From NCBI RefSeq assembly GCF_006152065.1, contig NZ_VDFW01000016.1:1-64000 (forward strand): a stretch of 64,000 nucleotides of DNA, in the 5' to 3' direction. The notes beneath the pieces were generated by a model that ran no database searches, was not told the origin of the DNA, and saw nothing but the letters and a program-made list of their open reading frames with translations. The translations under genes and the position numbers were made by a program. Of this stretch, positions 1-64,000 are shown in pieces; position 1 is the first letter of the stretch, and each line of letters starts with the position of its first letter. The DNA is from Amycolatopsis alkalitolerans (GTDB lineage: Bacteria; Actinomycetota; Actinomycetes; Mycobacteriales; Pseudonocardiaceae).

Positions 1-310
1 GGCCGGGGCCGGGCCGGGGTGCCGCGCCGGGGCGCGGCCGGTCCTGGCCGCTTTCCGGGGTCCGCGACGGCGCCGGGGCGCCGCCGTTGCCGTTCGACGG
101 GCCGGGCACCGGCTTGCGGCCGCCGGGCCTACCGCCGGGTTTGCCGCCTCCCGCGGCGAACGCGTCCCGCAGCCGCCGGGCAACAGGTGCCTCGACGGTG
201 GAGGACGCGGATTTCACGAACTCGCCCTGCTCCTTCAGCTTGGCGAGAACTTCCTTACTGGTGACACCGAGCTCTTTCGCGAGCTCGTGCACGCGGGCCT
301 TGCCTGCCAC
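1..310 (-). CDS. infB: Translation initiation factor IF-2, N-terminal part (runs off the left edge)
   Basis: IF-2 is the GTPase that brings initiator tRNA to the 30S ribosome. Only the first ~103 codons are in the window. The protein starts with the conserved IF2_N helical domain ([20 protein letters not shown]), followed by a Gly/Pro/Arg-rich low-complexity linker typical of actinobacterial IF-2. The GTPase domain lies outside the window. The start is GTG at 310, preceded by a good GAGGAG ribosome-binding site. It follows ylxR in the rimP-nusA-ylxR-infB order found in most bacteria, which supports the call. Confidence 0.93.
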
Positions 311-462
311 TGCTCTCCTCAACTGGTGAGGCCAGCCGGCGGTAAGGGACCCGCTGACCTCGTCCTATCGTCGCGCGTTCATGGCTTCAGCTTCACGGCT
401 GACTCATGACGGGTCGACCTGCTTCCTTCGTTTCGTTCGGGCGGGGGAGGCTCCCCCGCCCG

Positions 463-789
463 TCATCCGGCGTGCGGCCGCAGATACCGCCGCACGGCCT
501 CGACGCCGAGTGTTCCAGAGCTTCGTAACGCTCTGGGAAACGCCCGCCGCCGCTCGGCCTTGGCCAGGCAACCGGGATCGGGATGCAACCAGGCACCCCG
601 GCCCGGCAACCGCCGACGCTCGTCGACGACCACCTGCCCGTCCTTCGCGACCACTCGCAGCAACTCACCGACCGAAGCCCGCCTCCGGCACCCCACGCAC
701 AGACGGACCGGTGCCTCCCGGTGCCGGTCGCGCGCGTTACCCGAACGCGGGCTTTCAACCATCTTCGAGTCTAGCTGGTGGTCCGTCAC
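463..789 (-). CDS. ylxR: YlxR family (DUF448) RNA-binding protein
   Basis: Small basic protein of 108 residues with the family's CxxC pair (CVGC, residues 31-34) followed by an arginine cluster and the GRGAWLHP segment. YlxR proteins are nucleic-acid-associated and are usually encoded between nusA and infB, as here; in some bacteria they modulate RNase P or transcription. The GTG start at 789 overlaps the nusA stop (GTGA), indicating translational coupling. An alternative ATG lies ten codons in, but the overlapping start is preferred. Confidence 0.9.
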
Positions 790-1811
790 TCAGCCGAACC
801 GGTTGTCGCGGGGCGCGCTGTGGTGCCGGACTCACTTCCGGCCGCGTCGCTGCGGATGTCGATCCGCCAGCCCGTCAGCCGTGCGGCGAGGCGGGCGTTC
901 TGCCCCTCCTTGCCGATCGCCAGTGAAAGCTGGAAGTCCGGCACCACCACTCGCGCGGTCTTCGCACGCTCGTCCACGACGGTGACTGACACAACCTTCG
1001 CGGGCGAGAGCGCATTCCCCACGAATCGGGCGGGATCCTCGGAGTAGTCGATGATGTCGATCTTCTCCCCGGCCAGCTCGCTCATCACGTTGCGCACGCG
1101 CGCGCCCATGGGGCCGATGCACGCGCCCTTCGCGTTCACGCCGGGCACGGTGGACCGCACGGCGATCTTGGACCGGTGCCCGGCCTCGCGGGCGACCGCG
1201 GCGATCTCCACCGCGCCGTCGGCGATTTCGGGGACCTCCAGCGCGAACAGCTTCCGCACCAGATTGGGATGCGTGCGCGAGAGCGTGATCTGCGGGCCGC
1301 GGCTGCCGCGCGAGACCGTCACCACGTACGCCTTGATCCGGCTGCCGTGCTGATAGGACTCGCCGGGCACCTGCTCGGCCGCGGGCAGCACGCCCTCGAT
1401 GTCGCCGACCTGGATGATGACCATGCCGCGCGCGTTGGCGCGGGCGTCGCGCTGGACCACCCCGGCGACGATCTCCCCTTCCTTGGCGGAGAACTCACCG
1501 TAGGTCTTCTCGTGCTCGGCGTCGCGCAAGCGCTGCAGGATGACCTGCCGGGCGGTGGTGGCGGCGATCCGGCCGAAGCCCTCGGGCGTGTCGTCCCATT
1601 CCTCCTCGATTTCACCGTCCTCGCTCAAGGTATGCGCGAGGACGCGCACGTAGCCCGTCTTGCGGTCGATGTCGATACGGGCGTGCTGCTGATGACCCTC
1701 GGTGTGCTTGTACGCGGTCAGCAGCGCTGTCTCGATGGCCTCGAGCACGGTTTCGAAGGGGATGTCCTTGTCCCGCTCGATCGCGCGCAGTGCGGCGATG
1801 TCCACGTTCAC
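786..1811 (-). CDS. nusA: Transcription termination/antitermination factor NusA
   Basis: NusA binds RNA polymerase and nascent RNA and modulates pausing, termination and rRNA antitermination. The 341-residue protein has the N-terminal polymerase-binding domain (to ~125), an S1 domain and two KH domains with GxxG loops (GPMGARV and [10 protein letters not shown]). It lacks the C-terminal acidic repeats of the ~495-residue E. coli protein, as is normal for Actinobacteria. The GTG start overlaps the rimP stop and the gene end overlaps ylxR, so rimP-nusA-ylxR-infB reads as one operon. Confidence 0.96.
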
Positions 1812-2344
1812 TTCGGCTCCTCCTCCGTCCCGGCGGTGTCGATCATCCCCGAGGCGTCTTGCTCCAGCAGTTTCAGGTCCTCCGTCGGCGGTTGCTTGAA
1901 CTCGATCTCGATGACCGCCTTGGCCACGTCGCGATAGCGCACGTCACGGATCCCGCCGTCGGCGAGCACGCGCGCGGCCTCGGGCCCGGCGTGGCCCACA
2001 CGGCCGAGGAAGCCGGGGCCTTCGTACGGGGTGATCCGCGCCAGGCGGAACTTCGCGCGCCGCCAGTGCCGCTGGGCCGTCAGCGGGCGGTCCACCCCCG
2101 GGGAGGTCACTTCGAGGGTGTAGGCGCCCGCGATGAGATGATCATGGGCGTCCAGCACCGCCGACACGGCGCGGCTGACCTTCGCGACCTCGTCGAGTCC
2201 GACGCCGTCGTCGGCGTCCACGACGACCTTCACCAGCTTGCGCCGCCCCGCCTGCTGGACTTCGAGCGCGTCGAGGTCGAAACCAGCGCCGGCCACCGCC
2301 TCGGCCACGATGGGCTCGAGTTCGCCGGCGAGTTCTCCTGGCAC
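1808..2344 (-). CDS. rimP: Ribosome maturation factor RimP
   Basis: RimP assists 30S subunit maturation. The sequence shows the conserved segment [13 protein letters not shown], the hallmark of the family, in a 178-residue protein of normal length. A longer reading frame extends upstream to 2413, but the GTG at 2344 (protein starting [11 protein letters not shown]) is chosen because AGGAGAG lies at suitable distance and homology begins here. It is the first gene of the nusA operon. Its leader contains a long perfect inverted repeat (see 2408-2494). Confidence 0.92.
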
Positions 2345-2407
2345 CTTGGCGCTCTCTCTCCTGTTGAATCGGTTGTCGATGAGGGAACAGCTTACTGTGC
2401 CGTTGGC

Positions 2408-2494
2408 TACCAAGCCGACCAGCAGTCACGGCGATCGACCAATCGTAGGTCGGCTGCCGGTCGTCGGGCGGGCCTACTCTTGGTCGGCTTGGTA
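2408..2494. promoter_or_regulatory. 14-bp perfect inverted repeat in the rimP-nusA leader/promoter region
   Basis: TACCAAGCCGACCA at 2408-2421 is repeated exactly in inverted orientation at 2481-2494, separated by 59 bases that contain a further smaller dyad around AATCGTAGG. The element sits between the divergent rimP operon and the lipoprotein gene at 2552. In RNA from the minus strand it would form a long stem upstream of rimP. Whether it acts as an attenuator, an operator or merely a cruciform is not visible from sequence. Confidence 0.5.
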
Positions 2495-2551
2495 ATGGGC
2501 CGACCCCCGTCACCGCCCGTGGTCGTCACGGCCCTGGCAGGATGGCGCGAC

Positions 2552-3478
2552 GTGACCACCCGTACCCGTCGCGACGTCCTGCGGCTGAGCGCGCTGGCGG
2601 CCGCCGCCGTCCCGCTCGCCGCGTGCAGCACCGGCTATTCCGACGCACCCGATCCGCTCACGCTGCTCGCCGAACAGGCGACCGCGGATGCCGCCGCCGC
2701 GAACGCGTTGGCCACCGGATCGTCCACAGAGGCCGGTCTCGCACGGCAGGTCGCGGTGGCGCGCGGCGAGCACGCGCGGGCCCTGCAGGCGGAAGTCGAC
2801 CGGCTCAACCGGCCCAAGTCGACGGTGCCCGTGGTCAACCCACGTGACGGCGGGCTCGCCGGGCTCAAACAGCGGCTGGCCACGGCACGTGGACAGACGG
2901 AACCCCTGGTCGGCGGTCTCGGGCGGTACCGCGCGGGCCTGGTGGCCGCGGTCGCGGCCGGATGCGCGGGGTTGCAGCAGCTGAGTGACCAGCTGGGGCC
3001 GGGTACCGATCCGGGCCCCGTCAGGCCCGTGACCTCCGTGCCGGGCGACGCGGTCGCGCCGCTGCAGGAGGCCCTGGACACGGAGCACGCCGCGGTATGG
3101 GTGTACGGGCTCGTAAGCGCTTACCTGCCGGCGAAGTACAACGCGGGGGTCGCGGACGGATCGCAGGAGCACCAGGACCGCCGCGACGCGTGCGAGCGGA
3201 TGCTCGACGCCGCCGGCGTGACCCCGGACGGTCCGCAACCCGCCTACGTCACGCCGAAACCGGTCACGGACGCGACGTCCGCGAAGAGCGTCGTGGCGAG
3301 CGCGGAAGCCGACACCGCGAAGGCGTGGGCCGGGGTGATCGCCCGCACGGACGACCAGGCGCTGCGGGCGGTGGCGTTGACGGCGTTGCTGGGCTCGGCC
3401 CGGCGCGGCACCCGCTGGCGCGACGCGGCCGGTGAGTCCCCCGCAGCGGTCGCCCTCATCGGGGTGACCGCCGGTTAA
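2552..3478 (+). CDS. DUF4439 ferritin-like lipoprotein, probable Tat substrate
   Basis: A 308-residue exported protein. The N-terminus has twin arginines (RTRRDVLRLS) followed by a hydrophobic stretch and a lipobox ending LAAC at Cys25, so it should be Tat-exported and lipid-anchored outside the membrane. The C-terminal ~140 residues carry the DUF4439 ferritin-like helical region with EALDTEHAAVWVYGL and the DRRDACERML helix. DUF4439 proteins are commonly found beside the rimP-nusA operon in actinobacteria; their role is unknown. GTG start at 2552; a longer in-frame extension upstream has no signal sequence and is rejected. Confidence 0.82.
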   Translation: MTTRTRRDVLRLSALAAAAVPLAACSTGYSDAPDPLTLLAEQATADAAAANALATGSSTEAGLARQVAVARGEHARALQAEVDRLNRPKSTVPVVNPRDGGLAGLKQRLATARGQTEPLVGGLGRYRAGLVAAVAAGCAGLQQLSDQLGPGTDPGPVRPVTSVPGDAVAPLQEALDTEHAAVWVYGLVSAYLPAKYNAGVADGSQEHQDRRDACERMLDAAGVTPDGPQPAYVTPKPVTDATSAKSVVASAEADTAKAWAGVIARTDDQALRAVALTALLGSARRGTRWRDAAGESPAAVALIGVTAG

Positions 3479-4128
3479 CCCAGCCGGGTGGCCAGATCCA
3501 GGGCCTCGGTGTTGACCCGGCCCAGGGTGGCACGGTCCTGACGGCCGTCGAAGAATGCGGACAGGACGATCGTGACGCGGTTGCCGTCCGCGTGTGAGGC
3601 GTACTCGCCGCCCGCGAGGGCCGGGGCGCCCGCGATCCGGGCTGTCCCGTCGTGGACGAGGTCCAGGACGTTGCCGGTGCCGTCGGTGTCCACGAGCGCC
3701 TTGAGCCGCCCCGCTCCGGCGTCCGTCGGCATCGTCACGACCACGACCGACACCAGCGCCTTCGAGCCGCTCGCGTTCGTGGTGAACAGCGCGCGGGTCA
3801 GCTTCCGGCAGGCATGGTCGGCGAACCACCTCCTGACCTCACCGGTCGACTTGCCGGCGCAGTCGGTGCCCGCGACGGGGCCGCCGGCCGCGGTGAAGCT
3901 GAACTCCTTGGCCGGCGCCTGCGCGACCGGCGCTTCGGGTTCGTGCCGGATCAGCCACCAGACCAGCCCGGCCACCACGGCGACGGCGACCAGGCCCATG
4001 GCCTTGAGCAGCCGGGCACGGCCGCGCGCCGGGGCAGCGGGGATCCGGGGCAGCGGCGCGGTACCGCCACCGCCGGCCGGGGGGTACTGCGGTGCAACCA
4101 CGGAGGGACACCGTACTGGACGGTTCAC
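3475..4128 (-). CDS. Hypothetical single-pass membrane protein
   Basis: About 217 residues: a Pro/Gly-rich cytoplasmic N-terminus, one membrane segment near residues 41-61 (AMGLVAVAVVAGLVWWLI) and a ~150-residue external domain with two cysteines. No family is recognised. The stop overlaps the stop of the convergent DUF4439 lipoprotein by four bases, and both products would face outside. The start is uncertain: GTG at 4128 gives the longest product, GTG at 4101 (VVAPQYPP) is an alternative; neither has a clear ribosome-binding site. Confidence 0.65.
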   Translation of the reverse strand: MNRPVRCPSVVAPQYPPAGGGGTAPLPRIPAAPARGRARLLKAMGLVAVAVVAGLVWWLIRHEPEAPVAQAPAKEFSFTAAGGPVAGTDCAGKSTGEVRRWFADHACRKLTRALFTTNASGSKALVSVVVVTMPTDAGAGRLKALVDTDGTGNVLDLVHDGTARIAGAPALAGGEYASHADGNRVTIVLSAFFDGRQDRATLGRVNTEALDLATRLG

Positions 4129-4164
4129 CCGGCCGGGCGGGAATCGGTGTTATCTCACTACCGC

Positions 4165-5337
4165 TCACCACGCGACCGGCAACGCGGTAAGGCCTCCGGT
4201 GAGCATGTCCTGACGCATCCGCAGCTCGTCCACGCCCGCCGCGAGCCGCATCCCCGGGAAACGCTCGACGAGCTGCGTGAACACCGCCCGCAGCTCGATC
4301 CGCGCGAGCGGCGCGCCGAGGCAGTACCGCGCGCCGTGGCCGAAGGCCAGCTGCGCCCCGGCCGCGCGCGTGACGTCGGCCCGGTCCGGGTCCGCGAAGA
4401 CCGCCGGATCGTGGTTGGCCGCCGTGATGTCCAGCAGCACCAGCTCGCCGGCGCGCACGGTGACGCCGCCGATCTCCAGGTCCGTGCGGGCGTAGCGGGG
4501 AATGCCGCCGCTGCCCCGGCCCGGCGCCCGCAGGATCTCGTCCACCGCGTTCGGGACCAGACCGGGGTCGCGGACGAGGACCTGCCACTGATCACGGGCC
4601 AGCAGGTGCAGCGCCCCCAGCCCGATCTGGACGACGGTGGTCTCGTGCCCGGCGAACAGCAGCCCCATCGTCAGCCCCGCGGCCTCCTCGTCGGAGACGC
4701 CCTCGGTCGCGCACAACCGCGAGATCACGTCGTCGCCGGGATCGGCGCGCTTGCGCTCGACGAGCCGCCGGCTGTACCCGAACAGCTCGGCCAGGCCCCG
4801 TTCGGAGGGGGCCCGGTCACGCGTGTTGGCGACGTCGACCGTCCAGGCGCGGAACTGGTCGCGGTCGGCGTAGGGCACGCCGAGCAGCTCGCAGATCACC
4901 AGGATCGGCAGTGGCACCGCGAGCGCCGCATGCAGATCCGCGGGCGGCCCTTGTGCGGCCAGCCCGTCGAGCAGTTCCGCCGCCAGCGCTTCGACCCGCG
5001 ACCGCAGCGCCCGCAGATGTTTCGGGGAGAAATGCGGTTGCAGCAGGGCGCGCATGCGGGCGTGGTCGGTCTGCTCGGTGCCGAAGTCGCCGAGCGGGCC
5101 GCCGAACAACGCCGACTCGCCGGTGCGCGCCGCCTTCTCCGGCGCGGGATGCGAGCGGCCGAGGCGGTCGTCGTCGAGCAGCCGCCGCACCTCGGCGTGA
5201 CCGGTCACCAGCCAGGCCTCGTCGCCCACCGCGGTCCGCACCCGGTGGACCGTCCCCTCGCTCTGCAGTTCACGCAATCGCGGCGCGACACGCAGCGGAT
5301 CCGGCTGTTCGAAGGGCAGCTGCGCCACGGCGCTCAT
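4165..5337 (-). CDS. Cytochrome P450 (CYP105/107-like bacterial class)
   Basis: A 390-residue soluble P450 monooxygenase. Visible hallmarks are the I-helix AGHETT oxygen-activation motif, the K-helix ExxR (EILR) and the heme-ligand loop FGHGARYCLG with the axial Cys near residue 339. It needs a ferredoxin and reductase from elsewhere; none is adjacent. The ATG at 5337 follows GGAGGTC at good spacing; a longer frame running through the regulator's promoter is rejected. It is divergent from a TetR gene 87 bases away, which is the likely local regulator. The substrate cannot be told. Confidence 0.92.
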   Translation of the reverse strand: MSAVAQLPFEQPDPLRVAPRLRELQSEGTVHRVRTAVGDEAWLVTGHAEVRRLLDDDRLGRSHPAPEKAARTGESALFGGPLGDFGTEQTDHARMRALLQPHFSPKHLRALRSRVEALAAELLDGLAAQGPPADLHAALAVPLPILVICELLGVPYADRDQFRAWTVDVANTRDRAPSERGLAELFGYSRRLVERKRADPGDDVISRLCATEGVSDEEAAGLTMGLLFAGHETTVVQIGLGALHLLARDQWQVLVRDPGLVPNAVDEILRAPGRGSGGIPRYARTDLEIGGVTVRAGELVLLDITAANHDPAVFADPDRADVTRAAGAQLAFGHGARYCLGAPLARIELRAVFTQLVERFPGMRLAAGVDELRMRQDMLTGGLTALPVAW

Positions 5338-5362
5338 CACGACCTCCAGTGGTTGAAACCAG

Positions 5363-5398
5363 CTTGTATAAGTAGTCTTAAACAAAGGTACTTGTATA
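5363..5398. promoter_or_regulatory. Candidate TetR operator between P450 and TetR genes
   Basis: The octamer CTTGTATA occurs at 5363-5370 and again at 5391-5398, and the flanks also make a partial dyad (AAGTA...TACTT). The AT-rich block stands out in this GC-rich DNA, and TATAGT at 5395-5400 could be the -10 of the TetR gene. Its position between two divergent genes makes it the obvious binding site for the adjacent TetR protein. Confidence 0.45.
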
Positions 5399-5424
5399 GT
5401 CCCGGATCGACAAGAGGAGGTGCG

Positions 5425-6003
5425 ATGGTCGCGGACGGCAAGGCCGCCGCCCGGCGCCTGCCGCGGGCCGAGCGGCGCGAACAGATCCTCGCGGCGGCCA
5501 CCCGCGCCTTCGCCCGCGCCGGCTACGCGGCCACCGGTCTGGACCAGGTCGCCGCCGAGGCCGGGGTCACGCACGTGATCGTCTACCGGCATTTCGCGTC
5601 GAAGGCCGATCTCTACCGCGCCGTGCTCGACCGCGCCAAGGACCGGTTGTCCGAGACCGTCGGCCGGGGAACCTACGACGAAGCCGCGATCCCCGCCCTG
5701 CTGCGCGCCGCGTCGGACGACCCCGACGGGTTCCGCCTGCTGTTTCGCCATGCGGCAAGGGAACCGGAGTTCCGCGACGTCGTCGACGGCATCCGCGCGG
5801 CCTCGACCGAGATCGCCCAGCGCCACCTCGCCGAGGCCGTGCCCGAGGGCCCGTGGCAGGACTGGGCGGCAAGCCTGATCCCCACCGTCGTGCTCGAAGC
5901 CGTCATCGCCTGGCTCGACGCCGGCCGGCCGGACCCCGAGCACGCCCCGGGCCGCATCGGCTACATCGTCGGTGAAGTGATCCAGGCCGCGCGGTCGGCT
6001 TAG
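5425..6003 (+). CDS. TetR family transcriptional regulator
   Basis: A 192-residue repressor-type protein. The N-terminal TetR HTH reads ILAAATRAFARAGYAATGLD...VYRHFASKADLYRAV. The C-terminal ligand domain is not assignable to a subfamily. ATG at 5425 follows AGAGGAGG. Being divergent from the P450 gene with an 87-base intergenic region containing repeated CTTGTATA, it probably controls itself and the P450. The 3' end overlaps the end of the MFS remnant by four bases. Confidence 0.88.
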   Translation: MVADGKAAARRLPRAERREQILAAATRAFARAGYAATGLDQVAAEAGVTHVIVYRHFASKADLYRAVLDRAKDRLSETVGRGTYDEAAIPALLRAASDDPDGFRLLFRHAAREPEFRDVVDGIRAASTEIAQRHLAEAVPEGPWQDWAASLIPTVVLEAVIAWLDAGRPDPEHAPGRIGYIVGEVIQAARSA

Positions 6004-6723
6004 CCCGCCGCGCGCAGCTGGGACGTGCCGATTTCACCGAGGTCGCGGCCTTTGACCTCGGGCAGGAGCGCGCCGCACACGATGATGCCGAGAGCGAAGA
6101 CGAGCATGGACGGGCCGAAGCCCAGCTTGGCGATCAGGGTGGGGTGAGCAGTGCCGAGGCCGTCGCGGCGGTGCGGGTCCAGCTGGTGCTGAAACCTCGT
6201 GCGGTGCCGCGGATCTGGGCGGGGAACAGTTCCGCGGTGTACTGCCAGATGGCCTGGTTCACGCCGCCCCAGTAGGCGAACGCGCCGACCGCGAAGATCG
6301 CGAAGACGGCGCCCGCGTGGTCCTTCGACAGTCGGATCCACGCGGCGAGCAGGAGGGAGAGCGTGGTGATGACACCGCCGGCGATGAGCAGGGGTTTGCG
6401 GCCGACGCGGTCGGTGACCGCGATGTTGACGATGTTGCCCAGCAGGTACGCGCCCCAGATCGTCATGCCGAACAGGATCGCCGCCCGGTCGCTGGTGGCA
6501 CCGACCACTTTGGCCAGGAAGGCCGAGTAGGAGCCGAGGAACAGGGAGGCGATGCTGCCGCACACGCAGAGCGCGCTGAGCACGATCAGGTTGCGCCGGT
6601 ACGGCCCGGCGAGCAGCGCTATGCTGCGCTTGAGCTGCGAGCCTTCGGGCAGCCGCGCCGTGGATTCGGGTGTGATCCCGGCCCATTCGCTCACGTTCGC
6701 CGCTTCCGTGGCCCGGCCCATCG
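6000..6723 (-). pseudogene. MFS sugar/metabolite transporter remnant (C-terminal half, frameshifted)
   Basis: Two frames together encode the second half of a 12-TM major facilitator. Most is in one frame (ending near 6134, with the RVGRKP loop and AELFPAQIRGTARG before the final helices). The last ~45 residues (GFGPSMLVFALGIIVCGALLPE and the tail LGEIGTSQLRAAG) are in another frame, so a frameshift lies near 6135-6155. The N-terminal half is absent: recognisable sequence stops abruptly at ~6723, where the sulfatase remnant on the other strand begins. Not expected to be functional. Confidence 0.8.
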
Positions 6724-7859
6724 ACGCGATGGACGAGGTGGGCGGGCCGTGGACGCACAACCACTATCCGGCGGGCTGGGCGCAGGCCGGCAACACCCCG
6801 TTCAAGTACTACAAGAGCTACACCTTCTCGGGGGGAATCCGGACCCCGCTGATCGTGAAACCGCCGGCCGGGATCTCGAGCGTGCCAGGGGTTCGCGACC
6901 AGTTCCACCACGTCATCGACCTCGCTCCGACGCTGCTCGACCTCGCCGCCGTGACACCGCCAAGGACCTATCGCGGTGTGCCGCAGATGGAGCTGCACGG
7001 CGTGTCGCTGCGCTACACATTCGACAGTCCACAAGCACCATCTACAAGGGACAGACAGTACTTCGAGACGGCAGGGCAGCGCGGGTTGTGGCGCGCCGGG
7101 TGGAAGGTACTCACCAAGCACGAGTCCGGCACACCCTACGACGAGGACCGTTGGGAGCTCTACCAGGTCGACACCGACCGTGCGGAAACCCGGGACCTGG
7201 CGGCCGAGCACCCCGGCCTGGTCAAGGAACTGGTGGAGACGTGGTGGGCCGACGCCGAGCGTTACCACGTGCTTCCGCTCGACGACCGGGGCCGGGACCG
7301 CGCCGCCGCCACCGATCCCGCTGCGCGCGGCCGCACGTACTTCCGGTTCCTGCCCGGCACCCGCGCGCTCAACCGGGTGCTGGGCCCGGATTTCGCCGCA
7401 CGATCGTTCCGCGTCACCGCCCACGTCGGCCGTGCCGGTGCCGGCGTCCTGCTGGCGCACGGCCGTCGCGCGGCGGGATTCTCCTTGTACGTCCAGGAGA
7501 ACCGTCTCTGGTTCGACTACAACCTCGCCGGGCGCCACACCCTCATCCGCAGCGATCGCCCGGTCCCGCCCGGCGAATCCGCCCTCGCCGTCGAACTCGC
7601 GCGCGACGGTGAGGGCGCCGACGCGACCCTGCTGATCGACAGCCGGCCGGCGGGGCGGGCGCACCTCGACCGCACCCTGCCCGGCGGGTTCGGTTGCCTG
7701 AGCACGCAAGCCGGTCACAACAGCCCGTCACCGGTGAGTCCTCGCTACGACAGCCCGTACCGGTTCACCGGCACCCTGCACCACGTCGAGATACACCTCG
7801 CCCCGGACCAGGCCGACACGACCGGCGACGAATGGCTCGGCGCGCTCCAGCGGGATTGA
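6723..7859 (+). pseudogene. Arylsulfatase remnant lacking the catalytic N-terminal part
   Basis: About 378 codons matching the C-terminal part of type I arylsulfatases: GGPWTHNHYPAGWAQAGNTP, then WRAGWKVLTKHESGTPYDEDRW and ELYQVDTDRAE, then a C-terminal beta domain. The N-terminal third, which should carry the formylglycine CxPxR motif and metal ligands, is missing. Sequence begins abruptly at ~6723 next to the truncated MFS gene. No ribosome-binding site precedes the first in-frame ATG at 6729. The rest of the frame is open, so the deletion may be fairly recent. Confidence 0.85.
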
Positions 7860-7861
7860 GC

Positions 7862-8878
7862 TCAGCGCACCGCGCGCAGCACCAGTTCCAGGTCGGCGAG
7901 CGTGTTGTAGAGATGGAACCCGATCCGTGCCCTGCCCGCGCGGGCGCTCGCGACGACGCCCGCCGCCTGGAGTTGTTCGGGATCCGCGTCGAACGAGACG
8001 ATCGCGGACCCGCGGGCGGGCAGGCCGAGGCCTTCGAGCAGGGTGTCGGCGAGCCCCACGCAGTGCGCACGCACGGCCTCGAGGTCCAGCGAGGCCAGGT
8101 ACGGCAAGGCGACCGCCGCCCCCACCTGGGCCAGCCACACCGGCGACAGGTCGTACCGGCGGGCGCCCCCGGCCAGCCGCAGCGGCATCCCGTACAGCGA
8201 CTGCCACGGATCCTCGCCCGCGTACCAGCCGGCGCTGACCGCCCGCCCGCGATCGAGGGCCCGCGGGTGCACCGCGAGCCAGGCCGAGCCGCGCGGCGAC
8301 AGCAGCCACTTGTAGCCGGCCGCGACCACCCAGTCGGCCCACTCCAGGCTCAGCGGCAGCCAGCCCGCGGCCTGGCTCGCGTCGAGTACGACGGGTACGT
8401 CCGCCGCTTCGGCCGCCGCGCGCAGCGCGTCCAGATCGACGATCGCCCCGTCTGCCGACTGCACGACGCTCACCGCGACGAGATCGTGCCCCGCCACCGC
8501 TTCAGGCAGTTTCTCCAGCGGCATCTCGGTCACGCTCACCCCGGGTACGGCCGCGAACGGGAAGGTCACGCTGGTGAACTCCCCCTCGGCGACGAGCACG
8601 CGGGCACCCGCGCGCAACCCGGCAGCGACCACGGCCAGCATCTGCGAGACGGAAGCGCCGACCGCGACCCGCTCGCCGGGCGCGCCGATCAGGTCCGCGA
8701 AGGCCTGGCGCCCGCGCGCGACCGCCTCGTCGAAGTCCGCGGGCTGGGTGCCGGCGCGTCGCCACCGGTCTACCCAGGCGGCCACCTCCTCGCCCGCGTG
8801 CACCGGCGGGACGCCGATGCTCGGGGTGTTGAGGTATCCGTCCGGAATGTCGAACTGTGCTCCAAAGGCAGTGCGCAT
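7862..8878 (-). CDS. PLP-dependent aminotransferase class V-like protein
   Basis: A 338-residue fold-type I PLP enzyme of the class V / kynureninase / cysteine desulfurase group. The PLP-Schiff-base lysine is K190 in VVAAGYKWLLSPRG, and D166 in VVLDASQAAG is the expected pyridine-nitrogen contact. The ATG at 8878 begins MRTAFGAQFDIPDGYLNTPS, a normal start for these proteins. It is slightly short compared with kynureninase (~400). The substrate cannot be predicted from context; it is convergent with the sulfatase remnant and divergent from the rhomboid-like gene. Confidence 0.85.
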   Translation of the reverse strand: MRTAFGAQFDIPDGYLNTPSIGVPPVHAGEEVAAWVDRWRRAGTQPADFDEAVARGRQAFADLIGAPGERVAVGASVSQMLAVVAAGLRAGARVLVAEGEFTSVTFPFAAVPGVSVTEMPLEKLPEAVAGHDLVAVSVVQSADGAIVDLDALRAAAEAADVPVVLDASQAAGWLPLSLEWADWVVAAGYKWLLSPRGSAWLAVHPRALDRGRAVSAGWYAGEDPWQSLYGMPLRLAGGARRYDLSPVWLAQVGAAVALPYLASLDLEAVRAHCVGLADTLLEGLGLPARGSAIVSFDADPEQLQAAGVVASARAGRARIGFHLYNTLADLELVLRAVR

Positions 8879-8937
8879 GGCTCCACTCTGCCCTGGTTCT
8901 CAGTCAACTCACAGGTGACCGATGGTTCGTTTTCAGG

Positions 8938-9699
8938 GTGAGCCCGCAGACTGGCGACGTGCCGAGAGATCGACTGCCGTGGACCAGCCGCGCCGCCGTG
9001 CTGCTGCCGAGCCCGTCCGCGACGCCGTTCACGTTCTGGTATCTGACGCTGCTGCTGGCGACGACGGTCCTGCAGCGGGTGGTCGGCGAATCGGTGTCCG
9101 CGCGCCTGCTCGCCGGGGCCAGCACGGACGCGCACAACCTGTGGCACCGGCCGGTGATGAGCCTGATCAGCAGCGCGCTGTGGATCGAGGACTCCGGCTG
9201 GCTGGTCTACGTGCTGATCTTCGCGCTCGCGGTCGCGCCGCTCGAACGGCGGGTGGGCGCGGGCTGGACGTTCGCGGTGTTCGCCAGCGGGCATGTCCTC
9301 GCGACGCTCGCCACGGAACTGCCGGTGATGGTGGCGCTGCGTCAGGGCTGGCTGCCCGCCGCGGACGGGCGTTGGCTCGACATCGGGGTCAGCTACGGGT
9401 TCTTCGCGACCGCCGGGGCGATGGTGCCGATCCTCGCGAAGCGGCTGCGGCTCGTCGCCGTGGCCGTCATCGAGGTGCTCATCGTCGTGATCTACCTCAC
9501 GGACGATCCGGGCTCGCTGCTGTCGATCGTGACCGTCGCGGGGCACGCGATCGCCGCGCATATCGGGATGCTGGGCTGGTGGCCGTGGTTGCGGCGGCGC
9601 GGGCTCGCCGGCACGCTGCGGTTCACCCGGCCCCCGAAGCCGGCCCCGGAAGATCAGTTCGGGCCGGACTCTCCCTTGGCCGGTTCCGGTACGCGGTAG
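8938..9699 (+). CDS. Rhomboid-like integral membrane protein
   Basis: A 253-residue protein with about six membrane segments, resembling the actinobacterial rhomboid-like family. GVSYGFFA sits where rhomboid proteases have the catalytic serine motif, and a late helix carries GHAIAAHIG where the catalytic histidine would be. Whether it is an active intramembrane protease is unclear because the loop motifs are diverged. GTG at 8938 is chosen; the upstream extension overlaps the divergent gene's start. The phosphatase gene begins 11 bases downstream, suggesting cotranscription. Confidence 0.72.
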   Translation: MSPQTGDVPRDRLPWTSRAAVLLPSPSATPFTFWYLTLLLATTVLQRVVGESVSARLLAGASTDAHNLWHRPVMSLISSALWIEDSGWLVYVLIFALAVAPLERRVGAGWTFAVFASGHVLATLATELPVMVALRQGWLPAADGRWLDIGVSYGFFATAGAMVPILAKRLRLVAVAVIEVLIVVIYLTDDPGSLLSIVTVAGHAIAAHIGMLGWWPWLRRRGLAGTLRFTRPPKPAPEDQFGPDSPLAGSGTR

Positions 9700-9710
9700 A
9701 CGATGAAGGC

Positions 9711-10475
9711 ATGCGGTGGCTCGAACTCGAAGGGGCGGCGAACGCCCGTGATGTGGGCGGGTTGCCCACCTCGGACGGCGGCACGATCGCCGAGCGGACT
9801 CTCCTGCGCGCGGACAACCTGCAGGGCCTGACACCCACGGACGTCAAGCTCCTCGTCGAGGAGTTCGGCCTGAGCACCGTCGTCGACCTGCGCAGCACGC
9901 ACGAGGTCGAGGCCGAAGGGCCTGGTCCGCTTCGTGCGATCGGCACCGTGCGCCATGTGCAGCTGTCGATGCTGCTCGAGCGGGAGTACTCGGCCGAGGC
10001 GCTCTTCGCGCGGCGCGAGAAGGCGCTCGCCCGCTACCCCGACGACCCGATGTGCGCGCTCTACCTGGGCTACCTCGAAGACCGGCCGGAGAACGTGGTC
10101 GCCGCGCTGCGCACGATCTCCGAATCGCCGAACGCGGCGCTCGTGCACTGTGCCGCGGGCAAGGACCGGACCGGCGTGGTTGTCGCGCTTTCGCTGACCG
10201 TCGCCGGTGTGGCCCGCGACGCCGTGGTCGCCGACTACGCCGCCAGCGGCACCCGGATCGACGGCATCATGGCGCGGCTGCTGGCTTCGCCCACCTACCG
10301 CCCGGACCTCGAAAAACGCGGCGGCGGCAGCGACGCGCACCGTCCCCGGGCCGAGACGATGGAGGCGTTCCTCACCGAAGTCGGCTCCCGTTACGGCGGC
10401 GTCCTCGCGTGGCTCGAGCGCCATGGTTTCGGCGAGGACGAGGCGGACCGGTTACGGACGAAGCTCGTGGCGTAG
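9711..10475 (+). CDS. Protein tyrosine/serine phosphatase (LMW-independent, DSP-like)
   Basis: A 254-residue phosphatase of the actinobacterial tyrosine/serine phosphatase family (PtpB-like). The signature P-loop HCAAGKDRTG spans residues 146-155 with nucleophile C147 and R153. The N-terminal NARDVGGLPTSDG and FRxAD-like RTLLRADNL segments are also typical. It is probably cytoplasmic, since no signal peptide is seen. ATG at 9711, just after the rhomboid-like gene. Confidence 0.9.
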   Translation: MRWLELEGAANARDVGGLPTSDGGTIAERTLLRADNLQGLTPTDVKLLVEEFGLSTVVDLRSTHEVEAEGPGPLRAIGTVRHVQLSMLLEREYSAEALFARREKALARYPDDPMCALYLGYLEDRPENVVAALRTISESPNAALVHCAAGKDRTGVVVALSLTVAGVARDAVVADYAASGTRIDGIMARLLASPTYRPDLEKRGGGSDAHRPRAETMEAFLTEVGSRYGGVLAWLERHGFGEDEADRLRTKLVA

Positions 10476-10523
10476 CGCCGCGCCGCAACCAGCACTGTTC
10501 ACCGAGGCGCCCACCGCCACCGG

Positions 10524-10660
10524 TCACCGCGGTGGCGCCCCCGCGACGAACCGGGCCAGCAGCTCTTCGAGCGTCTCCAGTTCGGTCTCGCTGAACATTC
10601 CGAACAGGTCTCGCGCCGACTCGCCCGCGAGCCGCCTCGCGGTGGCGAACGCGTCCTCAC
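10524..10660 (-). pseudogene. C-terminal fragment of a MarR-like regulator (tentative)
   Basis: On the minus strand about 45 codons read ...ATARRLAGESARDLFGMFSE then TELETLEELLARFVAGAPP and a stop at 10524. This is a helical C-terminus of the kind ending MarR-type regulators. The rest of the gene is missing: sequence changes at ~10660 into a multicopper oxidase fragment on the plus strand. Family assignment is weak because only the tail is left. Confidence 0.4.
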
Positions 10661-11825
10661 CCGACGATCGTCAGCCGCCGCGGGCGACCACCGTCGTCCG
10701 GCACCGGAACCTGTTGCCCGTGCCCACGGTCACGCATCTGCACGGCGGCCGCACCCCGCCCGCCGGCGACGGCTACCCCACCGATCTGGTCGCCCCGATG
10801 TCCACGGTGGACTACACGTATCCGCTCGACCAGCGCACCGCGACGCTGTGGTACCACGACCACCGGATGGACTTCACCGGGCCGGGCGTCTGGCGCGGGC
10901 TCGCCGGATTCCATCTGGTGCGCGACGACGAGGAGGGCGCGCTCGGGCTGCCCGCGAGGGAACTCCCGCTGATGATCACCGATCGCAGTTTCGGCGCGGA
11001 CGGTTCGCTGCGGTACCCAGCCTCGACCCCACGCTGGCGGCGCCGGGTGTCACCGATCGGTACGCCGGCGGGGTGCTCGGCGACGTCATGCTGGTCAACG
11101 GCGCGCCCTGGCCGGTGGCCACGGTCGAGGGCGCCCAGTACCGGCTGCGGATCCTCAACGCGTGCAACGCCCGCCGCCTCGACCTGCGCCTGGACCCCGG
11201 CCGACCGCTCACCCAGATCGGCACCGATGGCGGCCTGCTGGCCCAACCTCTGCGGCATGAGCATTTCGTACTGGCACCCGCGCAACGCCTCGACGCGATC
11301 GTGGACTTCTCCGCCTACCCGCCCGGCACCGCCGTGAGCCTGGTCAACGACTTCGGCGAGGGGCGGATGGGCGAGGTGCTGCGGTTCCGCGTCGGCGAGC
11401 GGGCGCCGGACGGCTTCCGGTTGCCCGGCCGGCTGTCCACCATCGAACCGCTGGGCCCGCCGGCGGTGACGCGGACGCTGCATTTCCAGGCCGGCGGGAC
11501 GAAAGGCTGGCTGATCAACGGCGAACTGTTCAGCCCGCACGCGATCGCGGCCAGGCCGGCGCTCGGCAGCGTCGAGGTATGGCGGCTGGTGAGCGATTTC
11601 CACCACCCGGTGCACCTGCACCTGAACCCGTTCCAGGTGCTCTCCCGGGGCCTCGCCGGGCCGGGCCCGTTCGACGCCGGGTGGAAGGACACGATCGACC
11701 TGCGCCCGGCGGAGGAGGCCGCGATCGCGATCCGGTTCGACGGCTACCGCGGCAAGTACGTGTTCCACTGCCACAACCTCGAACACGAGGACATGGCCAT
11801 GATGGGCAATTTCGAGGTGACCTAG
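10660..11825 (+). pseudogene. Multicopper oxidase (CotA/bilirubin-oxidase-like), 5'-truncated and frameshifted
   Basis: All four copper-binding clusters are readable: HLHGG, WYHDHRMDF, HPVHLH and HCHNLEHEDM (T1/T2/T3 ligands). The first ~80-100 residues before the HLHGG region and any start codon are missing. In addition the frame changes near 11020: the text GSLRYP continues as SLDPTLAAPGVTDRYAGG in the next frame, consistent with loss of one C in a CCC run. The 3' end overlaps the stop of the convergent flavoprotein gene by four bases. Intact relatives are ~450-500-residue laccase-like enzymes. Confidence 0.88.
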
Positions 11826-12319
11826 AGGTAGTCCGCCGTACTCCCGGCCAGGGGCAGTTCGGGCAGGCCGAGCTTGCGATGATCCCAGGACCGCACGCGC
11901 TTCGGATCGACGCGGACCGCGACGCGCTTGTTCATCATCGCGTCCACGGCGGGGCGGACCTCTTCGCTGTACGGACCGTTGTAGCGTTCCCACACGCTGA
12001 TCCCGACCCGCAGGATGTCGTCCGGATCGTCGCTGATCACCGCATGCCCTTCGATCGACACGCCGCGCAGCTTGTCGTAGGTCAGCCCGTCCTCGATGAG
12101 CACCGTGATCCGGTCGTCACGGCGAAGGTTCACCACCTTCTGCGACTTGACCTTCGTCTCGAACCAGACCGTGCCGTCCACCACGGCGTACCACATCGCG
12201 ACCAGGTGCGGCACGCCTTCCGGCCCCAGCGTCGCCATCGTCGCGGTGCGGCTGCGCGCCACGAACGCGGTGATCTCGTCCTCGCTCATGCGGATCTGCG
12301 CCCGCTGGTTCACACCCAT
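11822..12319 (-). CDS. Pyridoxamine-5'-phosphate oxidase-like flavoprotein (PPOX/F420 class)
   Basis: A 165-residue split-barrel protein: MSEDEITAFVARSRTATMAT, then PHLVAMWYAVVDGTVWFET and the RDDRITVLIEDG strand are typical of actinobacterial PPOX-class, F420- or flavin-dependent enzymes. It would bind F420, FMN or heme as a homodimer. The start codon ATG at 12319 overlaps the cysNC stop (a second ATG at 12322 is possible), so it is translationally coupled to the sulfate-activation genes. A link to sulfur metabolism is only suggested by position. Confidence 0.82.
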   Translation of the reverse strand: MGVNQRAQIRMSEDEITAFVARSRTATMATLGPEGVPHLVAMWYAVVDGTVWFETKVKSQKVVNLRRDDRITVLIEDGLTYDKLRGVSIEGHAVISDDPDDILRVGISVWERYNGPYSEEVRPAVDAMMNKRVAVRVDPKRVRSWDHRKLGLPELPLAGSTADYL

Positions 12320-14139
12320 CATCGGTCCAGGAATCTCAGGATGGCGGAGGCCATCGCGGCGGGGTCGCCGTCGCCGGGGCGTAACACGAGTTCGGGGGAC
12401 ACGGGTGGCTCGTACGGATCGTCGATGCCCGTGAACCCGCGGATCTCCCCCGCCCGCGCCTTGGCGTACATGCCCTTCGGATCGCGCGCCTCGCACACCT
12501 CGAGTGGCGTGTCCACGTAAACCTCCACAAAGGACAATCCGGCAACCTCGTGCGCGGCGCGGGCCTTCGCCCGGTCGCCACGGTAAGGACTGATCAACGA
12601 CACTATCGCCACCGTCCCCGCGTCGGCAAACAGCTGAGCGACGGCCGTCACGCGGCGCACGTTCTCCGCGCGGTCCTGCCCGCTGAACCCCAGGTCGGCG
12701 TTGAGCCCGTGCCGCAGGTTGTCTCCGTCCAGCAGGTACGCGGGGCGCCCGGCCGCGACGAGCAGGCGTTCCAGCTCGGCGGCGACGGTCGACTTCCCCG
12801 AAGCCGACAGCCCCGTCAGCCAGACGGTCAGCCCGCGGGTCGGCCGCTCGTCGCGGGTGACGGTCGCGGCGTGCCAGACGACGCGCGTCGCCGGACCGGT
12901 GATCATGCCGGCGGCGACGGTGTTGTTCGTGACGTCGTCGACGAGGATGAAGCTGCCGGTCGCCCGGTTGCGCCGGTACGGGTCGAACAGCACCGGCTGC
13001 CGGGTGCGCAGCTGGATCCGGCCGATCTCGTTGAGTGCCAGCGAGGTCGCGGACTCGTCGCGGTGGAGGGTGTTGACGTCGAGCCGGTATTCGAGCGAGC
13101 GGACCTCGGCCGTCGCGGCGCGGGTGGTGTGCCGCAGCGTGTACGTCGCGCCGGGGGTGAGGCTCGAGCGGTCGGCGAACCAGCACACCATCGCGTCGAG
13201 GTCCTGCCCGCTGTGCGGCCGGTTGCCCGGGCGGCAGATCAGGTCGCCGCGGGCGATGTCCAGGTCGTCGGCGAGCTGGACGGTCACCGCCTGCGGGGCG
13301 AACGCCTCGGTGACCTCCTTGCCGCCGGGACCCCAGATGGCCCGGATAGTCGTGCGGAATCCGGACGGCAGCACGAGAACCTCGTCGCCGGGCTTGAACG
13401 TTCCGCCGGAAACGGTGCCCGCGTAGCCGCGAAAGTCACGGTCGTGCCGGCGGATCACGTACTGCACCGGGAACCGGGCGTCGATCAGGTTCCGGTCGGA
13501 GGCCACGTGCACCTCTTCGAGATGGTGCAGCAGCGGAGCGCCCTCGTACCAGGGCATGCTCGCGCCGCGGTGCACGATGTTGTCCCCGTGCAGCGCCGAG
13601 ACCGGCACGAACGTCAGGTCCGGCACGTCCAGCTTCATCGCGAACCGGCGGAAATCGTCCCGGATCTCCTCGTAGCGCTCCCGCGACCAGCCGACGAGGT
13701 CCATCTTGTTGACGCACAGCACCAGATGCGGGATTCCGAGCAGGCTCGCGAGGAACGCGTGGCGCCGCGACTGTTCGAGCACGCCCTTGCGGGCGTCGAC
13801 GAGGATCAGCGCGAGGTCGGCCGTCGAGGCGCCGGTGACCATGTTGCGGGTGTACTGGATATGGCCCGGTGTATCGGCGATGATGAATTTCCGGCGCGGG
13901 GTGGCGAAATAGCGATGCGCCACGTCAATGGTGATTCCCTGTTCGCGCTCCGCGCGCAATCCGTCGGTGAGCAACGCGAGGTTCGGGTATTCCTCACCAC
14001 GCTCCCGGCTGGTGCGCTCCACCGCGGAAAGCTGGTCGGTGAAAAGCGTTTTGGAATCGAAGAGCAGCCGCCCGATCAAGGTGGACTTGCCGTCGTCGAC
14101 ACTGCCCGCCGTGGCGAGCCGGAGCAATTCCCGGGCCAT
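12319..14139 (-). CDS. cysNC: Bifunctional sulfate adenylyltransferase GTPase subunit / APS kinase (CysN-CysC fusion)
   Basis: A 606-residue fusion. Residues 1-~430 are CysN, the GTPase that drives ATP sulfurylase: G1 GSVDDGKST (12-20), DTPGH (89-93), NKMD (144-147). Residues ~435-606 are CysC, APS kinase, with P-loop GLSASGKST (443-451) and the PYRGDR and [20 protein letters not shown] segments. With CysD it converts sulfate to APS and then PAPS. The fusion is normal in actinobacteria. cysD lies one base upstream. PAPS can feed assimilation or the sulfotransferase encoded at 17634. Confidence 0.96.
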
Positions 14140-14140
14140 C

Positions 14141-15052
14141 TCAGAAATAGCCTTCCCGCTTGCGGTCTTCCATTCCCGCCTCGGAGATCCGGTCGTCGGC
14201 CCGGGTCGCGCCGCGTTCGGTGACCCGGGTCGCGGCCGTCTCGGCGACCACCTCGGCGGGCGTGGCGGCCGTGGACTCGACGCAGCCGGTGCAGGTCGCG
14301 TCGCCGACGGTACGGAAGCGAACCGTTGCCGGGTAAGGCTGTTCCCCTTCGAAAAGGGTCAGGTGCCGGGTGCGCGCGAGGAGCATGCCGTCCCGCTGCA
14401 CGACGTCGCGGCGGTGCGCGTAATAGAGGGAGGGGAGCTCGATTCCCTCGGCCGCGATATAGGACCAGATATCCAGCTCGGTCCAGTTCGACAGCGGGAA
14501 GACGCGAATGTGCTCACCCCGGCGATGACGGCCGTTGTAGAGATTCCACAGTTCGGGCCGCTGGTTGCGTGGATCCCATTGGCCGAACTCGTCCCGGAAG
14601 CTGAAGACCCGTTCCTTCGCCCGCGCCTTCTCTTCGTCACGCCGGGCACCGCCGAAAACCGCATCGAACCCGTTTTCCCTGATCAGCCGCAGCAGAGTGA
14701 CGGTTTGCAGCCTGTTCCGCGAGGCGCGCGGGCCGGATTCCGCCACGACCCGCCCGGCGTCGATATCGTCCTGCACGCGGCCCACGACCAGCCGTACGCC
14801 GAGCTTCTCGACGGTCCGGTCCCGGAACTGGAGCACCTCGTCGAAGTTGTGCCCGGTGTCCACATGCGACACCGGGAACGGCGGCGGCGAGGGCCAGAAC
14901 GCCTTGCGCGCCAGGTGCAGCATCACCACCGAGTCCTTGCCCCCGGAGAACAGCAGCACCGGCCGCTCGAAGGTGGCCGCCACCTCGCGGAACACGTGCA
15001 CCGACTCCGCCTCGAGCGCGTCGAGATGGGACAGCTCGTAGGTGCTGGTCAT
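14141..15052 (-). CDS. cysD: Sulfate adenylyltransferase subunit 2
   Basis: A 303-residue ATP sulfurylase catalytic subunit. The PP-loop ATP-binding motif SGGKDS is at residues 36-41, and [20 protein letters not shown] and [11 protein letters not shown] are family signatures. It forms APS from sulfate and ATP with CysN. It is the first gene of a cysD-cysNC-PPOX operon. The ATG at 15052 has no Shine-Dalgarno; the promoter hexamers at 15059-15088 put the transcription start on or beside the ATG, so the message is probably leaderless. Confidence 0.96.
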
Positions 15053-15088
15053 GGAGGAAAATTAGAACACGTTCTTGCTTTCGGTCAA
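15050..15088 (-). promoter_or_regulatory. cysD promoter with AGAAC-N2-GTTCT dyad; leaderless start
   Basis: Reading the minus strand: -35 TTGACC at 15088-15083, an 18-base spacer, -10 TAATTT at 15064-15059, then six bases to the ATG at 15052. The spacer holds the dyad AGAACGTGTTCT (15064-15075), arms of 5 bp with a 2-bp centre, well placed for a repressor or activator of sulfate genes. It is not a LexA box, which has a 4-bp centre. Confidence 0.6.
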
Positions 15089-15109
15089 TCCCCGGAGCAT
15101 GCTGGCGGC

Positions 15110-15595
15110 ATGGACCTCGTCGCGCTGGAAGAGATCAAACGCGTGAAGCACCGCTATCTGCGCTGCGTGGACCTGAAGCGGTGGGACGACGTCGCGGACA
15201 CCTTCGCCCCGGAGGCGACCGCGAGCTACGGCACGCCCACCTACGGCGAGCCGATCACGCTCTCCGGACGCGACGCGATCGTCGGGTTCCTGCGCGAGAA
15301 GCTGGGCGGAAACATCATCACCACGCATTTCGCGGTGCAGCCGGAGATCGACATCGAGGGCGACACCGCGGCGGGGACCTGGCCGTTCGAGGACACCGTG
15401 ATCGCCACCGAGTACCAGGTGATGATCAAGGGCGCGGCGGTGTACGAGGACCGGTACCGCCGCTGCGAGGACGGGCGCTGGCGTATCGCGCACACCGGCT
15501 ACACCCGCACGTACGAGTTCATGCTCCCGCTCAAGAACCTGCCGAGTCTCAAGTTCACCGCCAACCGCTGGGCCGATCGCGAGAACGCGTTCTAG
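15110..15595 (+). CDS. SnoaL-like / nuclear transport factor 2 family protein
   Basis: A 161-residue protein with the alpha+beta NTF2/SnoaL fold pattern: an N-terminal helix (IKRVKHRYLRCVDLKRWDDV) followed by strands and the ending GRWRIAHTGYTRTYE. Members are small cone-shaped enzymes (isomerases, cyclases, dehydratases) or binding proteins. The 57-base divergent gap to cysD must hold both promoters. It is first in a plus-strand run SnoaL - DUF1214 - SDR - sulfotransferase. Confidence 0.8.
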   Translation: MDLVALEEIKRVKHRYLRCVDLKRWDDVADTFAPEATASYGTPTYGEPITLSGRDAIVGFLREKLGGNIITTHFAVQPEIDIEGDTAAGTWPFEDTVIATEYQVMIKGAAVYEDRYRRCEDGRWRIAHTGYTRTYEFMLPLKNLPSLKFTANRWADRENAF

Positions 15596-15654
15596 AGAGT
15601 TGAAAGGTGGTCTGCGTGGCGGTTTGGGTAGCGGAACCTGAGGCGGCCCACAGC

Positions 15655-15671
15655 AAGCGGCTCCGCCGCTT
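15655..15671 (+). terminator. Hairpin AAGCGG/CCGCTT between SnoaL and DUF1214 genes
   Basis: Perfect 6-bp arms AAGCGG (15655-15660) and CCGCTT (15666-15671) around CTCCG, without a U-tract. It lies in the 102-base gap after the SnoaL-like gene. It may attenuate read-through or be part of an interspersed repeat, since the whole gap (15600-15690) has a repeat-like composition. Confidence 0.35.
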
Positions 15672-15697
15672 CCAAGAGCGCCTGTAGGAAGGATGCG

Positions 15698-16861
15698 ATG
15701 CTCACCGACAAGTTCGCCGCCGCGCTCGGCGAGGCCGAGAAGATCATCGCCGGGGCGCCGCACGTCCGGACCGAGCAGGACCTCGTCGAGGGCTACGACT
15801 ATCTCGCCGGCAGCATCCGGGCGTCGTTGCAGATGGCCTGGGCCTACGAGCGCGACTTCCCGTTCTTCGTCCAGTCCACCGGTCCGTACACGAAGATGGG
15901 CCTCGACAATCCCGACACCCTCTACTTCCACTCGTACCTGCGCGAAGACGCCGAGTACGTCGTCACCGGCACGCGCGGCACGACACGCGACCTGAGCTTC
16001 CAGATCCTCAACGGTGACTACTCCCCCGTCGACGTGCCGGACAGCCTCACCGCGTTCGACGACCGCCAGATCGACATCGCGGACGACGGCAGCTACGAGA
16101 TCCGGTTCGGGCCGGGCAAGTCCGGGCCGAACTACTTCACGCTCGGGCCGGGCTCGGCGATGCTCGTCGCGCGCGAGGTGTACAGCGACTGGAGCCGCGA
16201 GGAGCGCGGCACGATCCGCATCCGGCGCGCGGACACGACCGGGCAGGCGCCGCCACCGCTCAGCCGTGACCTGCTGGAAAAGCGGTACGGCGTCGCCGGG
16301 AAGATCCTGCTGTCGCGGCTGAACACCTTCCTCGCGTTCCCGAAATGGTTCTACCTGAACCTGCCGGTCAACACGCTCACCGAGCCGCGCGCGACGCCGG
16401 GCGGGCTGAGCACGCAGTTCTCCTCGGTCGGGCACTACGACCTGGCCGACGACCAGGCCATGGTGGTCACGGTGCCGAAATCCGACGCGCCGTACCAGGG
16501 CATCCAACTCGGCAGCATGTGGTACATCTCGCTGGACTACCTCAACCACCAGACGAGCCTCACCGCCGATCAGGCTCGCGTCGACCCGGACGGGAAGATC
16601 CGGTTCGTGATCAGCGAACGCGACCCGGGTGTCGCGAACTGGCTGGAGCGCACCGGGCACAGCCGCGGGTACATCCAGATCCGCTGGCAGCAGCTTTCCC
16701 GTGACCTCACGCCCGCGGACGGGCCCGACTTCGAGGTGGTCGAAGTGGACGATCTCGCGAGCACGCTTCCGTTCTACGACAACGCGAAGATCACTCCCGG
16801 CGAGTTCGCCGACCGGATCGCGGCCCGCCAGGCCGCCGTCGCGCGGAGGATGCTCGGCTGA
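15698..16861 (+). CDS. DUF1214-type conserved protein
   Basis: A 387-residue protein without a signal peptide. The middle and C-terminal parts resemble DUF1214: DLSFQILNGDYSP, then FPKWFYLNLPVNTLTEPRATPGG and GGLSTQFSSVGHYDLADDQA, and an ending with GYIQIRWQQLSRDLTPADGPDF. Proteins of this type occur in actinobacteria near SDR and lipid/steroid-type genes; no biochemical function is established that I can name. The last base of its stop is the first base of the following SDR start (TGATG), so the two are coupled. Confidence 0.7.
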   Translation: MLTDKFAAALGEAEKIIAGAPHVRTEQDLVEGYDYLAGSIRASLQMAWAYERDFPFFVQSTGPYTKMGLDNPDTLYFHSYLREDAEYVVTGTRGTTRDLSFQILNGDYSPVDVPDSLTAFDDRQIDIADDGSYEIRFGPGKSGPNYFTLGPGSAMLVAREVYSDWSREERGTIRIRRADTTGQAPPPLSRDLLEKRYGVAGKILLSRLNTFLAFPKWFYLNLPVNTLTEPRATPGGLSTQFSSVGHYDLADDQAMVVTVPKSDAPYQGIQLGSMWYISLDYLNHQTSLTADQARVDPDGKIRFVISERDPGVANWLERTGHSRGYIQIRWQQLSRDLTPADGPDFEVVEVDDLASTLPFYDNAKITPGEFADRIAARQAAVARRMLG

Positions 16862-17637
16862 TGCTGCTCCAGGACAAGGTCGTCGTGGTTTCGGGGATCG
16901 GCAGCGGTCTCGGCCGCGCGATCGCTTTGCAGTGTGCGCGGGCGGGCGCCGACGTCGTGCTCGCCGCGCGCACGGAGGCCCGGCTCACCGAGGTCGCGAA
17001 GGAGGTCACCGACTTGGGCCGCCGGGCGGTCGCCGTGCCCGCCGATGTGACCGACGAGACCGCCGTCGGTACCCTGTTAAGCTCCACTGTGGACGCCTTC
17101 GGCCGGGTGGATGCCTTGGTGAACAACGCGTTCGCGATGCCACCGATCCGGGAGCTGGCGAAAGTGGAGCTCGACGAGGTGCGCGCTTCGTTCGAGACCA
17201 ATGTGTACGCCGCGATCCGGCTGACCCGCGTTTTCGCCCCCGAACTCGAGAAGAGCCGCGGCTCCGCCGTGATGATCAACTCGGCGGTGCTGCGCCATTC
17301 GCAGCGCGGCTTCGGTCCGTACAAGATGGCGAAGTCGAGCCTGCTGGCCGCGGCGCAGGTGCTCGCCACCGAACTCGGGCCGCGCGGGATTCGCGTCAAC
17401 TCGGTCGCGCCAGGCTATATCTGGGGTGACAACCTGAAGTTCTACTTCGACTACCTCGCGAAGAAGCGCGGCGTCACGGCCGAGGAGATCTATCAGGAGA
17501 CGGCCGGCACGGTCGACCTGCGCAAGCTGCCCGAACCCGACGAGATCGCGGACGCCGTGGTGTTCCTCGCGTCGGATCTCGCGCGGGCGATCACCGGGCA
17601 GTGCCTGGACGTCAACTGCGGGGAGTACCACCTATGA
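16861..17637 (+). CDS. Short-chain dehydrogenase/reductase (classical SDR)
   Basis: A 258-residue NAD(P)-dependent oxidoreductase. The cofactor glycine motif is slightly atypical (SGIGSGLG, residues 11-18), NNA lies at 88-90, and the catalytic set is S141, Y154 and K158 (YKMAK). It is coupled to DUF1214 upstream (TGATG) and to the sulfotransferase downstream (ATGA). The natural reading is an alcohol/ketone step that prepares or removes a hydroxyl group handled by the sulfotransferase. Confidence 0.88.
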   Translation: MLLQDKVVVVSGIGSGLGRAIALQCARAGADVVLAARTEARLTEVAKEVTDLGRRAVAVPADVTDETAVGTLLSSTVDAFGRVDALVNNAFAMPPIRELAKVELDEVRASFETNVYAAIRLTRVFAPELEKSRGSAVMINSAVLRHSQRGFGPYKMAKSSLLAAAQVLATELGPRGIRVNSVAPGYIWGDNLKFYFDYLAKKRGVTAEEIYQETAGTVDLRKLPEPDEIADAVVFLASDLARAITGQCLDVNCGEYHL

Positions 17638-18785
17638 CGCGCGAAAACGTCGGCACGGTCGAGGATCTGCATGCCTCCGCCACCCGGTTCACCGGACTGG
17701 ACGACTTCGGAACCGACGAACACCGCGAAGGTCTCGCGGTGTTGCTGGAATCCTACGAACGGGATGCCTCGCTGACGCCGTTCGGGAAGCGGGTCAAGCG
17801 CGCCTTCCTGCGCGGCGCACTGGTCGCGCGGCTGCTGAGCGAGGCCGCCTGGAAGGCGCATCCCGGGTACGCCGATGTGCCGGTCGAGCGGCCGATCTTC
17901 GTGACCGGGCTCCCCCGCACCGGCACGACGGCGCTGCATCGCCTGCTGACCGCGGATCCCGCGCACCAGGGGCTCGAGGTCTGGCTGACCGAGGTGCCAC
18001 AGCCGCGGCCACCGCGCGCGACCTGGGCGGAAAACCCGGTGTTCCAGCGGATCCAGGCCGGGTACGAGCAACACCACATCGAGCATCCGGAATTCCTGGG
18101 CGCGCACGAGATGTCGGCCGATCAGGTCGAGGAATGCTGGCAACTGCTGCGGCAGACGGTGAAGTCGGTCTCCTACGAGTGCCTCGCGTATCTGCCCACG
18201 TATTCGGAGTGGCTTCGGACGCAGGACTGGACCGACGCCTACCAGCGCCACCGGCGGAACCTGCAGCTGATCGGCTTACCGGACAAGGACAAGCGGTGGG
18301 TGTTGAAGAACCCGAGCCACCTGTTCGCGCTCGACGCGTTGCTAGCGGTGTATCCGGATGCTCTCATCATCCAGACGCATCGGGCGCCGCGGACCATCAT
18401 CGCGTCGGTGTGCAGCCTCAACGAGCAGGCTTCGCGCGAGTGGTCCACGGCCTTTCACGGTTCCGTGGTGGGCCAGGCGCAACTGGAGTTGTGGGCGCGC
18501 GGTGCGGAGAAGTTCCTCGACGATCGTCCGCGGTATGACCAGGCCCAGTTCTGCGATGTGTATTACGAGGATTTCGTGGCCGATCCCATCGGGACCGTCG
18601 AGTCGATCTACCGGCATTTCGGGCTGCCGTTCGGCGAGGACGCCCGTACGGCGATGACCGCGCTGAGCCGTGAAAGCGCTTCCCGGCCGGGGCACCGGTA
18701 CGCACTGGCGGACTTCGGGCTCACCGCCGATCAGGTCGACGAGCGGTTCGCGCGCTACCAGGAAGCGCACGCTCGCACGACGTGA
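17634..18785 (+). CDS. Sulfotransferase family protein (PAPS-dependent)
   Basis: A 383-residue sulfotransferase of the Sulfotransfer_3 type found in mycobacteria and other actinobacteria. The PAPS 5'-phosphosulfate loop is TGLPRTGTT (91-99), KNPSHLF and the later RAPRTIIASVCSLNEQASRE region form the rest of the PAPS site. It should transfer sulfate to a hydroxyl of a lipid or small molecule. The ATG overlaps the SDR stop. PAPS-forming cysD-cysNC lies just upstream on the opposite strand, making a compact sulfate activation and transfer locus. Confidence 0.88.
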   Translation: MTRENVGTVEDLHASATRFTGLDDFGTDEHREGLAVLLESYERDASLTPFGKRVKRAFLRGALVARLLSEAAWKAHPGYADVPVERPIFVTGLPRTGTTALHRLLTADPAHQGLEVWLTEVPQPRPPRATWAENPVFQRIQAGYEQHHIEHPEFLGAHEMSADQVEECWQLLRQTVKSVSYECLAYLPTYSEWLRTQDWTDAYQRHRRNLQLIGLPDKDKRWVLKNPSHLFALDALLAVYPDALIIQTHRAPRTIIASVCSLNEQASREWSTAFHGSVVGQAQLELWARGAEKFLDDRPRYDQAQFCDVYYEDFVADPIGTVESIYRHFGLPFGEDARTAMTALSRESASRPGHRYALADFGLTADQVDERFARYQEAHARTT

Positions 18786-19348
18786 CCGTCGCGGACCTCG
18801 ATGTCCAGGCCGGCGCAGGCGGCGACGATCGCTTCGGGCCGGGCGAGTTCGAGCCAGACGAGCAGGTCGGCCGCGTCCTCGGGCGCGGCCCGCAAATCCG
18901 GCGGTCCGGTCGGCGCGAGGTAGCAGCGCAGTGACCACGGCGGTGTGGCGAGTTGCCGGAGCGCGAGCGCCTCGTGTTCGCGGTCGGGCACGACCACGTC
19001 CCCGCCGCGGGCGAGCGACTGCGGCTCGGCGTCCGGATCGACCCAGATCCGCACCGGCCGCCGGGCGTCCGGTTCGGGCGTCGTCACCGTGCCGGAGCCG
19101 CGCGGTTCGAACTCACCGGGCGCGTCGAGCCACGGGCGCGCGGTGGCGATCAGTTCGGTGAGGCTCGAGCAGGCGCTGGTCCGCCCGGTCGGCGCGGCGA
19201 CGAGCCAGCCGCCGCCACGGGCGGTGACGCGGAGCCCGGGGCGAGCAAGCGCTTTCAGCGCCGCCGCGACGGCGCTTCTGGCGGGGAGCCCGGCCAGGAA
19301 CGGCCGGGCCCAGTCGAGCTTGCCCTGCTCACCGCACGCCCCGCACAT
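18755..19348 (-). CDS. Hypothetical protein with N-terminal CGACG motif
   Basis: A 197-residue soluble protein not recognised. It begins MCGACGEQG, a CxxC pair that could bind metal or a cofactor, and contains IWVDPDAEPQSLARGGDVVVP. The ATG overlaps the stop of the SDR upstream (ATGA), so it is the last gene of that unit. Its 3' end overlaps the convergent sulfotransferase gene by 31 bases. No catalytic motif is visible. Confidence 0.6.
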   Translation of the reverse strand: MCGACGEQGKLDWARPFLAGLPARSAVAAALKALARPGLRVTARGGGWLVAAPTGRTSACSSLTELIATARPWLDAPGEFEPRGSGTVTTPEPDARRPVRIWVDPDAEPQSLARGGDVVVPDREHEALALRQLATPPWSLRCYLAPTGPPDLRAAPEDAADLLVWLELARPEAIVAACAGLDIEVRDGHVVRACASW

Positions 19349-20058
19349 CAGGGCATCACGTCCCCCGAGTTGGGGCCGAGCGTCTGTCCACAGTAGAGGT
19401 TCCCACCCGGATCGCTGGCCAGGAGCACCGCCGTGGGAGCGACTTCTTCCGCCCGGCCGAAACGCCCGAGCGGCAACTCGGCACGTTTGGCGGTCTTCCA
19501 CTCCTCGGTGATTCCCTCGACCATCGGCGTTTCGATCGGGCCGGGCGCGATCGCGTTCACCAGCACTCCCCGCCCGGACACCTCCAGCGCGAGTGACTTG
19601 GTCAGCCCGATCACCCCGGCCTTCGCCGCCGAGTAGTGCGCGAGCCCGTGCCCGCCCTTGATGCCGAGCTGGGAGGCGATGTTGATCACCCGCCCGCGCC
19701 CGCGCTCGACCATCCGGGGGACGACGTGGCGGCAGCACAGGAACACCCCGGTCAGGTCGACCGCGAGGGTCTGCGACCAGGTCGCCAGGTCCATCTCCAC
19801 CACTGGCGCCTCGGTGAGGATGCCGGCCGAGTTGACCAGGATGTCGATCTCCCCAAGCCGTGCGCCGGCCGCCGCGACGGCCTCGGCGACGGAGTTCTCG
19901 TCCGTCACATCGACCGGCACCGAGTCGAAGTCGGTGGTGGCGGTCCGGTCGGCCACCACCACCCGCGCCCCCTCCTTCAGGTACGCGGTGGCGATGGCAT
20001 GCCCGATCCCACTCGCCCCGCCGACGACGAGCGCCGTCCGGTTCTCCAGCAACGTCAA
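19348..20058 (-). CDS. SDR family oxidoreductase
   Basis: A 236-residue classical SDR with GGASGIG (13-19), N-S-A-G (76-79) and catalytic S129, Y142, K146 (YSAAK). The start is TTG at 20058, chosen because AGGAGGT lies seven bases upstream and homology begins at LLENRTALVVGG. An open frame continues upstream through repetitive DNA to 20250 but is not coding-like. It probably belongs to the LacI-controlled catabolic cluster, although a ~260-base repeat-containing gap separates it from the next SDR. Confidence 0.85.
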   Translation of the reverse strand: MTLLENRTALVVGGASGIGHAIATAYLKEGARVVVADRTATTDFDSVPVDVTDENSVAEAVAAAGARLGEIDILVNSAGILTEAPVVEMDLATWSQTLAVDLTGVFLCCRHVVPRMVERGRGRVINIASQLGIKGGHGLAHYSAAKAGVIGLTKSLALEVSGRGVLVNAIAPGPIETPMVEGITEEWKTAKRAELPLGRFGRAEEVAPTAVLLASDPGGNLYCGQTLGPNSGDVMP

Positions 20059-20161
20059 CGCACCTACCTCCTCAACTCGCGCGAACGCCCAGCCCGCCCG
20101 CCACCAACTCACCCGCGCCGGGAGCCCAACCCACGCGCCGCGAAACCGAACCCACCCGCGA

Positions 20162-20314
20162 CGAAAGCCGGACTCGCAGGCGGCGAAAGCCGGACTCGCG
20201 CAGTGCCAACCCCCAACTCGCCACCCACCGGGAAAGCCGGACTCGCGCACCGCGGAAGCCCGACTCGCGGGTGGCGAAAGCCGGACTCGCGGGTGGCGGG
20301 AGCCGGACTCGCCG
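20162..20314. repeat. Irregular array of ~17-bp direct repeats (GAAAGCCGGACTCGC type)
   Basis: Six near-identical copies of a unit reading about gcGAAAGCCGGACTCGCg start near 20162, 20183, 20230, 20253, 20274 and 20297, with uneven spacers of a few to ~30 bases; copies 4 and 6 carry changes (CGGAAGCCCGACTCGC, GGGAGCCGGACTCGC). Degenerate units may extend left to ~20105. The array occupies the gap between two same-strand SDR genes. Spacing is too irregular for CRISPR. It looks like an expandable intergenic repeat. Confidence 0.85.
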
Positions 20315-20319
20315 GGGCA

Positions 20320-21075
20320 TCAGGCGGGCATCCGGACGGTGAGGCCGCCGTCGACGGTGATCGTCTGGCCGGTGACGTAGGAGGCATCCGCCGAAGTCAG
20401 GAACCGGATCACCGAGGCGACCTCCTCCGGGCGGGCCGGGCGGCCGAGCGGGATGTCCCGGCCCGCCCGCTCGAGCCCTTCGGGGCCGAGCGAGTTGACC
20501 GGGTCCAGCGACTGCGGCGTCACGACAAAGCCGGGCACCACCGTGTTCACTCGGATGCCCCGCGGCGCGAGTTCCACCGCGAGGCTCCGGCTCAGCCCGA
20601 ACACGCCGGCCTTCGCCGCACCGTAATGCGCGTGCTCGCCCCACCCGTACACGCCACCCGCGATCGAGGACACCGCGACCATCGCACCCGGCCCGCCCAT
20701 CCTGGCCGCCGCGGCGCGGAACACCCGCAGCACCCCGGTCAGGTCGACCTGCAGCAGGTCGTCCCACGCGGCGTCGTCGAGTTCGGCGAGCGCGGCCTTG
20801 CGCAGCACGCCCGCGTTGGCGACCGCGAAGTCCAGCCGCCCCCACTCGTCGATCGCCCGCTGCGCGAAACCATCCACTTGGGATGATTCGCGCACGTCGA
20901 CCTCGTGCACCACGCACTCCCCGCCGGCCGCCTTGACCGCAGCGACCGTCTCAACAGGATCGTGGGGGTCACCGGGGAAGGTGCCGACGACCGTGGCCAC
21001 CCCGCGCTCGGCGTAGGCCACGGCCAGCGCGCGGCCGATCCCGCTCGCGGCACCGCTGATGATCGCGACCTCCAT
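20320..21075 (-). CDS. SDR family oxidoreductase
   Basis: A 251-residue classical SDR: GAASGIG (8-14), ANAG (86-89), S137, Y151 and K155 (YGAAK), ending with the usual VTGQTITVDGG. ATG at 21075 is preferred, with GGAGG five bases upstream; an ATG at 21078 directly overlaps the permease stop. Coupled to the MFS gene, so substrate uptake and oxidation/reduction are linked. The stop codon lies immediately after the repeat array. Confidence 0.87.
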   Translation of the reverse strand: MEVAIISGAASGIGRALAVAYAERGVATVVGTFPGDPHDPVETVAAVKAAGGECVVHEVDVRESSQVDGFAQRAIDEWGRLDFAVANAGVLRKAALAELDDAAWDDLLQVDLTGVLRVFRAAAARMGGPGAMVAVSSIAGGVYGWGEHAHYGAAKAGVFGLSRSLAVELAPRGIRVNTVVPGFVVTPQSLDPVNSLGPEGLERAGRDIPLGRPARPEEVASVIRFLTSADASYVTGQTITVDGGLTVRMPA

Positions 21076-22394
21076 CATGCCTCCAGCGTCTTGACCTTGC
21101 GGGCGGCGAACATCACCAGACCGGACACGAACGTGCCGGCCGCGCCGACGAGCAGCGCCGCCGAGTTCCACGTCGCGCCCGAGGCGAGCATCGCCGTCGT
21201 GATCACCCCGGCGAGGATCGCGCCCGGCTGGGACAGCGCGTTCAGGAACGCCGTTCCCGTCGCCCGGCACCGGGTCTCGTAGCACTCGCCCATGTAGAAC
21301 AGCAGCGCCGCGTACGGCCCGATCAGGAAGAACATCCCGAGCGAGTACAGCGTCACGACGGCGATCGTGCCACTCGCGACCGTCAGCGTGAGCGCGAACA
21401 GGACGCCGGAGATGAGCCAGCCGATCGCGATCACGTTGCGGCGACCGAACTTGTCCCCGACCCAGCCGTGGAACACGTAACCGAGATAGCCGATCGCGTT
21501 GATCACGATCAGCATCACCAGCGAACCGGTGAAGCTGACGCCCTTGCCCGAGGTCAGCACCGTCGTGCCCAGCACGCTGAACACCTGGATGCCGAACCAG
21601 TTGATCAGCCACGCGAAGCCCAGCACGAGCGTGTTGCGCAGCGCGGCGCCCTTGAAGATCGACGCCAGCGGAGCCGAGGGCTGATCGTCCACTCCGTACT
21701 CGCGGGCGAGCGCGGCAGCCTCGTTCGCCTTGCCCGCCTTGCGGAGCTTGCGCAGCTTCAGTTCCAGTTCGAACTGGGGGCTCTCCTTGAGGCCACGCCG
21801 CACGAGCGCGATCACGACCGCGGGGAACACCGCCAGCAGGAAGCAACCGCGCCAGCCGACCAGCGGCAGGAAGATCGCGACGAAGGCCGCGGCCAGCAGC
21901 ACGCCGAGCGGCCACCCGCCCTGCACGAGACTGTAGATCAGGCCGCGGCGCTTCTTGATCTTCTCGTCCTCGGTGACCGCGTAGATCTCGTTGAGATACG
22001 TCGCGTTCACCGCCTGCTCGGACAGGCCGAGCCCGCCGAACGCCCGGACACCGACGAGGTACCCGGCGCCCGGGGTCGCGGCACTGAGCGCGGAGGCGAC
22101 CGCGGTGCCCGAGACCGTCAGGATCATGCCGCGGCGGCGGCCGATCCGGTCCGCGATCGGGCCGACCGCCAGCGCGACCACCGCGGTCCCGACCGAGACC
22201 AAGGTGGACACCAGCGACGCGGTCGAGTCGCTCCAGCCGAAATAGCCGCCGATCTCCGGCAGCAGCGTGCCGAACAGGATGTAGTCGTAGACGGCGAACA
22301 GCCATGCGAAGAACGCGATGATCGTCGCCTTGCGGGTGGCCTTGACGCCGACCCGCGGAAAGGTGCGCACACCGGCGGAAGCCGCAGTGGACAT
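21075..22394 (-). CDS. MFS transporter (sialate/benzoate-like symporter)
   Basis: A 439-residue 12-TM major facilitator. The loop 2-3 motif DRIGRRRG and the loop 8-9 motif DKFGRRN are present, as is the acidic YDYILFGTLLPE in TM1 seen in organic-acid symporters. A long charged central loop (~residues 200-245) separates the halves. Cotranscribed with the SDR downstream and the deacetylase 25 bases upstream. It should import the substrate of the cluster, probably an organic acid, amide or imide. Confidence 0.87.
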   Translation of the reverse strand: MSTAASAGVRTFPRVGVKATRKATIIAFFAWLFAVYDYILFGTLLPEIGGYFGWSDSTASLVSTLVSVGTAVVALAVGPIADRIGRRRGMILTVSGTAVASALSAATPGAGYLVGVRAFGGLGLSEQAVNATYLNEIYAVTEDEKIKKRRGLIYSLVQGGWPLGVLLAAAFVAIFLPLVGWRGCFLLAVFPAVVIALVRRGLKESPQFELELKLRKLRKAGKANEAAALAREYGVDDQPSAPLASIFKGAALRNTLVLGFAWLINWFGIQVFSVLGTTVLTSGKGVSFTGSLVMLIVINAIGYLGYVFHGWVGDKFGRRNVIAIGWLISGVLFALTLTVASGTIAVVTLYSLGMFFLIGPYAALLFYMGECYETRCRATGTAFLNALSQPGAILAGVITTAMLASGATWNSAALLVGAAGTFVSGLVMFAARKVKTLEA

Positions 22395-22419
22395 GGGGGG
22401 ACCCTTCTGGGGAAAGTAC

Positions 22420-23298
22420 TCAGGAACGGGGGAACCGCGTGAGGAAATCGTCGGCGATTTCGTCGAAAGTGGACCAGCGCACGCCTTCGTGGCCGTTGAT
22501 GTGCTCGATCAGGCGCTCGAGCATGAGCAGGTTCTGCGGGCGGCCCGAGACGTCCGGGTGGATCGTCATGGTGAACACGCCGTAGTCCAGCTCCCGGTAG
22601 ACCCAGTCGAACTGGTCGCGCCAGGTCTGCTCGAGTTCGCGCGGGCTGACGAAGCCGTGGCTGTTGGCGCTGGCCTTGACGAACATCATCGGGGGCAGGT
22701 CGTCGAGGTACCAGTTCGCCGGAATCTCGACCAGGCTGGTCTCCTCGCCACGCACCAGCGGCTTCATCCACTCCTCCGCCGGCTTGGCGTAGTCGATCTT
22801 CGTCCAGCTGTCGCCGACGCGCACGTAGTACGGCGTGAAGTCGTTGTGCATCAACGAGTGGTCGTACTTGATGCCACGTTCGAGCAGGAGCTCGTTGGTG
22901 ACCGGGGAGAACTCCCACCACGGCGCGACGTACCCGGTGGGCGCGGCGCCGGTCAGCTTCTCGATCAGCTCGATGCTGCGGTCGAGGATCGCGCTCTCCT
23001 GCGCCCGCGACATCGCGATCGGGTTCTCGTGCGAATAGCCGTGCGCGCCGATCTCGTGCCCGGCGTCGACGACCATCCGCGTCTGGTCGGGAAAGGTCTC
23101 GATCGAATGGCCGGGGATGAACCAGGTGGTGCGCAGATCGTTGCGCTCGAACAGTTTCAGCAGCCGCGGCACGGCGACCTCACCGGCGAACATCCCGCGC
23201 GAGATGTCGCACGGCGAGTCCTCGCCGCCGTACGAGCCGAGCCAGCCGGCCACGGCGTCCACGTCGACGCCGAAGGCGACACGAATTTCCTTGGGCAC
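22420..23298 (-). CDS. Polysaccharide deacetylase / imidase-like hydrolase (PuuE-HpPgdA group)
   Basis: A 292-residue NodB-fold metal hydrolase. The metal site is D12/D14 (FGVDVDA) with HxxxH at H86 and H90 (AHGYSHE), and GHSIETFP and APWWEFS are typical of the PuuE allantoinase / HpPgdA / cyclic-imide-hydrolase branch rather than true peptidoglycan deacetylases. No signal peptide, so it acts in the cytoplasm. GTG at 23298 lies one base after the asparaginase stop with GGAAGGAAG upstream. Beside an asparaginase-type amidase, a C-N hydrolase acting on an imide or ureide is a better guess than sugar deacetylation. Confidence 0.8.
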
Positions 23299-23299
23299 T

Positions 23300-24319
23300 T
23301 CAGTACTTCCTTCCAACAGACACGGGAATCCTCGCGCCGAACGGGTTTTCGGCGTGCCGGGTGAGTTCCTGGGCGGCGCGCACCGGGTCGCGGTGGCGGG
23401 CGAGCAGAGCCATCAGCAGGATCCGGGCTTGCGACGGGCGGAGCATCCCGGTGGGGACGGCGCCCGCTTCGATCAGGTCCACGCCGCCACCGTTGCCGTA
23501 GAGACCGGCGACGGGCCCGGCGTGCACGCGGGTGGAGAGCGCGACGACGATCCCGGCCGCGGTGTGCCGGGCGACGGCGTCACGGATCTCGTGGTTGGCG
23601 TTTCCGGCGCCGGTGGCTTCGAGCACCACACCGGCGGCCCCGGCCGCGACGACGGCGTCGAGCGCGGCGGTGTCGATGCCCGGGTACAGCGCGACGATGT
23701 CCACCCGGGCGTCCAGATCGGACAGTTCCACCCGCGGGCGCGGCGCGGGCGCGGCGGTGAACATCAGGGCACCCTCGCGGACCAGCCCGATCTGGCCGTT
23801 GTCCGGGCTGGAAAACGCCGCCGCGGCCAGGGTCTGCGTCTTGCGGGTGCCGCGCGCGGCGAACACCGCGCCGTCGAAGGTGATGAGCACACCACGACCA
23901 CGGGCGCGTTCGTCGGCGGCGACGATGATGGCGTCGGCGAGGTTGCGGGGGCCGTCGGTGTCGGCCGCGTCGGCCGGCCGTTGCGCGCCCGTGAAGACCA
24001 CCGGCCGCGGGTCGTCGTGCACGAGGTCGGCCAGGAAAGCGGTTTCTTCCATCGTGTCGGTGCCATGCGTGACGACGACACCCGACACCCCGTCCTCACC
24101 GAGGGCGCGGCGGGCCTCCCGCGCGATATCCGCCATGTCGGCCGGGGTGAGCAGGTAGCTGCCGACGCACAGCACGTCCCGGCCCTCGACCGGCACGGCG
24201 ACATCGAACGGCAGCCGCCCGAGCAGCGTCTTCACCTCGTCACTGGCGAGGCTCGCGCCTCGCTCGTTCTGACGCGAGGCGATCGTCCCGCCCGTCGACA
24301 ACACCACGACCTTGCCCAC
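23300..24319 (-). CDS. Type II-like asparaginase / amidase
   Basis: A 339-residue L-asparaginase family protein with both catalytic threonine motifs: STGGTIAS (T10/T13 region) and [10 protein letters not shown] (85-94). No signal peptide is seen, so it is cytoplasmic. GTG at 24319 follows GGAGGG. First gene of the minus-strand catabolic cluster, divergent from the LacI regulator gene. In this setting it may hydrolyse the half-amide formed by the deacetylase/imidase-like neighbour instead of asparagine. Confidence 0.88.
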
Positions 24320-24364
24320 CAGGCATTCCCTCCTCTGAGTGACCACCGCGGTCACTTCTCGTTA

Positions 24365-24391
24365 CCCAATCGTTTGGCCCAAACGTTTGGG
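24365..24391. promoter_or_regulatory. Tandem LacI-type operators CCCAAACGTTTGGG and CCAATCGTTTGG
   Basis: A perfect 14-bp palindrome with a central CG (CCCAAACGTTTGGG, 24378-24391) adjoins a second copy with one changed base (CCCAATCGTTTGGC, 24365-24378). They lie between the divergent asparaginase and LacI genes. CG-centred palindromes of this kind are the classic LacI/GalR-family site, so the LacI protein at 24481 almost certainly binds here and controls both directions. Confidence 0.85.
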
Positions 24392-24480
24392 TATCATGCA
24401 CACGACGAGCGGCAGGAGTCAATTAACTCGCTGTTACGATCGTGAAAGTCGTGAAAACTTGCCGGAGGGCCAGCGCGAAA

Positions 24481-25500
24481 GTGGGCAGTGAGCACAAACC
24501 ACCGGTCACGCTCCGCACGCTGGCCGACCAGCTGGGACTGCACGTCTCGACGGTGTCGCGCGTGCTGCACGCGAAGCCGGACGAGGGCGCCCGTGCCGCC
24601 TCGGAGGCGACCGTCGAGCGGATCCGCAAGCTGGCCGACGAGCTGGGCTACCGGCCGAACCCGCATGCGACGAGCCTGCGCACGCGCCGCAGCAACCTCG
24701 TCGGCGTGCTGGTGCCCCGGCTGTCGGACATCGTCCTCGCGACGATCTACGAAGGCATCGAGGAAGCGGCGGCCGAGCACGGCCTCTCGACCTTCGTCAC
24801 CAACACCCGCGACGTGCCCGACGTGCAGCGCGCCCGCACCGAGATGGTGCTCGGCCGCCGCGTGGACGGCCTGATCTTCGGCGACGCCTACATCGACGCG
24901 GAGTTCCTGTCCGGCATCGCCGCGCGGGGTGTCCCGTTCGTGCTCGTGAGCCGCCGCGCGGGCGAGCATCCGTCGGTCACCTGCGACGACTACCAGGGCG
25001 GGCGGCTCGCGGCGGAGCACCTGCTGTCCCTAGGGCACCGCACGGTCGCGGTCGTCGCCGGCGAGCCGTATGCGAGCACCGGGATCGACCGCACAGCGGG
25101 TTTCGTGGACACCTACCGCGACGCCGGGGTGCCGGTCCCCGGGTCGAGGATCGTGCACACCCCGTTCGACGCGCGCGGCGGGCGGCTCGGCGCGGAGAAG
25201 CTGCTCACGCAGCATCCGCTGCCGTCCGCGATCTTCGCGGTCAACGACTTCGCCGCGATCGGCGCCATCGGCGCGGCGCGTGACCGCGGCCTGCGGGCCG
25301 GGACGGACCTCGCGGTCGTCGGCTTCAACGACACTCCCCTCGCCGCCGAACTGCCGATCCCGCTGACCACAATCCGCTCGCCGATGCATGAGATGGGCTA
25401 TCGCGGTCTGTCGCTGCTGGTGCGTCTCATGGCCGGAGAGGACGTCGAGTCGCAGCGGCTCGCACCCACGCTGATGGTCCGCGCGTCAAGCACCGGCTGA
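24481..25500 (+). CDS. LacI family transcriptional regulator
   Basis: A 339-residue regulator. The N-terminal HTH is VTLRTLADQLGLHVSTVSRV and the hinge is RPNPHATSLRTRR. The periplasmic-binding-protein-like sensor follows, ending with LPIPLTTIRSPMHEMG. GTG at 24481 follows GGAGGG. Divergent from the asparaginase operon, with two operators in between, so it is the specific regulator of that cluster. Confidence 0.93.
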   Translation: MGSEHKPPVTLRTLADQLGLHVSTVSRVLHAKPDEGARAASEATVERIRKLADELGYRPNPHATSLRTRRSNLVGVLVPRLSDIVLATIYEGIEEAAAEHGLSTFVTNTRDVPDVQRARTEMVLGRRVDGLIFGDAYIDAEFLSGIAARGVPFVLVSRRAGEHPSVTCDDYQGGRLAAEHLLSLGHRTVAVVAGEPYASTGIDRTAGFVDTYRDAGVPVPGSRIVHTPFDARGGRLGAEKLLTQHPLPSAIFAVNDFAAIGAIGAARDRGLRAGTDLAVVGFNDTPLAAELPIPLTTIRSPMHEMGYRGLSLLVRLMAGEDVESQRLAPTLMVRASSTG

Positions 25501-25516
25501 GCGAAGCCGGGATCCG

Positions 25517-26146
25517 TCAGTGTCCGCGGGCGATCCATTCCTCGAGGTGCGGCGCCTCGGTGCCGATGGTGGTGCCGTCGCCATGACCGGTGTACACGCG
25601 GGTTTCCGCGGGCAGGGCGTACAACCGGTCCCGGATCGACGCGACGATCGTGGGGAAGTCGGAGAACGACCGGCCGGTGGCGCCGGGACCGCCGGAGAAC
25701 AGGGTGTCCCCGGAGAACAGCGCCTTCGCCTCGGGCAGATACAGGCAGATCGAACCGGGCGAGTGTCCCGGCGTGTGGATCACTTCGAGCGTCGTGCCGC
25801 CGACGGCGATCCGCTCGCCGTCGGCCGTCTGCCAGAACGACTCCCCGGGATGGGTCATCTCCCACAGCTCCTGGTCACCGGGGTGCAGCAGGACCGGCGC
25901 GTACAGCTGCCTGCCGAGCTGCGGCGCGACGGTGACGTGGTCGTTGTGCCCGTGGGTGCACACGACGGCGACGACGTTGCGATCACCCACGGCCTCGGTG
26001 ATCGACTTGCCGTCGTGCGCCGCGTCCACGATGACGACCTCGTCGTCGTCCCCGATCAGCCAGACGTTGTTGTCCACGTCCCACGTGCCGCCGTCGAGTT
26101 CGAAGACGCCGGTGGTGACGACGCGGTCGATCCGGAGGGAACTCAC
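25517..26146 (-). CDS. MBL-fold metallo-hydrolase, partner of MscR
   Basis: A 209-residue glyoxalase II-like hydrolase. Metal ligands are HGHNDH (65-70), H128 (HTPGHSPGS) and D147 (SGDTLF). The GTG start overlaps the stop of the mycothiol dehydrogenase gene. In mycobacteria the same pair occurs (mscR followed by an MBL hydrolase). The likely role is hydrolysis of the S-formylmycothiol made by MscR, or a related mycothiol thioester; this is inference from conserved linkage. Confidence 0.87.
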
Positions 26147-27228
26147 AGGATCACCACCGAACGCAGCACCTCGCCGGAATGCATGGTGTGGAAGGCTTTC
26201 TCGACGTCGTCGAGCCCGATGCGCTCGGTGACGAACTTCTCCAGCGGCAGCCTGCCCTGCAGGTGGAGGTCGACCAGCGCCGGGAAATCCCGCTCCGGCA
26301 GGCAATCCCCGTACCAGGAGGACTTCAGCGCACCGCCGCGCGAGAAGAAGTCCAGCAGCGGCATGTCCAGGCGCAGGTCGGGGGTCGGCACGCCGACGAG
26401 CACGACGGTGCCCGCCAGGTCCCGCGCGTAGAAGGCCTGCTTCCACGTCTCGGGGCGGCCGACCGCGTCGATGACCACGTCCGCGCCGAACCCACCGGTC
26501 AGCCCGGCGATCGCGGCGACCGGATCGGTGTCCGAGGCGTTGACGGTATGCGTGGCGCCCAGCTCAGCGGCCCACGCCAGCTTCTTCTCGTCCCGGTCTA
26601 CCGCGATGATCGTGGACGCGCCCGCGAGCCGGGCACCGGCGACGGCCGCGTCACCGACGCCCCCGCAGCCGATGACCGCCACGGAATCCCCGCGGCCGAC
26701 CGCGCCGGTGTTGACCGCTGCGCCCAGCCCGGCCATCACGCCACAGCCGAGCAGCCCCGCGACCGCGGGGTCCGCGGCCGGGTCGACCTTTGTGCACTGT
26801 CCGGAGTGGACAAGCGTCTTGTCCGCGAACGCGCCGATCCCGAGCGCGGGGGTGAGCTCGGTGCCGTCGGTGAGCGTCATCTTCTGGCTCGCGTTGAACG
26901 TGTCGAAGCAGTACTGGGGGAGCCCGCGCTTGCAGGCCCGGCACCGGCCACAGACCGCGCGCCAGTTGAGCACGACGAAATCACCCGGCTTCACCGACTC
27001 GACGCCTTCACCGACACTTTCCACGGTGCCGGCGGCCTCGTGGCCGAGCAGGAAGGGGAACTCGTCGTTGATCCCACCGTCCCGATAGGTCAGATCGGTG
27101 TGGCACACCCCACAGGCAGCAACCGCGACGACGACCTCCCCCGGTCCCGGATCGGGAATCACGATATCGACGAGCTCGACCATGGCCCCCTTCGAACGGG
27201 CGATCACACCGCGCACCTGCTGTGGCAT
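26143..27228 (-). CDS. mscR: S-(hydroxymethyl)mycothiol dehydrogenase / nitrosomycothiol reductase
   Basis: A 361-residue zinc alcohol dehydrogenase (class III-like, mycothiol-specific). Catalytic zinc region GVCHTDL and GHEAAGTVE; structural zinc cysteines in [18 protein letters not shown] site [12 protein letters not shown]. Sequence is close to mycobacterial MscR throughout ([20 protein letters not shown]). It oxidises the formaldehyde-mycothiol adduct and reduces S-nitrosomycothiol. ATG at 27228 (MPQQVRG) is chosen because it matches the usual family start; an ATG at 27246 lacks an RBS. Confidence 0.92.
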
Positions 27229-27387
27229 CGGAACCGGCACCTCCATCACTTGGCGTTCAGCGAAAAGGCATGCGCCCCCACGCATACAGTCGCCACGCTA
27301 ACCAGGGATGGTGTGCGCGCGACCTGGCCGTCGGGCCAGGGAAACCTCGACTTCCGACCAGGTAGCCCGGCGGCTACACTCAGCCGG

Positions 27388-28650
27388 ATGCCCGACGCCA
27401 AGGCCCCGCAGGACACCAGCCTCGTCGCACTGCGGGAAGTGATCGACGGCGCGCTGCACGAGATAGCCGGCCGGTTCTCGCGGTTCCTGTCCGGCCGGTG
27501 GCCGCATACCGCCCTCGTCATCTTCACCCGCGAGTGCACCGGCCGGCCACGGAAGGTCGCCGGGGCGACCAAAATGATCAACAAGGTCACCATCGACGAG
27601 CTCGAACAGCTCAAGGCGGCCGTCGAACCCGGCCGTCCGCTGAGCACGACGGCCACGATCGCCGGGGCCGCCCGCACGGTGTGGGCCGTGCGGGATCCGG
27701 TGGGCACGCTGCTCGTGCTCGTTCCCCGTGCGAACGCGAAGCGGTTCCCGGAGCCCGCCGTTCTCGCCGAGATCTTCGGCATCGTCGCGACTTCGATCAG
27801 GCAGCAGGTCACGCAGGCGAGCCCCGACTATCTCGCCGAATCCCGCGCGGCGTCGAACGAACGGGCACGCACGATCGCGGAGATGGCGGCGGCGCACGAA
27901 GGCACGCTCGTCACGATCCTGACCACGCTGCGCTCCACCAGCCTCGGCGACCGCCGCGCCCGGCTCGCCGCCACCGAGTCCGCCTCCGCGGCGCTGGTGG
28001 CGCTGCGGTCCACTCAGGAGTCCGACCTGACGCTGTCCGCGGAGCCCGCACCGGCCGCGTTCGCCAAGCTGCGCAAGGAGATCCGTCAGATGCTGCGGCA
28101 TCATCAGGCGAGAATCGAGTTCGTGTCCCCGCCGGACGCGGGGCGGCCGCTGCCCGGCGACGTCGCCTACGCCGCGCGCGCCATGACCAGGACGGCGGCG
28201 CTCGCCTTCACCGCGCAACCAGGAGTGGCGAGCCTGCGGATCGCCTGGCTCCTCGACGGCGCGAGCCTGCGCGTCGACATGCGCGAGCGCGACTCCGGCC
28301 GCCTCGACGTGACCGCCCTGCACCACCAGCTCGACGGCCGGGCCCGCACCCTCGGGGCGACGATCGGCCTGGACGCGGTACCGGACTGGGGCAGCCGCGC
28401 CACCATCGAACTCCCGCTGGAATCCACCTCGGACCACGAGCGCGACGACCGGCTGTCGAGACTCAACCGGCGAGAGCTGGACGTACTGCGCCTGCTGGCC
28501 CGCGGTACCCGCAACAAGGCGATCGCGACGGAGCTGGGCGTCACCGAAAGCACCGTCAAGTTCCACGTCACCGGCGTGCTGAAGAAGCTGGAGGTCGCCT
28601 CGCGCGGCGAGGCGGCCGCGCTCGCCCTGAAGGCCGGAATCGCACAATAA
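27388..28650 (+). CDS. LuxR-type HTH regulator with N-terminal sensor region
   Basis: A 420-residue regulator. The C-terminus is a GerE/LuxR HTH ([20 protein letters not shown] then [20 protein letters not shown]). The region before it resembles a degraded GAF plus histidine-kinase-like module, with helices around [20 protein letters not shown] and an ATPase-like end [12 protein letters not shown], so the protein resembles regulators that fuse a kinase-like sensor to their own HTH. No phosphoacceptor is evident. It is divergent from mscR; control of the mycothiol pair is possible but not shown. Confidence 0.8.
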
Positions 28651-28652
28651 CC

Positions 28653-28693
28653 GGCACCGGTCCAGGTGCCGCGCCTGACGCGGAGCTCAGGCG
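28653..28693. terminator. Two adjacent hairpins between convergent genes
   Basis: GGCACC/GGTGCC (28653-28658 with 28665-28670) and CGCCTGA/TCAGGCG (28673-28679 with 28687-28693) are perfect dyads in the gap between the LuxR-type gene and the permease gene, the second one touching the permease stop. No U-tracts. Most likely a bidirectional terminator. Confidence 0.55.
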
Positions 28694-29967
28694 AGGAAGC
28701 GGGCTGCGGTCAAGGTCAGCCCGCCGATGGCGATCAGCCACGTGTACGGCAGCGTGCGCGTCATCAGCTTCTCCGGCCGGACGCCGGCGAACTCGGCGCT
28801 CCACACCGTCTGCGTGCTGGTCGGGTCGGACACGCCAAGGAGCTGGTTGTAGGAAGCCATGATGCCGAGCACCGCCTGCGCCGGGTAGACGTGGCCCGCC
28901 AGCAGCACCCCGGCCACCCCGGCGCCCATGCCGTAGATGTTGAAGGGCCCGCGGTAAAGGCACAGCGGCGCGAGCACACCGAGCACCACGACGAACAGCA
29001 CCGGGTTGTGCGGCGTGATCGCGGTGACGAGCGGGCCGAGCGCGTGCACCACCCCGGGCAGCTTGACCGCCTGCAGGAGTATCCCGATCGCGACGAACAG
29101 CATCGCCGGGGCCGCGGCGACTTCGAAACCGCGGAACGCCGTGCGCAGTGCCGTCGGGCCGAGTTTGCCGGGCCGCGTGGTGGTCAGCAGCGCGTACAGG
29201 ATCCCGATCAGCAGGGCCGGCACGATCGGCACGTCCAGCACGAGGGCCAGCAGGATCGGCACGAGCGGGGTGAGCAGCGAGTACCAGGGCGCGTCCGGCC
29301 TGGCCCGCGCGGACCTGCCCGGCGTCTCGGTGCGCATCGCCCAGGCGTGCAAGGTGCCACGGCGGCGCGCCTCGATGAGCACGTAGGCCAGCCCGAGGAC
29401 CAGCACTATCGGGAACAGCGTGAGCTGGAAGTCCCGCACCGCCGACACCGGCACGCCGACCGCCTGGGACAGGAACTGCCACGAGAACAGCTCGAACGGG
29501 ATCCCGGCCGACAGACCGACGACCACCACCCCCGCGGCCGTCACCGGCGGCAGGCCGATGCCGATCAGGGCGGGGATGGCGATCAGCCCGATGAGCATGG
29601 CCGCGGGCGCCGAACCGGTCACCGTGCCGGTCAGGGTCGCGGCCAGGAACACGCCGACCGCGACGCCGTAGGGCCGGTCGCCGCCGAGCTCGACGGTTTT
29701 CCGGACCACTGTGGACGCGATGCCGGTGTGGTCCATCAGCGCGCCCAGCCACGAGCCGAGGATGATCGCGATGATCGTCGACGCGAGCGAGGCCGACCCG
29801 GTCTGCAGGATGCCTTCGCCGATACTGTTCTTGCCACTCACCAGCGGCGCGCCGGCGATCAGTCCGATCACGACGGCCAGCAGCACCAGGGCGAACGCGG
29901 TGGGGAGCTTCCGGCTGAGGATCAGGGCGACACACGCCGCCATCACGACGAGGATGAGCACGGCCAT
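28687..29967 (-). CDS. Ion-transporter-superfamily permease (GntP/CitMHS/DcuC-like)
   Basis: A 426-residue protein with about 11-12 membrane segments, beginning MAVLILVVMAACVALILSRK. The features TGSAPAAML and LYRGPFNIYGMGAG and paired re-entrant-like loops are typical of ion-transporter-superfamily carriers for organic acids and similar small anions. ATG overlaps the stop of the HExxH gene (ATGA). It is the last gene of the seven-gene catabolic operon and should import the substrate handled by the HyuA and FAD enzymes. Confidence 0.75.
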   Translation of the reverse strand: MAVLILVVMAACVALILSRKLPTAFALVLLAVVIGLIAGAPLVSGKNSIGEGILQTGSASLASTIIAIILGSWLGALMDHTGIASTVVRKTVELGGDRPYGVAVGVFLAATLTGTVTGSAPAAMLIGLIAIPALIGIGLPPVTAAGVVVVGLSAGIPFELFSWQFLSQAVGVPVSAVRDFQLTLFPIVLVLGLAYVLIEARRRGTLHAWAMRTETPGRSARARPDAPWYSLLTPLVPILLALVLDVPIVPALLIGILYALLTTTRPGKLGPTALRTAFRGFEVAAAPAMLFVAIGILLQAVKLPGVVHALGPLVTAITPHNPVLFVVVLGVLAPLCLYRGPFNIYGMGAGVAGVLLAGHVYPAQAVLGIMASYNQLLGVSDPTSTQTVWSAEFAGVRPEKLMTRTLPYTWLIAIGGLTLTAARFLA

Positions 29968-30587
29968 CAGACGGCGTCCTTTCCGGTGCGCGCGCCGGCG
30001 GCGACGGCCAGCGCGGCGGTGAGGAGAAGTGGTGAACGGCCGAGCCCGCAGGCCTGGTGCGCGTATCCGTGCGCGAACAGCTCCGGAGTCCCGCTGATGT
30101 GCGCGTAGCGGCGGTAGCGGCCGAGCCGCAGCGCGCGCACGCCGAGCCGTTCTCGCAGCGCGCGGGCCGCGGCGCCGTGCAGCCTCCCGTGCCCGACTTC
30201 GTGCGCGACGGCCGCTTCACGGAGCACGCCCGCCGGGTACCACTCCGCCCAGCCGAGCCGCTCCACGAGCGCGCCGGCGAGTTCAAGGACGTCGTCGTGC
30301 AGCCGGATCTCGTGCCGGCGCTCGGAGTATTCGGCGACGACGACCCAGCCTGGACGCAGCCCCGCCCGGTCGGTCACCACGGTGAACCCGCCCTCGGCAC
30401 CCGATTCCGAGCGTGCCGCGTCGTGTCCGGCTTCGGTCGCGACGGCCGCCCACCGGCTCAGCACCGCGCGCTCCCGGTGCGCGTGGACCTGCTGGTCGCT
30501 GAGGAAGCGAGTAGCCAGCTCGACGTCGTCGAGCCCGGCGAGCCGGGCGCACCGGCGCAGCACCGCCGAGCCCACGGCCGCGGTCAC
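29967..30587 (-). CDS. Small HExxH protein of unknown function, placed after HyuA
   Basis: A 206-residue cytoplasmic protein not recognised. It contains AAVAHEVGHGRLHG with a textbook HExxH (129-133) and further histidines (H137, and YAHIS/AHGYAHQ near the C-terminus) that could complete a zinc site. This could be a small metallopeptidase or metal-dependent hydrolase; alternatively the motif is fortuitous. It overlaps HyuA (GTGA) and the permease (ATGA), sitting where HyuB would normally follow HyuA. GTG start at 30587. Confidence 0.6.
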   Translation of the reverse strand: MTAAVGSAVLRRCARLAGLDDVELATRFLSDQQVHAHRERAVLSRWAAVATEAGHDAARSESGAEGGFTVVTDRAGLRPGWVVVAEYSERRHEIRLHDDVLELAGALVERLGWAEWYPAGVLREAAVAHEVGHGRLHGAAARALRERLGVRALRLGRYRRYAHISGTPELFAHGYAHQACGLGRSPLLLTAALAVAAGARTGKDAV

Positions 30588-32722
30588 GCCCTGGCCTCCG
30601 AGATCAGGGCGACCGGCTCGTCGGCTTCCCGGCCGGCGAACTCGGTCTCGGCCACCCCGAGGACCTGTTCGGCCTTCGTCATCCCGGCGAGGTTGACGAT
30701 CCGGCCGCCGAGCAGCAGATGCAGCGCGGGCAGCCGGGCACCGCCGTCGCCGTACTCGGTCAGCTCCTCCAGCGCGGCGCCGAGCAGCTCGCGCCCCGCA
30801 CCACACGTCGCGACCCGGACCTGGCCGTCCGGTGCCTGGAAACGCACCACACCTTCGCGGTCGACCACCCGCAACGGGACGCCCTTGCGGCGCGACAGCC
30901 GGATCGGTCCTCGCCGCTCGCCGAGCACGCCGTATACGCGGTAGTGCCGGGTCTCCGCGAGCAGCCGGAGGCCGGCCGCGTCGGCGCGCGCGCTTTCCGC
31001 CGCGGTGGCGCGGGCCTGCTCCTCGGCGACGGGCCCGTCGCCGACGTCCTTCGTCCGGAGTTCGGTGGCGCCCGTCGCGACCGCCCGCACGGTGTTGCGC
31101 CGCGGATCGACGACGACGTCCACCTCCACCGACTCGGCCCGGGCGCCTTGGGCGACCACAGCCTGTTCGGCCTCCCGCCGGATGGCGAGCACGTCCGCCT
31201 GGCCGGGATCGGGCACGACCCGTTCGACCTGCTCGCGCACCATCGCCAGGGCCACGCCGATCGGGCTGATCACCTCGTTGTGCGCGGCGATACGGGAGGC
31301 CGCACCCAGCTCCGCGGCGAGGAACGGGGTGACCGACGCCGCTCCGCCTCCGCCGCCGACCAGCACCAGGGAGCGGCGGTCCAGGCGGTACTCCCTGACC
31401 AGCGACTCCACCATGTCCCGGACCGGTCGCACGGCGGCGCGCAGAACCTCCCGCGCCGCTTCGGCGACGCTCACGCCGAGCGACTTCGCCAGCGGCGCGA
31501 ACGCCAGCCGCGCCGCCGCCGGATCCGCGTGCGCGTAGTCGGTTTCCGGCACCAGCTCCAGCGCGAGGGCCGCGCACGAGGTCGTCAGGGCGAACCGGCC
31601 ACCCTCGCCATCGACGGCAACGTAGTCGTCGGGGTCGCCTTCCTTCGGGCGCACGCTGACGAGTTCGGCGCCGCGCAGCGCCGCCGGATCGGCGTAACCG
31701 GCATAGCTCAACCCGGCGATGTGGGCGCTGCGAGGGCCGGCCTCGGTGACCTTCCCACCGCGCACCCGGATCAGCGAACCGCCGCCGACCCCGATCGTGC
31801 GGACGTCCAGCGAGGTCAGGAAGGTGCGGTAACCGCCGATCTCGGCGTGCCGGACCGCGACCCTGCCGCGCCGGATCACGCTGATGTCGGTCGACGTGCC
31901 GCCGGTCTCCAGGAAGATCCCTTCGCCGATCCGCTCGCTCATCAGCGCGCCGGCCACCCCGGCCGCCGGTCCGGACAGCACGGTCAGCAGCGGCCGGCGG
32001 CGCATCTGCTCCAGGTCCATCACCCCGCCGTCGCAGCGCATCACCATCAGCGGCGACGTGATCCCGGCCGCCTTGATGCTCTTGTCCACCAGCTCGGCGG
32101 TGCCGAGCATGCGGGGCAGGATGCTGGCGTTGATCACCGCGGTGCGCACCCGGGTCTTCAGCCCGTACAGCTTGGTGATCTCGTGACTGGTCGAGGCGAT
32201 CGCACCCAGCTCCCTGGCGCAGCTCGCGGCCGCGTCCTCACCGGCGGGATCGTCCACACTGAACGCTTCCGCGGCCACGACGACCTCGCTACCCTCGCCC
32301 ACCAGCCGCCGCACCGCTTCGCCGACCGCGGCCCCCGCGCCCGGGGCGTGCGCGTAGCTCGTGCGCAGGTGTTTGCCCCGCGCCAGCTCGATGTCGTGGC
32401 CGCGGGCCAGCCGCCGGGTCCGCCAGCCGGTGAACCCGCGGCCGAGGCCGACGATCCCGACGTGCGCGACGTCGCCTTCCAGCAGGGCGTTGGTGGCCTG
32501 CGTGGTGCCGTGCGCGAGGAACCCGACGTCCCCGGAGGCATGCCCGGACCGCGCCAGCAGCGCGGTCAGCGCTTCGACGATGCCGTGGGCCACGCCCTCG
32601 GGATGGTGGTGTGTCGTCGGGACCTTGACCTGGCCGACGAGCTCGAGCGTCTGGGCGTCGATCGCGACGGCATCGGTGAACGTGCCGCCGACATCGATGC
32701 CGACGCGGATCCGTGCTGGCAT
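30584..32722 (-). CDS. Hydantoinase/oxoprolinase family protein (HyuA-type)
   Basis: A 712-residue HyuA-family ATPase-fold enzyme. N-terminal RIRVGIDVGGTFTDAVAID (phosphate 1 motif), HGTTQATNALLEG, DGGVMDLEQMRRRPLLTVLS, then LETGGTSTDISVIRRG and the VGGGGGA segment. HyuA proteins use ATP to open hydantoins, 5-oxoproline or related lactam/imide rings, or carboxylate ketones, usually with a HyuB partner; no HyuB gene is in the window. ATG at 32722 follows AAGGAGGTGG, one of the strongest ribosome-binding sites here. It is central to the seven-gene operon. Confidence 0.9.
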   Translation of the reverse strand: MPARIRVGIDVGGTFTDAVAIDAQTLELVGQVKVPTTHHHPEGVAHGIVEALTALLARSGHASGDVGFLAHGTTQATNALLEGDVAHVGIVGLGRGFTGWRTRRLARGHDIELARGKHLRTSYAHAPGAGAAVGEAVRRLVGEGSEVVVAAEAFSVDDPAGEDAAASCARELGAIASTSHEITKLYGLKTRVRTAVINASILPRMLGTAELVDKSIKAAGITSPLMVMRCDGGVMDLEQMRRRPLLTVLSGPAAGVAGALMSERIGEGIFLETGGTSTDISVIRRGRVAVRHAEIGGYRTFLTSLDVRTIGVGGGSLIRVRGGKVTEAGPRSAHIAGLSYAGYADPAALRGAELVSVRPKEGDPDDYVAVDGEGGRFALTTSCAALALELVPETDYAHADPAAARLAFAPLAKSLGVSVAEAAREVLRAAVRPVRDMVESLVREYRLDRRSLVLVGGGGGAASVTPFLAAELGAASRIAAHNEVISPIGVALAMVREQVERVVPDPGQADVLAIRREAEQAVVAQGARAESVEVDVVVDPRRNTVRAVATGATELRTKDVGDGPVAEEQARATAAESARADAAGLRLLAETRHYRVYGVLGERRGPIRLSRRKGVPLRVVDREGVVRFQAPDGQVRVATCGAGRELLGAALEELTEYGDGGARLPALHLLLGGRIVNLAGMTKAEQVLGVAETEFAGREADEPVALISEARA

Positions 32723-32751
32723 GTGCGCCACCTCCTTGTGGTGCCAGCCCG

Positions 32752-34167
32752 CTAGGGCGCGGGTTGTGGACTGCTGGCCGGCCCGGTCGTCCGGCCCAGG
32801 TAAACGCCCCCGGCAAGCAGCGCACGCTGCAGTTCGCCGACGGGGACTTCGCGGGGGGTGACCCCCAGTCGCGCCGCGAGGGCGGCCGCCGTGCCCGCGG
32901 CCTCTCCGGTGGCGAACGCCGGGGGCATCACCCGGATCGCGGCGAGCGCCTCGTGCGTCGCGGACAGGCAGCGCCCGGCCACGAGCAACTGGTCGATCCG
33001 CACCGGCACGAGCGAGCGGTACGGGATCTCGTAGGCGTTCGCGGTCCCCCACGAATCGTCGACGCCGCCGCCGGCACCCGTCGGGTCGTGGATGTCGACC
33101 GGGTAGCCGCACAGCGCCACGACGTCGTCGAAATGCGTGCCGCGTTGCAGGTCGGCCAGCGACAGCACGTGTTCCCCGACGATCCGCCGCGTTTCCCGGA
33201 CGCCGATCGTGGCGGCCGTGTCGAGCAGTTCGCACTCGGCGAACCCGGGCAGTTCCGCCCGGAAGAACCGCACCAGCCGGTCGACCTGGTCGCGCCCCGC
33301 CAGCTCGGCAGCGGTCAGGTCGGCGACGTCGGTGCCGTCCCGCCCGAGGATCCGGGTGGTGTTGATCCGCCACACCCCCCGCCGCAAGGTCTTGTACATG
33401 CCGACGCCGCGCCGGGGCGCCGGGAACCGGCCCTCGGCGGTGGCCGCGGCGACGATGGAGGCGAACGGGCGGAAGTCGTCCGGATGACCGCGCACGTACT
33501 CCTCGACGCGTTCGTCGTCGACACCGCGCACCCGGAAGAACAGGGTCATGGGCTGGGTCAGCCCGTCGGATTCCCGGCCCGTGACCGACTCGGCCCCGGC
33601 GGCGACCGCGACGTCGGCGTCCGCCGAGCAGTCCACCACGACCCGCGCCGGATACAGGCGCAGCCCGCTCTTGCTCGCGCACACCACACCGGTCACCGCG
33701 CCGCCTTCGGTGCACACGTCCGCGACGAAGCTGTGCAGCAGCAGCTCGACCCCGGCCTCCTGGCACATCCGCTCGGCGACCAGCTTCACCGCCTCCGGCT
33801 CGAACGGGGTGACCTTGTCGTGGCCGAACTCGATGAACCCGCTGTACGCGCTGCCCGCCGGGATCTCGCTGGGGTGGCGGGCCTGGCCCAGCTCCGCCAT
33901 CCGCCGCACGAGCTCGTCGAACACGCCCCGGATCAGCTGCTCCGAGCCGTCCAGCGAAAAGGACGTCATGCAGGGGCCGACCAGTCCCGCGGTGAGGTTC
34001 CCGCCGAGGTAGCCGTACCGTTCGACCAGCCGGGTGCGCGCACCCGAGCGGGCCGCGGCGATCGCCGCGGCGATACCGGCCGGGCCGCCACCGACCACGA
34101 GCACGTCGACCGGTGGTGCGACCGGAACGCGCCGCGAATACTCCACAGTGGACGGTTCGATGGACAC
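32752..34167 (-). CDS. FAD-dependent oxidoreductase (PF12831-type)
   Basis: A 471-residue flavoprotein: Rossmann motif DVLVVGGGPAGIAAAIAAA, then RYGYLGGNLTAGLVGP typical of the PF12831 group, an RVVVDCSADADVAVAAGAE segment, and the C-terminal FAD contact LLVAGRCLSATHEALAAIR followed by the MPPAFATGEAAGTAAAL helix. GTG at 34167 is chosen, two bases after the upstream gene's stop; TTG at 34173 is possible. It is paired with another PF12831-like enzyme and a HyuA protein, so oxidation of a ring or side chain before ring opening is plausible. Confidence 0.85.
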   Translation of the reverse strand: MSIEPSTVEYSRRVPVAPPVDVLVVGGGPAGIAAAIAAARSGARTRLVERYGYLGGNLTAGLVGPCMTSFSLDGSEQLIRGVFDELVRRMAELGQARHPSEIPAGSAYSGFIEFGHDKVTPFEPEAVKLVAERMCQEAGVELLLHSFVADVCTEGGAVTGVVCASKSGLRLYPARVVVDCSADADVAVAAGAESVTGRESDGLTQPMTLFFRVRGVDDERVEEYVRGHPDDFRPFASIVAAATAEGRFPAPRRGVGMYKTLRRGVWRINTTRILGRDGTDVADLTAAELAGRDQVDRLVRFFRAELPGFAECELLDTAATIGVRETRRIVGEHVLSLADLQRGTHFDDVVALCGYPVDIHDPTGAGGGVDDSWGTANAYEIPYRSLVPVRIDQLLVAGRCLSATHEALAAIRVMPPAFATGEAAGTAAALAARLGVTPREVPVGELQRALLAGGVYLGRTTGPASSPQPAP

Positions 34168-34169
34168 GC

Positions 34170-35780
34170 TCAATACCCCTTCACTTCGGGCCAGGCCAGT
34201 TCGACGCCGTGGCTGAGCAGCTCCGACTGGAACTCGGCCAGCAGCCGCGGGTCGCCGTGCACCTGGTGCGGCTGCCTGCGGTGGGCGAGGCAGTGCGCGG
34301 CGAGTGCGCCCGCGGCCTCGCCGATGTTCCATTCGACCGGGTGCAGCCGGTAGCAGCCGTTGGTGATGTGCGTGGTTCCGATGTTCTTCGCCGCGGGCAG
34401 CAGGTTGCGCAGCCGGACGGGAAGCAGCGCGCCGAGCGGGATCTGGAACGGGAGGCTGCCCACGTCGATGTAGTTGTCGCCGCCCGTCGAGGGGTGCAGG
34501 TCGATGCGATACGAGCCGACACCGACCGAGTCGGCATACCGGGTGGCGCCGCGTTCGCCTCGCACGGCAAGGGAAACGTCGTTCTCGGTGACGGTGCGAA
34601 CAGCCTCGATCCGCCGGCTTTCCCTGATATAAGGGGCTTTCGCCAGGCCGTCGTCAGTGCCGACGATGTCCGGCCGGAGGCGCAGACCGGGAAAACCGGT
34701 GCCGCCGTCCGGGCGCGGCGCTTCGGTCTGCAGCCAGTACAGCAGGCTCAGCGACAGCTGCCGCGCCTGGTCGAGGTGACGCCCAGCGGTGTCCGCGTCG
34801 ACCTCGATCACGTTGCCGAGCCAGTAGTCGTTCATCGGCCAGTTCACGAGCGTGACGTCCGAGTCGAACGCGCCGGGCACATGGTTCGCGACGGCGATGA
34901 TGCGCCGGAACAGCCACAAGCCGCGGTCGCCCTGGTCCTGGCTCTGGTCGGCGTCGACGCTCGTCGTGTCTTCGCCCGGGTTGGGCACGAAGGTCCGTTC
35001 GGAGACCTCGAGCGTGCGCGGGTCGGGCGCCTTCAGCCCGAGGAGCGGGCCTGGCCAGAACTCGGGCTGGTAGTTGCGCCAGAACCCGTACTCGCGAGGC
35101 CGGTCGATGACATGGTCTTCACCTTCACGGTGGTCCACTGCGAAGCAGAACGTGATGCCCTGCATGTTGTCCGGCCGCGCGACCGACGGCGCGCGCGGCT
35201 CGCCGTGCCGGTCCTGACTCTCCGCCCCGGTCACGTACTCCGCGCCGGCCAGCGGCAGCAGGTCGCCACCCTCGGTGGCGTCGAGCACGTAGTCCGCTTG
35301 CACGGTAAGGGTTTCACCGCCGGGCGCGCGCAGGGTCACCGCACGGACCAGGTCACCGTCCACTTCGGCCGCCACCGGCGAATGTCCGATCAGGACGGTC
35401 AGGCGGCCGGCCGCGCGATGCGGCGCGAGCATCGACTCGAGGACGGCCAGCGCGACCCGGGGCTCGTGGCACAGCTTGCTCACCCTGCCCGCGCCGGGGT
35501 TGAGGTGCCGCGTCGCCCGGGCGGCCTCGGTGAGCGGGTAGTGATCGCGGTAGTAGCCGCGGATACCGTCGCGGAGCCGGCGGTAGGACGCGGTGGCCCC
35601 GAACTGTTCGATCCACGGGTGCTCGTCGGGCGGCACCGCCTGGCTCGTCAGCTGCCCGCCCAGCCAGTCGGTGGGCTCGGTGAGCACGACGTGACGGCCG
35701 GCCCGGCACGCGGCGAGCGCGGCGGCCACGCCACCGACGCCGCCTCCGACGACGAGCACTTCGGTACGGATTTCGGTCAC
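34170..35780 (-). CDS. FAD-dependent oxidoreductase (PF12831-type, larger paralogue)
   Basis: A 536-residue flavoprotein with TEVLVVGGGVGGVAAALAA at the N-terminus, then EPTDWLGGQLTSQAVPPDEH and YVLDATEGGDLLPLAGAEYV. The long central insertion (to ~residue 400) and LPAAKNIGTTHITNGCYRLH near the end are typical of the group that includes proteins annotated only as FAD-dependent oxidoreductase. It is probably a paralogue of the next gene but clearly diverged. GTG overlaps the regulator stop (GTGA). Confidence 0.85.
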   Translation of the reverse strand: MTEIRTEVLVVGGGVGGVAAALAACRAGRHVVLTEPTDWLGGQLTSQAVPPDEHPWIEQFGATASYRRLRDGIRGYYRDHYPLTEAARATRHLNPGAGRVSKLCHEPRVALAVLESMLAPHRAAGRLTVLIGHSPVAAEVDGDLVRAVTLRAPGGETLTVQADYVLDATEGGDLLPLAGAEYVTGAESQDRHGEPRAPSVARPDNMQGITFCFAVDHREGEDHVIDRPREYGFWRNYQPEFWPGPLLGLKAPDPRTLEVSERTFVPNPGEDTTSVDADQSQDQGDRGLWLFRRIIAVANHVPGAFDSDVTLVNWPMNDYWLGNVIEVDADTAGRHLDQARQLSLSLLYWLQTEAPRPDGGTGFPGLRLRPDIVGTDDGLAKAPYIRESRRIEAVRTVTENDVSLAVRGERGATRYADSVGVGSYRIDLHPSTGGDNYIDVGSLPFQIPLGALLPVRLRNLLPAAKNIGTTHITNGCYRLHPVEWNIGEAAGALAAHCLAHRRQPHQVHGDPRLLAEFQSELLSHGVELAWPEVKGY

Positions 35781-36838
35781 AGCTCCCCCATTTCGGCGGT
35801 ACGGGCGGCGCGCGGCGCCGCGGTCGTGCTGCCCTCGACCGGTGTGCAGGCCAGCAGCTCCTGCCTGCCCGCGGCGCGGTCACCGGACAACAGGGCGATC
35901 AGCATGCGCGCGGCGCGACGGCCCATTTCCCTTCGTGGCAGGGCGAAACCGGTCACCACCGGTTCACCGGGACGCTGGTAGACCTCCTCGCCGAGCATCG
36001 CGAGCGAGAAGTCGCCGGGACAGCCGAGCCCGGCCGATTCGGCGGCGGAGCGCAGCGCGCCGGCCGCCGCCTGCGTGTCGGTCGCTTCCACGACCAGTGC
36101 CGTGGCACCTTCGGCGAGCCAGGCCCGCAGGCGGTCCGGGCCGAGATCGCCGCCGTCGGTCCGGATCACCTCGCCCCGCAGCCCCGTCTCCCGCAGCCCC
36201 AGCCGGAAACCGTCTTCCCGGTCTACGGAGGCCACCGCCTGGTCGGGTTCGCGGACGTAGTAGACGCGCCGGTGGCCCAGCGCGGCCAGTTCGGCGACGA
36301 CGTCGGCCGAAGCCCGCACGTAGTCGGCACCGACGTAGGGCAACCGGGTGCCCACGCTGTCGTTGCGACCGAGGTAGACGATCGGGAACTCGTCGTCGAG
36401 CAGCCGGGCCAGTTCGTCCGCCGGCGCGTGACGTCCGATGAGGACACAGCCGTCGGCCAGCCGTAACCGGTTCAGGCCGGTGCTGTCCGGCTCGCCGCCC
36501 GAGCCGGTGAACAGCAGCAGGTCGTACCCCTGCGCGGCGGCCTCCTCTTCGACGCCGACCAGGAACGGGTAGTAGGAGTTGCGGAAGTCGACCGGGAAGG
36601 TGGCCATGAACGTGTACACGCCGAGCAGGCGGTTGTTGCGCAAGACCAGCCGGCGCGCGGCGGGATCGGCGACATAGCCCAGTTCCCTGGCCGCGTCCAT
36701 GACCCGCTTGCGGGTTTCCGGCGCGAGCGCGAGCGCGGTCTCCGAACCCCCGAGGACCAGCGACACGGTCGCCTGGGAGACCCCGGCGATGCGGGCGATG
36801 TCGGCCTGCCGGGGACGGCCCCCGCGACGTCCGGTCAT
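35777..36838 (-). CDS. LacI family transcriptional regulator
   Basis: A 353-residue regulator encoded inside the operon. HTH ADIARIAGVSQATVSLVLGG, hinge YVADPAARRLVLRNN, then a sugar-binding-type sensor. The ATG overlaps the SDR stop (ATGA) and the gene end overlaps the FAD enzyme start, so the regulator is made with the enzymes and probably autoregulates. The CG-centred dyad at 37637-37652 is its likely operator. Confidence 0.92.
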   Translation of the reverse strand: MTGRRGGRPRQADIARIAGVSQATVSLVLGGSETALALAPETRKRVMDAARELGYVADPAARRLVLRNNRLLGVYTFMATFPVDFRNSYYPFLVGVEEEAAAQGYDLLLFTGSGGEPDSTGLNRLRLADGCVLIGRHAPADELARLLDDEFPIVYLGRNDSVGTRLPYVGADYVRASADVVAELAALGHRRVYYVREPDQAVASVDREDGFRLGLRETGLRGEVIRTDGGDLGPDRLRAWLAEGATALVVEATDTQAAAGALRSAAESAGLGCPGDFSLAMLGEEVYQRPGEPVVTGFALPRREMGRRAARMLIALLSGDRAAGRQELLACTPVEGSTTAAPRAARTAEMGEL

Positions 36839-37638
36839 CGCAGCATCAGCCCACCGTCGACGTCGAGCGCCGCCCCGTGGACGAACGAAGCGCCCGGGGA
36901 GGACAGGAACAACGCGGCCGCGGCCATGTCGCCGGGCCGTCCCATCCGGCCGACCGGGATGGCCGTCGCGATGCGCTGCTTGAGCTCGGCCGGCACGGCG
37001 GCGTGCATCGGGGTGTCGGACGGACCCGGCACGAGCGCGTTGACCCGCACGCCGGTCGAGGCGAACTCCCTGGCCAGCGACTTGACCAGGGACAGCACGC
37101 CCGCCTTGCTCGCCGCGTACGCCGAGTCGGCGATCAGGCCGCCCCCACCACGGAAGCCGGCGTCCGACGCCACGAGCACGACGGTGCCCGAGCCGGCCTT
37201 CTCCATGTGCCGGAGCGCGGCCTGAGCCACGACGAAGGCGCCGACCAGGTTGATGTCGAGCACCCGCCGCCAGTGCGCGGCGTCCGCCTCGCGGGAATGG
37301 CAGGCGGTGATGACGGCGGCACAGTGCAGCACGTGGTCGAGGCGGCCGGTCTCTTCGACGATCCCGTCCACCGCCCGCGCGACGGCCGATTCGTCGGTCA
37401 CGTCGAGCACGAGGGCCGTGGCTCCGGGCACGGCCGCTTCGCGCACCCCGTCCTCGTCGCGGTCGGCCAGGACGACCCGTGCCCCACACGCGGCGAACGC
37501 CTGCGCGGCCGCCAGCCCCATTCCGCCCGCCGCCCCGGTCACGAGCGCGACCCGGCCGGCGAAGCCGTCCGACGCGAACGCGCGGCACTCGGGAGCCAAC
37601 CCGGCCCCGTTGCTGGTGCTCATTGCCTCTCGTTTCAT
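36835..37638 (-). CDS. SDR family oxidoreductase, first gene of the catabolic operon
   Basis: A 267-residue classical SDR: VTGAAGGMG (33-41), the usual catalytic triad with DSAYAASKAG, and the ending ALDVDGGLMLR. Two starts are possible: ATG at 37638 (no ribosome-binding site, probably leaderless, overlapping the dyad) and ATG at 37623 with GAGAGG only two bases away. It heads the unit SDR - LacI - FAD - FAD - HyuA - HExxH - permease, all overlapping or within 30 bases. Confidence 0.82.
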   Translation of the reverse strand: MKREAMSTSNGAGLAPECRAFASDGFAGRVALVTGAAGGMGLAAAQAFAACGARVVLADRDEDGVREAAVPGATALVLDVTDESAVARAVDGIVEETGRLDHVLHCAAVITACHSREADAAHWRRVLDINLVGAFVVAQAALRHMEKAGSGTVVLVASDAGFRGGGGLIADSAYAASKAGVLSLVKSLAREFASTGVRVNALVPGPSDTPMHAAVPAELKQRIATAIPVGRMGRPGDMAAAALFLSSPGASFVHGAALDVDGGLMLR

Positions 37639-37652
37639 TAATGCGTATTAAT
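37637..37652. promoter_or_regulatory. Probable LacI-type operator ATTAATGCGTATTAAT
   Basis: A 16-bp dyad centred on CG with one mismatch, in a short AT-rich island at the 5' end of the SDR-LacI operon. It overlaps the first possible ATG, so a bound repressor would block transcription start. The shape (CG centre, 7-8 bp arms) fits a LacI-family protein, most simply the one encoded at 35777. Confidence 0.65.
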
Positions 37653-37957
37653 TAACAACTTTCGGAAATTTTGACCCGGCCGGAACCGATCTGTCAACCC
37701 TCGCCGACCACGGCCGCCGATGAACGCTCCACTGTGGACGATCCTCGTCTGAAGGGCGCGCGGACCTCACGAGTCCCCGTCCCTCGACCCGTCGAACTGG
37801 CGGCTGCCGGAGCGGGACCCGGCCGTCCGCGCGAAGCAGTTCGCCCCCCTCGCCGGCTCAGCCCTCCGCGACGGCATGCCCCTTACGCGGCAGAGGAGCG
37901 TGGTGCAGTATGTTGACCTGCAGCTTCAGCGATGTCGGCGCCACGTGATGCCGCTGG
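37653..37957. other. Non-coding gap upstream of tRNA-Ile2
   Basis: About 305 bases between the catabolic operon promoter and the tRNA. A frame near 37790-37950 can be translated into about 55 residues (NWRLPERDPAVRAKQFAP...), but it has no start signal and I recognise nothing. A TTGACC at ~37914 might be a -35 for the tRNA; no matching -10 is clear. Confidence 0.4.
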
Positions 37958-38031
37958 GGGCCGGTAGCTCAGTTGGTTAGAGCAGGGGACTCATAATCCC
38001 TTGGCCGCGGGTTCGAGCCCCGCCCGGCCCA
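37958..38031 (+). tRNA. tRNA-Ile2 (anticodon CAU, lysidine-modified); easily mislabelled tRNA-Met
   Basis: A complete cloverleaf: acceptor GGGCCGG (37958-37964) pairs CCGGCCC (38024-38030), discriminator A. D arm AGCTCAGTTGGTTAGAGC, T arm GGTTCGAGCCC. The anticodon loop is CTCATAA with CAT at 37992-37994. The stem GGGGA/TCCCT with a G-T first pair followed by TGGCC is the pattern of E. coli ileX (tRNA-Ile2), not of elongator tRNA-Met, so C34 should be converted to lysidine by TilS to read AUA. CCA is not encoded. Its 3' end is duplicated at 39019. Confidence 0.9.
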
Positions 38032-38033
38032 CC
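38010..38033 (+). repeat. attL-like 24-bp segment: 3' end of the tRNA gene
   Basis: The T-arm and acceptor end of the tRNA (GGTTCGAGCCC ... GGCCCACC) recur at 39019-39042 with one mismatch. Such direct repeats of a tRNA 3' end flank integrated elements made by tyrosine recombinases. This copy is the one that keeps the tRNA intact. Confidence 0.75.
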
Positions 38034-38186
38034 TGGTTTGACCTGGGTAAACACTTCGCAGCAGATGCCTCGAAGTTGATCTTTGGGTGCAAGTTGCGGA
38101 CCTGTGCCACCCCGTGCCGACAATGCGACCAGCCTCGACCACATCCCGTGCAGCATCTCGACGCTAACATCGCTCCGACATGACGC

Positions 38187-38215
38187 TTGACGTTAATAAC
38201 GCGACACGTTAAGCT
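38187..38215 (+). promoter_or_regulatory. Promoter of the HigBA-type operon, probably leaderless
   Basis: TTGACG at 38187-38192, a 17-base spacer, and TAAGCT at 38210-38215, seven bases before the GTG start at 38223. This places transcription start at or beside the start codon. The spacer contains ACGTTAA twice (about 38190 and 38206), a possible half-site pair for the antitoxin. Confidence 0.6.
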
Positions 38216-38222
38216 TTGCAGG

Positions 38223-38501
38223 GTGATCAGATCGTTCGCGGACAAGGACACTGAGAAGCTCTGGCGACGCACGCGTGTCAAACGGTTCGAGTCAGTCGAA
38301 CGAATCGCCCGGCGCAAGCTGGAGATGGTCAACGCGGCGGCAACCCTGACAGACCTGACTGTGCCCCCAGGAAACCGACTGGAACCGCTGCGCGGAGACC
38401 GGCTCGGTCAGCACAGTATCCGTATCAACGACCAATTTCGAATCTGCTTCCGGTGGACCGAAGCGGGCCCAGAAGATGTCGAAATCTGCGACTACCACTA
38501 A
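38223..38501 (+). CDS. higB: HigB/RelE-family toxin of a type II toxin-antitoxin system
   Basis: A 92-residue plasmid-maintenance-type killer protein. MIRSFADKDTEKLWRR, the LEMVNAAATLTDL helix, PPGNRLEPLRGDRLGQHSIR and INDQFRICFRW are the typical HigB/GraT pattern of ribosome-dependent mRNA interferases. The toxin precedes the antitoxin, the order that distinguishes higBA from relBE. GTG at 38223. Located inside the tRNA-flanked segment, which fits acquisition with a mobile element. Confidence 0.9.
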   Translation: MIRSFADKDTEKLWRRTRVKRFESVERIARRKLEMVNAAATLTDLTVPPGNRLEPLRGDRLGQHSIRINDQFRICFRWTEAGPEDVEICDYH

Positions 38502-38519
38502 CCGAAGGGAGAAAACACC

Positions 38520-38822
38520 ATGACCGAAGACCTGCTAGCACCCATCCACCCGGGTGAAATCCTCGCCGAGGAGTTCCTCGCCCCACTCGCGCTCACCCAA
38601 CACAAGCTAGCCGTCAACATCCACGTTCCACCCCGCAGGATCAATGAAATCGTGCACGGCAAACGCGCCATCACCGCCGACACCGCCCTCAGACTGGCAC
38701 GATTCTTCGGCACCTCCGACCAATTCTGGACCAACCTCCAGGCCCGATATGACCTCGAACGAGAACGCGACAGGATCGGCACCGAGCTAGCCGACATCCA
38801 CCCCCTCGACCTCGCCTCTTAG
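38520..38822 (+). CDS. higA: HigA-family antitoxin (XRE HTH)
   Basis: A 100-residue DNA-binding antitoxin: IHPGEILAEEFLAPLALTQH, the HTH HKLAVNIHVPPRRINEIVHG and the family signature KRAITADTALRLARFFGTSD. It neutralises HigB and represses the operon. ATG at 38520, 18 bases after the toxin stop, with GAAGGGAG upstream. Confidence 0.93.
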   Translation: MTEDLLAPIHPGEILAEEFLAPLALTQHKLAVNIHVPPRRINEIVHGKRAITADTALRLARFFGTSDQFWTNLQARYDLERERDRIGTELADIHPLDLAS

Positions 38823-39129
38823 CCCGCGCAGTGGATATGCGATTCGACGGCGTGACGAGCAGCCATACCGCAATGGTCGTCGGATTTCGCCGGGAGTACG
38901 TTCGGGTGCGCATCCCGAATCCGCAGACACTCTGCACCCATCGCCGAACAACAATCGCCAACGTCCGATGTAGTCGCTCTGCACCTCACCGGACGGAGCC
39001 AGAATCGCCGTCGCGACAGGTTCGAGCCCCGCCGGGCCCACCGATTTGGTCATTGTGCGAACCGTTCCCTTCGGGGCCGTTTCCGCTGGTCCGGCGGGGG
39101 TGGCCTCGTCGTGGTTGTGCGGTTGGGGG
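38823..39129. other. Non-coding segment holding the second tRNA-end copy
   Basis: After higA the DNA contains no convincing gene. A minus-strand frame here gives the GPAGLEP-type peptide that commonly results from translating tRNA 3' ends. The 24-bp tRNA-end duplicate lies at 39019-39042. The rest shows no structure I can name. Confidence 0.5.
39019..39042 (+). repeat. attR-like partial copy of the tRNA-Ile2 3' end
   Basis: 23 of 24 bases match 38010-38033; the single difference (C to G) is in the acceptor stem. No other tRNA part precedes it, so it is a site remnant and not a tRNA gene. With the copy in the tRNA it brackets a 1.0-kb segment whose only genes are higB and higA. Confidence 0.75.
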
Positions 39130-39528
39130 ATGCGGAAGACCGGGCGGAGCCGGGTCGTCAGCGCCGGAGCCTGCGCAGCGGCAGGTGTTGTTCTGTGGTT
39201 CGCCACGACAGCCGGCGAGTACCGTACTCGAGGAAGTGTCAACTGGGCAGCGGCGGGAATGAACCTGGCCGGGCTCGCTGCCGGTGTTGGGATCGCACGT
39301 GTCGTGGGCGGCAAGGGTGCGCTCAACCCTGGTAGGCGCAACATCGTGCAAGACCGTAGCCAGCCGCCGGTGCAACGTGATCGCGGACGGCACCGCGCAC
39401 CTGTGAACACGAGAGCCACTGCGCTGAACTACGTGTGGAACACGGGCCAATCCGGGGTCTGGTACTCCTACGGCACCGGCGTCAACACCGTGATCTGCCA
39501 ACAAGGAAACCGCGCATGCATGTTCTAG
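39130..39528 (+). CDS. Hypothetical small membrane protein
   Basis: A 132-residue protein with two hydrophobic segments (VSAGACAAAGVVLWFATTA and WAAAGMNLAGLAAGVGIARV) and a hydrophilic tail ending GQSGVWYSYGTGVNTVICQQ. ATG at 39130 follows a G-rich run. The DNA coding for the tail motif is partly repeated at 40148-40190. The stop overlaps the next gene's start by 13 bases. Function unknown; the location beside an Rhs remnant suggests part of an Rhs-associated accessory locus. Confidence 0.5.
   Translation: MRKTGRSRVVSAGACAAAGVVLWFATTAGEYRTRGSVNWAAAGMNLAGLAAGVGIARVVGGKGALNPGRRNIVQDRSQPPVQRDRGRHRAPVNTRATALNYVWNTGQSGVWYSYGTGVNTVICQQGNRACMF
39444..39486 (+). repeat. Degenerate 43-bp direct repeat, copy 1 (copy 2 at 40148-40190)
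   Basis: Both copies read approximately GGGYCAATCNGGG...TGGTACTCCTNCGGC...GGNGTCAAC and encode GQSGxWYSxGxGVN. They flank the PH-domain membrane gene. The second copy is joined directly to the Rhs fragment. This looks like a recombination or duplication joint. Confidence 0.65.
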
Positions 39529-40076
39529 CCAAAACCCCCGGCAGCGGCGACATCATCACCGTCCTCTACCGAAAAGGCGAACGCATATTCGGCATCGTTT
39601 GCCTTGTCGCCTCGCTTGGGTTCATGTTCACGATTATCACACCATTGGAGGATCGCGAGGACAACTTCGGTACTGTCGCTGGAGTCATTCTCGTGGTCAC
39701 CCCGGCGTTATGGTTGCTGATCGCCGTCCTGATGGCGCGGGTGGTGATCCGTACTGATGGCATTTATGTGCGTAACTGGTTCTTCTCATGGTGGATCACC
39801 TGGACCGCGATCGACGAACTAGACGTCGACGACCACCTGGTTGTCGTTCTATCCAACGGATTCCGGATCTATCCATCGGTCGGTGGTGGATCAGTCGCGT
39901 CGGCATTACGCGGGAACCGGCACCTGCGGGGTCTGCGTGACCAGATCGAGCAAGCACGCCGCGAAGCCACCTCGGGCATGGAGCCGGTTGCCTACCAGCG
40001 AAGGCGGTTCGGGATCTGGCGATTCATTCTGATCTATGCCATCTTCATCGGCTTGGCTGCACTGGTCCGCCTGTAA
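39516..40076 (+). CDS. PH-domain-like membrane protein
   Basis: A 186-residue protein: two adjacent membrane segments (RIFGIVCLVASLGFMFTII; GVILVVTPALWLLIAVLMAR), then a region like the bacterial PH (bPH2-type) domain (IRTDGIYVRNWFFSWWITWT, ELDVDDHLVVVLSNGFRIYP), and a C-terminal membrane segment. The role is unknown; such proteins are common beside toxin/Rhs loci in actinobacteria, where some may be immunity-like, but nothing here shows it. ATG at 39516 lies inside the end of the preceding gene. Confidence 0.6.
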   Translation: MHVLAKTPGSGDIITVLYRKGERIFGIVCLVASLGFMFTIITPLEDREDNFGTVAGVILVVTPALWLLIAVLMARVVIRTDGIYVRNWFFSWWITWTAIDELDVDDHLVVVLSNGFRIYPSVGGGSVASALRGNRHLRGLRDQIEQARREATSGMEPVAYQRRRFGIWRFILIYAIFIGLAALVRL

Positions 40077-40147
40077 GCGATGACTTCCCCACGCAGCCTT
40101 CCTGCGACGATGTCTCGGCCGGGAGACCTTGCGGGCGGCGTGGCTGT

Positions 40148-40190
40148 GGGTCAATCGGGGATGTGGTACTCCTGCGGCCCTGGGGTCAAC
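40148..40190 (+). repeat. Degenerate 43-bp direct repeat, copy 2
   Basis: Second copy of the 39444-39486 sequence, encoding GQSGMWYSCGPGVN. Immediately after it the reading continues into Rhs core sequence (YHRSISLPGGVLYT), so this copy marks the 5' joint of the Rhs remnant. Confidence 0.65.
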
Positions 40191-40691
40191 TACCACCGCT
40201 CGATCTCCCTGCCCGGCGGCGTGCTCTACACCACCCCCGCGGACGGGACGTCCTCCGGCTGGAGTCACCCCACCGTCCGCGGCGACTTCGCCCTCGCCAC
40301 CGACCAGGCCAGGGCGCAGGTCGGGCCGCTGCGCACCTACGACCCCTACGGACAGCCCATCACTCCCACCGGCACCGTTGACCCCGACGCCGTTCCCGAC
40401 AACCAGCCCGGCCAGATGGACTACGGCTGGCTCGGCCAACACCAACGCCCCTACGAACACGCCGGCTCCCTCGCCCTCGTCCAAATGGGAGCCCGCCCCT
40501 ACAGCCCCCTCCTCGGCCGCTTCCTCTCCACCGACCCCGTCCCCGGCGGCTCCGCCAACGACTACGACTACACCGGCGGCGACCCCATCACCAACCTCGA
40601 CCTCGACGGCCGCTGCTGGAAATGGCTCTGCGGCACCCTCAAAGCCATCGGCAACGGACGGGCGCATACGGTGTCGTGGGCACGGAGGTAG
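40191..40691 (+). pseudogene. Rhs/YD-repeat protein remnant (core end only)
   Basis: About 165 codons from the C-terminal end of an Rhs shell: YHRSISLPGGVLYT, DYGWLGQHQRPYEHAG, the Rhs core signature MGARPYSPLLGRFLSTDPV and YDYTGGDPITNLDLDGR. The thousand-plus residues of YD repeats that should precede it are missing, and after the core the frame ends within about 25 residues, leaving no toxin domain. It is a displaced tail of an Rhs polymorphic toxin gene. Confidence 0.85.
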
Positions 40692-40952
40692 TCGGCTCCA
40701 CACGTCACGTAGGCGAGCTCGTCAGCTTGCAGAGCTGTCAGACCGCTGATGATCGTGTCGTCGCTCACCGGGAACCACCCGCCACCAGACGACGAGTACC
40801 CACCGGACGAATCGCGATCTCAGGGCCTTCGACCAGCACTTCGTGGTTCGTATGCTGACACGTTAGGCCCACGCCGTTTGATCAGGGGATTTGCTGGATT
40901 TCTTGATCATAAAGTTGATCTTTGTCCATCATGCCGGGCTCACGCTGACGCC

Positions 40953-41890
40953 ATGATCAAGCCGACGAGCAGCGACAACGGCCGGAAACGCGGCAACATC
41001 CGCCAGCGCGGCAACTCCCTCCAGGTCCGCGTGTACGCGGGCATCGACCCCGTGACCGGCAAGCCCAGCTACCTCACGAGACGGTCAAAGGCACGGACAA
41101 GGCCGCCCACAAGCAGGCAGAGAAGACGCTCACCCGATTGCAGGCCCAGATAGATCAGCAATGCTCGCCGACCTCATCGGTCACGCTCTCGTACGCCATC
41201 GACGAACGGCTACGCACGGCGGATATCGAGGACACCACGCGGCACCGGTACATCGGCTACATCGAGCGCACGATCCGGCCCGCAATCGGCACCGTGCCCG
41301 TGAACAAGCTGACCACGCGAATGTTGGAGACGTTCTACGGCGAGCTTCGCCGCGGCCGCGCCCGATGCGATGGCCGCCCCTTCATCGAGCACAAAGCCGA
41401 ACGCGAGCACGACTGCAAGAATCTGAGGTGCAAGGCTCACAAATGCATCGGCATGGCATCGTCGAGCGTTCGCCAGATCCACTCGATCGTCAGCGGCGTC
41501 ATTAATGCGGCCGTCCGATGGGACTGGATTAGCGCCAACCCCGCGCGCATCGCGCAGCGCCCGAAACAGGCACCTCCACAACCTGACCCGCCGTCATCCG
41601 CCAATGCCGCTCGCCTCGTCGAAAAGGCATTCGCGATGGACGAGGAGTGGGGCACGCTCGTGTGGCTTGTCATGACGACCGGAATTCGCCGAGATGAGGT
41701 CTGCGCCCTTCGCTGGAATCGGGTTCACCTCGACGAAGGGATCATCGAAATCCGCCGCAGCTATACGAAACTGCACGGCAACGGCAAGGAGACGACACCG
41801 AAACCACGGTGCTCCTGCGTGAGCACAAGGCCCGATGCCAGCAGCGATACAACGATCTTGGCGCCCAGTGGAGCGATAGCGCTCTATGCT
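40953..41890 (+). pseudogene. Tyrosine recombinase (phage-type integrase), frameshifted and C-terminally lost
   Basis: The start (MIKPTSSDNGRKRGNIRQRG, then VRVYAGIDPVTGKPSYLT) is the N-terminal arm domain of actinobacterial integrases. A one-base loss near 41077 moves the text to the next frame, which carries the SAM-like core-binding domain (ATG-less, from ~41100) and the start of the catalytic domain with the first active-site Arg (TGIRRDEVCALRW). A further deletion/frameshift near 41800 leads to LLREHKARCQQRYNDLGAQW. The HxxR and Tyr nucleophile regions are absent. Probably the dead integrase of the element inserted at the tRNA. Confidence 0.87.
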
Positions 41891-42158
41891 GCTGGGTTCG
41901 CGGCAGCCTGGCCGCTGCAATCGGCCGAGCCCCAACCGTCCCCGGGCCTGACGGGCCGGGGCGCCTTATCCCACGTCAGGTGGCCGAGCGGGAACATTTT
42001 TTGAATCGGTTGTTGCCGTAGCTGGGCGCAGTGCGAGGTTAGCGGCCGACGGCGAACGCCGCGTGCTCATGCATTTCGCACGTGACCTGCGGCATCCGGC
42101 GTTCATCGGCGCCGGAACCGAACCGGACGATCCGGAGCTTGCCGATCCAGCCCCGGTT
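41891..42158. other. Gap with no recognisable gene
   Basis: Between the integrase remnant and the end of the oxidase gene. A plus-strand frame near 42040-42188 reads RVLMHFARDLRHPAFIGAG and could be a gene tail, but it has no start and I cannot name it. The right end of the integrated region is probably here. Confidence 0.35.
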
Positions 42159-43400
42159 CTAGGTTTTCGCCCGGGGGGTCAGCCTTTGTAGCTGCGTGAC
42201 GTGATGGGGAGTGAGCTCGCCGATGGTCGTGACGCCGAGCAGGGTCATGGTGCGTTCGATCTGGTCGCGGAGGATGTCGATCATGCGGTCGACGCCCTCG
42301 CGGCCGCCGGCCATGAGCCCGTAGAGGTAGGCGCGGCCGACGAGGGTGAACTTCGCGCCGAGGGCGATCGAGGCGACGATGTCCGCGCCCGACATGATGC
42401 CGGTGTCGATCGCGATCTCGGTGTCCTTGCCGACCTCGCGCACCACATCCGGCAGCAGGTGGAACGGGACCGGTGCGCGGTCGAGCTGGCGGCCGCCGTG
42501 GTTGGAGAGCACGATGCCGTCGACGCCAAGGTCGGCGAGTTTCTTCGCGTCGGCGACGTTCTGCACACCCTTGATGACGATCTTGCCCGGGAACAGGTCC
42601 CGGATGACCGCGAGATCGTCGAACGAGATCGACGGGTCCATCGCGGCGTTGAGCAGCTCGCCGACCGTACCGCCGGTCGAGGTCAGCGATGCGAACTCGA
42701 GCTTGGGTGTGGTCAGGAAGTCCCACCACCAGGAGGGCCGCGGGATCGCGTTGACGATCGTGCTGGGGGTCAGCTGCGGCGGGATCGAGAAGCCGTTGCG
42801 CCTGTCGCGCAGGCGCGCGCCCGCGACCGGGGTGTCGACGGTGAAGAACAGCGTGTCGAAACCGGCCGTGGCCGCGCGCTTCGTGAGGTCGTAGGAGATT
42901 TCCCGGTCGCGCATGACGTAGAGCTGGAACCAGTTGCGGCCGTTCGGGTTGGCCTCCTTGACCTTCTCGATCGACGTCGTGCCCAGCGTGGAGAGCGTGA
43001 ACGGGATGCCGGCGGCGGCCGCGGCCGACGCACCGGCGGTCTCGCCCTCGGTCTGCATGAGCCGGGTGAAGCCGGTCGGCGCGATCGCGAACGGCAGGGC
43101 CGACGGGCCACCGAAGATCTCCGTCGACGTGTCGACCTTGTCGGGCATGCCGCGCAGGATCGACGGGCTGAACTCGACGTCGAGGAACGCCTGGCGTGCG
43201 CGGTCCAGCGAGATCTCGCCCTCCGCGGAGCCGTCGGTGTAGTCGAACACGGCCCTGGGGGTGCGGCGCTTCGCGATCGCGCGCAGGTCGTCGATCGTGA
43301 GCGCGGCGGCCAGCCGGCGCTGCTTGCCGTTGAACACCGGCTTCTTGAACTTCATCAGCTCACGCAGCTCGCTCGGCTTCGGAACCTGACGGGTCACCAT
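42159..43400 (-). CDS. lldD: FMN-dependent L-lactate/2-hydroxyacid dehydrogenase
   Basis: A 413-residue FMN enzyme of the glycolate oxidase / flavocytochrome b2 family. Active-site loop SNHGGRQLD with H301 and R304, K277 in IVIKGV, Y-containing [14 protein letters not shown] and [10 protein letters not shown]. The first ~40 residues lack a heme domain, so it is LldD/lactate-oxidase type, oxidising L-lactate or another 2-hydroxyacid. It lies 20 bases after the FCD regulator gene on the same strand, an lldR-lldD-like pair, supporting lactate as substrate. Confidence 0.88.
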
Positions 43401-43420
43401 GATGCGCCTTTCGACGGGAT

Positions 43421-44047
43421 TCAGGAGCCGGCGTGCGCGAGCAGCCGGTCGCGACTGACCGCGATGTGCTCGGACGTGAGACGGGCCGCGCGATCGGAAT
43501 CACCGGCGAGAACGGCGTCGAGGATGCCCTGGTGCTGGTCCCCGACATCGTTGGCGCTGAGCAGGCGGGCGGCCTGCACCTGGCCGATGCAGAGCTCGAC
43601 CTCGCCCATGATGAGCGCGTGCATGCGGGCGAGCCGCGAGCTGGACTGGCCGGCGACGAGCGCGCGGTGGAACGCGATGTCATGGCGCGCGAAGTCGGCG
43701 CCCGCCCCGATCAGGGCGCGATGGGCCGCGAGCGCCGCGGCGGGGATACCCCCAAGCCGCGCGACCGCGGCCGACTCCACCACCGCACGACTGTCGTAGA
43801 GATCGGCGATCTCGGCCGCGGTCAGTACGGGCACGCGCGCCGCCTTGTGCTTCTCACGGCGCAACAACCCCTCAACGACGAGACGCTCGATCGCGACCTT
43901 CGCCGTCTGCCGGGCCACACCGAACCGCGCCGCGACAGTAGATTCGGTCACCATCGAACCGGGTGCCACATCCTGCGCGATGATGCTCGACCGCAGGCTC
44001 TCGTAGACCACCTCAGGGAGCACGCTCGCGTGCTGCTCCACGACCAT
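43421..44047 (-). CDS. GntR/FCD family regulator of the adjacent oxidase
   Basis: A 208-residue FadR-subfamily regulator: winged HTH ([20 protein letters not shown] then [20 protein letters not shown]) and a helical FCD effector domain with metal-type histidines ([21 protein letters not shown]). ATG at 44047 follows GGAGGCG; the longer frame starts inside the operator and is rejected. First gene of a two-gene operon with lldD and probably autoregulated through the dyads at 44077-44103. Confidence 0.9.
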
Positions 44048-44076
44048 CACGCCTCCGCCCGCACCGACGATTGGTC

Positions 44077-44103
44077 GACAATATAGCAGATTGTCAAACA
44101 ATC
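44077..44103. promoter_or_regulatory. FCD-GntR operator: two overlapping perfect dyads
   Basis: GACAAT-N7-ATTGTC (44077-44095) and GATTGT-N3-ACAATC (44089-44103) share one arm. The second includes TTGTCAAACAA, which fits the FadR-subfamily site TNGTNNNACNA exactly. It is 30 bases upstream of the regulator start, so repression of the FCD-lldD operon is the natural reading. Confidence 0.8.
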
Positions 44104-44146
44104 AGGCCGCCTAGCAACTTTGCGGTTCAGCGACGTACGCGGTATG

Positions 44147-44356
44147 TCACGTGTGTGACCGGGCCAGCGCCGGCTCGATTCCGTCGGTGACGAAGTGGTA
44201 CGTGGTACCGCCGTCCATCGGCTGCGGGTCGCGCGGGTAGTGCGTGAGCACGAAGACCGGGGCGTGGAACGGCGGATCGTCGCCCCACCGGCCCTTCCAG
44301 TCCCGATCCCGCCCGTCGCCGCCGTCGTCGCCGAACGGGCAGATGCCCCTGCGCAT
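44147..44356 (-). pseudogene. Internal fragment of a dihydrofolate-reductase-family (RibD_C-like) protein
   Basis: A 69-codon frame with WKGRWGDDPPFHAPVFVLTH and YHFVTDGIEPALARS, the middle of actinobacterial DHFR-family proteins of ~190 residues. Both the N-terminal cofactor part and the C-terminal half are missing. Curiously the ATG at 44356 has a very good AAGGAGG site, so the fragment may still be translated, 34 bases after the efflux gene. Confidence 0.7.
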
Positions 44357-44390
44357 GTGTGCCTCCTTGGATGTAGTCCGGACAGGTTGG

Positions 44391-45746
44391 TCAGCCGGCT
44401 CGGCGGACCGCGCGCGGCCGGGCCAGCGAGGCGAGGCCGACGAGCACGGCGACGGCGGCCGCGAACCAGTAGCCCGACGCGAAGCCGTCGAAGCCCGGTG
44501 CCAGCAACGTCGTGGCCGCGACGCTGGAGACCGCCGACACCCCGGTCGCGGCACCGAACTCGTGGAACATGCTGAGCGCGCCGGAGGCGACCCCGGCCTC
44601 CTGCGGCCGCACCGCGGAGAACATGCTCCCGGCCGAGGCGACGAACGTGGCGCCGATGCCGAACCCGGCCACGCTGGTGGCGACGATGAGCGCGGTCATC
44701 GAGACGATCCCCGCGGCCGCCGCCAGCCCGGCGGCCGCGACGAGCAGCCCGGCCACCGACACCACGCGGACGCCCCACCGGGGGATGACCCGCCCGGCAA
44801 GGTTCGAGCCGAGGATGGTGCCGAGCGCGACCGGCAGGAACGACAGCCCGGTCTGCAGCGCGGTGAACCCGTGCACCTGCCGCAGGGTGAACGAGCCGAG
44901 GAAGAACACCGAGATCATCAGTGCCGTGGCCACGAAGATCAGGCCGAGGCCGCGCAGGACCGGGCGCCGCCGGAGCATGGCCAGGTCGATCAGCTGGACG
45001 GCGGCCGATCGTGCCCGCAGCACGAACAGCACGTACCCGGCCAGCCCGGCGAGCACCGCGAGCAGTGTGTGCGCGCTGAGCCAGCCGTGATCCCCGGCAG
45101 CGACCAGGCCGTAGACCACCGCGCCGGTCGCGAGCGTGACCAGCAGGGAGCCGCCGGCGTCGAGGCGGCCGCCCGAGCCCGGCAGCGGCCGGACCGAGCG
45201 CAGCAGACCCACCAGCAGTACGGCACCCACCGGGACGTTGACGTAGAACACCCACGGCCAGCCAGGACCGGAGGTCAGCACTCCGCCGAGGAGCACCCCG
45301 ACCGCGGCACCCGCGCCACCCAGCGCCGACCACACCCCGAGCGCTCGGGTCAGCTCAGCGCCCGTGAACGTCCGGGCGATCACCGACAACGCGGCCGGCG
45401 ACATCGCCGCGGCGCCCACGCCCTGCAAAGCTCGCGCCAGCAGCAGAACCGCCGGCGCGACGGCCAGCCCAGCCAGCAGCGACGCCACGACGAACAGGGC
45501 CAGCCCGGCCAGCACCAGCCGGCGTGGCCCGAGGATGTCGGCCGCCTTCCCGCCCAGCAGCATCAGGCCGCCGAAGACCAGGGCGTAGACGCTTGCGACC
45601 CAGGTGACCCCCGCGCGGTCCAGCCCGAGGTCGGCCTGCATGTCGGGCAGTGCGATCGCAACCACGGTGACGTCGACGATCAGCATCAACTGCGCCACAC
45701 CGAGCAGCGCGAGGGTGCGCCAGCGACGCGGATCGGGAGCAGTCAC
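44391..45746 (-). CDS. MFS drug-efflux transporter, DHA2 family (14 TM)
   Basis: A 451-residue proton antiporter: TM1 with QLMLIVDVTVVAIALPDMQ (the D1-type motif of DHA2 pumps), LGGKAADILGPRR loop, LQGVGAAAMSPAAL antiporter motif C region, and a second half starting near PVLRGLGLIF. GTG at 45746 is chosen, with GAGGTGG upstream; GTG at 45755 is an alternative. It lies downstream of the GNAT-TetR fusion gene on the same strand, with two copies of the fusion protein's probable operator in between. Confidence 0.88.
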   Translation of the reverse strand: MTAPDPRRWRTLALLGVAQLMLIVDVTVVAIALPDMQADLGLDRAGVTWVASVYALVFGGLMLLGGKAADILGPRRLVLAGLALFVVASLLAGLAVAPAVLLLARALQGVGAAAMSPAALSVIARTFTGAELTRALGVWSALGGAGAAVGVLLGGVLTSGPGWPWVFYVNVPVGAVLLVGLLRSVRPLPGSGGRLDAGGSLLVTLATGAVVYGLVAAGDHGWLSAHTLLAVLAGLAGYVLFVLRARSAAVQLIDLAMLRRRPVLRGLGLIFVATALMISVFFLGSFTLRQVHGFTALQTGLSFLPVALGTILGSNLAGRVIPRWGVRVVSVAGLLVAAAGLAAAAGIVSMTALIVATSVAGFGIGATFVASAGSMFSAVRPQEAGVASGALSMFHEFGAATGVSAVSSVAATTLLAPGFDGFASGYWFAAAVAVLVGLASLARPRAVRRAG

Positions 45747-45766
45747 CTCAACCACCTCAATAAGTC

Positions 45767-45808
45767 GAACAGTGATGTACGAATACGGTAACTCGAACAT
45801 CCGTGTAC
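45767..45808. promoter_or_regulatory. Two operators GAACA-N4-TGTAC before the efflux gene
   Basis: GAACAGTGATGTAC (45767-45780) and GAACATCCGTGTAC (45795-45808), each extended to TCGAACA-N4-TGTACGA, 28 bases apart in the same orientation. A third copy (46956-46969) lies before the GNAT-TetR gene. The shared motif points to the TetR domain as its reader. Confidence 0.75.
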
Positions 45809-45832
45809 GACAAGAGCCGGTGAGGAGCGCGG

Positions 45833-46933
45833 TCACGCGGCGAGTGCGGCGAGCACGGTGTCGCGCACCAGTACGGGCGCGGCCTCGGCGGTGATCTCGC
45901 CGCGGTGCACCGCGGTGGACGCGCCGTGCAGGATGGCCTGGACCACGCTGAGCTGCCAGTCGATCGGCACGTCACCGCGGAATTCCCCGGCGTCGCGGCC
46001 CCGTTCGAGCAGGGTGCGGACACGCGCGGCCGGCTTGTCGTGCACGCGCTGCATCGCCTCGGGAGGCAGCGTGTGCGAGGCCGCCACGACGAGAGCGCCG
46101 AACCGGTGGGTCAGCTGCCACGTCACCTCCAGCAGGCGTCCGAGCGCATCGCGCGGATCGCCTCCGAGGTCCACTCCGGTCAGTGCCTGATCGGTCTGCT
46201 GGATTGCCCGGTCGGCGACCTCCCGCATCAGCGCCGTCCGGGAGTCGAAGTGGCCATACAGCGTGACCCGGCCGACGCCGGCAGCCTTCGCGATCTCGTT
46301 CACGCTGGCGTCGGGATCGACCGCGAGCAGCCGGGTCGCCGCCTCGACGATCGCCTCGATGTTCCGGCGCGCGTCAGCCCGCTTGCCGCGATCCGCGGAC
46401 GCGCTCGCCCTAATCCGGGACCCGGCCACCCCCCTGCTGACGAACCGGTGGCAGTCGACCACGACGGCCCCGCCGGGAACGGGCGCGTGGTGCGCGAACT
46501 GCCCTTCATCGACCCACCCTTGCCGCTCGTAGAACCGCCGCGCCCGGGCGTTGCCAGTCGCGACGGCGAGCCACGCCCGCGGGTGCCCGGCGGCCACGAC
46601 GGCATGTTCCGCGGCACGCAGGAGGGTTGCGCCGATCCCGCCGCCACGGACGGTGCGGGCCAGGTGGAGCTGGTCGATCTGATCCCCGTCGATCAGGACG
46701 AAGCCGACGACGACGCCGTCGCGCACCGCGACGATGATGTCGGCGATTCGGCGACGGGCGCGATCATCGAACGAGGCGGGCGTGCGGGCGGCAACCAGCG
46801 CATCGGGGACGTGACCGAGGTGCGCGTCGGCCCACCCCTCGCGCCAGATCCCGACAATGGATGCGGCGTCCGCCGGCTCCGCGGAGCGCAGTTCGACCTC
46901 GATGCCGGGCGTTCCCGCGACTGACTCGACCAT
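45833..46933 (-). CDS. GNAT acetyltransferase - TetR regulator fusion protein
   Basis: A 366-residue fusion. Residues 1-~165 are a GNAT N-acetyltransferase (VELRSAEPADAASIVGIWRE; acetyl-CoA loop HLARTVRGGGIGATLLRAAE; ARRFYERQGW). Residues ~178-366 are a TetR regulator (NIEAIVEAATRLLA, VNEIAKAAGVGRVTLYGHFD). There is no stop between them. ATG at 46933 has GAAGG upstream. A GTG at the joint (VAGSRIRA) preceded by AGGGGG could also start a separate TetR product. Upstream of an efflux pump and carrying operators for both, it looks like a drug-response regulator with a built-in modifying enzyme. Confidence 0.8.
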   Translation of the reverse strand: MVESVAGTPGIEVELRSAEPADAASIVGIWREGWADAHLGHVPDALVAARTPASFDDRARRRIADIIVAVRDGVVVGFVLIDGDQIDQLHLARTVRGGGIGATLLRAAEHAVVAAGHPRAWLAVATGNARARRFYERQGWVDEGQFAHHAPVPGGAVVVDCHRFVSRGVAGSRIRASASADRGKRADARRNIEAIVEAATRLLAVDPDASVNEIAKAAGVGRVTLYGHFDSRTALMREVADRAIQQTDQALTGVDLGGDPRDALGRLLEVTWQLTHRFGALVVAASHTLPPEAMQRVHDKPAARVRTLLERGRDAGEFRGDVPIDWQLSVVQAILHGASTAVHRGEITAEAAPVLVRDTVLAALAA

Positions 46934-46955
46934 CGGACCCTTCTTCCCCTAACTC

Positions 46956-46969
46956 GGACATCTATGTAC
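46956..46969. promoter_or_regulatory. Operator GGACA-N4-TGTAC before the GNAT-TetR gene
   Basis: GGACATCTATGTAC matches the two sites in front of the efflux gene with one changed arm base. It is 23 bases upstream of the ATG at 46933, suited to autorepression. Confidence 0.65.
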
Positions 46970-46987
46970 AGCTTAATCGCAGCTCAC

Positions 46988-47050
46988 TAGTCAGTGTTGC
47001 TATCTACCGGTAGTCAGCGTTACTATGTACTGGTAGTCAACGACACTGAG
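46988..47050 (+). repeat. 23-bp tandem repeats in the PadR promoter
   Basis: TAGTCAGTGTTGCTATCTAC... (46988-47010) is followed without gap by TAGTCAGCGTTACTATGTAC... (47011-47033), which differs at four positions, and by a partial third unit beginning TAGTCAACG (47034-). The units contain short dyads TACCGGTA and TACTGGTA at their ends. They lie 18-80 bases before the PadR start, so they are probably PadR binding sites. Confidence 0.75.
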
Positions 47051-47067
47051 TAGGAGGGCAGGCACCC

Positions 47068-47397
47068 ATGGGCAAGCAGACGACGGAGATGCTCAAGGGG
47101 ATTCTGGAAGGCATCGTGCTCGCGATCCTGTCCACGCTGCCCGCGTACGGCTACGAGATCACGGCATGGCTGCGGGATCAGGGCTTCTCCGATATCGCCG
47201 AGGGCACCGTCTACGCGGTCCTCGTGCGGCTCGAGCGACGAGGCCTCGTCGACGTGGAGAAGGTCCCGTCCGAGAAGGGGCCGCCGCGCAAGGTGTACAC
47301 CCTCAACGCTCAGGGACGCGAATACCTCGACGAGTTCTGGAGGACCTGGAGCTTCCTCTCAGAACGGCTGGAGCAGCTCCGCGAAGGAGGAAAGTGA
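47068..47397 (+). CDS. PadR family transcriptional regulator
   Basis: A 109-residue winged-helix regulator: MLKGILEGIVLAILSTLPAY, GYEITAWLRDQGFSDIAEGT, VYAVLVRLERRGLVDVEKVP and KVYTLNAQGREYLDEF, the PadR-s1 pattern. ATG at 47068 follows AGGAGGG. It heads the operon PadR - DUF1048 - ABC ATPase - ABC permease, as often seen in Gram-positive drug exporters; PadR would repress until a drug is bound. Confidence 0.92.
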   Translation: MGKQTTEMLKGILEGIVLAILSTLPAYGYEITAWLRDQGFSDIAEGTVYAVLVRLERRGLVDVEKVPSEKGPPRKVYTLNAQGREYLDEFWRTWSFLSERLEQLREGGK

Positions 47398-47399
47398 CC

Positions 47400-47771
47400 A
47401 TGTCCGACACGGAAAAGGGCGGCTTCGTCGCAAAGGTGATCGGCCCCAAGAAGCGGTGGCGGGCGTACAAGGCGCGCGTTCGGCAGCTTCCCGGGAACTA
47501 CCGCACGGCGGTCGATGCGATCGAGCGGTACCTGATGCACTTCGGGCCGATGGAGGCCGAGAATGCGGAGTCGCTGTTCGAGGACGTCGCCGATCTGTTC
47601 GAACGTGCCGCGGCGGACGGAACGCCGATCCGCGAGATCGTCGGCGACGATCCGGTCGAGTTCGTCGAAGCGCTGATTCAGAACTACGACAAGGGCGGGT
47701 ATGTCACCCGGGAGCGGGCACGGCTGATCACCGCCATCGAACGTGCCGAAGAAGAAAAGGGGACGGACTGA
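47400..47771 (+). CDS. DUF1048 family protein
   Basis: A 123-residue protein: KRWRAYKARVRQLPGNYRTA, then LFEDVADLFERAAADGTPIR and EIVGDDPVEFVEALIQNYDK. DUF1048 proteins are small, mostly helical and nearly always encoded between PadR and a DrrA-type exporter; function unknown. ATG at 47400 has AAGGAGGAAAG upstream, and its stop overlaps the ATPase start (TGATG). Confidence 0.85.
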   Translation: MSDTEKGGFVAKVIGPKKRWRAYKARVRQLPGNYRTAVDAIERYLMHFGPMEAENAESLFEDVADLFERAAADGTPIREIVGDDPVEFVEALIQNYDKGGYVTRERARLITAIERAEEEKGTD

Positions 47772-48541
47772 TGCTCGCGCAGCAGGCGATCAGCGTGCGG
47801 GGCCTGGAGAAGTCCTACGGGAAGCTGCACGTGCTGCGCGGCGTGGACTTCGACGTGGCGCGGGGCAGCATCTTCGCCCTGCTCGGCTCCAACGGGGCGG
47901 GCAAGACCACCGTGGTGAACATCCTGTCCACGCTGCTCAAGGCGGACGCGGGAACCGCGGGCGTCAACGGTTTCGACGTCGCCTCGCAGGGCGCCGAGGT
48001 GCGGGAATCCATCAGCCTCACCGGCCAGTTCGCGGCCGTCGACGAGATCCTCAGCGGACGGGAGAACCTGGTGCTCGTCGCCAGGCTGCGGCATCTGAAG
48101 CGTCCAGGCGCGATCGCGGACGACCTGCTGGCCCGCTTCTCGCTGACCGAGGCGGGCGGGCGGAAGGTTTCGACGTATTCCGGTGGCATGCGCCGCCGCC
48201 TTGACCTCGCGATGAGCCTCATCGGCGACCCGCCGGTGATCTTCCTCGACGAGCCGACCACCGGACTCGACCCCGAGGCGCGGATCGAGGTGTGGGACGC
48301 CGTCAAGGAACTCGCCTCGCGCGGCACGACGGTGCTGCTCACCACGCAGTACCTCGACGAGGCCGAACAGTTCGCCGACCGGATAGCGATCCTCCACCAC
48401 GGGCGGATCATCGTGGACGGCTCCCTCGCCGAACTGAAGCAACTCCTCCCGCCGGCGAAGGTCGAGTACGTCGAGAAGCAGCCGACGCTCGAGGACGTGT
48501 TCCTCGCCATCGTCGGCGACGACGACAGGAACGGACAATGA
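47771..48541 (+). CDS. ABC transporter ATP-binding protein (DrrA-like drug exporter)
   Basis: A 256-residue ATPase: Walker A GSNGAGKTT (39-47), signature YSGGMRRRLDLA (~136-147), Walker B VIFLDEP (156-162) and the His-switch replaced by TTQYLDEAEQ, as in DrrA-type exporters. Shorter than daunorubicin DrrA (~330), lacking much of its C-terminal domain. It powers the permease encoded next (ATGA overlap). Confidence 0.93.
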   Translation: MLAQQAISVRGLEKSYGKLHVLRGVDFDVARGSIFALLGSNGAGKTTVVNILSTLLKADAGTAGVNGFDVASQGAEVRESISLTGQFAAVDEILSGRENLVLVARLRHLKRPGAIADDLLARFSLTEAGGRKVSTYSGGMRRRLDLAMSLIGDPPVIFLDEPTTGLDPEARIEVWDAVKELASRGTTVLLTTQYLDEAEQFADRIAILHHGRIIVDGSLAELKQLLPPAKVEYVEKQPTLEDVFLAIVGDDDRNGQ

Positions 48542-49305
48542 GCACCCACTTCTTCAGCGACACCGCTGTCCTCACGGGACGATCACTGAAGCACGTCACG
48601 CGCAGTATGGACACCATCATCACGACCGCGCTCACCCCGATCGCGATGATGCTGCTGTTCGTCTACGTGTTCGGCGGCGCGATCAGCCAGGGGGCCGACT
48701 CGGGCACGTACGTCCGCTACATGCTGCCGGGCATCCTGCTCATCACGATCGCCTCGGGCATCTCCTACACGGCGTTCCGGCTGTTCATCGACATGACCAC
48801 CGGGATCTTCGGGCGGTTCCAGTCCATGCCGATCGCACGCTCGGGCGTGCTGTGGTCGCACGTGCTGACCTCGCTCGTCGCGAACGTCATCTCGCTCGCG
48901 ATCGTCGTGGGCGTCGCCCTCGCCATGGGATTCCGTACCGGCGCGGGCGTCGGGGCGTGGCTCGCGGTGGCCGGCATCCTGATCCTGTTCACCTTCGCGC
49001 TGACGTGGGTCGCCGTCATCCCGGGCCTCTCCGCGAAATCGGTCACCGGCGCGAGCGCGTTCTCCTACCCGCTGATCTTCCTGCCGTTCATCAGTTCGGC
49101 GTTCGTGCCCACGCAGACGATGCCGGGCCCGGTGCGCTGGTTCGCCGAATACCAGCCCGTGACACCGATCGTCAACACGATCCGGGACCTGTTCACCGAG
49201 CAGCCGGTCAGCAGCGACATCTGGATCGCCCTCGCCTGGACCGTCGGCGCCCTGCTGGTCGCCTTCGCCTTCGCGATGGTCATCTATCGCCGCAAGATTT
49301 CCTGA
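48538..49305 (+). CDS. ABC-2 type permease (DrrB-like)
   Basis: A 255-residue membrane protein with six predicted segments, including MDTIITTALTPIAMMLLFVY, the MPIARSGVLWSHVLTSLVAN region and the PFISSAFVPTQTMPGPVRWF exporter signature. It forms the membrane part of the DrrAB-like exporter. ATG overlaps the ATPase stop. Confidence 0.92.
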   Translation: MSTHFFSDTAVLTGRSLKHVTRSMDTIITTALTPIAMMLLFVYVFGGAISQGADSGTYVRYMLPGILLITIASGISYTAFRLFIDMTTGIFGRFQSMPIARSGVLWSHVLTSLVANVISLAIVVGVALAMGFRTGAGVGAWLAVAGILILFTFALTWVAVIPGLSAKSVTGASAFSYPLIFLPFISSAFVPTQTMPGPVRWFAEYQPVTPIVNTIRDLFTEQPVSSDIWIALAWTVGALLVAFAFAMVIYRRKIS

Positions 49306-49331
49306 CCCGGGTGGTCGTGCCCGGCTCGATG

Positions 49332-50147
49332 TCATGATCCGCCGGCCCGGGCGATGCCCTGGATGGCGCGGAGCCTGCCGTCGGAGAGGGCCAGGCTCAG
49401 GTTCCTGGCCTTCTCGGTGAAGTTGGGCACGAAGGCGTGCAGCCCCAGGGCGCCGGGCGGCGAGGCCAGCATCGCGTGCATCGTGGCGGACGCCTGATCG
49501 GTGAGGTCGTTCCAGGTCTGGACGGCAAACCCCGCGTCCTGGATGACCCCGCGCAACGCATCGGCGGTGACCAGATGGCTGTGCCGGGGGTGGTCGGCGC
49601 AGGGCAGCGGATAGCCGAGTTCGCCGGGCGCGCCGGCGGTGATTTCCCAGAGCGCAAGCAGTCCCCCGCCGACCAGGACCCGGCGCGCTTCCCGGTAAAG
49701 GCGGGACTTGTCGGCGACGTTCATGTGCAGGTGCTGAGTGAACACGACCCCGAAGGCGGCCCCGGCGAACGGGAGCGCGGTGACATCCCCGTGGTGAACG
49801 GAAATCCGGTCATCCAGCCCGACGAGGTGGTTGAGCCGGCGGGCCGTGCCGCAGTAGTCCTCGGTCGCGTCCACAGTGGTCACCCGGCACCCACATCGGT
49901 CGGCGATGTAGCGGGCGGTACCGCCGATCCCGCTGCCGGCGTCGAGTACCCGGGTCCGCGGGGTGAGCCCGGTCAGGCCCACCAGGTGACTGGTGGCCAA
50001 TCGGCCCATGGTGTGGAAGTCTTCCAGCGGCGCGAGGTCGGCGGGCACCAGGCGGTGGAGGTCTTTCCCGGCAGCGATCAGGGCATTCTCGATGCCGGCC
50101 CGTGAGGCGCCGGTCGCGTACTGGTGCTGGATCGAGGCGTCCGTCAT
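49332..50147 (-). CDS. SAM-dependent methyltransferase (class I)
   Basis: A 271-residue methyltransferase of the sarcosine/dimethylglycine or UbiE-like small-molecule type. SAM motif I VLDAGSGIGG (67-76), acidic TTVDATEDY, and FTQHLHMNVADKSRLYREAR. ATG at 50147 follows AAAAGGAG and overlaps the stop of the NmrA-like gene (ATGA). Part of a two-gene operon divergent from a TetR regulator; the substrate is unknown. Confidence 0.87.
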   Translation of the reverse strand: MTDASIQHQYATGASRAGIENALIAAGKDLHRLVPADLAPLEDFHTMGRLATSHLVGLTGLTPRTRVLDAGSGIGGTARYIADRCGCRVTTVDATEDYCGTARRLNHLVGLDDRISVHHGDVTALPFAGAAFGVVFTQHLHMNVADKSRLYREARRVLVGGGLLALWEITAGAPGELGYPLPCADHPRHSHLVTADALRGVIQDAGFAVQTWNDLTDQASATMHAMLASPPGALGLHAFVPNFTEKARNLSLALSDGRLRAIQGIARAGGS

Positions 50148-51235
50148 GGTCTGCTCCTTTTCAAGCCGATGCCGCGCTCCGGGTGCTCGCGGCTCCAGAA
50201 TTCGGATTCGCCCGATAACGCCGGGTGCGCCGGCCGGGGATGCTGCTGCCTGCGGTCGAAGGAGTCCAGCCGGTGCATCGGCACGACCGCCATCACCATG
50301 GACTCCGCCAGCACGCGCAGGAAGTTCCCGGCCGTTCGCCGGGTCCGCGGGCCCGTGGTGTAGCGGCGGACGATGGTCGGGAAGTCTTCCGGCTCGACAC
50401 CGGCGACGTCGCGGACGTGCGTGGTCACTCCGCCGACCGCCCAGGTCCCCAGTGCGTGCTCGGGAAGGTAGTGACGCAGGCTGGACTGGAAGAACAGGTC
50501 GGCCCGCAGGCGCTTTGCGTCCACCCGCACGGCCCGCATGAACATCGACGGGGAGACGTCGACGTGGCGGACTCGCCGGCCCAGCGCGTCGCCGATGGCC
50601 TGGGCGATCTCGGGCGCCGACAGCAGCGCCGGTCCGGTCGGCCGGTACGCCCGCCCGTCGTGCCGGCCGGGATCGAGCAGTCCGCCCACCACGACGCGGG
50701 CGATGTCCTCGTTGGAGGGCGGTGCGTTCCGGCCGGCGCCGGCCGGCATCGGCAGCACGCCCAGCTGGGCGGCCACCGGGATGAGATTCATGTAGTTGTC
50801 GGCGAAAAATCCCGGATCGACCGCGACATGCGCGGTGTCGGGCAGCAGCGCGAACAGCTTGCCGGTCAGCCAGTGCTGCCGGGTCATCAGCGACGGATGC
50901 TCGGGGCTGGCCAGCCACTGCCCCAACGCCACCACGGCCTGCACCCCCTGGCGCCGCGCGGCCACCGCGAAGGCGACCGCGCTGTCCAGCGCGTGGGGAT
51001 GGTAGGGCGGGTTGAAAAACATCCGGTCGACCCCGCCGAGCGCGGCGTGGACTTGCTGGTAGTCGGCCATGTCGGCCACCACGACTTCGGCGCCCAAAGC
51101 CCGCAGGCGGGCGCCGCGCTCGTCGTCACGGTGCACCAGCGCCCTGGTCGGCACGCCCTGTGCCAGCAGTTGCGCGGCAACCGCGCCGCCGATCCTGCCC
51201 GTGGCGCCGGTGACCAGCACACGTGTTTGTGCCAT
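50144..51235 (-). CDS. NmrA-like / atypical SDR family protein
   Basis: A 363-residue NAD(P)-binding protein: RVLVTGATGRIGGAVAAQLL at the N-terminus, no YxxxK catalytic motif, FFNPPYHPHALDSAVAFAVA and LTGKLFALLPDTAHVAVDPG, typical of the NmrA/isoflavone-reductase-like branch. It may be a redox sensor or a reductase. The C-terminal ~90 residues (from RRYTTGPRTRR) are longer than usual and Arg-rich. ATG at 51235 follows AAGGGGA. Under the palindrome read by the divergent TetR. Confidence 0.85.
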   Translation of the reverse strand: MAQTRVLVTGATGRIGGAVAAQLLAQGVPTRALVHRDDERGARLRALGAEVVVADMADYQQVHAALGGVDRMFFNPPYHPHALDSAVAFAVAARRQGVQAVVALGQWLASPEHPSLMTRQHWLTGKLFALLPDTAHVAVDPGFFADNYMNLIPVAAQLGVLPMPAGAGRNAPPSNEDIARVVVGGLLDPGRHDGRAYRPTGPALLSAPEIAQAIGDALGRRVRHVDVSPSMFMRAVRVDAKRLRADLFFQSSLRHYLPEHALGTWAVGGVTTHVRDVAGVEPEDFPTIVRRYTTGPRTRRTAGNFLRVLAESMVMAVVPMHRLDSFDRRQQHPRPAHPALSGESEFWSREHPERGIGLKRSRP

Positions 51236-51258
51236 CGGATTCCCCTTCACATCAAGAC

Positions 51259-51313
51259 ATGTGACCATTGGTCACATCGTCAGTATGCGGGCGCATGTGA
51301 CCGTTGTCAACAT
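51259..51313. promoter_or_regulatory. TetR operator: perfect 9-bp-arm palindrome plus a weaker second site
   Basis: ATGTGACCATTGGTCACAT (51259-51277) has perfect 9-bp arms around one T. A degenerate copy ATGTGACCGTTGTCAACAT (51295-51313) lies 36 bases further on. They fill the gap between the NmrA-like gene and the TetR gene, so the TetR protein should repress both directions. Confidence 0.85.
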
Positions 51314-51340
51314 CCGGGGTCGGTGTGCGATCCTGACGTC

Positions 51341-51979
51341 ATGAGTCCAGCCAGCGGCCATCCGGACCGCCGTAAGCCCTACCACCACGGCGCGCTGCGA
51401 CAGGCTCTGCTCGACGCGGGTATCGCATTGGCGCGCGAAGGGGGGCCAGACCGGGTGATCCTGCGGGAGGCCGCCCGCGCGGCCGGGGTGTCGCACTCGG
51501 CGGCATATCGCCACTTCGCCGACCGCGAGGCGTTGCTCGCCGAGGTGTCGCGCCATGCCAGAGGCGAACTGGCCGCGGAGATGCGCCGGCGCCTCAACCG
51601 CGTCACCCATCCCCCGGAGCGGCTCGCTGCGGTCGGGACAGCCTATATCGACTTCGCGCTGACCAATCCCGGGCTGTTCCGCACCGCGTTCGCCCAGCAC
51701 CCGGCCACCGGTGGCAACGACGGCGCACCGGCCAGGGGCGAGGCCGAACCGTTCGACATCCTCGGTCAGGTTCTCGATCAGGCGCAGTCCGCCGGCCTGC
51801 TGGACCAGGACCGCAGACCGGGTGCCGAGATCGCCGTCTGGTCGGCGGTCCACGGCCTGGCCAGCCTGCTGCTCGACGGACCGTTACCGGCCACCGGCGC
51901 CGATCTCGACTTCGCGCTCCGGCAGGTGTTCGGCCTCATCGAACGAGGATTGCTGCGCCGTCCGGCCGAAGAACCGTGA
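51341..51979 (+). CDS. TetR family transcriptional regulator
   Basis: A 212-residue TetR protein: GALRQALLDAGIALAREGGP, the HTH REAARAAGVSHSAAYRHFAD, and a WHG-type C-terminal domain (AYIDFALTNPGLFRTAFAQ). ATG at 51341 is chosen; upstream in-frame sequence overlaps the operator. Probable repressor of the NmrA-methyltransferase operon through the palindrome at 51259. Confidence 0.9.
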   Translation: MSPASGHPDRRKPYHHGALRQALLDAGIALAREGGPDRVILREAARAAGVSHSAAYRHFADREALLAEVSRHARGELAAEMRRRLNRVTHPPERLAAVGTAYIDFALTNPGLFRTAFAQHPATGGNDGAPARGEAEPFDILGQVLDQAQSAGLLDQDRRPGAEIAVWSAVHGLASLLLDGPLPATGADLDFALRQVFGLIERGLLRRPAEEP

Positions 51980-52026
51980 ACAATCACGGCTACGGTTACG
52001 AGGGCATCATCCGCGGCTGAACGACA

Positions 52027-52119
52027 TCAGAACCTCTCAGGGAACAGGAGCGCCGCGAGCAGGAACGCGATCAGCGCCACGGCGATGACGAGCCCGACGA
52101 TGTTGTCTACGGTGTCCAC
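52027..52119 (-). CDS. kdpF: KdpF, small subunit of K+-transporting ATPase (orphaned)
   Basis: A 30-residue single-membrane-span peptide MDTVDNIVGLVIAVALIAFL... ending FPERF, which is the characteristic KdpF pattern. GTG at 52119, three bases after the stop of a small upstream ORF. KdpF stabilises the KdpABC complex, but no kdpA, kdpB or kdpC follows: downstream is the end of a convergent TetR gene. The peptide is therefore probably a relic. Confidence 0.85.
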   Translation of the reverse strand: MDTVDNIVGLVIAVALIAFLLAALLFPERF

Positions 52120-52122
52120 GGC

Positions 52123-52255
52123 CTACCGGGCCACCTCACGCTCGGGCTCCGCGGCGGCCTCGTCACGCCGGATGATCCGGTCGCACCCGCGCACGTAGAG
52201 CACGGACAGCCCGAAGAAGGCGAGGATGACTTGGGATGAAGACGAGATCGGCCAT
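52123..52255 (-). pseudogene. Frameshifted small membrane ORF that normally precedes kdpF
   Basis: ATG at 52255 begins MADLVFI, and after an extra base near 52233 the next frame continues VILAFFGLSVLYVRGCDRII to a stop at 52123. Together this is the ~40-residue membrane peptide commonly encoded just upstream of kdpF in actinobacteria. The frameshift should prevent its production. Confidence 0.7.
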
Positions 52256-52353
52256 TGTTCCGGTACGTCCCAGTAGTTGCGCGTGGCCCAGCAGACCGGA
52301 ATCACCCGTAAGGTGCATACCGGCCTTTACACTCTTCCCGGGAGAACGACCCG

Positions 52354-52930
52354 TCAGCGCTCCGGTTCGCGGGTGAATCGGTAGCCCACGCCGGGCTCGG
52401 TGATCAAATGCCGCGGGTGCGAAGGGTTCGGCTCGAGCTTGCGGCGCAGCTGGGCGACGTAGACCCGAAGGTAGTGGGTGTCCTCGGCGTGCTCGGGCCC
52501 CCACACCTCATTCAGCAGCTGCGCCCCGGTGACCAGCAGATCCTCGTCGCGTACCAGGATCTCGAGCACAGCCCATTCGGTCGGGGTCAGGCGAACGTCC
52601 CGGCCGTCCCTGGCCACCTTCTTCGCCGCGAGATCCACCGTGAAGTCCCCCGCGTCCACCGCCCGTTCGCCCGGATCGGGTGCGGTCACGGTCGCGTGGC
52701 GCACCGCGACCCGGATGCGGGCCAGCAACTCGGCGACGTCGAACGGTTTGGTCACGTAATCGTCCGCGCCGGCGGCCAGCGCGGCCACCTTGTCCGCGGT
52801 GGCCGTGCGGCCGGACAGCACGATGATCGGCGCCCGGCTCCAGCCGCGCAGGCCGGTGATGACCTCGGCGCCGTCCAGGTCGGGCAGCCCCAGGTCGAGC
52901 ACCGCCACATCGGGTTTGTGCTCGTCGGCA
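52354..52930 (-). pseudogene. kdpE: KdpE response regulator remnant lacking the receiver N-terminus
   Basis: The frame from ~52930 reads EHKPDVAVLDLGLPDLDGAE (phosphoacceptor Asp), LSGRTATADKVAALAAGADD and YVTKPF (receiver end), then a winged helix (LTPTEWAVLEILVRDEDLLV, HYLRVYVAQLRRKLEPNPSH). The first ~45 residues with the acidic pocket and any start codon are missing: the sequence runs without break into kdpD-derived DNA. Probably inactive. Confidence 0.85.
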
Positions 52931-53500
52931 GCACCGCCGCGAGCACCCACCCCGCCGGGGCCCGGGTCACCTCCCCCAGATGCCGCAGCCGGCGCCGCGC
53001 CGCCTCCTCGTGCGTCACCATGTGCACGTCGATCGGACCCGAAGCCTGCACGGTGGCCGCCCCGATGCCCTCGTCGAACAACCGCGCCAGCCGGGATCGC
53101 CGGGACGTGCCCAGCACCAGCTGGGTCGCGTGACCCCGCGCGCGAAGTCCAGCAGCGCGCCGGGCACGTCATCGCCGACCACGGTGTGGAAGCTGCCGCC
53201 GACGTCCTCGGCCAGCCGCCGGTAGCGGGCCAGCGCGTCGGCCGGCGCCCCGGCCAGACCGTCGCTGCGCAGCGCGTGCACCACCAGTAGATCCGCCCCG
53301 GCCCGCGTCGCGATCCGGCGCGCCCGATCTGCCGTGCGCGGCGCACCACCTCGTCCGGCACCGTCTCGCGCTGTTTCATGCCGGTGATCCGCTCGACCAC
53401 GTCGTTGAGGCTCTCCAGATGCTGCACGTTCACCGTGGACAGCACCTCGATCCCGGCGTCCCGGTACCGGACCGTCCGGCGCGGCGTCACCTCCAGGCCG
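52925..53500 (-). pseudogene. kdpD: KdpD sensor kinase remnants (N-terminal and USP-like parts only)
   Basis: Three reading frames contain successive KdpD pieces: IEVLSTVNVQHLESLNDVVE and ITGMKQRETVPDEVVRRAR; then DLLVVHALRSDGLAGAPADA; then LGTSRRSRLARLFDEGIGAA and IDVHMVTHEEA ending at GWVLA, where the first membrane helix should begin. The P-loop N-terminus, a segment of ~60 residues, all membrane helices and the kinase core are gone. The end is fused to kdpE. Clearly non-functional. Confidence 0.85.
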
Positions 53501-53624
53501 CACCGGCTGGTCCCGGCAGGACCTCATGGCCCTACAACCAGCGCAGGGCCGGCAGGCTGAACGTGCTCAATCCCCGATGCCGGCTCCTGCGACGAGGACG
53601 TCCACCCCAGTTCCTCCAACGGTT

Positions 53625-53966
53625 TCAGCGATGTTTCTCCACCGTGTAGCGGACGATCTCGACGTCGTCGAGCGCGACCAGCCCTTCGATGCCGAGGTCG
53701 TCCAGCCTCGGCAGGAATCCGCGGATCCTGTCTTCGGTGTCGATGATGACGATCAGCAGCGGGAGATCGTCGCCGACGCGGAAAAGGTGCGTGGTGTGGA
53801 TGCGGGAACTCGCGCCGTAGCCTTCGATGCCGCGGATCACGGTCGCGCCGGCCAGGCCGGCTTCGCGGGCGCGGTGCACGATTTCGGCATACAGCGGTTT
53901 GTGGTGCCAGTGGTCGCCCTCGTCGATCAAGATCGACAGCCGCAGCTCCCGATCGCGCAGTTTCAC
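53625..53966 (-). CDS. DUF190 family protein
   Basis: A 113-residue PII-like small protein: LSILIDEGDHWHHKPLYAEI, GLAGATVIRGIEGYGASSRI, LPLLIVIIDTEDRIRGFLP. DUF190 proteins are often co-encoded with CrcB/FluC fluoride channels; function unproven. GTG at 53966 follows GGGAGG. Last gene of the fluoride operon, 62 bases after crcB1. Confidence 0.88.
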   Translation of the reverse strand: MKLRDRELRLSILIDEGDHWHHKPLYAEIVHRAREAGLAGATVIRGIEGYGASSRIHTTHLFRVGDDLPLLIVIIDTEDRIRGFLPRLDDLGIEGLVALDDVEIVRYTVEKHR

Positions 53967-54028
53967 CGGCGCCTCCCGAGGTGGGCGGGCTCCATCGCCT
54001 GGCGTTCAGTACACCGCGAACGGGGTGG

Positions 54029-54397
54029 TCACGCAAGGCTCGCGTGGACGACGGCGTACCCGAGCAGGGCGGCGCCGAGTCCCGCCAGCACACTCACCAC
54101 GATGTTGACCGTCGCGTAGAAATACGCCCGCTGCTCGGCCAGTCGCAGGGTCTCGTAGCTGAACGTGCTGTACGTGGTCAGCGCGCCGCACAGGCCCGTG
54201 CCCAGCAAGGCGAGCGCGGGCGCGGGCAGCGCGGCGCCGGCCCCGGCGAGACCGCCGAGGATCAGGCATCCGGCGAGGTTGACGCTGAACGTGCCCCACG
54301 GGAACAGGCTGTCGTGGCGGGTCTGGACCATCCGGTCGGTCAGGTAACGCAGGGGCGCGCCGATCATCGCGCCGGCGAACACGAGCACGGCGGTCAC
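54029..54397 (-). CDS. crcB: Fluoride ion channel CrcB/FluC
   Basis: A 122-residue, four-helix Fluc subunit: [34 protein letters not shown] and the central [15 protein letters not shown] (TM3 break with the ion-binding TT/FST region). Dual-topology or paired subunits expel F-. The GTG overlaps the DUF190 stop (GTGA). Paired with the second Fluc gene upstream, suggesting a heterodimeric channel. Confidence 0.92.
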
Positions 54398-54732
54398 GGC
54401 TTCCTCCCGGCGTAGTGCACGACCTCGACCTCTTCCAGCGTCACCATGCCCTCGGCGACCAGTTCGTCCAGCTGCGGCAGGAAAGCGCGGATCTTCTCGT
54501 CGGTGTCGACGATGATCACGACCACCGGCAGGTCCTCGGTCAGGTCGAGCAGCCGGGTGGTATGGACGACCGAGCCCGCGCCGTAACCCTCGCAGCCGCG
54601 CAGCACGGTCGCCCCGGCGAGCCCGGCGTCGCGGGCGCGTTTGACGATCTCGTGGTGCACCGGCTTGTGGTGCCACATGTCGTCCTCCCCGACGAACACC
54701 GACAACCGCGTCGCCAGGCCTGCCAGCCGCAT
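54394..54732 (-). CDS. DUF190 family protein
   Basis: A 112-residue paralogue of the protein at 53625: [63 protein letters not shown] at 54732 lies one base after the crcB2 stop. The regular alternation crcB - DUF190 - crcB - DUF190 suggests a duplicated two-gene unit. Confidence 0.88.
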
Positions 54733-54733
54733 C

Positions 54734-55219
54734 TCAGCTCGCCCTTTCCGGGTTGCGTGCCGCGCCCGTCACCGTGCGGGTGAGCCAGACGCCGACGAGG
54801 ACGGCGGCCAGCGCCGCGAGCACCGTGCCGGCCAGATAGGCGAACGCGACCCCGACCGTCCCGGGCCGGAGGAGCGTACGAAAATCGCTGGCGTAGGTGG
54901 AAAACGTGGTGAACCCGCCCAGGAACCCGACCCCGAGAAAGGGGCGCACCAGCCGGTGCGCCGACCACACCTCCGTAATCAGCACCATCAGCACCCCGAT
55001 CAGGAAGCAGCCGATGACGTTGGTGAGGAAGGTGTTCCACGGGAACCCGCCGGACGGGGTGGGCAGCGCCCGCGCCAGCCCGTAGCGGGCGAGCGCGCCG
55101 AGGCCGCCACCGAGCGAGATGACGATCAGGACCGCCCCGTGGGAGGCGAACAGTTCACGACGCTGCGCGGGTACGCGCAGGTCCACATCGGGATCGACCA
55201 GCTCCGCGTCACTACTCAC
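54734..55219 (-). CDS. crcB: Fluoride ion channel CrcB/FluC, first gene of the operon
   Basis: A 161-residue Fluc subunit with a ~40-residue hydrophilic N-terminal extension ([20 protein letters not shown]). The channel core has [37 protein letters not shown] and [23 protein letters not shown] at 55219 follows GGAGGCG. The leader upstream carries a probable fluoride riboswitch and a -10 TATAGT. Confidence 0.92.
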
Positions 55220-55262
55220 AAGGCGCCTCCTACTCCTGGCCAGGACTGCGTCCGGCACTCAC

Positions 55263-55343
55263 GGGTAGGAGCCATTGACGGCGAACACCGCGGTTCTCCG
55301 GGAACCGGAACGGCGGGCTCCACCGCCGTGCGATCCCACTATA
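55263..55343 (-). promoter_or_regulatory. Probable fluoride riboswitch (crcB motif) with promoter -10
   Basis: On the minus strand the leader reads GGCGGTGGAGCCCGCC (within 55311-55328), then a CGGTT/AACCG hairpin, then ATGGCTCCTACC (55275-55264), matching the crcB-motif pattern GGNGATGG-N-CNCC ... ATGACTCCTAC. A -10 TATAGT at 55343-55338 would start transcription about where the aptamer begins. The aptamer's CTCCTAC (55271-55265) is exactly complementary to GTAGGAG of the crcB2 ribosome-binding site (55233-55227), giving a simple translational switch. Confidence 0.75.
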
Positions 55344-55484
55344 ACGGGCCGGTGATCGCGGCCGGGCACGCGACCGGCCGGTATCACAGGTGATCCCAGG
55401 CACGGCGCCACGTGACGGTTCGGCCTCACACGTCGTAGTCTCGTGTAGCCACTGCGCTGACCTGCGCTTTTGCGATCAAGAAAC

Positions 55485-55840
55485 TCAGCTCCGCAGGGTG
55501 GCGATGGGGGCGGCGACGATGTCGTCGTCAAGCCGGAAGACACCGGGACCGGTGTGCAGCACCGCTCCGCCGATGAAGCGGTCTCCTAGTTCGATGCGTA
55601 GCCAGGCGGGGTGGATGAAGGCGCGGCTGGGTTTCGCAGCTGGCGAGTTGGGCTCGCAACTGGGCGACCACGAACGTGTCGATGATCCGGCCGGGGAGAT
55701 CCCCGTCCTTCATCAGCCCAGGGACGCCAATACGCAGAGCCGCGAGGGCGAGCGAGGGGTCGATGACGTATCGCTTCGGGCCGCGGACAAGTCGCTTGAT
55801 GCGGTTTGTCCACCAAGCGGGCCGCGGCATCGCCACCGGT
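55485..55840 (-). pseudogene. DUF4143-type ATPase remnant (C-terminal part, internally deleted)
   Basis: One frame gives RPAWWTNRIKRLVRGPKRYV and DLPGRIIDTFVVAQLRAQLA, the DUF4143 domain of AAA+ ATPases. Another, nearer the stop at 55485, gives WLRIELGDRFIGGAVLHTGP and the end DDDIVAAPIATL. About 40 residues of the PD-(D/E)XK-like part between them are lost with a frame change, and the ATPase domain is missing entirely. Confidence 0.78.
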
Positions 55841-56311
55841 TCAAGGAAGTTCCGGATCTGGGTGCTCGACGACGAAACGCTCGGCCGTTTCGTCGTCGAG
55901 CAGCGCGTTGCCGACCAGCCATTCAACCGCCCGGCGCGTCGCACGCGCCTCGCGGAGCGCGTACCACGCTGGCAACAGATCCGGATAGTCCTGGTGTAGC
56001 TCGTTCTTGAAGCGGCGGAAGGCGCCCTTGCCCTGGATGGCTCGTGCGAGCCTACGACCCGCTGTCTCGTCGCTGATTCTCTCGGCGAAATCAGCCATGT
56101 CCTGATACCAGACGTAGGACGGCAGTGGATCAATGGGGATCTGGTCGAGGTCGTCCAGGTCAACGGGCGTGTCGCCGTCGATGCCACCATCTGCCGTCCA
56201 CAACATGATCTCGCCCGTGCGCGGGTCGATCAGCCGACGGTGTTCGTAGTCGGTCTGGTCCGCGAGTGCGGTAGCGATCTCCTGCAGATCGAGCCTGCTC
56301 AGGTCAAGCAT
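55841..56311 (-). CDS. UPF0158 family protein
   Basis: A 156-residue protein: LDLQEIATALADQTDYEHRR, then the TGEI strand, DDLDQIPIDPLPSYVWYQDM and GKGAFRRFKNELHQDYPDLL with WYALREARATRRAVEWL, the UPF0158 pattern. Function unknown. ATG at 56311 has no Shine-Dalgarno; TATGCT six bases before it may be a -10, so the message may be leaderless. It precedes the DUF4143 remnant. Confidence 0.82.
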   Translation of the reverse strand: MLDLSRLDLQEIATALADQTDYEHRRLIDPRTGEIMLWTADGGIDGDTPVDLDDLDQIPIDPLPSYVWYQDMADFAERISDETAGRRLARAIQGKGAFRRFKNELHQDYPDLLPAWYALREARATRRAVEWLVGNALLDDETAERFVVEHPDPELP

Positions 56312-56356
56312 TCGGCCAGCATAAGAGCTCACGGAACCAGTCGAGAACTCCCAGGA

Positions 56357-57781
56357 TCACACGTCGTAGTACAGCGCGAACTCGTACGGGTGCGGCCGCA
56401 GCCGCAGCGGGTCGATCTCGTTCTCGCGTTTGAAGTCGATCCACGTCTCGATCACGTCGGGGGTGAACACGCCGCCCGCGAGCAGGAACTCGTGGTCGGT
56501 CTCCAGCCGGTCGATCACCGCGTCCAGCGACGCCGGGACCTGCGCGACGTCGCGCGCCTCTTCCGGCGGCAGTTCGTAGAGGTCCTTGTCGATCGGCGAC
56601 GGGGGTTCCAGCTTGTTCTTGATCCCGTCCAGCCCGGCCATCAGCATCGCCGAGAACGCGAGGTACGGGTTGCCCGAGGAGTCGGGGCAGCGGAACTCGA
56701 TGCGCTTGGCCTTCGGCGACGCCCCGGTGACCGGGATGCGCACGCACGCCGACCGGTTGCGCTGCGAGTACACCAGGTTGATCGGCGCCTCGAAACCGGG
56801 CACCAGCCGGTGATAGGAGTTGACCGTCGGGTTGGTGAACGCCAGCAGGCTCGGCGCGTGGTGCAGGATCCCGCCGACGTAGTGCCGCCCCAGGTCGGAC
56901 AGCCCGCCGTAGCCCGTCTCCCCGTAGAACAGCGGGCCGTTCTCGTCCCACAGCGACTGGTGGCAGTGCATCCCGGAGCCGTTGTCGTTGAACAGCGGCT
57001 TCGGCATGAACGTGACCGTCTTGCCCGCCTCCCACGCGGTGTTCTTGACGACGTACTTGAACAGCTGCAGGTCGTCGGCCGCGTGCAGCAGGGTGTTGAA
57101 CTTGTAGTTGACCTCGGCCTGGCCACCGCTGCCGACTTCGTGGTGCGCCTTCTCGACCTCGATCCCCACGCCGGCCAGGTTCAGCACCATCGCGTCCCGC
57201 AGATCCGCGAAATGGTCCCGTGGCGACACCGGGAAATAGCCGGCCTTGTACGGGGTCTTGTAGCCGCGGTTGCCGCCGTCCTCGTCCGCGCCGGTGTTCC
57301 ACCAGCCCTCGACCGAGTCCACCTCATGGAACGCGGTGTTCTCGGTGTTGGCGAACCGGACCGTGTCGAAGATGTAGAACTCCGCCTCCGGGCCGAACAA
57401 GGCGCGGTCGGCGATCGTCGACTCGCCGATGTAGGCCTCGGCCTTGCGCGCGATGTTGCGCGGATCGCGGGAATACGGTTCGCGGGTGAACGGGTCGTGC
57501 ACGAAGAAGTTCATCAGCAGCGTCTTCTCCGCCCGGAACGGGTCGAGCCGCGCCGTGTACGGATCGGGCAGCAGCAGCATGTCCGATTCGTGGATCGACT
57601 GGAAGCCCCGCACCGACGACCCGTCGAACGCGACGCCCTCGGCGAACGCTTCGGCGTCGAACGCGGCCGCGGGAACGGTGAAATGCTGCATGATCCCCGG
57701 CAGATCGCAGAACCGGACATCCACGAACCGCACTTCTTCGTCGGCGATGAACCGCAGAACCTCGTCGGCTGTGGTGAACAT
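56357..57781 (-). CDS. glnA: Glutamine synthetase type I
   Basis: A 474-residue GSI-beta enzyme, close in text to mycobacterial GlnA1. Signatures: [41 protein letters not shown] loop [25 protein letters not shown] and the adenylylation-site loop [10 protein letters not shown], so activity should be controlled by GlnE. It makes glutamine from glutamate and ammonia in a dodecamer. ATG at 57781 follows GGAAGGAG. Flanked by decayed genes, but itself intact. Confidence 0.96.
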
Positions 57782-57849
57782 GTGACTCGCTCCTTCCGCG
57801 GAGGCGACCAGCCAGTCAACGGTAACAGCGCCGCCACACCCCGGCCAAG

Positions 57850-58035
57850 CTACGAAGCCGCGGACTGCCCGTACAGGCCAGATACGGCGGATCGTCGAGC
57901 CGCATCGCCCGGCTTACTCTCGGGCGGCGTGCTCCCGTTGGTGTGCTTGCCATCCGGCACCCGCCAGTCGAATGGACCGTCCACAACGGACTTGTTGAAG
58001 GCCGCCACGGTGTCCGACAGCGCCCGCGGCGGCAG
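57850..58035 (-). pseudogene. Fragment of an FAD-dependent (fumarate reductase/ketosteroid-type) dehydrogenase
   Basis: About 60 codons with LPPRALSDTVAAFNKSVVDG and PFDWRVPDGKHTNGSTPPES, a segment found in the cap domain of FAD-dependent dehydrogenases of the tricarballylate/fumarate-reductase family. No FAD-binding N-terminus or C-terminal substrate domain remains. A frame start at 58107 is not convincing. Confidence 0.55.
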
Positions 58036-58166
58036 GTCCAGTGCTGTGGCCGGTTCCCCGAACTCGGTGCGGCACCGCCCCACCGGGGACGGACGCGGAC
58101 GAGTCATGAGTATATTTGGGCGCTTTTGCGCAGAATAACACCGGGCGGGTTGACGCGCGGAGGACA

Positions 58167-58880
58167 GTGATCTTCGTGGGAGACAACGACGATACGGATT
58201 CGCTCCGCCGACTGGCCGCGCTGGCGACGCCGATGGCGCTGCGCGTCGCGGTGACGCTGGGCCTGCCGGACCGGTTGCGCGGCCGGGGCGCTTCGGCCGG
58301 TGAACTCGCGGCCGAACTCGCCGTCGCTCCGGTCGCGCTCGATCTGCTGCTGGAGCATCTGGCGGCCCTCGGCATCCTCGAACCGGCCGATGGCGGTTAC
58401 CGGACGACCGGGTACGGGGCCAACCTCTGCGGCGACGCGGACAACGGTCTGGTCAACCTGCTGCATCTGCACGCCGCCGGTGGCCGCGCCGAACTGGCTT
58501 TCGTCGAACTCGCCCACAGTATCGCCACCGGCGAGGCCGCCTATCCACGCCGCTACGGGCAGGACTTCTGGGCCGATCTGGCCGAACACCCGCGGCTGCG
58601 TGAGTCGTTCGACGAGCAGATGACGCACCGCTTTCGCGACCAGATTCCGCGGCTCGTGGCCGGATTCGCGTGGTCCCGGTTCTCCACCATCGTCGACGTG
58701 GGCGGTGGCCGGGGCAGCCTGCTCGCCGCGATCCTCGCCGCCCACCCCGGGCTGACACGGCCGCGCAGGCCGTTGGCGACATAATCGCCTCGCCGCACGG
58801 CCTGATCCTGGAGACGGTCACCGACCTGACCGGGCAACGCTGCCTTCTCGAATTCCGCCTCGCCGCCGGGGTTGCTAATG
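58167..58880 (+). pseudogene. O-methyltransferase remnant with internal deletion
   Basis: The start is intact (GTG at 58167 after GGAGGAC): a dimerisation winged-helix domain (LAALATPMALRVAVTLGLPD; LDLLLEHLAALGILEPADGG) and the beginning of the SAM domain with STIVDVGGGRGSLLAAILAA. After AAHPGLT the frame ends in a few codons. In another frame the gene resumes at SPHGLILETVTDLTGQRCLL and ends EFRLA. About 120 residues with most of the SAM fold are deleted, so the product cannot be active. Confidence 0.78.
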
Positions 58881-59022
58881 TGGCAGGCGTGACTGCCGGG
58901 TCGGCCAAGTGCCTTGAACGAGAAGGGTTCCCGGCCACTCCGTGATCGTGTGGCGGGCGCGCGGCCCGCTGCCTCCGTGGTTTCCCGGTTTCAGAATCCA
59001 CGGAGGAAGGAGTTCACCACAT

Positions 59023-59418
59023 ATGACAGACGTACGTTTCGACCACACGATCATCGCCGCCCACGACAAGCACGCGTCCGCACGGTTCTTCGCCGACGTC
59101 TTCGGCCTGCCCGAGCCGCGGGAGGCGGGGTTCTTCGTCGCGGTGTACCTGAGCGACGGGCGGGTGCTCGACTTCGCCGAACCGCGCGTCGACTTTCCCG
59201 GCCAGCACTACGCGTTCCTGGTCGACGACGAGACGTTCGACGGGATCATGGCACGCATCCGCGCGCGGAGCGTCCAGTTCTGGGCCGACCCGCAAATGCG
59301 CGGGCCCGGCGAGATCAACACCAACCACGGCGGGCGCGGGGTCTATTTCGACGATCCGGCCGGCCATCACCTGGAAGCGCTGACGGCCCGCTACGACGGC
59401 CACCCCAGCCTCACCTGA
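59023..59418 (+). CDS. VOC/glyoxalase-like family protein
   Basis: A 131-residue protein with the paired beta-alpha-beta-beta-beta fold: FDHTIIAAHDKHASARFFAD, VLDFAEPRVDFPGQHYAFLV and GRGVYFDDPAGHHLEALT. H8, H70-region and E in HHLEALT are the usual metal ligands. ATG at 59023 follows AGGAAGGAG. The metal-site layout suits an isomerase, dioxygenase or antibiotic-binding protein; context gives no further hint. Confidence 0.85.
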   Translation: MTDVRFDHTIIAAHDKHASARFFADVFGLPEPREAGFFVAVYLSDGRVLDFAEPRVDFPGQHYAFLVDDETFDGIMARIRARSVQFWADPQMRGPGEINTNHGGRGVYFDDPAGHHLEALTARYDGHPSLT

Positions 59419-59425
59419 GGGGCGC

Positions 59426-62119
59426 TCACCCCTCGCACCGCGCCACCCAGGTGGCGATCTGCGCCCGCGTGGTGAAGCCGAGTTTGGTGAGGATGTGCTG
59501 CACGTGGTTTTCGGCGGTGCGTTCGGAGATGTGGACGGCGGCGCCGATCTGCCGGTTGGTCAGCCCCTGCGCGACGAGCGCGGCGATCTCACGCTCGCGC
59601 CGGGTCAACGGCCCGGGCGCCTCGCCGCGCAGGGCCTGGGCGAGCTTCCCGGCGCGGTCGAGCAGCGGGGCCATGCCGAGTTCGCGGGCGGTGGCCACCG
59701 CCTGCGCGGTGAGGGCGGCCGCCTCGTCGCGGTCGCCGGGCCGGCGGCGACGGGCGAGCGTCCGCGCGAGGTCGTAGCGGGCCAGCGCGGCGAACGGCGG
59801 CGCGCCCGCGTCGTCGTCGGCCTCGATGGCGCGGCGCAGGTGCCGCACGCCTTCGTCCAGGCGGCCCAGCGCCGCCGCGGCGACGCCGAGCGGGGCGTGG
59901 GCGGAACCGGTGGTGGCGATGACGCCCGCGCCGCCGCAGCAGAAGAGGTCCGCATACGGGGCGAGGCTGCGGTAGGCGGAGTCCAGCATGGGCCGGTCCC
60001 CGAAGGCATCGGCGAGCTCGATCAGCCCGGCGGCCGCGGGCATCAGCAGGAACCCGGGAAGCTCGTCGATGGCCTTCGCCGTGGCGTAGGTACGCCGTGC
60101 CTGCTCCTCGCGCCCGGCGTACCAGTGGACCATCGCGATCAGGCCGTGCAGCGACTGAAGATGGTCCCAGCCGTCGAGGGGGTGGCTGTCCTCCTCGCCG
60201 TGAAAACCGGTCAGCATGCCGAGCATCGCCAGGTAACCCTGGGCCGGCAGCAGCCCGCCCAGATGGTCGCCGCGCCGCGCGAGCGCCAGCGTCTGCTCGC
60301 CGTATGACCGGGCGTCGGTGAACCGGCCCCGCACGATGGCGATCGCACCCCGGCAGCGGGCGAGATGCCAGAAGGCCAGCGGGAGGCGCATCCGGTGCAC
60401 GACCGCCGAGATGCCACCGAGCCCGGCCTCGGCGCCGCCCAGGTCGCCGAGCTGGACGAGGGCGTCGAAGCGCCACAGCCGGCCCCACATCTCGGCCGCG
60501 TCGTCGCGCCGGCTGATCCCGTGCGCGATGAACCGGTCACCGAGTTCGAGCCGCTCGTGCACCCCGTCGGGACCGCTCCGGATGATCTGGCGGGCGTGCA
60601 GGGCACTGTGCAGGGCGACCGGGTCGGCGAGCCGTTCGGCCATGGCCAGCGCGGTCCCCGACAGCTCGCCGGAGGTCGCGGGATCCTGCCCGACGAGGTG
60701 GTCCACGGACAGCTGGGCGAGCAGGCGCACCCGCACCGTGGAGTCCTCGTCCGGAAGCAGGGTGAGGGCCTCCTCGCACAGCGAACGCTCGTCGGCCGAC
60801 CAGGTCAGGTCGTTCACGCCCTCCAGCACCAGCGTCGCCCGCGCCAGCCGGGTCCCGTCGCCGAGGGAACGGGCCAGGCGGCTCGCCGCCAGCACCGTCT
60901 CCTTGGCCGAACCCATCTGATGGGCGTGCAGGTGCTCGGTGGCCTGCGCGATGAGCAGGTCGCACAGCCTGCCGGGTTCGTCGACGACGGCGGCCGCCCG
61001 CCGGTACAGATCGGCGGCCTCGTCCCAGGCGAACTGCTCGGACGCGACCCGCGCGGCGCGCTCGGCCCACCGCGAGGCCTGCCCGGGGTCGCCGAGCGGG
61101 ACGCTTTCGAGCCAGTGGTGGGCCAGTTCCGCCGGGCGGGCCTCGGCGCCGGGGCGCCGCTGCAGGTACTCGGCCATCCGCAGGTGCACGGACAGGCGGG
61201 TGGCGCGCGGCACCTCGGAACGCGCGGCGTCGCGCACCAGATCGTGCAGGAACTCGCACCGGTCGGGGTGCATCACCCCGGCGACGGTCGCTTCGTCGAG
61301 CGCGGCGAGCACCTCCGCGGGCTCGGTGCCGACGACGTGGGCGAGCGCCGCGACGTCGACCGCCGTGCCGAGGACCGCGGCGGCGGACACCACGACCTGC
61401 GTGGCGTCACCGAGCTTGGCCAGCCGGGTCCGGACGGCGTCGCGCACCCCGGCGGGCAGCGCGTGCGCGGGGTCGGCCCGCCGGTCCGCTTCGCCGAGTG
61501 CGCCGGCCAGCTCCCGGACGTAGAACGGGTTACCCTGGCTGCGCCTGCTGATCGCGGTGGTGAGCTCGGCCGTGACCGGCGCGCCGGTGACCGCGGTCAG
61601 CTGCTCGGCGACCTGCGCCTCGGTCAGTCCGACCAGGCGCAGGCGGCTGACCGTGGGCTCGCGGGCGAGATCGCCCAGCGCCTGCTGCAGGGCATGGCGC
61701 AGCCCGACCTCGGTATCCCGGTAGGTGCCGATGACGGCGAGCCGGGCGTCGCCGATGGTCCGGACCAGGTGCACCAGCAGCCGCAGCGACGACGCGTCCG
61801 CCCACTGCAGATCGTCGAGGACGACGAGGAGGCCGGAGTCCCCGGCGGCCGAACGCAGGTAGGACGTGACGACCTCGAACACGCGGAACCGCTCCTGGGC
61901 CCGCACTTCGGGCGTCGCGGCACCGGGCTCCGGCCGCTCGGCGGGAGACGGCCACGGATCGCCGGACAGGGACCGCAGGGCCGTCCGGAACGGCCAGAAC
62001 GGCGGGCTGCCTTCGTCGTCGACCGCCCGCCCCCAGGTGCGGGCCATGCCGAGCGCCGCGGCCATCCGGGTGGCTTCCTCGGCCAGCCTTGTCTTGCCGA
62101 TACCGGGTTCCCCGGCCAC
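59426..62119 (-). CDS. LuxR family regulator with N-terminal AAA+ ATPase and TPR-like region (LAL type)
   Basis: A protein of 897 or more residues. Walker A AGEPGIGKTRLAEEA is at the very start of the GTG-initiated frame, Walker B LLVVLDDLQWADASS follows, then a long helical TPR-like middle, and a LuxR HTH at the end (LTRREREIAALVAQGLTNRQ; HISERTAENHVQHILTKLGF). Homology continues upstream to TLVGREREIDRIHAQL (~62200), but no ATG, GTG or TTG exists between there and the in-frame stop at 62270. Translation may start at CTG 62200, or the 5' end carries a frameshift. Probable activator of the divergent amidohydrolase gene. Confidence 0.82.
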   Translation of the reverse strand: MAGEPGIGKTRLAEEATRMAAALGMARTWGRAVDDEGSPPFWPFRTALRSLSGDPWPSPAERPEPGAATPEVRAQERFRVFEVVTSYLRSAAGDSGLLVVLDDLQWADASSLRLLVHLVRTIGDARLAVIGTYRDTEVGLRHALQQALGDLAREPTVSRLRLVGLTEAQVAEQLTAVTGAPVTAELTTAISRRSQGNPFYVRELAGALGEADRRADPAHALPAGVRDAVRTRLAKLGDATQVVVSAAAVLGTAVDVAALAHVVGTEPAEVLAALDEATVAGVMHPDRCEFLHDLVRDAARSEVPRATRLSVHLRMAEYLQRRPGAEARPAELAHHWLESVPLGDPGQASRWAERAARVASEQFAWDEAADLYRRAAAVVDEPGRLCDLLIAQATEHLHAHQMGSAKETVLAASRLARSLGDGTRLARATLVLEGVNDLTWSADERSLCEEALTLLPDEDSTVRVRLLAQLSVDHLVGQDPATSGELSGTALAMAERLADPVALHSALHARQIIRSGPDGVHERLELGDRFIAHGISRRDDAAEMWGRLWRFDALVQLGDLGGAEAGLGGISAVVHRMRLPLAFWHLARCRGAIAIVRGRFTDARSYGEQTLALARRGDHLGGLLPAQGYLAMLGMLTGFHGEEDSHPLDGWDHLQSLHGLIAMVHWYAGREEQARRTYATAKAIDELPGFLLMPAAAGLIELADAFGDRPMLDSAYRSLAPYADLFCCGGAGVIATTGSAHAPLGVAAAALGRLDEGVRHLRRAIEADDDAGAPPFAALARYDLARTLARRRRPGDRDEAAALTAQAVATARELGMAPLLDRAGKLAQALRGEAPGPLTRREREIAALVAQGLTNRQIGAAVHISERTAENHVQHILTKLGFTTRAQIATWVARCEG

Positions 62120-62154
62120 GAGGACCGCCTGACCGTGGCCGTCGAGGGCGGCCG

Positions 62155-62409
62155 TCAGCTGGGCGTGGATCCGGTCGATCTCCCGCTCACGCCCGACCAG
62201 TGTCGCTGTGTGCCGCGTGGGGTGCCCCCTGCGAGACGGTGGCCGTGCGCCGTGTCCGGCCGTTCCGGCTCACTGTATTCCGGATTGTCCGCTCCGCGAA
62301 CTATGTGTTCCTGGAGGGGGAGCCACGCGGCGGGCGGGAGCGCGCCCATCCACGAGCAGGACGCGCAAGCGGCGACGAGGGCGTCGTACAAGCGGCTGAA
62401 GCGGGTCAT
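62155..62409 (-). CDS. Possible small ORF overlapping the start of the LuxR-family gene
   Basis: An 84-codon frame starting at ATG 62409 with an excellent GGAGGAG ribosome-binding site: MTRFSRLYDALVAACASCSW... . The first 50 residues are credible as a peptide; the later part overlaps the regulator's 5' end in another frame. It may be a genuine leader peptide, or the true start of the regulator displaced by a frameshift. Not recognised. Confidence 0.3.
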   Translation of the reverse strand: MTRFSRLYDALVAACASCSWMGALPPAAWLPLQEHIVRGADNPEYSEPERPDTAHGHRLAGGTPRGTQRHWSGVSGRSTGSTPS

Positions 62410-62479
62410 GGTTTTCTCCTCCACTCGGCGTACCGGGACGAGCCTGTGGCCCGGCGGCCGGGGACGGCATCCGAGGAAC

Positions 62480-62527
62480 TACTCAGCGCCGGTACTCACC
62501 GGGCGAAATGAGTAGCCGCACTGAGTA
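62480..62527. promoter_or_regulatory. Symmetric four-half-site motif TACTCA-N7-TACTCA ... TGAGTA-N7-TGAGTA
   Basis: TACTCA occurs at 62480 and 62493, TGAGTA (its complement) at 62509 and 62522. Both pairs have exactly seven bases between, and the two pairs are mirror images around ~62503. It lies between the LuxR-family and amidohydrolase genes, 46 bases before the latter's ATG. The layout suits a dimer-of-dimers or two cooperative dimers, plausibly the LuxR-family protein. Confidence 0.75.
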
Positions 62528-62572
62528 CTCCCACGGACGCCCGGACACCGGCGCGGGCCGCACGCTTCCGCC

Positions 62573-63784
62573 ATGACGACCAGAACCAGCGCAACCGAAC
62601 GCCGCAGGCTGACCGTGCTGCGGGCGAGCCGCCTCTTCGACGGCACCTCGTCCGCGCTGATCGAGGACCCGGTGGTGGTGCTCGACGGCGCCGAGATCGT
62701 CGCCGTCGACCACGCGGCCCGGTTCACCGGTGCCGAGCACGCGGACGTGGTCGATCTGTCCGGCGCGACCCTGCTGCCCGGCCTCATCGATACCCACGTC
62801 CACCTGTGCTTCGACGCCGGGCTCGACGTGGTGGCCAGCCTCGCCGAGCGCGACGACGCGGCCGCGCTGACCGCGATGGCCGAGGCCGCCCGCGTCGCGC
62901 TCGCCGCCGGGGTGACCACGGTGCGCGACCTCGGCGACCGGGACTACCTGTCGCTCTCGCTCCGCGATTCCGGCCGGGCCGGCCCGCTGCCGACCGTCGT
63001 CGCCGCCGGTCCCCCGATCACCAGCCCCGGCGGCCACTGCCACTTCCTCGGCGGCGAGGCGTCCGGTGTGGACGGGCTGCGCGCCGCGGTGCGCGAGCAC
63101 GCCGAACGCGGTGTCGAGGTCATCAAGATCATGGCCAGCGGCGGTCACCTCACCCCCGGCACCCGGCCCGATCTGCCGCAGTTCACCCGCGACGAACTGC
63201 GGGCCGTCGTGGCCGAGGCACACCGGTTCAGCCTGCCGGTGACCGCGCACGCGCACTCCGCCGACGCGATCGCGGACGCCGTCGCGGCCGGTGTGGACGG
63301 GATGGAGCACGTCTCCTTCCAGACGGCCGACGGCGTCGACGCACCGGAGCACCTGATCCGCGCGATCGGCGACCACCGCGTCGTCGTCGGCGCCACGCTG
63401 GGCATAGTTCCCGTGCCGGGCCTGGAGCCACCGCCCGAACTCCGGCGCATCCTGCCGACGCTGATGGCCAACCTGCGGCGGCTCGTCGACGCGGGAGCAC
63501 CCGTCGTGCTGGGCACCGACGGCGGTATCGCACCGATCAAACCGCACGACGTCCTGCCGCGCGCGATAGCGCAGTTCGCCGAGTTCGCCGTCAGTCCGGT
63601 CGAGGCGCTGCGCACGGCCACCTCGCAGGCGGCCGCGGTCGTCGGCCTCGGCCACCGCAAGGGCAGGCTGGCGCCCGGCTTCGACGCCGACATCCTCGCC
63701 GTCGACGGCGACCCGCTCGCCGATCTCACCGTCCTGCGGCGGGTCCGCGCGGTGTATGCCGGTGGCACCGTGGTTCCCGCGTAG
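62573..63784 (+). CDS. Metal-dependent amidohydrolase family protein
   Basis: A 403-residue TIM-barrel hydrolase of the imidazolonepropionase/Xaa-Pro dipeptidase-like branch. Metal ligands: HVHL, a lysine in VIKIMASGG, HAHS, EHVSF and GTDGG; the composite N/C-terminal beta sandwich is present (LDGAEIVAV; GRLAPGFDADILAVDGDPL). No signal peptide is obvious, so the enzyme is probably cytoplasmic. It could open a cyclic amide or cleave a Pro-type dipeptide. ATG at 62573 has no clear ribosome-binding site. Probably controlled by the divergent LuxR-family gene. Confidence 0.9.
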   Translation: MTTRTSATERRRLTVLRASRLFDGTSSALIEDPVVVLDGAEIVAVDHAARFTGAEHADVVDLSGATLLPGLIDTHVHLCFDAGLDVVASLAERDDAAALTAMAEAARVALAAGVTTVRDLGDRDYLSLSLRDSGRAGPLPTVVAAGPPITSPGGHCHFLGGEASGVDGLRAAVREHAERGVEVIKIMASGGHLTPGTRPDLPQFTRDELRAVVAEAHRFSLPVTAHAHSADAIADAVAAGVDGMEHVSFQTADGVDAPEHLIRAIGDHRVVVGATLGIVPVPGLEPPPELRRILPTLMANLRRLVDAGAPVVLGTDGGIAPIKPHDVLPRAIAQFAEFAVSPVEALRTATSQAAAVVGLGHRKGRLAPGFDADILAVDGDPLADLTVLRRVRAVYAGGTVVPA

Positions 63785-63834
63785 CTCACAGCCGCTTCCG
63801 GCGGCAGGTGCGGGCATTGCATACTGCGACGGTG

Positions 63835-64000
63835 ATGATGCAGAGCGCGCTGCTGCCCGGCTGGCTGCGAATGGTCTGGGCCGCGGCCCTCGTCCTGGTC
63901 GCGCTGGCGCACCTGAAGCATGTGATCACCATGCGAGGGCAACGTCGCTGGTGGCACACCGGGCACACGGTCATGGCGGCCGGGATGGCGCTGATGTACC
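63835..64000 (+). CDS. DUF5134-type membrane protein, N-terminal part (runs off the right edge)
   Basis: The first 55 codons: MMQSALLPGWLRMVWAAALV followed by HLKHVITMRGQRRWWHTGHT and VMAAGMALMY. Two membrane segments with a basic loop, the pattern of actinobacterial DUF5134 proteins, several of which adjoin copper or heme genes. The start is ATG at 63835 or the GTG three bases earlier. Confidence 0.7.
   Translation, partial: MMQSALLPGWLRMVWAAALVLVALAHLKHVITMRGQRRWWHTGHTVMAAGMALMY

Follow-up and report, generated by a model that had tools for sequence, protein, structure and literature searches.

A HyuA-like protein encoded next to a predicted metalloprotein, and not next to HyuB, in a putative LacI-regulated operon of Amycolatopsis alkalitolerans

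HyuA-like proteins are usually annotated as hydantoinases or oxoprolinases, with HyuB as the expected partner. They are common and give a match in 847 plasmid records. The window analysed here, a stretch of 64,000 nucleotides of A. alkalitolerans DNA, contains a run of seven genes that includes a HyuA but no HyuB, and this raises the question of which protein stands in for the missing partner and on what kind of compound the encoded enzymes might act.

The operon, its conserved core and its operator

The coordinates, order and spacing of the seven minus-strand genes were re-computed and agree with the initial annotation, which had described a head-to-tail run on one strand behind a CG-centred dyad. 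The dyad itself corresponds to a LacI-type operator, and the features are as follows:

37638..37651, minus strand: predicted LacI-type operator TTAATACGCATTAA, consensus core TAATNCGNATTA, a conserved dyad
36835..37638, minus strand: SDR-family dehydrogenase (PF13561/PF00106), accessory
35777..36838, minus strand: LacI-family repressor (PF00356 and PF13377 over cut-off), core
34170..35780, minus strand: FAD1, PF12831 flavoenzyme (E 1.2e-106), core
32752..34173, minus strand: FAD2, second PF12831 flavoenzyme (E 3.2e-131), accessory
30584..32722, minus strand: HyuA-clade protein (PF05378 and PF01968, i.e., Hydant_A_N and Hydantoinase_A, over cut-off), core
29967..30587, minus strand: HExxH...E predicted zincin-like metalloprotein (invariant residues; no Pfam or NCBIfam family), core
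28687..29967, minus strand: DcuC/GntP/CitMHS-type permease (weak DcuC match below cut-off), core

With the starts chosen, the SDR/LacI, LacI/FAD1, FAD1/FAD2 and HyuA/HExxH genes overlap by 4 bp and the HExxH and permease genes by 1 bp, and a gap of 29 bp separates FAD2 from HyuA; for the SDR, a start at 37623 is equally likely as the one at 37638.

How much of this arrangement is conserved was examined in 80 related loci, the best 80 of 241 retrieved by a search with short peptide patterns derived from the HyuA in the window; this procedure makes the sample favour close relatives. The order LacI-FAD1-HyuA-HExxH-permease is kept in 74 of them and a scattering of the genes was not seen. FAD1 and the permease are each present in 79/80 loci, and LacI lies on the same strand in 74/80 loci and in 5/5 relatives. 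In the other six of the 80 loci no LacI was counted: four (L013, L038, L066 and L078) begin just before FAD1, one (L072) carries LacI on the opposite strand and one (L069) has no LacI match. FAD2 occurs in three loci (L007, L027 and L069), and an SDR adjoins LacI in the first two of these only; a third counted SDR (L043) is a distant match of 36 % identity and apparently another gene. The two can travel as a pair, since they are joined in a Rhizobium locus (L115). The proposal of a conserved seven-gene unit was thus given up in favour of a core of five genes, with SDR and FAD2 as rare accessories. That the genes form one regulated catabolic unit is nevertheless supported.

According to the accessible part of PMC4052901, LacI operators are as a rule even palindromes with a central CG, and sugars are the effectors of most characterised LacI factors. 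The core pattern TAATNCGNATTA is such a palindrome and precedes the regulated unit. It occurs once in the whole 6.78 Mb genome and not at all in 100 shuffles of the window. Of 85 related loci, 71 have an operator site in front of the operon, and 121 of the 122 sites in these 85 loci are found at most 300 bp ahead of the start of SDR, LacI or FAD1. No published operator matching this one was found in open-licence PMC papers. A conserved operator that is unique in the genome provides a handle on the substrate, because the compound that releases LacI is the inducer.

A HyuA clade without HyuB

The absence of HyuB noted in the window extends to every locus searched, namely 85 HyuA loci, the window, plasmid loci and 13 further loci. 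Seven separate HyuB queries from the same genome gave no match in any locus of the clade. The eighth, a fused HyuA-HyuB query (L107), matched through its HyuA half only (residues 3-196), and a hidden nearby HyuB was accordingly rejected; nor was a HyuB conserved beside HyuA in the relatives searched. The A. alkalitolerans genome has eight HyuB copies, of which the sole one on this contig is about 100 kb away. In 17 of 43 host genomes, for which no completeness was given and some of which are metagenome bins, HyuB had no match at all.

The HyuA protein itself deviates from the canonical type. The Hydant_A_N and Hydantoinase_A domains are found in 27/27 aligned clade members, and phosphate motif 1, DVGGTFTD (DxGGTxTD), is retained in 85/85 actinobacterial loci; in a Deinococcus member (L096) it is altered to DVGGTFTK. 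At phosphate motif 2 all 85 actinobacterial loci have ETGGTSTD instead of DxGGT; the motif reads DVGGT in two haloarchaeal proteins (L100 and L101) and takes the E-form in L094, L095, L096 and L102. The adenosine motif GxxPGP is present in 0/85 clade loci, all of which have GPRSAHIAG there, while the eight HyuB-paired HyuA proteins of the same genome, used as a control, all carry PGP at this place (full GxxPGP in 6/8). The C-terminal domain Hydant_A_C (PF19278) was detected in none of 27 clade members at E 0.01, compared to 6/6 canonical HyuA proteins scanned out of the eight in the genome. A tree separates the clade from these eight with a support of 100/100, although with long-branch warnings and with L163 left out. 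Judged by its sequence, the HyuA described here thus belongs to a clade distinct from HyuB-paired HyuA. Since GxxPGP is lost and phosphate motif 2 is ETGGTSTD, not DxGGT, ATP use by this clade is not assured.

The best fold matches of the HyuA model are N-methylhydantoinase, acetone/acetophenone carboxylase subunits and caprolactamase, with ASKHA sugar and glycerol kinases further down the list. Six solved sequences match the HyuA profile and have the same kinds of names (N-methylhydantoinase, 5-oxoprolinase (6yra, caprolactamase), acetone/acetophenone carboxylase subunits). The best NCBIfam match is caprolactamase alpha (E 4.7e-28), at 97.9 bits against a cut-off of 1000.

The HExxH protein and its association with HyuA

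The initial annotation placed a HExxH protein in the position of HyuB, and the adjacency of its gene to HyuA indeed holds across relatives, where it overlaps the HyuA stop by exactly 4 bp in 72/79 cases. Residues H129, E130, H133 and E169 are invariant in 41/41 aligned proteins; the alignment comprises 41 of 85 sequences with automatic starts, and L027 (which contains a stop), L062, L063 and L079 were excluded because of unsure readings. A chance motif was rejected, given the invariance of the motif and of E169 and the conservation of the gene. From the sequences we infer that the protein binds a metal, with E169 as the third ligand. The AlphaFold model has a mean pLDDT of 93. Sequence profiles (Pfam, NCBIfam and PDB) gave no significant match, and neither did Foldseek with the model against the PDB and viral models; the best Foldseek hits, selecase/minigluzincins, are weak (E 0.7) and point to a faint resemblance to zincins of the IrrE/SprT/minigluzincin type. 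Zincin-like folds are frequently peptidases.

The same company of permease, HyuA, small HExxH protein and flavoenzyme is found in 4/4 haloarchaeal plasmids opened (five matched) and in four small-genome members of the phylum. The actinobacterial HExxH profile misses the one haloarchaeal protein tried even at E 10, as well as the small-genome proteins, so that the kinship of the three HExxH groups rests on profile-profile comparison: hhalign relates them with 91.5 % (E 8.7e-7), 82 % and 93 % probability. The pairing in distant bacteria and haloarchaea suggests an undescribed route for the breakdown of a probably sugar-derived compound, and HyuA and the HExxH protein probably form one functional pair. 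That this pair carries out a HyuB-like, ATP-driven hydrolysis is a more tentative proposal.

Alternatively, HyuA of this clade could act alone as an ASKHA kinase whose substrate, a sugar acid, enol or alcohol, is produced by the flavoenzymes, with the HExxH protein as a protease or a maturation or regulatory factor. The Selenomonas plasmid pSRC1 encodes the permease, a FAD2-like enzyme and a HyuA of the same clade, with no HExxH gene found in the locus or on the plasmid, and the clade HyuA may therefore not need this protein. Likewise, no HExxH gene was found beside HyuA in another branch of the clade (L096 and L161-L164). The sugar and glycerol kinases among the lower fold matches and the weak zincin resemblance would also suit a lone kinase. 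However, this other branch sits in different gene contexts and includes the DVGGTFTK protein, the adjacency and 4-bp overlap of HExxH and HyuA are conserved in actinobacteria and haloarchaea, and a regulatory protease is not expected in almost all copies of an operon. We thus consider a lone kinase rather unlikely.

Substrate, proposed pathway and relation to known systems

The permease weakly resembles DcuC/CitMHS, below the cut-offs of Pfam and NCBIfam, and its haloarchaeal homologue (33 % identity) matches DcuC above the cut-off. Organic acids would suit a permease of the DcuC/GntP type no less than sugar acids. Eight of 49 plasmid records were opened for FAD1 homologues; three are unannotated, and in the five annotated loci (5/5) the homologue lies beside LacI together with a sugar ABC transporter. 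The SDR-FAD2 pair adjoins a sugar-acid-dehydratase-like enzyme. The contexts of PF12831 proteins are too varied to deduce a substrate from the flavoenzymes alone, and this attempt was abandoned. In one locus (L120) a FAD2 homologue adjoins an oligopeptide-type ABC transporter, which counts against a carbohydrate. In 65/80 loci, 3/5 relatives and 2/4 haloarchaeal loci the operon is accompanied by a presumably secreted, propeller-like protein whose N-terminus looks like a signal sequence; it is weakly similar to GH43, GH130, GH117 and levansucrase, with no closer glycosidase family, and has no match in the A. alkalitolerans genome. The seven genes include no glycosidase and no typical sugar kinase, which also speaks against the carbohydrate side. 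Nevertheless, a carbohydrate-derived substrate is likely and fits better than a hydantoin with the regulator, the propeller-like protein and the sugar ABC transporters near FAD1 homologues.

The initial annotation had leaned towards a pathway that oxidises its substrate and then uses ATP to open a nitrogen-containing ring (lactam, imide or hydantoin-like), with the HExxH protein in place of HyuB. The hydantoinase, oxoprolinase and carboxylase names of the six solved matches and the caprolactamase alpha match, far below cut-off, agree with this idea. It now seems improbable in view of the sugar-type context of core and homologous loci (LacI, propeller-like protein, sugar ABC transporter, dehydratase-like enzyme), the deep split of the clade from HyuB-paired HyuA and the lack of an amidase, carbamoylase or aminotransferase among the core genes. 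A detoxification or repair module, clearing for example a damaged, over-oxidised sugar or lactone metabolite, would suit the single operator, a core devoid of central-metabolism enzymes and a sparse distribution (the HExxH profile matches 2/396 genomes of the phylum, this one included). The dedicated permease and, in most relatives, the propeller-like protein argue instead for an external substrate, and such a module is very improbable.

The reading we prefer, with a probability of roughly 0.4, is that LacI represses a catabolic operon whose substrate derives from a carbohydrate and is probably acidic or oxidised, and that HyuA and the HExxH protein carry out its hydrolysis. The propeller-like protein, where present, would release or bind the substrate outside the cell and the DcuC/GntP-type permease would import it. 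Oxidation by FAD1, here aided by SDR and FAD2, would yield a cyclic lactone, lactam or ketone. In the way proposed for CapA and related proteins, HyuA might then use ATP to phosphorylate the activated carbonyl, and the HExxH metalloprotein could hydrolyse the phosphorylated intermediate in place of HyuB, a step proposed elsewhere for metal-dependent HyuB/CapB. In its most specific form, an undescribed two-part ATP-driven hydrolase of bacteria and haloarchaea, with a zincin-type protein for HyuB, that opens a carbohydrate ring oxidised by PF12831 enzymes (a stable lactone or lactam sugar), the proposal is speculative and somewhat unlikely.

No description of the gene set was found in titles and abstracts of open-licence PMC papers among the matches listed, and the accessible part of PMC9477822, which deals with HyuA/HyuB and caprolactam, has no bearing on the clade. 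Among the closest known systems are LacI-controlled sugar ABC/PF12831 loci of rhizobia, Deinococcus, Streptomyces and Nonomuraea, which share the FAD1 homologue (58-68 % identity), LacI in the cluster (8/8 opened) and, in 4/8, the same operator. Unlike the operon described here, they have a sugar ABC transporter (five annotated) for the permease and neither HyuA nor HExxH, as searched in the three unannotated loci and taken from annotation for the rest. The HExxH protein shares its motif and a downstream conserved Glu with zincins of the minigluzincin/IrrE/SprT type, but differs from them by the lack of a significant sequence or structure match and by a gene that is operonic with HyuA. The kinase-type subunits of acetone and acetophenone carboxylases have a HyuA-like fold (5svc, 5l9w, 5m45); however, no HyuB-type or small carboxylase subunit is encoded among the seven genes.

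With CapAB, 5-oxoprolinase and N-methylhydantoinase the clade HyuA has in common the Hydant_A_N and Hydantoinase_A domains, DxGGTFTD and the overall fold, but it lacks Hydant_A_C and GxxPGP and in most members has E for D in motif 2. In caprolactamase, CapB holds the metal and is where the ring is proposed to be opened, and a metal-dependent partner has been proposed for the hydrolytic step of CapAB-type enzymes, as stated in the accessible part of PMC8453981. If the HyuA-HExxH pair is an enzyme, it would represent an independent solution to ATP-driven hydrolysis. In the HyuA-HyuB family the partner is HyuB, whereas here no HyuB was found and the HExxH protein encoded in its place is unrelated to it. 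The clade thus breaks the assumption of a HyuB partner in a way that can be checked, by GPRSAHIAG, the missing C-terminal domain and HyuB, and a putative metalloprotein adjoining HyuA in both bacteria and archaea.

Five-gene core and operator

The operon proposed in the initial annotation is real. Its seven genes follow one another head to tail on the minus strand of a GC-rich genome of 6.78 Mb, with overlaps of 1–4 bp and one gap of 29 bp. Pfam assigns two of the products to PF12831 (the flavoenzymes FAD1 and FAD2) and one each to the SDR and LacI-regulator families, and it finds Hydant_A_N and Hydantoinase_A domains in HyuA. The permease is weakly similar to DcuC in family-profile scans, while neither Pfam nor these scans returned a family match for the 206-residue HExxH protein.

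Features of the window around the operon
37638 (SDR) to 28687 (permease end), minus strand: seven-gene run
37638–37651, minus strand: CG-centred dyad TTAATACGCATTAA, already seen in the initial annotation
37958–38033: tRNA-Met gene (anticodon CAT) immediately outside the operon on its operator side; it may mark the boundary of an island
26179–28650, plus strand: large ORF, convergent to the operon and ending in what resembles, by eye, a LuxR-type helix-turn-helix

The conserved unit is smaller than the seven genes first proposed. A search with HyuA gave 241 loci, the best 80 of which were opened; they come from named actinobacterial genomes, with Streptomyces predominating. Five more loci were added from 60 relatives searched with the HExxH protein, the five in which it is present. 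The genes are not scattered in relatives, an outcome that had been named as damaging to the proposal: LacI, FAD1, HyuA, HExxH protein and permease keep order and strand in 74 of the best 80 loci and in all five relatives. The HExxH gene and the permease are each present in 79 of the 80, the sole exception (L078) being a short contig that ends at that point, and in 72 of these 79 the HyuA stop and the HExxH start overlap by exactly 4 bp. FAD2 occurs in only three of the best 80 (L007, L027, L069) and a window-type SDR adjoining LacI in two (L007, L027).

The operator sequence TAATNCGNATTA occurs once in the whole 6.78 Mb genome and never in 100 shuffles of the window. The 85 actinobacterial loci (1.72 Mb) contain 122 sites, and 121 of these precede the start of an SDR, LacI or FAD1 gene by at most 300 bp. 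The site is present in 71 of the 85 loci, and three operator-less ones (L076, L080, L083) carry the variant dyad CTCATACGTATGA(G/A). It is also found near LacI in four of eight loci that have a FAD1 homologue without HyuA (L097, L105, L106, L116). It was not found in the haloarchaeal loci, in Selenomonas L095, or in L098, L099, L103, L104, L115 and L120.

Neighbours and the likely substrate

The initial annotation leaned towards a lactam, imide or hydantoin, which the gene contexts do not support. The substrate is more likely to be carbohydrate-derived than a hydantoin, judging from the type of regulator, from a propeller-like protein encoded nearby and from the surroundings in which FAD1 and the SDR–FAD2 pair occur. 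A review of LacI regulons (PMC4052901) states that most characterised regulators of the family sense sugars and that a CG lies at the centre of their even palindromes. In all five annotated HyuA-less loci (L097, L098, L099, L103, L104), FAD1 is grouped with LacI and a sugar ABC transporter; in the three unannotated ones, LacI adjoins FAD1. These eight were opened from among 49 plasmid records that FAD1 matched. Near the FAD1–sugar ABC loci lie proteins without a Pfam family (L097:14699-15400, L103:4063-4785, L104:4316-6694), possible hints to the FAD1 substrate.

The propeller-like protein (about 335 residues) accompanies the core in 65 of the best 80 of 241 loci and in three of the five relatives. 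It has a signal-like N-terminus and is weakly similar to five-bladed-propeller glycosidases; none of the three bacterial and two haloarchaeal members scanned reached the Pfam cut-off of a glycosidase family. Its gene lies behind the permease in Streptomyces-type loci and is divergent from LacI in L087, L088 and L091. Two of four haloarchaeal loci have a homologue (E 1.7e-63 and 1.2e-52), and a whole-genome search found none in the window's own genome.

Propeller-like family members in Streptomyces-type bacteria and haloarchaea
L008:14112-15125, and 64 other HyuA loci
L100:14475-16157
L101:14971-15978

SDR (52%) and FAD2 (64%) homologues are adjacent in a Rhizobium locus (L115:9071-13761), so the two can occur together apart from the core. 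Near them lie DUF6772, a sugar-type ABC transporter and a galactonate-dehydratase-like enzyme (enolase superfamily, sugar-acid-dehydratase-like), whose match is below the cut-off of that model. This is likely a sugar-acid locus using relatives of the window's accessory enzymes. The carbohydrate reading has its weak points. In L120, FAD2 occurs with LacI, without an SDR match, and adjoins an oligopeptide-type transporter; a more distant FAD2 homologue (38%) in L117 has a tripartite-tricarboxylate-transporter context; and the permease superfamily carries organic acids too.

A HyuA clade without HyuB

That HyuA stands here without HyuB and with an HExxH protein was borne out, and the combination recurs in archaea. 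The window's genome has eight HyuB genes, each near a HyuA, none of them near this one. Separate HyuB query proteins gave no match in the clade loci searched, and thus the other outcome named as damaging, a HyuB conserved beside this HyuA, did not appear; the fused L107 protein matched through its HyuA half alone. At any place in the genome, HyuB was found in 26 of 43 operon-bearing genomes searched, with no match in 17, some of the 43 being metagenome bins and completeness not being given; one of five plasmids has it, about 84 kb from its HyuA.

All 85 actinobacterial loci keep the first phosphate motif (DVGGTFTD), have ETGGTSTD as the second, and carry GPRSAHIAG in place of the adenosine motif. 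The eight HyuB-paired HyuA proteins of the own genome, in contrast, have PGP there (8/8; full GxxPGP in 6/8). Likewise, Hydant_A_C was detected in all six canonical proteins scanned (of eight) and in none of 27 clade members. In a midpoint-rooted tree with long branches, 34 clade members separate from the eight canonical proteins at 100/100. The predicted structure (mean pLDDT 82) best matches N-methylhydantoinase, acetone/acetophenone carboxylase subunits and caprolactamase, with TM-scores by query length of 0.49–0.60. A further HyuA-like stretch of the own genome (G000:C1:382350-382850) covers 174 of 291 profile positions, with no HyuB listed nearby.

Plasmid searches found full-length clade HyuA at 43–46% in haloarchaea and Selenomonas. 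All four haloarchaeal records opened (P0008, P0016–P0018), of five with a full-length match, contain a permease of the DcuC/NhaC/citrate type together with HyuA and an annotated FAD-dependent oxidoreductase (PF12831 in the one scanned). Each also encodes a small HExxH protein, and its gene and the HyuA stop share 4 bp. Among 396 genomes of the phylum, ten have a clade HyuA (E 1e-90 or better), two of them, the window's own and G186, with the typical core. Four others of the ten, all small genomes (L157–L160), combine permease, HyuA and HExxH protein with a FAD2-like enzyme and, in the two scanned, a winged-helix regulator.

The remaining four of the ten are L161–L164. A second tree branch holds L161, L162, L164 and Deinococcus L096. 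No HExxH gene was found beside the GPRSAHIAG-type HyuA of L161–L164 or L096. In the Deinococcus protein the first phosphate motif is lost and reads DVGGTFTK; its gene adjoins an annotated FTR1-family protein. In L096, L163 and L164, HyuA adjoins a small membrane-anchored protein with a similar start by eye.

HExxH protein as candidate partner

Residues H129, E130, H133 and E169 are invariant in all 41 aligned HExxH proteins. The predicted model is confident (mean pLDDT 93); no solved structure matches it significantly, minigluzincins being the best weak matches (E 0.7), and a viral library gave weak matches to SprT, M48 and IrrE-type phage models. Profile–profile comparison relates the actinobacterial, haloarchaeal and small-genome groups (91.5%, 82% and 93%), which a plain profile search fails to connect.

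On the simplest reading, by analogy, this putative metalloprotein would replace HyuB as the hydrolytic partner of HyuA, and their joint step would act on the flavoenzyme product. Loss of the adenosine motif gives genuine grounds for doubting this reading. Selenomonas L095, with FAD enzyme, permease and HyuA and no HExxH gene found in locus or plasmid, counts against a strict pairing. For caprolactamase, PMC8453981 proposes phosphorylation of the substrate by CapA and its hydrolysis by CapB, a metal enzyme. There the metal is borne by a HyuB-type protein; the present operon lacks HyuB, and its HyuA is linked to another predicted metalloprotein.
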